From positions 1 through 21,098 of the IMG/VR virus record IMGVR_UViG_3300005841_000243: a stretch of DNA of 21,098 nt; one strand, given 5' to 3'. Source of the stretch: a virus. Shown in pieces: positions 1-21,098 of the stretch (position 1 is the first letter of the stretch; every line of letters starts with the position of its first letter). The position numbers and the translations under genes are program-made. The notes beneath the pieces are model-generated. The model had not been told where the DNA came from, made no database searches, and saw nothing but the letters and a program-made list of their open reading frames with translations.

Positions 1-1
1 G

Positions 2-3000
2 TTACTGGGGTAAATTGAGATAAGTACGTGCGTCTGCGTCAGTTGGCACATGATACGGGTCCACATAGCCGTGCTGATAGTTCGCACCTGGCAGCCGTTG
101 TGCGGCGTTGATTGCTGCGGTCGGTGTCGCAAATTCCCCGATCACTTCTCCAGTCATCTTGTTGGTGACTCTGTAAGTGAAGTTCTCCGTTGTGGAGATG
201 AAGTACGCATCCTGGCCGTAGTTGAATTCCTTCAACGGGTTATCAATTGCTTGATCCCTGTTGTCTTGTTGCTGTTGCATCTGCTGTTGTGTACTAACTC
301 GTCGGATCGGCAAACCGGCACCCAACAGGCTGTCACTTAGCAGACGCTCTCCGATTGAACGATCACCCTGGTTGAATTCCTTGGCGATATCTCCAGCCAG
401 AGGAATCTTGTCCATTAGGTAATCGTAGGTGGAGTTGATTCTGCGGTCATCATGGAATGTGCGGCCAGCTGCTAGTTCTGCAGGGATTAGAGCTAGAGGA
501 TTCAAATTGGAGATTACGTTCTGCGCTAGTCCCTGAGCAGTTCCACCACTGGACATAATGTCCAAGGAGCCTGTAGGTAGAATGTCACCTGTGATAGACC
601 ACGGCTCTTTTCCATCACCAATAGCGTAGCCCATGTTCCGAATCCACTTCGGGATGTTCATGTTGTTGAAGTCATCCGCTCCCGAACCGTCATTGTACTG
701 CATGAAACGGTCGGTCTTTGCGAAGTAGCGAGGGTTGGTGTAAAGCTGCTCGATAAGAGTCGGAGCGGCCTTACGCATGTAGGTGTAGAACGGGAAAGCC
801 AGCGATTTCATACCCTGCTCCCAGGGCATAAGAGCGGAGTAATCGAACTTGTAGTAGTTCATCCTCCACAATGCAGCGTCTGTTGCACGCCGCTCAATCT
901 CGTCTAGGTCACGCATCCCCTTACCGTATAGGGCTTTTGCTTCATCCCTGAATGCGGTAACGAAATGGGTGAAACGGCCGATTGTCTCTCTTGTATCTGA
1001 GACGTTCCTGAGTACGTTTCCAGTGCCTCTTACGGCTCGTTGTGGGATTTCACCAGCAGACAGTGTTTGGTAGGTGTTCAGATCAGTACGATAGAAGCCA
1101 GCGTTGGCGTTCCGTTCGTAAATCTGCATCATCTCTTTGTAGTTCTTTTCCAAGCCTGGAACAATGTCGAAAACTGCCCGTCTACCAGCCTGGTTAAGAC
1201 CCCACTTCTTAGCTACTTCGTAGTAGTCATCAGGATTAACGTCATCCAGCAGACCCATGAAAATATCGCCGATCATGTTCCTCGTATGGAAGCCCATACG
1301 TGGCAACGTGAGCAACTGCTTCATCTTCGTTGTGATCTTGGCTAGGTTTCTACCGATAATGCCCCACTCCGATGAAGTCCAAGATGACATACGGTCATAC
1401 ATCTTGGCTACTTCGTGGAACTCTTTGGGCATGTAGTAGTTGCGACCCTCTCCAACAGAGGCTCTTAGGCTGGCCTCTAGACGAGCAGGATCAGCAGCAA
1501 TTAGTCCGCCCTTTTCAGCGGCATCCTTCGATAGCTTACCAATTGTGCCATCTGTCACAGAGTAGCTGCGAACGAGGTCATTGTAGAACAGAGCACGGCT
1601 AGCATCTCTACGGGACTTTAGCATCCGGTAGTCTAATGCAGCAAATGCGTTCTCAACTGGCTTCAGTCCGTCAGCTTTGGCTTTCGCTATTGTGTACTTT
1701 CCTGGTCCCTGGAAGGACTTGTCTTTGAATGCGTCTTTTCTGCCGTTCTTGAACTTGGTACGAGCGTCTCTTGTTCCACCACGGTTGAAGATGTAGGCGT
1801 ACCCATCTTCCTTCGTAGCATTGGGGTGTCGTGATCCGTTTGTGATTTCATCTGCGAAGATCGAGTCGTACTTAGCCCGAAGGTATTTAAGAGCATCGTC
1901 CATTCGTTGTGAACCCAACGAAGGGAGGTTCTTTTCCAGTGCCTGTTGCAGTTCAAACGTCTCTTGCCTTGTGTATTTCCGTGCCCATTCTTTCAATTCG
2001 TCACGGAACTTGTTCATAGGCTCAAAGCCCAAAGCGGCCGCTCGGGTGCCTTTCAGACCAAGTAGACCGGAGAACATTCTCTCGTAGATTGACCCATCAA
2101 GGGCGTTTTGAATACTTGGGAAAGTAGTGCTCAACTTGCTGTTTGCCCATGAGAAGGCTTTACCAACTGGTTTGAAAGCGTAGTCACTTCCGAAGAGCTT
2201 AACTCCAGGCGCCCTGTAGGTAGGGTTAGATGCTGACTCAAAGACAGCCTGCCTAATCTGCTCAACCTGGGGATCGTACTTCTTGCTGACAATCTCGTTG
2301 AAGAGGTTCTTGTATTCTTTCTCGGCAATATCTCCCCTGGCTAGAGAGGCGAGGATATCGTCTGTTGAAGCTCCCGCAGGTACCTTTCCAGCATTTTCCA
2401 GCTTGGTACCTAGTGCTTGCCAGAAGTCGTCGAAATCCTGTCCCTTTGAACGGAAGAAGTCAATCGTTTTTGAAGAGATAGTACCAGCACGCTGGAATAC
2501 ACGATCAACACGACTGTTCGTAAGGTCAGTCATGGCACGACGTACTTCTTCGCCAGTATTGCTAGCGACCAAAGCAGGCCATGCTCTGTTGTTCAGGAGC
2601 CTAGTTCCACGACTACCACCTCTGTTTACTTCCAGAGCGGAGTTAGCAAATAGCCGGTCAGTAGAATCTGCAACTCTCTGGAAGAGAGCATTGGGGTTCT
2701 GTTCGTAGAACGGAGCGTTGTGGATCAGTCCAGATGTTGCGTGGAAGTTAGCAGTTTCATGCTGTGCAGCCTCGACCATCACACTCTGTAGACGATCTGC
2801 CGTAGCTAGCTCGTCAGTCCCTCTAATGAGCTTGGGAACAGAAGGCATAAAGACGTTGGTAGGATCAACCACCATCTCGCCTGTGAAACCAACTAGCTGT
2901 GAAAGAGCTTGTTCTAGGGCTGGGTGAGAATCCTCTAGGTGAGAAAGCTGCTGCCCAATCATGTCAGTTGGGTTGTTCTTAATTGCTTCGTAAACGTCTC

Positions 3001-3619
3001 CGAAGCCCGTCTTGTCTTTGCCTTCAATACCACGCAGTAGACCTCCACCAAGGGTGGATAACTGGTCACCGATATTAGACCAGCCTTGATGCTCTTCTGG
3101 CAATTCAGCTAGAGACTGCATACCTTCGTACAACGCATATGCAGGACGGTTGATTAGATCGAGGCCACGACCAACAATAGAACCAGAGAAACCGGTACCA
3201 TTATCCACAAGACCAGCACCACCCGTAACAGCATTCCACACATCACTGTACCAAGGACGTTCCGTAGCATCTGCTCGCTCGTTGGCAGAGTTGATAGCTT
3301 CTTGTTCCTGAGCATTCTGGTTGTATTCAGTGGTTAGCTGAGCATAGGCATTCTGCAATGCATCCTGACGTGCAGGAATAGACGACCTACTACCACCGCC
3401 GCCTGGACCTTGGCCCATCATTCGGTTATAGGCAGTGGTAGCACTCCGAGGAACGTAAGATGCGCCTCTAGCTACATCTACTCCACGGCCTCTTACATTG
3501 GAGTGCGTTGTCGGCCTATATGTAGGCGTACGTGCTCGGTTACCAGTTCGGTTACCGACTTGCCTATTGAATGTAGCAGCTGCTCTTGCTGCTCCCGCTC
3601 TAGCTCTTGCGGAAGGCAT
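2..3619 (-). CDS. Large internal virion (ejection) protein, 1205 aa
   Basis: Probable ejected inner-core protein of a short-tailed phage. The ATG at 3619 overlaps the upstream stop as TAATG and follows an AGGT element; the stop is TAA at 2-4, so the gene is complete. Residues 1-70 are Arg/Ala/Gly-rich and basic. Around 240-258 sits a VGFTGEMVVDPTNV segment, like the GFxxDxxxDP stretch common in large phage ejected proteins. Around 760-800 is a PRMGFHTRNMIGDIF stretch, and around 926-961 a FDYSALMPWEQ...FPFYTYMRKAAP block; this pair of motifs (xxHxRNxxGD, then FPFYTxxRK) is what I associate with LPD38-like large polyvalent or internal virion proteins. The family link rests on motif recognition, not a search. 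Its place after the lysis cassette and low-complexity proteins fits a T7 gp16-like role, but no lytic transglycosylase motif is evident. It could also be an unrelated minor structural protein. Confidence 0.72.
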   Translation of the reverse strand: MPSARARAGAARAAATFNRQVGNRTGNRARTPTYRPTTHSNVRGRGVDVARGASYVPRSATTAYNRMMGQGPGGGGSRSSIPARQDALQNAYAQLTTEYNQNAQEQEAINSANERADATERPWYSDVWNAVTGGAGLVDNGTGFSGSIVGRGLDLINRPAYALYEGMQSLAELPEEHQGWSNIGDQLSTLGGGLLRGIEGKDKTGFGDVYEAIKNNPTDMIGQQLSHLEDSHPALEQALSQLVGFTGEMVVDPTNVFMPSVPKLIRGTDELATADRLQSVMVEAAQHETANFHATSGLIHNAPFYEQNPNALFQRVADSTDRLFANSALEVNRGGSRGTRLLNNRAWPALVASNTGEEVRRAMTDLTNSRVDRVFQRAGTISSKTIDFFRSKGQDFDDFWQALGTKLENAGKVPAGASTDDILASLARGDIAEKEYKNLFNEIVSKKYDPQVEQIRQAVFESASNPTYRAPGVKLFGSDYAFKPVGKAFSWANSKLSTTFPSIQNALDGSIYERMFSGLLGLKGTRAAALGFEPMNKFRDELKEWARKYTRQETFELQQALEKNLPSLGSQRMDDALKYLRAKYDSIFADEITNGSRHPNATKEDGYAYIFNRGGTRDARTKFKNGRKDAFKDKSFQGPGKYTIAKAKADGLKPVENAFAALDYRMLKSRRDASRALFYNDLVRSYSVTDGTIGKLSKDAAEKGGLIAADPARLEASLRASVGEGRNYYMPKEFHEVAKMYDRMSSWTSSEWGIIGRNLAKITTKMKQLLTLPRMGFHTRNMIGDIFMGLLDDVNPDDYYEVAKKWGLNQAGRRAVFDIVPGLEKNYKEMMQIYERNANAGFYRTDLNTYQTLSAGEIPQRAVRGTGNVLRNVSDTRETIGRFTHFVTAFRDEAKALYGKGMRDLDEIERRATDAALWRMNYYKFDYSALMPWEQGMKSLAFPFYTYMRKAAPTLIEQLYTNPRYFAKTDRFMQYNDGSGADDFNNMNIPKWIRNMGYAIGDGKEPWSITGDILPTGSLDIMSSGGTAQGLAQNVISNLNPLALIPAELAAGRTFHDDRRINSTYDYLMDKIPLAGDIAKEFNQGDRSIGERLLSDSLLGAGLPIRRVSTQQQMQQQQDNRDQAIDNPLKEFNYGQDAYFISTTENFTYRVTNKMTGEVIGEFATPTAAINAAQRLPGANYQHGYVDPYHVPTDADARTYLNLPQ

Positions 3620-6600
3620 TACCTATGCTTTCTTCTTGCTAGAATCTTGTTCAGTTCACCACGGGAAGGAATACCACCGCCACCGCTACCCTGTTTAGAC
3701 ATTTTGACTCTCAGGATACCTTGCGCCAAGTTCTTGATATCTCTTGGTTGAGCTTGTCCTCTTGATGGCATTACACCTTTACGAGCGCCAACCATACCTC
3801 GTGACATTGCACGACGTCCTTGACTTCCTCCGCCACCACCCTGGAAAAGATCAGGTGAGAAGATCGGCTCTTCATTAGTATCTGCCAAGTCAGTTGGAAC
3901 TACGTCTCCACCATAGTCGTCTGGTAGCTCGGAAGGAATGATGTCGGGAACTGAGCCAAACAGGTCAGGGTTTCCGCCATTTGCGTCAGTAACCCGAGGA
4001 TCATACGAGCGAGCAGTAGTAGTCATTGAGGCATTCTGAGAGCCTGTATCAGTAACTGACCGCTTGTAATTGGCAAAGTCTGCGTAGGGGCTATATCCAC
4101 GAATGAAGTTGCGAACGTTGCCAGAGATGAAGTCGATCAGACGTGCTCGTTCACGTTCCTCCGGATCAACAGGAATCTGGTAGAACTGACCGCTAGCCGG
4201 TGTACCTCTGTTACCACTTGCATCTCGTGGGTAAGCATCCTCAAATGCCTGGTAGCTATTCGGCCCCTGGTTCTGCATTGACTGGATTAGGTCATCACGA
4301 AGAGTACCGTTGTTGACGACTTGATTACGGATCAACTGATCGTAGATCGTCCCGCCAGTAATTGACCCCTCATCACTAATAGGATCGTCTGGTCCCTGAT
4401 GCCCAGGAGTTAACGGATCATTGTCTCCTGTTAGAATCTGAGCCAGCTGTGAGTTAGCCATTTCACGAGAGATACCAGGTGCCTGTGGAGCAGCAGGTTG
4501 CTGTCCAGTTAATGCACCACCAACCTGATTGGCTGCATTGAGAAGCGTAGACAGGAAGCCACTCTGACTGTTGTTCAGAAGGTTGCTGATTCCTCTGCCA
4601 ACATTCGTAGCATTTCCAGCCAGTTGCCGTAGATTCTGCGGATCTGGTTGAGGAACCGTGGGGTCTTGTGCAGGCAATTGACCCTTGAATCCAGCCAAAC
4701 CATTGATGAGATTGTTCGGCATGATTTGCCGAGACATTCCCGGCCCACCACCAGCTACTGCATCACTTCCCCAGTCTACAGTGCCCGGAGTTTCACCTAC
4801 AGGTTGGCCGCTCGAATCAAGAAGCGGTAAACCCTGCTGCAATCTGATATGGTTCTGTTCAGCAATCGACTGGCCGCCGAATACATTAGACAAGTCTAGT
4901 GTATTTAGAGCAGGTTGCGTAACTGATGGCTTGCTAAAGATTTGTTCCTTAGCACTATCACCCTCGCCAGGCAATCCGTAAGGTAACGCATTTCCAGTCG
5001 GACGGCCGCCATTAGCTGCCGTTACGAATTGCTGTTCTCCACCAGGAATAGACGTAGACTGCTGTCTACCGACAATCTCGTCTGGATTGGGAGGAACAAA
5101 GCCACCGTTAATGTTTGTAGTGACTCGATCCACTGTGGACTGCGGGCCAGGAGGCTGGATACCGGGGTAGTTACCCTGCATCTGCGAAGCAATCAGGTTG
5201 AGGATAGCTTGCGGAATCTGCGGCCGCTGAACAATCTCATTCTGATTGGGAGGAACGAATCCGCCAGTTGCATTTGTAGCAGCCCGCTGTGCAGTAGTCT
5301 GCGGCGGAGTATACCCCGGCATCTGAGATGCAATTACATTTAGAATGTTTTGCAGGTTAGGATTGGTAGACCCAGGAGGAACAATCTCATCTGGGTTAGG
5401 AGGAACGAATCCACCTAGTGCATTAGTGGCAGCACGATCTGCACTGGTTTGTGGCCCAGGAGCAATTTGTGACCGAACACTATCCGGAATATTCCAACCA
5501 CCTTGCCAGGGACTACGCTGACCGAAAGTAGGTTGTGGCGGAGCAGTTGTTTGTGTTCCAATAGGGATTCCTGTAGGTGTTACGACAGGAGGATTGGAGA
5601 CATTTCCGTTAACTACAACATCCGGGTTATCAGGATCACCAGGAACTGAGCCGGGTTGAACTCCGGGCGGAAGATGCCAAGTACCCATTGAAGCTGGGTC
5701 CCAGCGTTGCTGAACATTCGGATCATTGTTGTCACGAACGTCTGAAACTTGACCACTGTTACCGCCGCTACCACCACTCTGTTGCTGCATAGCTTGGAGC
5801 TGGGCAATTAGTCCCGCTACTCCGCCAATATTAGCACCAGTACCTTGTGCGCCTCCACCACCTTGACCCCCGTTAACTTGAGCCATTACAGCTTGCGCCC
5901 GAGGATCATTCCTCATATTGAGGATTCTGTTAAAGAATTGGGCAGTGTTTTGGAAGCCCTGATCCGTGTAGTTGTTGCCACCAGAAGCATTGGGGTTCTG
6001 ATAGTCGTATGCCTGGTTCATCAGCATAGCGATGGGATCAGTGTCCGGCATCATCAACGGGTTATCTTCGTTCCAGTTAGGATCACGATAACGCCGCTCG
6101 ACTGTATCCGTGGTGGTGGGATCGTCACCTGGAATCCAGCCAGAACCTGCCGTATACTGCTGTTCTTCTACGTTGAAACGGGGAGTAGCTTGTGAAAGCC
6201 AGTCCTCATTGTTTCCTTCGATCTTGTCCGCAGCTGCAAGCTGACCTGAAGCATCTTGCTGTGCTTTGGTCAGGTTAGCGAGAATAGTTTGTGGATCAGT
6301 TCCTACGTCAAGCTGATCCTGGACGAACTGTTGGACTTCATCCCACTGATCTTGCGGAATACCTAGAGACTGTAGGTATGCAGGGTCAGTGAACTGATCC
6401 ATCGTATCAGACTGAGCGCCAGGATAGAGCGCATTCCAAATATCCTGCGACTTAGTTCCTGATTGCTCTACGTATTTATAGGCGTTTTTAGGATCATTGA
6501 AACCGTATTGGTCTGTATCCCGAGGATCATCGGAAGAACCTCCCCCACCGCCTCCACCGCCACCATATCCGTGACCTCCACCACCTCCGCCACCTCCACC

Positions 6601-7248
6601 GCCACCGCCAGAACCTGCGGTTGGATTAGCGATAGAAGCCATTAGACCATTGTAGTAGTCTGTTTGCGCCTGTTGTTCTTTGTCAAACCAAGCTAGATCG
6701 GAAGCCAGGTTGGAATTGGCAGTACCTTCCATCTGCGTAAGACCGCCAGCATACGTGGACCAAATCGGGTCCTGTGCAGCCAAAGCTTGGTTAGGATCGT
6801 TGGGGTCAATACTTGTACCATATAGCTGATGCATCCAATCAGCAGCATTGTCCGTGATATCTCCAATAGAGCTGTTGTAGTCTCCTTGGACAATCTTCTT
6901 GATGGCTTCGATATCAATTGGAACCTGCCCAACCATACCACTGATACCAATGATGGCCTGAATCTGAGTGGGGTCCATCCCCTCCTTTAGCAAGCCCTTA
7001 GCAATCAGAGCTTTGATTTCAGGAGTTTGTGGTAGACCTGCCAAAGTAGAAACAGGTGCTCCACCACCCCCTCCACCACCGCCACCTTGATTACCGCCGG
7101 AATTACCCATGCCCTGAGTAGAGGCAGCCTGAACTCTTCGGATGCCACCAGCAACATTTCCGATTTGTTGCGCCTGTTGCGCCCTCTTGATTACGGCGGC
7201 AATCTTTTGAAGCCTGATTGCTTGGGCCATGCTATACGGATCAGCCAT
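3619..7248 (-). CDS. Gly/Pro/Asn/Gln-rich low-complexity virion protein, 1209 aa
   Basis: Function not recognised. The ATG at 7248 lies 2 bases after the preceding gene's TAA with a weak AGGT element; the stop TAA overlaps the next ATG. Residues 7-40 form a basic amphipathic helix (AQAIRLQKIAAVIKRAQQ) related to a segment of the 311-aa neighbour. Two poly-glycine tracts follow (about 51-63 and 212-238), then a long Gln/Asn/Pro-rich region. Three tandem repeats of about 50 residues centred on GGFVPPN.xEIV occupy about 592-726. The C-terminal 65 residues are basic (GARKG, KILARRKHR). No transmembrane segment or enzymatic motif is visible. Its size, composition and position directly before the 1205-aa gene suggest a largely disordered internal or ejected virion protein. 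A tail-associated or capsid-decorating role is an alternative. Confidence 0.7.
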   Translation of the reverse strand: MADPYSMAQAIRLQKIAAVIKRAQQAQQIGNVAGGIRRVQAASTQGMGNSGGNQGGGGGGGGGAPVSTLAGLPQTPEIKALIAKGLLKEGMDPTQIQAIIGISGMVGQVPIDIEAIKKIVQGDYNSSIGDITDNAADWMHQLYGTSIDPNDPNQALAAQDPIWSTYAGGLTQMEGTANSNLASDLAWFDKEQQAQTDYYNGLMASIANPTAGSGGGGGGGGGGGGHGYGGGGGGGGGSSDDPRDTDQYGFNDPKNAYKYVEQSGTKSQDIWNALYPGAQSDTMDQFTDPAYLQSLGIPQDQWDEVQQFVQDQLDVGTDPQTILANLTKAQQDASGQLAAADKIEGNNEDWLSQATPRFNVEEQQYTAGSGWIPGDDPTTTDTVERRYRDPNWNEDNPLMMPDTDPIAMLMNQAYDYQNPNASGGNNYTDQGFQNTAQFFNRILNMRNDPRAQAVMAQVNGGQGGGGAQGTGANIGGVAGLIAQLQAMQQQSGGSGGNSGQVSDVRDNNDPNVQQRWDPASMGTWHLPPGVQPGSVPGDPDNPDVVVNGNVSNPPVVTPTGIPIGTQTTAPPQPTFGQRSPWQGGWNIPDSVRSQIAPGPQTSADRAATNALGGFVPPNPDEIVPPGSTNPNLQNILNVIASQMPGYTPPQTTAQRAATNATGGFVPPNQNEIVQRPQIPQAILNLIASQMQGNYPGIQPPGPQSTVDRVTTNINGGFVPPNPDEIVGRQQSTSIPGGEQQFVTAANGGRPTGNALPYGLPGEGDSAKEQIFSKPSVTQPALNTLDLSNVFGGQSIAEQNHIRLQQGLPLLDSSGQPVGETPGTVDWGSDAVAGGGPGMSRQIMPNNLINGLAGFKGQLPAQDPTVPQPDPQNLRQLAGNATNVGRGISNLLNNSQSGFLSTLLNAANQVGGALTGQQPAAPQAPGISREMANSQLAQILTGDNDPLTPGHQGPDDPISDEGSITGGTIYDQLIRNQVVNNGTLRDDLIQSMQNQGPNSYQAFEDAYPRDASGNRGTPASGQFYQIPVDPEERERARLIDFISGNVRNFIRGYSPYADFANYKRSVTDTGSQNASMTTTARSYDPRVTDANGGNPDLFGSVPDIIPSELPDDYGGDVVPTDLADTNEEPIFSPDLFQGGGGGSQGRRAMSRGMVGARKGVMPSRGQAQPRDIKNLAQGILRVKMSKQGSGGGGIPSRGELNKILARRKHR
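5071..5472 (-). repeat. Three tandem ~50-residue repeats inside the 1209-aa protein
   Basis: Read on the minus strand, three units each carry T-x-x-x-R-x-x-T-N-x-x-GGFVPPN-x-x-EIV, followed in the first two by a hydrophobic ILNxIASQM helix and a Pro-rich linker. The GGF starts fall near residues 612, 662 and 715, so spacing is 50 then 53 residues. The last unit is truncated after EIV. Pairing of a predicted helix with a Pro-rich linker suggests beads-on-a-string binding modules. Confidence 0.8.
6535..6615 (-). repeat. Poly-glycine tract (residues ~212-238)
   Basis: The plus strand reads as runs of CCx triplets; on the minus strand this encodes two Gly runs split by HGY. Mixed Gly codons (GGT, GGC, GGA) argue that the tract is held at protein level rather than being a simple slipped trinucleotide repeat. 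Confidence 0.8.
7060..7098 (-). repeat. Poly-glycine tract (residues ~51-63)
   Basis: A second Gly run (GGNQ followed by nine Gly) in the same protein, just after its basic N-terminal helix. It probably acts as a flexible linker between that helix and the rest of the protein. Confidence 0.75.
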
Positions 7249-7250
7249 GA

Positions 7251-8186
7251 TTACCTATTCGTGATTCGCTGTGCTGAAACCCTTCGGAGCATTTCAGGAG
7301 TCATTGACAGGTTAGTACGAGGCCCACGTCCAGTGCGCTCACGATTGTACCGACCAAACGTTCCCTGCCTACCACTTGCATTCTGATACGTTGCAACAGG
7401 AGCAGTGGGAACTGTAGGTGTAGTAGTTACGGGCGGCTTAACTGGCGTGGTAGTAGTTGGCGGTGCAGTTGGCGTAGCAGTTGTGGGAGTTGTCGGAGTA
7501 GGTCTTGGACCAGAAGTTGGCCGAGGACCGGACGAAGTAGTACCAGTGTGACTAACTGGATTAACGACGTTCTTGATCCCAGTAGCTACGTTAGAGACGT
7601 TCTTAACGCCCTGGATTCCCTTTGCAATTTGCGCTGCTTTTGCTACCTGTGCAACCTTTTGCAGACGTGCAATTGACTGTGCAGCCTGAGCGGCCTTATA
7701 GGTAGCAGCTTGCTTCTGTGGAGTCTTTGCAGCGTACTTTGCAGCACCTGGAGAACCACCAGGCCAAGCTGCTGCTAAGATGCCCTTTGTCTTTGGAGCG
7801 GCAGTCTTAGGAGCGCCAGTGTAGATCGTAGTAGGAGGAAGCGGTGAAGCCTTTGTCTTAATTGCAGCTGCTTGTTTTACGGCAGGAGCAGCAGCCTTAA
7901 CGACAGCAGCTTTAACCGGAGCTTTTACAGCAGCTTTGACTGGAACAGCTGCTTTGACAGGAGCCTTGTAAACAGGAGCAGCCTTTACAGGAGCCTTGTA
8001 AACGGGAGCAGGAGCCTTGTAAACAGGTGCCTTGTAAGAAGTCTTAACAGGAGCCTTGTAGCTGTAGCTCTTTGAAGGAGCTTTGTAACTATAGCTCTTT
8101 GAAGGAGACGACTTCTTCGTAGAGTATGACTTGGTAGATGACTTTGCGCCACCCCATGAACCCATGCTTGATTTACCCCATGCCAT
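7251..8186 (-). CDS. Lys-Ala-Pro/Tyr repeat protein, basic, 311 aa
   Basis: Function not recognised. The ATG at 8186 lies 3 bases after the previous stop. Residues 1-30 are Ser/Lys/Gly-rich (MAWGKSS...). Residues 31-110 are a repeat array of SYKAP, VYKAP and VKAA units. Residues 163-207 are an amphipathic Ala/Gln/Lys helix (SIARLQKVAQVAKAAQIAKG), followed by a Pro/Thr-rich linker (about 213-266) and a basic tail (FGRYNRERTGRGPR). The K-A-P/K-A-A array resembles the lysine-rich tails of histone H1-like or AlgP-type DNA-binding proteins; the Tyr-Lys-Pro content also recalls adhesive proteins. A virion-internal DNA-condensing or ejected protein is plausible. No catalytic motif or signal peptide is seen, and low complexity makes any homology claim unsafe. 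Confidence 0.72.
   Translation of the reverse strand: MAWGKSSMGSWGGAKSSTKSYSTKKSSPSKSYSYKAPSKSYSYKAPVKTSYKAPVYKAPAPVYKAPVKAAPVYKAPVKAAVPVKAAVKAPVKAAVVKAAAPAVKQAAAIKTKASPLPPTTIYTGAPKTAAPKTKGILAAAWPGGSPGAAKYAAKTPQKQAATYKAAQAAQSIARLQKVAQVAKAAQIAKGIQGVKNVSNVATGIKNVVNPVSHTGTTSSGPRPTSGPRPTPTTPTTATPTAPPTTTTPVKPPVTTTPTVPTAPVATYQNASGRQGTFGRYNRERTGRGPRTNLSMTPEMLRRVSAQRITNR
7857..8096 (-). repeat. YKAP/VKAA short tandem peptide repeats
   Basis: About 80 residues built from 4-9-residue units: SKSYSYKAP, TSYKAP, VYKAP, APVYKAP, VKAAPVYKAP, then VKAA and VKAP. At DNA level this appears on the plus strand as recurring GGAGCCTTGTAAAC and GGAGC(T/C)TTTAC blocks. The change from Tyr-rich units to Ala/Val-rich units along the array suggests successive local duplications. 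Confidence 0.85.
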
Positions 8187-8189
8187 GAC

Positions 8190-8663
8190 TTAACCCATCT
8201 TCGCTAGGCGCTTCCTGGCAATTTCAGCCAGGTTGTTCTGAGCCATCTGTCCGCCATTACGAGGACTACGAGGTCCACCAATAATCGGACCCATTCCACC
8301 AGGTTTACGAGGAAGTTGGCGAGGATCAATGATTGGGCCGCTAGGACCCGGAACTCCACCATTTCTTGGATATGGTTGTTTCGGGAGACGATTACCGTCT
8401 CTCGGAGAAGGAATGAACGGATTAGTCCAAGGATCAGTTCCTACTGGCGGCCGTGGATTCATAAACGGCGGCGGAGTTCCTGGTACTGGACTACCCATAC
8501 CAGGAGGTAATGGACCAGGATTACCGTTACCTGGAATAGTCGGCATAGGAAGCCGAGGCTGTTGCTTTGGCCGTGGTGGAAGTGATCCAATAGGGCGAAT
8601 TGGTTGCTTTGGTCTCGATGGAATGGGAACGTTTCCACCAGGAGTTGTTGTTAATCCTGCCAT
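8190..8663 (-). CDS. Pro/Gly-rich disordered protein with basic C-terminal helix, 157 aa
   Basis: Function not recognised. The ATG at 8663 is preceded by GGTAGGT 3 bases upstream and lies 5 bases after the previous stop. Residues 1-135 are dominated by Pro, Gly, Asn and Arg in PPRP, PGxG and PRNGG patterns and are probably extended and disordered. It is not collagen-like, because there is no strict Gly-x-y register. The last 18 residues switch to a basic helix (NNLAEIARKRLAKMG) that resembles NLATIARNRI in the preceding 123-aa protein. Tight packing between other late genes supports expression. A virion linker or ejected protein is the best guess. Confidence 0.65.
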   Translation of the reverse strand: MAGLTTTPGGNVPIPSRPKQPIRPIGSLPPRPKQQPRLPMPTIPGNGNPGPLPPGMGSPVPGTPPPFMNPRPPVGTDPWTNPFIPSPRDGNRLPKQPYPRNGGVPGPSGPIIDPRQLPRKPGGMGPIIGGPRSPRNGGQMAQNNLAEIARKRLAKMG

Positions 8664-8668
8664 TATAC

Positions 8669-9040
8669 CTACCCGGAAGTCATCCCTAGCGCCGCTAGGA
8701 GTTTGTTGTTCTTGAACTCTTGTTCACCTTGGATACGGTTCCGGGCAATGGTGGCGAGATTCGTGTTGTAAAGCGTGGCAGCGTCACCCTGTTGCCTGTT
8801 GTATTCTCCCTGTAGCTTCGTAGCGTTTGCCCTTGCTGGTCCAGCTAGAGCCATTCCACGATCTGAGAAGCCACTTGCTGCTTTCGCAGCTGTGTCATCA
8901 TAGTTGCGCTTCATCTTGTCCAGCGCACTATTGTAGTTGATCTTGTAACGATTCTGCTGATCGTCAAGATTCGCCCGCTCTCGTCCCCACTTCAATGTGA
9001 GTGCATTGAGAACGGCTGGATTAACGGGTGTTGCTGCCAT
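8669..9040 (-). CDS. Small helical structural-region protein, 123 aa
   Basis: The ATG at 9040 overlaps the upstream TAA as TAATG, with GGGGAT just upstream. The sequence is mostly helical and charged, with a likely coiled coil at about 17-110. A central SGFSDRGMALAGPARA segment resembles the FADRGLxxSGP patch I associate with small actinophage virion-region proteins. Residues 94-103 (NLATIARNRI) resemble the C-terminal helix of the neighbouring 157-aa protein. No membrane segment or catalytic motif is seen. It probably belongs with the ejection or minor virion proteins; the assignment is by position and composition. Confidence 0.65.
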   Translation of the reverse strand: MAATPVNPAVLNALTLKWGRERANLDDQQNRYKINYNSALDKMKRNYDDTAAKAASGFSDRGMALAGPARANATKLQGEYNRQQGDAATLYNTNLATIARNRIQGEQEFKNNKLLAALGMTSG

Positions 9041-9252
9041 TATCCCCTACCTGAACGCTTGTACTGTGCCCATTTCCGTGACATGGCATTTTCACGTGCC
9101 ATTTGACGTTCACCGGACCAATGGCGTCCAGAAGAACCTCTGGGTACTCCCTGACTAACTTCACCATACGGACGATATGGTGTCGTTGGCGTTCCCTTTT
9201 CACCACTCAAACGACGAGAAGCAGCCTTTTGGATATTAAAGTTTTTAGCCAT
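9040..9252 (-). CDS. Small basic protein with FNIQKAA motif, 70 aa
   Basis: The ATG at 9252 has a clear GAGGT ribosome-binding site 5 bases upstream and starts 7 bases after the previous gene ends; the stop overlaps the next start (TAATG). The protein is Arg/Lys/Gly-rich. Residues 5-14 (FNIQKAASRR) match FNVQKAAQKR in the small basic protein at 10563-10751 at 7 of 10 positions, although the two stretches differ at most third codon positions. Function unknown; probably a minor virion or assembly protein. Confidence 0.65.
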   Translation of the reverse strand: MAKNFNIQKAASRRLSGEKGTPTTPYRPYGEVSQGVPRGSSGRHWSGERQMARENAMSRKWAQYKRSGRG

Positions 9253-9259
9253 TTTTACC

Positions 9260-9442
9260 TCAAAGAACTAGTAGACCGAGTGCAACAAAGCCCAGACCAA
9301 CAGCCAACAGGTTCCACCCATAATCAATACTCTGTCGGAGAAAGTGTGACAGGGCAATGAGGAAGAAGATAATCACCGCCACTAGGAAGAAGATATCGGC
9401 CCAGTCCGAATTTCCGCTTGCCACATCAGCTAGGATTTTCAT
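9260..9442 (-). CDS. Two-TM membrane protein, holin candidate, 60 aa
   Basis: The ATG at 9442 is preceded by AAGGAGG with 8-base spacing, the best Shine-Dalgarno sequence in this part of the window. There are two hydrophobic segments: about 17-35 (DIFFLVAVIIFFLIALSHFL) and about 43-60 (WNLLAVGLGFVALGLLVL), with a short loop containing RQSIDYG between them. Small size, two membrane spans and position directly downstream of the endolysin fit a class II-type holin. The gene begins inside the end of the other membrane-protein gene (17-base overlap), so the pair may act as holin and antiholin or as a two-part holin. Lysis function is inferred from context. Confidence 0.68.
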   Translation of the reverse strand: MKILADVASGNSDWADIFFLVAVIIFFLIALSHFLRQSIDYGWNLLAVGLGFVALGLLVL

Positions 9443-9632
9443 TTCTATTCCTCCTTATAAACCAACTGGAAACATTCTCAATTGGTAACACTCCAACCAT
9501 AATCATTCCGATTACAAGTTGGCCAACCCTTTCTTCTGGATTTATCAGTGCATTACCGATAGTCCAGCAGCCAAGTCCGAATACTATGACTCGTCGAGCG
9601 ACAGCAAAGAGGAATTCAAAGCTCTGCTCCAC
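9426..9632 (-). CDS. Small membrane protein, holin/antiholin candidate, 68 aa
   Basis: The start is GTG at 9632 with GGGG a few bases upstream. Two hydrophobic stretches, about 7-29 (FLFAVARRVIVFGLGCWTIG) and about 35-51 (RVGQLVIGMIMVGVLPI), are followed by a charged C-terminus (FIRRNRNENPS). It sits between the endolysin (38-base gap) and the 60-aa membrane protein, which it overlaps. A promoter-like element ends just before the start codon, so it could be translated from a near-leaderless transcript. Function as holin or antiholin is inferred from topology and neighbourhood. Confidence 0.6.
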   Translation of the reverse strand: MEQSFEFLFAVARRVIVFGLGCWTIGNALINPEERVGQLVIGMIMVGVLPIENVSSWFIRRNRNENPS

Positions 9633-9640
9633 CTTACCCC

Positions 9641-9669
9641 ACAGTACCAGGTACGCAGCTTTATGTCAA
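9641..9669 (-). promoter_or_regulatory. Candidate promoter before the holin pair
   Basis: Minus-strand TTGACA (9664-9669), a 17-base spacer, then TACTGT (9641-9646), which fits TAnnnT. It occupies the 38-base gap between endolysin and holin genes. A perfect 11-base palindrome GTACC-T-GGTAC (9644-9654) overlaps the -10 box and could be an operator. The predicted start of transcription is only a few bases before the GTG at 9632. Predicted by eye only. Confidence 0.35.
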
Positions 9670-9670
9670 A

Positions 9671-9895
9671 CTAGGACGTAGCCTTACCCAAGTATGCAGT
9701 GAGGTCAGCTTCGCTGAGAACTGAACAGGTGCCCCAATTGTTCATTGTTACCGTAGCTCCGGTAACTGCATCCTCTGCACCAGAGAATACAATGGAACGA
9801 ACGTGCTTCGGATCACGCACAATCTGACGAGTCTGACCGCCATCTTGTGTGTACCAGTAAGAGTTGGAACCTGATTGATGAGCTAGGAGCATCAT
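9671..9895 (-). CDS. Possible internally initiated C-terminal endolysin fragment, 74 aa
   Basis: In-frame ATG ATG at 9895 and 9892, preceded by GGGGAGG with 7-base spacing, would yield the endolysin C-terminal domain alone. Some endolysins, such as enterococcal phage Lys170, make a full-length chain and a separately translated wall-binding subunit that assemble together. The sequence shows the ribosome-binding site and starts; production of the short form is inference. Confidence 0.4.
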   Translation of the reverse strand: MMLLAHQSGSNSYWYTQDGGQTRQIVRDPKHVRSIVFSGAEDAVTGATVTMNNWGTCSVLSEADLTAYLGKATS

Positions 9896-10483
9896 TTCGA
9901 CGCCTCCCCTTTTCTTTGAAGTTGACGGGACAGTAGGCGTAGGTGGTGTGGGAGTAGGTGGAATCGGAGTAGGTTGACCGGGTAAGACCCACTTTTTAGG
10001 CTGAGGCGAGCCAGCGGCTTTCCACTGACTAACTGAGTGCGGGAATTCCGTAAATTGAAAATGCCAAACTTCGCCACCCCAAGTTGCCTGTTCTAGTCCG
10101 TACGCCTCACAGTTCTGAGCGGCCCATTTCAGGTCACCGATAGCATCTACAGCGGCAGAATAGCCGTAGACTACTTGTTCGTGGAAAGAGCGACCAGGAG
10201 GCGCTGCATGTGCTGCGCCAGACTTTAGCTGGTAACGCTTTCCATTGTATACACAGCAGCCGCCGCTAGTAACTTGATTGTGTCTCTCGAAGAAAACACG
10301 CTCTTGTTGTGTACTGGAACGACCAGCACCACCAATACTTAGCTTTCCTCCCGATGCAACCATCAAGCCACGGTAACGCTTCTGATACTCCGGGTGGAGC
10401 ATCATTACCGTAGGTTTGGCAAAGATTTGCTCGATAGTTAGCTGAGTTGGTGGACTACCGTATCCGTATGGGTATGTCGTCAC
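9671..10483 (-). CDS. Endolysin, M15-type peptidase plus C-terminal wall-binding-like domain, 270 aa
   Basis: Cell-wall peptidase of the lysis cassette. The GTG start at 10483 overlaps the stop of a 28-aa ORF as GTGA. Residues about 10-155 form an M15 (VanY/D-Ala-D-Ala carboxypeptidase-like) domain: the HAAPPGRSFHE block carries H101, D113 follows in SAAVDAIGD, and GEVWHFQ supplies E138 and H141. This is the usual zinc and catalytic set of the family, with a longer H-to-D spacing (12) than the canonical HxxxxxxD. A Pro/Thr-rich linker (about 164-190) leads to a C-terminal domain (about 197-270, YWYTQDGGQTRQIVRDP...), probably a wall-binding module. No signal peptide is present, so export depends on a holin, and two membrane proteins follow. 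A strong internal ribosome-binding site precedes Met197. Confidence 0.88.
   Translation of the reverse strand: MTTYPYGYGSPPTQLTIEQIFAKPTVMMLHPEYQKRYRGLMVASGGKLSIGGAGRSSTQQERVFFERHNQVTSGGCCVYNGKRYQLKSGAAHAAPPGRSFHEQVVYGYSAAVDAIGDLKWAAQNCEAYGLEQATWGGEVWHFQFTEFPHSVSQWKAAGSPQPKKWVLPGQPTPIPPTPTPPTPTVPSTSKKRGGVEMMLLAHQSGSNSYWYTQDGGQTRQIVRDPKHVRSIVFSGAEDAVTGATVTMNNWGTCSVLSEADLTAYLGKATS
9893..9909 (-). promoter_or_regulatory. Strong internal Shine-Dalgarno and ATG in the endolysin gene
   Basis: Minus-strand GGGGAGG (9903-9909), 7 bases, then ATGATG (9895-9890), exactly at the junction between the Pro/Thr linker and the C-terminal domain. It is stronger than the ribosome-binding sites of most annotated starts nearby. 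Confidence 0.55.
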
Positions 10484-10566
10484 TCGTCATCTTCCTCGAT
10501 GGGGTCCGAAACATGATCGTCCGGAATCTCATCATCATCTTCGTAGTCATATGGTTCGTCACTCAT
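10480..10566 (-). CDS. Tiny acidic ORF, 28 aa
   Basis: An ATG at 10566 overlaps the upstream stop (ATGA), and its TGA overlaps the endolysin GTG (GTGA), so it fits exactly into the gap with 4-base overlaps on both sides. Sixteen of 28 residues are Asp or Glu (MSDEPYDYEDDDEIPDD...). Its last codons (GAG GAA GAT) also provide the GAGGA Shine-Dalgarno for the endolysin start. It may be a real micro-protein, for example one partnering the basic proteins next to it, or chiefly a coupling leader for endolysin translation. No homologue recognised. Confidence 0.55.
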   Translation of the reverse strand: MSDEPYDYEDDDEIPDDHVSDPIEEDDE

Positions 10567-10751
10567 CGGAACTTCCTCATGTCTTGGAACTTCTTGACCC
10601 GCTTCTGTGCGGCTTTTTGGACGTTGAACATGGAACCCACGTTTGGTGCTTTACCTGGACCTTTGTAGCGTGCAGGTCCACGAGCTAGGATTCCACGCAT
10701 TGAACGTGCATCCTGTAGGCCGTAATACTTACCGATAACATCTTTGCTCAT
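10563..10751 (-). CDS. Small basic protein with FNVQKAA motif, 62 aa
   Basis: I chose the ATG at 10751 because it overlaps the preceding TGA (ATGA) and has GGGGATGG at workable distance; an in-frame ATG at 10763 would add four residues. The protein is strongly basic, with RGILARGPARYKGPGK in the middle and FNVQKAAQKRVKKF near the C-terminus. The FN(V/I)QKAAxxR element recurs in the 70-aa protein at 9040-9252. Function unknown; a minor virion or DNA-associated protein is possible. Confidence 0.62.
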   Translation of the reverse strand: MSKDVIGKYYGLQDARSMRGILARGPARYKGPGKAPNVGSMFNVQKAAQKRVKKFQDMRKFR

Positions 10752-11389
10752 GCGATGTACCATCCCCAGACTGAGAGCCAGCTAGTTGCATCCATTGTGT
10801 AGGCAGGCAGAAAGTTCGACAGGTTTGTTCCACCAATATCAACTGGTCGGTTTGCATTGGTATCCACCGGGAACGTAGTATCTGGTCTAACAAGAGCACC
10901 AGTAGTATTGGCTACAATACTGTTCCAAGTACACGTAATTCTTCTACCTATTGGAGCAAAGACGCCTTTTCCATTAGTAAATCTAGGAATGCTAGCTACT
11001 GGCAAGCCTATTGAAACGTCACCCGTGACGGCACTTCCAGACCCGAATTGAATCTGACACTGTAGATGGATGATCCGGAGAGCAGAACCCTGGATCGGAA
11101 CATCTACTCTCTGTGCTGTAATTACAGCGCCAGTTCCTAGCGTAACGTTGGTGATAGCAGGGTTCCACGTAACTAACGATGGAAGTAGAGAGGGATCAAT
11201 CTTGTGGAGATGATCTGCTCTAGCTACGAACGGACTATCTCCGGGACCAGATACGGTACCTACAGTGGCAGCGATTTCACTTTGGGTAGGAATACCGAGT
11301 GTTTCACCAATCCAGTGTCTATCTGGATCAGTGTGCTCACGAGCCTTTAAGTAGTCATCCTTGAATGTTGCCAGCGGGTCATCGGACAA
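10748..11389 (-). CDS. Short tail appendage/fibre-like protein, 213 aa
   Basis: The longest frame opens at ATG 11479 but would overlap the previous gene by 101 bases and add a basic segment out of character. I prefer TTG at 11389, which has GGGGAG (11397-11402) with exactly 7-base spacing and overlaps the preceding stop by 11 bases; GTG at 11404 is an alternative. The N-terminal part holds AATVGTVSGPGDSPFVARADHLHK, a module (PGxSxxxARxDHxH) recurring in phage tail fibres and appendages. The remainder is beta-rich with few charges and ends in WLSVWGWYIA. Location after the nozzle gene supports an external tail component. No enzymatic motif is visible. Confidence 0.65.
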   Translation of the reverse strand: MSDDPLATFKDDYLKAREHTDPDRHWIGETLGIPTQSEIAATVGTVSGPGDSPFVARADHLHKIDPSLLPSLVTWNPAITNVTLGTGAVITAQRVDVPIQGSALRIIHLQCQIQFGSGSAVTGDVSIGLPVASIPRFTNGKGVFAPIGRRITCTWNSIVANTTGALVRPDTTFPVDTNANRPVDIGGTNLSNFLPAYTMDATSWLSVWGWYIA

Positions 11390-13067
11390 TTTCAAACTCC
11401 CCACGACCAGTATCCTGAGCGATTGCAATGTCCTTGATTTTGATTTGGGACGTGTCGCTCTGGAGAGTTGTACGGACATTCATGGCTGCACGACGATAGT
11501 AGATTTGGTTCCGAATCCGGACTAGGTTAGAACCTACACCTACAGTCCGCTCTTGGATATTCACTTCCTCTACTTCGGAGGCAGAGTCAATCGTCTCATC
11601 TAGGTCCCAAGACGTAGTAAAGACGTGATTTGCGTCGGAAGTAAAGATTTCAAGCATCCCCTGTTTGGCACGCTTGATGCTGTAAGGATTGCCACCATCG
11701 AAGTGCTTCGTCTTTAGGTAGATACCTACAGGGGAAGTCCGAAGTGTATTAGACCGATCTACATACTCGTCTGAGCCACCGTCCATAATCAAGACTTGCA
11801 TGACGCCATAGGTATTAGCCGCTTGAGTGGAGTCGGTAATCATACCCATGATATAGACAGAAGGCTCTGCGTTGAGGTATGTAGGAATCTTATCCGTTGT
11901 GGACCACATGAAAGCATAACGATCAGGTCTACCGCCGCTTGCCTCATACTGGTTGATATTCCACTCTGTCCAACCAATTGGGTCAAGCTTGGAATAGAAT
12001 ACCTTACAGTTGTCCTTATCGAAATAGCGGCCGTTTGTAGTTGACTGCTTTGCGATGGAGGCGATCATGCCATCCTCATACGCACAGATGGTATGGATTC
12101 TGGCACCTTTTGCCAAGAACCACTGATCGTCAATAACAGCAGAGAGCTTCGTGACAGTCTGTGTGTTAGTTGCCCAAACTCCCTGTGAGTTGATGTAGTA
12201 GATAATGCCCTTGGACTCGAAGGCCGTTCTACTTGTAGTGCAGATTGACTTCGAGTCGAGGATACGCATAATCCACGAAGCAGGCTCTCCCTCAACTAGC
12301 AGCGTGAAAAGGCCGTTTGTAGTGAATACAGCCAGTCTGTTGCCAAGGGGAACTATCTGCTTGATATCCCCGTATCCGTTGGGACCAGCAAACGGGATAA
12401 CATTGGACGCCAAAGCCCAGGTTTCTGGTAGCGGGTTGGTAACTGAGGCTACGTTCGTGAAGTAGAGGTTGTGTTTGTTCCATGCCCACAATCTGTCCTT
12501 AAACGTGAACAATCCACGCATAGTTGCACCGGCCGATGATGCTACCTGCGTGTAGGTAATCGTATCTGTAGCCCAGTTAAAGACCGTGATCTTCTGTACT
12601 CCAACTCCACTCAGGATGAAGTACGTCACACCGTTGTATTGAGCGATTCCCGTACAAGGGTTGGGAATCGAACAACTCATGAATCCATCGTTGGCATCAT
12701 GAGTACCTTCAGCACGAACTGCGTTGAGGGTGTTTCCGCTCGCTGTAAGAGCAGGGAGAATATAACCCTTCCCTGACCACATGAAAGCTGGCTTTGAAGC
12801 GTCTTTTGACCACGGATCAATATGGCAGAAATAATACTCAGTGTCGACAAAGGAGTCTGCACCGGGAGAAGCTTCTCCGTATTTCCAGTCCAGGGTAGGT
12901 CGTTTGATTCCAATGCGATTCTCTAGTGAGTCACCAGTGGCTACGAGATTGTAGCAGATGGACGAGAAACCGTCAGGAATGTTCGACGGCAATTCAGAGG
13001 AATACATGCCTTGCCCAATGGCAATGCGGTAGATTTCCTCACCTGGGACTGAAGAGGATAGCGCCAT
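11379..13067 (-). CDS. Tail nozzle/stabilisation-type beta-propeller protein, 562 aa
   Basis: The ATG at 13067 overlaps the adaptor stop (TAATG). The sequence is beta-rich with repeating hydrophobic-strand patterns such as YNGVTYFILSGVGVQKI, MRGLFTFKDRLWAWN, IVPLGNRLAVFTTNGLFTL and ESKGIIYYINSQGVWATN. This is what I expect of podoviral nozzle proteins (T7 gp12-like or P22 gp10-like), whose beta-propeller closes the short tail tube. The N-terminus (SSELPSNIPDGFSSICYNLVATGDSLENRIG) matches their usual opening. Its position directly after a probable adaptor also fits the portal-adaptor-nozzle assembly order. No depolymerase motif is seen. Family-level confidence is good, exact orthology unproven. 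Confidence 0.75.
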   Translation of the reverse strand: MALSSSVPGEEIYRIAIGQGMYSSELPSNIPDGFSSICYNLVATGDSLENRIGIKRPTLDWKYGEASPGADSFVDTEYYFCHIDPWSKDASKPAFMWSGKGYILPALTASGNTLNAVRAEGTHDANDGFMSCSIPNPCTGIAQYNGVTYFILSGVGVQKITVFNWATDTITYTQVASSAGATMRGLFTFKDRLWAWNKHNLYFTNVASVTNPLPETWALASNVIPFAGPNGYGDIKQIVPLGNRLAVFTTNGLFTLLVEGEPASWIMRILDSKSICTTSRTAFESKGIIYYINSQGVWATNTQTVTKLSAVIDDQWFLAKGARIHTICAYEDGMIASIAKQSTTNGRYFDKDNCKVFYSKLDPIGWTEWNINQYEASGGRPDRYAFMWSTTDKIPTYLNAEPSVYIMGMITDSTQAANTYGVMQVLIMDGGSDEYVDRSNTLRTSPVGIYLKTKHFDGGNPYSIKRAKQGMLEIFTSDANHVFTTSWDLDETIDSASEVEEVNIQERTVGVGSNLVRIRNQIYYRRAAMNVRTTLQSDTSQIKIKDIAIAQDTGRGEFEIVR

Positions 13068-13678
13068 TATTGGTAATCCCAGGGGTCTTGGATTTTGTAC
13101 AATGGAGCGTCAGGAGCGTGAGTTTCGTCACGTCTCATACCAACGTTCTTATCATACAGAGCCTGTTGCTGTTGTTCGGCGGCCGCATCATGGTTCTTGT
13201 TGTGCGCTCTTGCCAAACAGTATTTAACTACGTCCTCATGGTAGACTTCTGGGACAGTTAGCGACTTCCCTGTAGGATCACCGGAAAGTAGCGGAGGCAC
13301 CTTGTTGTAAGTTACCTGAATCTGCTGACTCGACGTAGGATCGGAAGGATAAACGTAAACCTTCTTGTTGTACTTGTACCAGTATGCCGGTCCACCAGTT
13401 GCTGCGTCGGATAGACTAAGAAGGTCGATCTCTTCCTTGGAGATATTGCGGAGAGCTTTGCCATCAACAGACAAACGTCTGATATTAACGGAATCCGGGA
13501 CGTCAGTAGGGAAAGCGTTTGTAGCCACATTGATCGTGAGATTATTCGCACTAGTATTACGGATAATATCCAACTCAGCATCGTGAATCCAAGCATAGAT
13601 ATCAATATCGGTGATGATGACGTCATATTCGTCACCGAACTGCCGCTTGATGGTGGTAAGTGCTGTGGCTACGTCCAT
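13067..13678 (-). CDS. Head-tail adaptor / tail tubular A-like protein, 203 aa
   Basis: The ATG at 13678 overlaps the previous TAA as TAATG, with GAGGA 5 bases upstream. The N-terminal helices (ATALTTIKRQFGD, DIYAWIHDAELDIIRNT), the middle beta section with WYKYNKKVYVYPSDP and QIQVTYNKVPP, and the C-terminal helix VPEVYHEDVVKYCLARAHNKNHD are the arrangement seen in gp6/gp11-type podoviral adaptors that bind under the portal and receive the nozzle. Length (about 200 residues) and position before the nozzle gene agree. A near-consensus promoter lies just upstream within the preceding gene. Confidence 0.78.
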   Translation of the reverse strand: MDVATALTTIKRQFGDEYDVIITDIDIYAWIHDAELDIIRNTSANNLTINVATNAFPTDVPDSVNIRRLSVDGKALRNISKEEIDLLSLSDAATGGPAYWYKYNKKVYVYPSDPTSSQQIQVTYNKVPPLLSGDPTGKSLTVPEVYHEDVVKYCLARAHNKNHDAAAEQQQQALYDKNVGMRRDETHAPDAPLYKIQDPWDYQ

Positions 13679-14145
13679 TATTTCCTCGTTGCTGGACGAT
13701 CATCATAGAACGTCAGAAGGTCACCTGTCAAACTGTCTCGTACCGTGTATCTATGCTTGATTCCGGCTATATGCTTGATGACGTCACGCCGCTCTTCACC
13801 AATTTCAGCGTAGCGTGCTTGATTCTTCTTCTTTTCCGCCGCTTCTAGGTCCAGCAGAGTCTGCATTCCGTTGTGCTTCTGTCCATCTGCTGCAATAATG
13901 CGCTGAAGGACTAGATCATTCAGAACCCACGCACGAAGAACAGGCCGAAGTACGCCATCTTTCCCACGTTCTGCGATGACAAACGGTTCATCGGAGATAT
14001 CTGCCTTCTCTGGGTCTACACAAAGAATCTCTAGGTTAGGATCGTAGTCTTTGATAGCCTCTGCTACACGCAAAGCATCACGTTCTACGATCATACCATC
14101 TACCATGACATGCTTTCCCGTGCCAGGGTCATAGTAATTGCTCAC
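13678..14145 (-). CDS. Conserved-type head-tail region protein, 155 aa
   Basis: The start is GTG at 14145, overlapping the upstream stop as GTGA; no strong ribosome-binding site, so probably translationally coupled. The N-terminal part (YDPGTGKHVMVDGMIVERDALRVAEAI) is followed by a compact alpha/beta segment (NLEILCVDPEKADISDEPFVIAERG), a helix (LDLEAAEKKKNQARYAEIGEERRDVIKHI) and a short beta tail. I do not recognise a named family. Position between the fibre cassette and adaptor suggests a neck, connector or completion role. Confidence 0.65.
   Translation of the reverse strand: MSNYYDPGTGKHVMVDGMIVERDALRVAEAIKDYDPNLEILCVDPEKADISDEPFVIAERGKDGVLRPVLRAWVLNDLVLQRIIAADGQKHNGMQTLLDLEAAEKKKNQARYAEIGEERRDVIKHIAGIKHRYTVRDSLTGDLLTFYDDRPATRK
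13702..13731 (-). promoter_or_regulatory. Candidate promoter before the adaptor gene
   Basis: Minus-strand TTGACA (13726-13731), 18-base spacer, TATGAT (13702-13707): 11 of 12 matches to the bacterial housekeeping consensus. The predicted transcript would start near 13695, leaving a short leader with GAGGA before the adaptor ATG at 13678. It lies inside the 3' end of the 155-aa gene. Predicted by eye. Confidence 0.4.
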
Positions 14146-14447
14146 GGAATCGGAACCTGCTCTTCTGGAGGTGGTGGAGTGAACTGTTCTTCGACTAGTG
14201 CTTGTACAGCAGCTAGAATTTGGGCATCTGTAATGACAGCTGGATCATTACCGGGCCGCTCTACGTTTGTATTCAGAGCGTATTCGTATGAATCTGCGAA
14301 TCCAGGTGCGGCAGCAATCCACCAGATGTTATCTGCTCCCCATCTTTGTGGTTGATGTGAATGAGGAACTTCTACTGCGGCAGCAGCATTCACACGATTC
14401 ATGAAATCGGTGTCCATTGAAAGCATGGCTTGTGAGCTATAGCTCAT
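14142..14447 (-). CDS. Small conserved structural-region protein, 101 aa
   Basis: The ATG at 14447 overlaps the upstream stop (ATGA) and has GGAG 8 bases before it. The sequence has an N-terminal helix (MDTDFMNRVNAAAAVEV), a WWIAAAPGFADSYEYAL core, and an ERPGNDPAVITDAQILAAVQALV helix, ending in a Pro-rich tail. I recognise the APGFAxxY / DPAVITDAxILAAVQA pattern as a widespread small protein encoded near capsid and connector genes of actinobacterial phages; its function is not established. A head-tail connector or chaperone role is inferred from neighbourhood. Confidence 0.7.
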   Translation of the reverse strand: MSYSSQAMLSMDTDFMNRVNAAAAVEVPHSHQPQRWGADNIWWIAAAPGFADSYEYALNTNVERPGNDPAVITDAQILAAVQALVEEQFTPPPPEEQVPIP

Positions 14448-15121
14448 GGGTATCTCCTAGCGACTAGTGAGGCTGTCCCTGCAAGAATCCAGGTATTACC
14501 CTGAGCATCTACAAAACTGGTAGCATCTGTTGGTACCTTTGTTACATCAGGTGAAGCCACAATTGATCCTGTCAATTCAAATCCGTTTCTAATCTCAGCC
14601 CGCCTAAAGTACCCGGTAGGAGAACCTACAGACCCCGCCGTATGGCCGCCGAAACAAATGAGCATCGTAGCACTATCCCACTGACCAACCCCAGCACTGT
14701 AGGTTAATTCTCCTACCTTTGTCCAAACTGGTGGATCAGAGGGTGATGTATAGATACGGGATAGTCCGTCACTCTTTCGACGGGTAAATCGAACTCCTCT
14801 CATAGTAGCAGCTGGAAGGTTACTGAGTGGGGCTGTAGGTCCGGTGAATTGATCCGTTCCGGTAGAACTAGTAAAGGTGTCAATGTTTGTGGTGCCAGCT
14901 CTCACCATCCAGCTTCTACCAGCAGTAGTTGCACTGAACTTACAGATTAGAGTCTGAGCAACCCCAACAGCATCCAGGGAACCAAACCAAGCTACATCAA
15001 AATCAGTAGGTACTTCTATACCTGGATTGTCTGCACAGTAGATGTAGTTACCGTTACCAGAAACTCTTCCTTGAATTTCAGTTGCTATGGCAGCCGCTAC
15101 AATACCTATTGTAGACGGCAT
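14444..15121 (-). CDS. Concanavalin/LamG-like tail protein, 225 aa
   Basis: The ATG at 15121 overlaps the fibre stop as TAATG; an in-frame ATG at 15148 would add nine residues overlapping the fibre and is less likely. After a short N-terminal helix, the protein is beta-rich: NYIYCADNPGIEVPTDFDVAW, TLICKFSATTAGRSWMVRA, MRGVRFTRRKSDGLSRIYTS and VWTKVGELTYS. The order (domain opening, W-containing strand, RSWxxR, RGVRFT, then a TSPSDPPxWTxxG closing stretch) resembles concanavalin-like/LamG domains in phage adsorption proteins. Co-location with the fibre suggests carbohydrate recognition at the cell surface. No catalytic motif is evident, and the fold call is from pattern only. Confidence 0.65.
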   Translation of the reverse strand: MPSTIGIVAAAIATEIQGRVSGNGNYIYCADNPGIEVPTDFDVAWFGSLDAVGVAQTLICKFSATTAGRSWMVRAGTTNIDTFTSSTGTDQFTGPTAPLSNLPAATMRGVRFTRRKSDGLSRIYTSPSDPPVWTKVGELTYSAGVGQWDSATMLICFGGHTAGSVGSPTGYFRRAEIRNGFELTGSIVASPDVTKVPTDATSFVDAQGNTWILAGTASLVARRYP

Positions 15122-16962
15122 TAACCCAAGTCTCCAGTCAGCACCCAAGTATCTGTTGCAACCTTAATAAGAGTAGCAGCAGAGAATTGCGCCCGGAGAC
15201 CAAGAGAAGAAGCGTATTGAATTGTAACACCAGCACCAGCAGCCACAGTTACTTTACCCGCACCAGATTGGTAGAAATCAACAGTAGCACCAACTGCCCA
15301 GGGTACAGTTGAGTTCGGAGGGATGGTAAAAGTAACCGCTGTACCAGCTGTAAACTGAACCAGTTGAGGCTCGTCAGTTTGAGCTAGAGTATAGCTCGTA
15401 GTCGCAACTGTACGGACTGACGGATACCGGCGATTATCAACGTAGTCCTTACGAGTTGCATGGTTAGCGGCTGATGGGGTAGCAGTCAGTAAAACTGTAG
15501 GAGCTTGGACAGTGAGTCCAGAAATAATGCCAGTATCGGTAAATTGGAAATCAATACCATTATTACCAATATCGAAGAACCAGCCCTGTGAGGTTCCCTG
15601 AATGGTACTGTAGATAGTACCGCCACCAGCATCCGTCCAGTAGATAATGTTGCCATTGCCCTTCATCTGCAAGTAGGACGTGGCGGCAATACCATCAGCA
15701 GTAACAGATTGAGCAGTAAGGGGGCCAGTCATGGTATCCCCGGCCTTAAGAACCCTTAGGTTATCAGCAGTAGATTGTGCCGTGGAAACTGGCTTTGCAG
15801 AATCAGATGTATTCGATACCTGGTCTAGACCAAGAGTGGCTTTGATTGCTGCTATTGATGTGTCATCCAGAATAGTTTTGGCAGCAGGTGTAACCACACC
15901 ACTATCAAACATCCAAGTAGCACCGCTAGCAGAAACGACAATATCACCTTTGTCACCGTCCGTAACACTTGAGCCTCCGCCCCCTGGCGGTGCAGTCCAG
16001 ATACCATCAGCTCTTAGAAAGTTAGTTGTTCCTCCACCAGAGGCAGGAACTGTACCTTTTGTTGTGGAAGTGAATAGAGCAACTACTGCATCAATGTACT
16101 GCTTCGTAGCCGCTTCTGTAGGATCAATGGGATCAGCAGCTAAGTAGAACGGCTTAGTGACGGAGATAGCAGTGTCACCAACAAAGACTCTCGTAGAGCC
16201 GTTGGTCATCAACTTCAACAAGTTACCAGGACCAACCGTTGTCAGCGCAAGATCGGCCGAACCTTGTAACTGGGCAGGAGCCTGTAGGACTAGACTACCT
16301 GTCAAAGTTCCACCAGCTGTTGGCAGATATAATCCAAGCGCTGTCGCTAATTGGGAGTCTACGTATGACTTTGATGTGGCATGGTTATTAGCTGCTGGGG
16401 TTAAAGAGCCACTAATGATGAAACGATCAGCTTGACCTGGGCCAGTAGTAGAAAAGCCGGATGCTGCATAACCTGCAACATCTAACGTGCTCCGCATTGC
16501 AGCGATAGAAACGTCGTCTAATAGAGTCTTTGCAGCCGCTGTAACAATCGTGGGATCAAACATCCACGTTGCACCAGAGGCAGAGACAATGATATCACCT
16601 TTGTCTCCGTCAACTACTCCACCAGCACCTGGGGGAGTAGCCCAAGTACCATCTGCACGAAGGAAGGTAGCAGTTCCGCCAGGACTTGTGGCAGTAACTG
16701 CTGGAAGAGCTTGAACAATGACAGCCTGCTTCACACGAAGCGGAGTCATTACTTTGCTGTTATCTACTCCAGCTTCCGCCTCAGTCTGTGTGGCGATTGG
16801 AAGCGAGCCAATAAGAGCAAGAGGATTACCGTTTACGAAAACAGTGCCCCAGATATCGAGTACCGAACCATTGAGCAGAGTCAGCTTTAGGTTCTGATCT
16901 GCGTAATGGTTTCTGAAGTCGTAGCTAACCGTGTCCTGAACGAGACTCGGAACTGGGGGCAT
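15121..16962 (-). CDS. Tail fibre protein, 613 aa
   Basis: The ATG at 16962 has AGGAAG 8 bases upstream, just after the post-capsid terminator. The N-terminal part (VSYDFRNHYADQNLKLTLLNGSVLD) is likely the virion-attachment domain, followed by the common fibre motif TEAEAGVDNSKVMTPLRVK (about 60-78). Two copies of a ~70-residue module (FLRADGxW...GDKGDI(I/V)VSASGATWMFD...AAKTxLDD) occur at about 95-162 and 309-378. Three NHATxKxYVD / EAATKQYIDA elements (about 193, 283, 500) are the repeats typical of trimeric fibres. The C-terminal ~100 residues (YTLAQTDEPQLVQFTAG...VDFYQSGAGKVTVAAG...TWVLTGDLG) form the beta-rich tip domain common in actinophage fibres. Role: receptor binding. Confidence 0.82.
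   Translation of the reverse strand: MPPVPSLVQDTVSYDFRNHYADQNLKLTLLNGSVLDIWGTVFVNGNPLALIGSLPIATQTEAEAGVDNSKVMTPLRVKQAVIVQALPAVTATSPGGTATFLRADGTWATPPGAGGVVDGDKGDIIVSASGATWMFDPTIVTAAAKTLLDDVSIAAMRSTLDVAGYAASGFSTTGPGQADRFIISGSLTPAANNHATSKSYVDSQLATALGLYLPTAGGTLTGSLVLQAPAQLQGSADLALTTVGPGNLLKLMTNGSTRVFVGDTAISVTKPFYLAADPIDPTEAATKQYIDAVVALFTSTTKGTVPASGGGTTNFLRADGIWTAPPGGGGSSVTDGDKGDIVVSASGATWMFDSGVVTPAAKTILDDTSIAAIKATLGLDQVSNTSDSAKPVSTAQSTADNLRVLKAGDTMTGPLTAQSVTADGIAATSYLQMKGNGNIIYWTDAGGGTIYSTIQGTSQGWFFDIGNNGIDFQFTDTGIISGLTVQAPTVLLTATPSAANHATRKDYVDNRRYPSVRTVATTSYTLAQTDEPQLVQFTAGTAVTFTIPPNSTVPWAVGATVDFYQSGAGKVTVAAGAGVTIQYASSLGLRAQFSAATLIKVATDTWVLTGDLG
15823..16038 (-). repeat. Tail fibre internal duplication, copy B
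   Basis: Encodes residues about 309-380, matching copy A over FLRADGxW, a Pro/Gly linker, DGDKGDI(I/V)VSASGATWMFD and AAKTxLDDxSIAA. The offset to copy A is about 215 residues, and nucleotide similarity is visible, for example the shared CATCCA and ATATCACCTTTGTC segments on the plus strand. Confidence 0.85.
16477..16680 (-). repeat. Tail fibre internal duplication, copy A
   Basis: Encodes residues about 95-162, the N-terminal copy of the module described at 15823-16038. The GDKGDI-SASGATW core is almost identical between copies, while the surrounding segments have diverged, consistent with an old duplication or module shuffling between fibres. Confidence 0.85.
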
Positions 16963-16990
16963 TGAACCAACTTCCTAAAGAAACGGCACA

Positions 16991-17025
16991 AACCCCTCCT
17001 ACCTGCGGACTAGGTAAGAGGGGTT
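16991..17025 (-). terminator. Hairpin terminator after the capsid gene
   Basis: The arms at 17012-17025 and 16991-17004 form a 14-bp stem with a single G-U wobble and a 7-base loop. On the minus strand the stem ends GGGGTT and is followed by a moderately T-rich stretch (TGTGCCGTTTCTTT), so it reads as an intrinsic terminator for leftward transcription. It fills most of the only sizeable gap (16963-17054). Because the fibre start lies only about 29 bases beyond it, partial read-through or a downstream promoter is expected. Confidence 0.75.
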
Positions 17026-17054
17026 CGATACCGTCTGCTGAAACTAGCGGCGGA

Positions 17055-18254
17055 CTAGATTTCAGTGATGTTGGTCAGCTTGCCATGAGCGTTACGCTGG
17101 TGCGTACCGATCTGCCAATACTGCTTCATCATGGCCTCGAACGCATCGTAGTCCGTGATCCACTGAAGAACAGAACCGGCCCGATCTTCCCAGTACCAGT
17201 CCTTGTCACGCCAAATCTTGATTTCAGATTCGGTGATGAAGAACATGTTCTTGTCCGGGCAATCAGGATCGGCCACAACAGGCAAATCCTTTTCACCGTA
17301 CATGAACGAAAGACCGGTGAGACCACCATCAAAGGTCTTTGGCTCATTGTACCGACGGAGGGAAGTGAGGATGTTCCAGTACGAACGGCGAACACCGAGC
17401 GAACAGAAAATGGCGGACGGAATCTTTCCACCTGCACGGCGGATTTCATCCATTGCCTTAATCATGGCAAGTTCGGTGAGAGTTGCCGTGGTGGAATCCT
17501 CGTAGGAAGCCCACTTTGACGTAGTAGCCGGGTCCAGAGTGTGAACCGTACCAGTTGCGTCAATGATCTTGTTAAGACCCATCGGCTCCTGATCGTAGTC
17601 ACCAACACGGGACACATAGTTACCGACAACAGCGCCAGCAACAGCGGTATCAACCGTGAAAGTAGTTGAGGTCAGAATTGCCTGGATGACCTTTCCACCA
17701 CCACCTGAAACCGGAGTTCCAGCAGCAGTGATATCAATAACCATTCCAACGTCGAGATGGTTAGTTGAGTCAACCGTGATTGTGGTACCAGTTGAAGGCG
17801 AGGCGACCTTTGCCTTGATACCGGAGGCAACTGCGGCATCAATGTGCCCGTAAACCACCCGGTTCTCATCCTTGGCAATGTCGTCCTTCAAGCCATCCAT
17901 TTCCATGTCCATTGCGGACGTGAATGATTGGCGGTTGGATTCTGCCAAAGCAATGAGCGGACCTGAAAGACGAACACGACCGTATCCGTACTTCAGGCTT
18001 TCTTGCGCCGGCTTCAGACCTTGACGGCCAGCCGGAGCTAGTTGAACGTTCTCACCACGGTATGAGATACCGGCGTTACGGGAGATACGAACGGGGAAAG
18101 TGACGTACTTACCACCAACCGCATCTGTTGCAGTACCTTCTGCGGTACGCTCAATGCGCTTCATGGTAAGGCGCTCACTTGGGAGCTGATCGTTTACGTT
18201 ACCCTCATAGATTTCCTTGAGGATAGCGGAAACTGTGGCCAGGGTTGCGGACAT
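17055..18254 (-). CDS. Major capsid protein, HK97-type fold, 399 aa
   Basis: The ATG at 18254 overlaps the scaffold stop (TAATG). A longer frame from 18422 would run through the scaffold gene and adds 56 residues of non-capsid-like sequence, so I reject it. The N-terminal helix (LATVSAILKEIYEGNVNDQL) and the segment GGKYVTFPVRISRNAGISYRGENVQLAPAGRQGL precede a Ser/Thr/Val-rich insertion (about 165-230). The C-terminal half (AIFCSLGVRRSYWNILTSLRRYNEPKTF..., then WITDYDAFEAMMKQYWQIGTHQRNAHGKLTNI) matches the A- and P-domain pattern I associate with actinobacterial podovirus and siphovirus HK97-fold capsids. Placement after portal and scaffold is diagnostic. It forms the icosahedral shell. Confidence 0.88.
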   Translation of the reverse strand: MSATLATVSAILKEIYEGNVNDQLPSERLTMKRIERTAEGTATDAVGGKYVTFPVRISRNAGISYRGENVQLAPAGRQGLKPAQESLKYGYGRVRLSGPLIALAESNRQSFTSAMDMEMDGLKDDIAKDENRVVYGHIDAAVASGIKAKVASPSTGTTITVDSTNHLDVGMVIDITAAGTPVSGGGGKVIQAILTSTTFTVDTAVAGAVVGNYVSRVGDYDQEPMGLNKIIDATGTVHTLDPATTSKWASYEDSTTATLTELAMIKAMDEIRRAGGKIPSAIFCSLGVRRSYWNILTSLRRYNEPKTFDGGLTGLSFMYGEKDLPVVADPDCPDKNMFFITESEIKIWRDKDWYWEDRAGSVLQWITDYDAFEAMMKQYWQIGTHQRNAHGKLTNITEI

Positions 18255-19075
18255 TATTCTCCAAGTCCTTCTAGTGCTGCCATTACGGCGTTGCGCCGAT
18301 CTTGCCCTCTCAGTTTTTTGGCGTTCACCTGATCCACTGGTACACCACCCTGACCCCCCAAGACTCTTGGGGCTTGTCTTTGTGCACCAGTCTGATTGTA
18401 TTTGCCTAACATCTGCTTCCACTCCTGCATAGCTTGTTGCACATTACCGTGCTCAGCTAGCCGGACTAGAACCCAGTTGTCATCGAAGTCACCGAACCTA
18501 TTATGCATCATGTCAAGCACGTTGTCAAGTTGTGCATTTTCCTCAGCAGATTGCTGCTGAGCTTCTAGGTTCTGACGCCACTCACGAAACTCTTCTAGCT
18601 CCTGAGAAACGTTCTGCTGGAAGATTTCGTTTGGGTCTGGTTCTTCGTAGTCTCCACCTGCGTAGAACTCTTGGTCATCTGACATTTCCTCTGCCTCCAA
18701 TTGCAGAATGCGAGCTAGTTCTTGATCGAATCCATCACCGTACTGTTCCTGTAGACCGTTCCACATGATACGGAAGACATTTTCAGGATCAGCCTGGAAA
18801 TTGCGGGCCAGGTTGATATACTTCTGAAGTTCCTCGATGGGAACTCCGAGGTTCTCGTAAGGCTTTAGCCTTCCAGAATAGTCCTGAAACTTCTTTGTAA
18901 CTCCTGCATCCCAATCCTTAACATACCTGCCAACAACCTCACGATCTTGTGCAGGAATCTTGGCCAGGAATGGTGATGCTAGGGATAGATCCTCTTGGGG
19001 TTCAGCTTGGCTAGGTTCGATATCGGAAGAGTCTCCGTTATCAGAACCCCCGAAGCTAATTGCCGCTGGGTCCAC
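18254..19075 (-). CDS. Capsid scaffolding protein, 273 aa
   Basis: I choose GTG at 19075, with AAGGAAG (19084-19090) 8 bases upstream and a 20-base overlap with the portal end. The ATG at 19162 would add a His-rich N-terminus that is only the other frame of the portal's poly-Pro tail. The protein is mostly helical and acidic (ELEEFREWRQNLEAQQQSAEENAQLDN; EEMSDDQEFYAGGDYEEPDPNE), with predicted coiled coil, and ends in a small basic helix (NAKKLRGQDRRNAVMAALEGLGE), as typical scaffolds bind capsid through a basic C-terminal helix. Position between portal and capsid genes is the main evidence. It is probably required for procapsid assembly and released afterwards. Confidence 0.82.
   Translation of the reverse strand: MDPAAISFGGSDNGDSSDIEPSQAEPQEDLSLASPFLAKIPAQDREVVGRYVKDWDAGVTKKFQDYSGRLKPYENLGVPIEELQKYINLARNFQADPENVFRIMWNGLQEQYGDGFDQELARILQLEAEEMSDDQEFYAGGDYEEPDPNEIFQQNVSQELEEFREWRQNLEAQQQSAEENAQLDNVLDMMHNRFGDFDDNWVLVRLAEHGNVQQAMQEWKQMLGKYNQTGAQRQAPRVLGGQGGVPVDQVNAKKLRGQDRRNAVMAALEGLGE
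18500..18528 (-). promoter_or_regulatory. Candidate capsid promoter inside the scaffold gene
   Basis: Minus-strand TTGACA (18523-18528), 17-base spacer, CATAAT (18500-18505): 11 of 12 matches to the housekeeping consensus. A transcript starting near 18493 would cross the end of the scaffold gene and give extra mRNA for the capsid start at 18254. A second TTGACA lies inside the spacer (18511-18516). Confidence 0.4.
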
Positions 19076-21098
19076 TTTCTGTACTTCCTTGATCGGGTGG
19101 TGGTGGTGCTTGGTCAGGTGCAGTTCTGGGACTTTGTGTCTCAGACGTTCCCTGCTTAGCAATATCGTCAGCCTGCGCTGCGTTCCGCTCTTTCAGCAGT
19201 TCCATCTTGTGTTCATCTACGTGTTGCTGAATGATGGCCTGGATATCAGGCGTGAGGAATTCGTATTCTTGACTCTTTTGGTATGCTTCATGTTCCTCAA
19301 CATGAGTTTCGTGTGCGTCGTACGGGTTAACAGTGACGTTGTAAGTTTGCGGCTGTCCGGTCGCTGGATCAATTTGCGGTTCTCCAGTCATAGGATCACG
19401 CATAACGTCAGTCTTGTACGACGGAGTAGGCATACCAGTCGTTGGGTCAATTTGTTGTTGTGTAGTTGTGTCCGGTTTGTATAGAGGTTGGCCATGAGAC
19501 ATAGAGACGTTTTCACGTTGAGCTTGACGTGCATCTAGCATTAGCTCATCGTACATCTTGTCTGTCTCAGACATTTGCAAGTAACGCAAAGCCTTTGTGG
19601 GTTCGATGGCTCCCATCTTCATCAACTCAGTGATGAATGCCTGTTTTGCCGCTACAGACCTGGGAGCCATCGAACCCGATTCAACCCGGAAGTCCATTCT
19701 CGGGTTGAGATCGGTGGCCTTGAATTCACGAACTTCCATTGCCTGGTTCTTGGAAGTCATGCGAACGATTCTGTCCTCAGGCCAATAGTCATGCACATTT
19801 GCAAGAACCTGCACGCCAGTTTCTTGCACAGCATTCTCTATGGACTGTACGGTGTGATACAGAATAGTATCGTTCTCTTCAGAGAGGTAAGCAATAGCTG
19901 AAGCAGCTTCAACACCTGGGGGAGTCCTTCCCTTAGAGACTTCGTACTGAGACGAAATGTCATCCATGTCTCTAACGACAATATCCAGGTCATTACTTAC
20001 GCTGGGAGATAGTTCTGGCTGCTCTAGGGGCTTGGGGGGATCAAACCCCATTTGCACAGCCAGAAGTAGACCGGGCTTAGCATTCCACTTACGAGTGTCG
20101 AATGCACCGGCAGTGTACCACCACTGAGGTTTCCCAGCTAGGTTCCTGCTCTCCAACATAATAGAGCGAGTTTTATTGTACTCTTTCTGTGGCCCGATCA
20201 GAGACTTGATTACGGACTCACCGTAGAACATCCCTGTAGGGATGTGGTCGATCTTTACGAATGGGAAATGACCATGACGATACGGGAACTCATGGTTGTA
20301 GCTCTTCATTCCTGCTTCATCAGACTTTGGAGCCGTGATTTCTGATGAATCTTCTACAGGTTGTTCCTGAGTTGGCGGCATACCAGGAAAACCTACAGGG
20401 GGCCGCTGGGGCATTTGTGGAGGCATACCCATTGATGGGTCCATTCCACCCTGCAATTGGGCCATTATCCCTTCGATAGAGGGCGGGCCTCCCATTTCCG
20501 CTCCCATATCCCCGGCCATTTGCTCTGGCATTCCACCAGGTAAACCCTCCGGGATTTCTGGAGCCTCGAATACGTAGAGGATTTTGCCCTCTCCGTAGAC
20601 GAACATTGAGCCGTTCGGGAAATCTTTACACGGCTTGACGTAGACTTCCTTGACGTAGCACTGCTTTGTAGCCTGTTGCTTGCTCTGCTTAATTCCAATA
20701 GACGAGAGAAAGCGGCTGTCAATGACGGTCGAGCTGGAATCCGTGCCTGCTTCAAGTTCCACTCCATAAGTGGTATAGACATCTTCTGGGTTCAGCGTAC
20801 GAGCGTGGATGAAATACGGTTCATCTTCAATCTCTGTACACTGTAGGTTCGGTACAAAGGTATGGAAGGTGGTTACCGCTTCAAAGTCGATCTTTCCTGG
20901 TTGTCCGTCTTGTTCTAGTTTGTTGGGGTCGTAGTAGTTCTTGATGAATCCGCTTCCGCAGATACATGCCCAAAACGTAGCCTCCAACCGTCTCCGGTTA
21001 AAATGCTTCGTTTTGAGCAAGTATTCTGCGATGGAATCACCTGCCATTGCTGCCAAGCGGTCAGACTCTTCCGTCGAATCAGGCACACAGAAGAACTG
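19056..21098 (-). CDS. Portal protein (5' end outside the window), at least 680 aa
   Basis: The frame is open to the right edge; the GTG at 21086 is only an internal codon. Numbering from that codon: residues 17-50 (SIAEYLLKTKHFNRRRLEATFWACICGSGFIK) are typical of portals; HGHFPFVKIDHIPTGMFYGESVIKSLIGPQKEYNKTRS (about 271-308) is the core wing/stem motif; SGSMAPRSVAAKQAFITELMKMGAIEPTKALRYLQM is a conserved C-terminal segment, followed by HETHVEEHEAYQKSQEYE. A Met/Pro/Gly-rich stretch (about 178-262) interrupts the region before the core motif. The protein ends in a Pro-rich tail (QAPPPPDQGS) and TAG. It would form the dodecameric DNA gate. A 17-bp inverted repeat lies inside the coding region. 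Confidence 0.87.
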   Translation of the reverse strand, partial: QFFCVPDSTEESDRLAAMAGDSIAEYLLKTKHFNRRRLEATFWACICGSGFIKNYYDPNKLEQDGQPGKIDFEAVTTFHTFVPNLQCTEIEDEPYFIHARTLNPEDVYTTYGVELEAGTDSSSTVIDSRFLSSIGIKQSKQQATKQCYVKEVYVKPCKDFPNGSMFVYGEGKILYVFEAPEIPEGLPGGMPEQMAGDMGAEMGGPPSIEGIMAQLQGGMDPSMGMPPQMPQRPPVGFPGMPPTQEQPVEDSSEITAPKSDEAGMKSYNHEFPYRHGHFPFVKIDHIPTGMFYGESVIKSLIGPQKEYNKTRSIMLESRNLAGKPQWWYTAGAFDTRKWNAKPGLLLAVQMGFDPPKPLEQPELSPSVSNDLDIVVRDMDDISSQYEVSKGRTPPGVEAASAIAYLSEENDTILYHTVQSIENAVQETGVQVLANVHDYWPEDRIVRMTSKNQAMEVREFKATDLNPRMDFRVESGSMAPRSVAAKQAFITELMKMGAIEPTKALRYLQMSETDKMYDELMLDARQAQRENVSMSHGQPLYKPDTTTQQQIDPTTGMPTPSYKTDVMRDPMTGEPQIDPATGQPQTYNVTVNPYDAHETHVEEHEAYQKSQEYEFLTPDIQAIIQQHVDEHKMELLKERNAAQADDIAKQGTSETQSPRTAPDQAPPPPDQGSTESGPSGN
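19599..19677. repeat. Perfect 17-bp inverted repeat within the portal gene
   Basis: The arms at 19599-19615 and 19661-19677 are perfectly complementary over 17 bases and enclose 45 bases. Read on the minus strand, the first arm encodes GSMAP and the second MGAIEP. The mRNA could form a long hairpin. A run this long within 80 bases is unlikely by chance, though the protein there is also a conserved portal segment. Confidence 0.8.
20301..20555 (-). other. Met/Pro/Gly-rich low-complexity insertion in portal
   Basis: Residues about 178-262 of the portal (counted from the codon at 21086) contain ten Met plus many Pro and Gly, in patterns such as GGMPEQMAGDMG, GGMDPSMGMPPQM and PGMPP. It separates a beta-strand (KILYVFEAPEIP) from the conserved FPYRHGHFPFVKID segment and is probably a flexible loop. 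Confidence 0.6.

Follow-up and report, generated by a model that had tools for sequence, protein, structure and literature searches.

A predicted internal translation start at the domain junction of an M15-like phage endolysin gene and comparable sites in other lysins

Does the endolysin gene of this soil phage encode one protein or two? The window, i.e. the whole analysed stretch of 21,098 nucleotides of viral DNA, carries on its minus strand a two-domain lysin gene with what resembles a second gene start in its interior. An earlier note on this DNA had described a GGGGAGG Shine-Dalgarno (SD) sequence followed at 7-base spacing by two in-frame ATG codons, exactly at the joint of a Pro/Thr linker and the C-terminal domain, and the sequence confirms this arrangement. 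The gene and its parts are listed below, residues being numbered from the GTG codon at 10483.

9671-10483, minus strand: endolysin gene, 270 aa at full length, GTG start at 10483 (open frame and homologues in viral contigs)
10493-10497, minus strand: weak SD GAGGA for the full-length start (sequence; duplex -5.9, total +3.3 in a simplified initiation model)
9977-10483, minus strand: M15/VanY-like catalytic domain, residues ~1-169 (invariant motif residues, confident model, Foldseek, Pfam in relatives)
9896-9976, minus strand: Pro/Thr linker ending in KKRGGVE (translation; pLDDT ~30)
9903-9909, minus strand: internal SD GGGGAGG (sequence; duplex -11.5)
9890-9895, minus strand: internal starts ATG ATG, Met197 and Met198 (sequence; both kept in the relative L003)
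9674-9895, minus strand: C-terminal domain of 74 aa, presumed to bind the cell wall (80% identity in L003; no Pfam match)

Read along the minus strand, the junction is AAGAAAA GGGGAGG CGTCGAA ATG ATG CTC, in which the 7-nt spacer is of optimal length. The two ATGs begin at 9895 and 9892, the first having the better spacing (7 nt), and the short product predicted from ATG 9895 would comprise 74 aa (~8 kDa).

In the catalytic part, residues ~1-169 contain SFHE...AVD and EVWH motifs, i.e. the zinc/catalytic pattern SxH...D and ExWH, with an H-to-D insert longer than that of SFHEIGLAAD in L033 (L numbers denote related loci or sequences compared with the window lysin), and S99, H101, D113, E138, W140, and H141 are invariant in an alignment of 17 sequences. 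AlphaFold2 predicts a confident domain over the first ~169 residues, for which the best Foldseek match is Ply500 (2vo9, E 3e-4), followed by LdcB and VanY. Pfam VanY matches five of the 17 aligned relatives and gives no match to the window protein itself. Taken together, the motifs, the predicted fold with its matches, and the Pfam hits in relatives support an M15/VanY-like enzyme (LAS fold) with predicted peptidase activity. The M15 class named in the earlier note is thus backed by sequence, structure prediction, and comparison, and so is its likening of the gene to Lys170 as a type II internal start. The capsid protein places the phage with actinophages, its closest named relatives coming from phages of Arthrobacter, Microbacterium, and Cellulosimicrobium.

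The internal site is exceptionally strong within the window, where pairing was calculated for a host and 16S tail inferred from actinophage relatives. Its anti-SD duplex of -11.5 kcal/mol ranks first among 248 internal in-frame ATG, GTG, and TTG codons of the window genes and surpasses all scored gene starts (the best of them -11.1, at 9442; lysin GTG -5.9). A second measure, a simplified Salis-type initiation model that includes the cost of unfolding the mRNA, gives -0.1 for the internal site vs +3.3 for the lysin GTG, a difference of ~3.4 kcal/mol in favour of the former, and ranks it fifth of 241 internal starts and ahead of 15 of the 19 gene starts. The earlier statement that this signal is stronger than most real starts of the window holds both ways.

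Such a signal might nevertheless be a coding coincidence, in which a linker with a basic, glycine-rich (KRGG) or acidic (EDD) end happens to use GGAGG-like codons close to a Met that is needed structurally to begin a strand. Met197 does open the first strand predicted for the tail (AlphaFold2, with low confidence there), ED is spelled GAGGA where codon use is GC-rich, and the chance of GGAGG given the residues amounts to 12-37% per gene. In the window gene, random synonymous recoding of the residues before Met197 produces GGAGG in 24% of cases. Because these residues favour SD-like codons, independent cases were sought in other lysins; the window sequence alone is insufficient as proof of selection, and most weight lies on the comparison. 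Permissive duplex energy proved uninformative as a synonymous test, as KKRGG pairs well with any codons, and strict 5-mer tests took its place.

The comparison revealed the same arrangement in five further M15 lysins (L019, L020, L031, L032, L040), where GGAGG lies 5-8 nt upstream of the junction Met, two of them (L019, L020) bearing an added GH25 domain. Their joints read LEDDN-M, LEDDD-M, SEDD-M, PEDD-M, and DVEAVD-M, each leading into a short tail that starts with Met, and GGAGG is read as GGA-GG in the window gene and as GAG-G preceded by G elsewhere. Moreover, L067 contains two lysin genes with a junction SD and start, one of the starts being GTG. In a set of 257 ORFs from related loci, each 200 aa or longer and spurious ones included, GGAGG precedes 13 of 1244 internal ATGs at a distance of 4-11 nt; seven of these 13 are M15 lysin junctions, among which two have the doublet seen in the window, and an eighth is the junction of an amidase lysin. 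In a non-random sample of lysins gathered by similarity to the window lysin or its GH25-bearing relative, GGAGG or AGGAG followed by a start at 4-10 nt fell into frames 0, +1, and +2 in 24, 4, and 0 cases (31 genes, including 11 GH25 lysins from isolated phages of Rhodococcus, Gordonia, Corynebacterium, and Mycobacterium and leaving out the M15 proteins L033 and L041-L059 with their different, long architecture), and in-frame ATGs followed GGAGG in 13 of 50 cases vs 10 of 314 for look-alike pentamers (26 dereplicated genes, P = 2.7e-7).

Residues and codon register thus vary while GGAGG and its spacing persist, which argues for an RNA signal under selection, and chance or coding bias alone do not easily explain the frame and pentamer statistics. 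Further, the signal appears to go with the kind of tail: the examined M15 lysins with PG_binding or LysM tails lack any internal start preceded by an SD of at least 5 nt. Given that differing residues at differing joints all yield GGAGG at 5-8 nt, a mere coding coincidence seems improbable. The least probable of the explanations considered, and one to which we give hardly any credence, is a translational pause, i.e. an SD-like stretch that slows the ribosome between domains and aids folding with no initiation involved. The location at a domain boundary would suit such a role, but a pause needs no in-frame start just downstream, and yet in-frame starts are strongly favoured.

Several other observations were made among the lysins compared. 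An SD and start also occur at domain joints in the GH25 lysins L071-L081, which come from isolated phages of Rhodococcus, Gordonia, Corynebacterium, and Mycobacterium; some of these joints fall between two catalytic regions (e.g. L072, L073, L078). The M15 homologue of Microbacterium phage Count has a tail with repeats and showed no comparable SD and start at a linker junction. L033 and L041-L059 are long proteins (~410-460 aa) that combine an M15-like domain, a lysozyme-like region, and a common C-terminus, and they resemble virion-associated lysins.

Close homologues are few. The lysins of L001 and L002 are identical in protein sequence to that of the window, and L004 ends within the linker. 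L003 is the informative case, being 76% identical overall and 80% in the tail domain, with a GC content of 0.67 vs 0.50 and a diverged linker of which K..GGVE is kept. Its junction DNA (AAAGGGGGCGTCGAGATGATG) retains both Met codons, and GGGGAGG has become GGGGG, a change across which a G-U pair maintains the predicted pairing. This pairing with an actinobacterial 16S tail is predicted to be even longer (-15.4), but it is partly offset by mRNA folding, leaving the site at +4.0 in the folding-inclusive model and hence weaker than that of the window. The earlier note had asked whether homologues keep the protein and lose GGAGG and ATG, and the answer is divided: both ATGs and the predicted pairing survive in L003, the literal GGAGG does not. 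In remote lysins, GGAGG is present at the analogous place.

These relatives also bear on a gene fusion, raised earlier as an alternative, by which the tail descends from a gene that formerly lay downstream on its own and whose SD and start linger at the junction, now unused. The junction SD and Met do resemble an intact gene start, split lysA genes are known from Gordonia phages (PMC9671378), and tail modules are exchanged among relatives: L005-L010, L018, and L022-L025 have the catalytic domain in common and end in PG_binding_1-like or LysM-like modules. To this extent the suggestion stands. On the other hand, searches of viral contigs, bacterial genome contigs, phages, and plasmids, which reach close relatives only, found no stand-alone copy of the tail domain. 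A disused SD should moreover decay, whereas L003 retains both Mets and the predicted pairing at 76% identity, and the feature recurs across many lysins. L003 and this recurrence make a useless relic the less likely outcome, and we regard it as unlikely, if somewhat less so than coding coincidence; a fusion origin as such is possible and compatible with a working internal start.

The 74-aa tail domain matched no family in a Pfam search, its AlphaFold2 model is poor (pLDDT 50), and the exact domain is known from two distinct sequences only. Comparison of the differing short tails of the M15 lysins did not establish homology among them. A PDB profile match to POP8 was weak and was disregarded. 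As the domain occupies the tail position and is replaced by LysM or PG_binding modules in close relatives, we presume that it binds the cell wall.

The gene is therefore best read, with reasonable though not full confidence, as a type II internal-start endolysin (as defined in PMC12203907) that would supply a full-length enzyme and a free C-terminal subunit of ~8 kDa for a predicted multivalent assembly. It is a single gene with an N-terminal M15 catalytic domain and a separate C-terminal module, and an in-frame ribosome-binding site and start codon lie between the two. Ribosomes starting at GTG 10483 would produce the full-length M15 peptidase including the C-terminal domain, while those starting at ATG 9895 behind GGGGAGG would produce the C-terminal domain alone. 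The short product would probably be in excess, since the predictions favour the internal site over the GTG. Free domains would then most likely join the domain of the full-length chain and make the enzyme multivalent in wall binding, as in Lys170, LysIME-EF1, and CTP1L. What is observed is the signal with its place at the junction, its ranking, and its reappearance in lysins whose residues and register have changed; use of the start in the host, wall binding by the domain, and oligomerisation are what we infer.

Two-product endolysins have been established experimentally in other families (PMC9430671, PMC12203907). A screen predicted internal starts in 51.5% of 3,780 endolysins from phages of Gram-positive hosts, the value for a portal-protein control being 15.2%, and each of the four genes tested there gave two products (PMC9430671). 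Free domains and full-length chains form complexes in the case of Lys170, LysIME-EF1, and the clostridial lysins (PMC9430671). Like Lys170 and LysIME-EF1 of Enterococcus phages and CTP1L, CD27L, and CS74L of clostridial phages, the window gene encodes a catalytic and then a C-terminal domain (PMC9430671, PMC12203907), and an in-frame SD and start at the junction would yield the latter alone, which is a prediction from sequence here. Unlike those lysins, whose catalytic domains are of the amidase, CHAP, or GH25 type (PMC9430671 Fig. 1), it has an M15/VanY-like catalytic domain and a tail whose sequence matches no Pfam family. Ms6 LysA and LysPollywog of actinobacterial phages likewise give two in-frame products per lysin gene, as predicted for the window; in contrast to Ms6 LysA (type I), where the short product retains an enzymatic domain, the short product here would consist of the tail domain only. 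Ply500 of Listeria phage A500, the best fold match, is also an M15 (LAS) endolysin, but identity in the match is ~20% and its wall-binding part is different. Our literature search turned up no internal start for Ply500.

How new is this case? No paper describing an M15 internal-start lysin was found, the supplementary tables of PMC9430671 lying outside that search, and to this degree the earlier suggestion of a new case is upheld. It must be qualified in that roughly every second endolysin of Gram-positive phages is predicted to have an internal start and that several other M15 lysins are alike. The kind of internal start is already known, and the M15 class would represent an extension of the two-product scheme, including small tail domains that have so far gone unannotated. 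For M15 actinophage endolysins as a group, it is an evenly balanced proposition that type II starts are tied to small undescribed C-terminal domains and that the free subunit, generally a part of lysin function, is selected; the occurrence of the SD in different codon registers would point to selection of the free tail. The same nucleotides and spacing with different residues and register provide a sequence-level argument for selection of internal starts in actinophage lysins. Where a recombinant lysin is produced from a codon-optimised gene, its second product could disappear, a point of importance to anyone testing such enzymes.

Additional small features surround the lysin gene. A very acidic ORF of 28 aa (10480-10566, minus strand; MSDEPYDYEDDDEIPDDHVSDPIEEDDE) overlaps the lysin GTG start, and in L003 a similar acidic ORF terminates directly upstream of the lysin. 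Downstream of the lysin, two overlapping small ORFs (9260-9632, minus strand) resemble a holin/membrane protein pair, the second having hydrophobic stretches and a near-perfect SD (AAGGAGG). Elsewhere in the window, a scaffold-like gene directly before the capsid gene (18254-19075, minus strand) contains internal in-frame ATGs at 18685 and 18412 with good SDs (GGAGGCAGAGGAAATG and GGAGTGGAAGCAGATG, respectively), which score better than the lysin site in the model that includes mRNA folding, and a nested product is possible in this gene.
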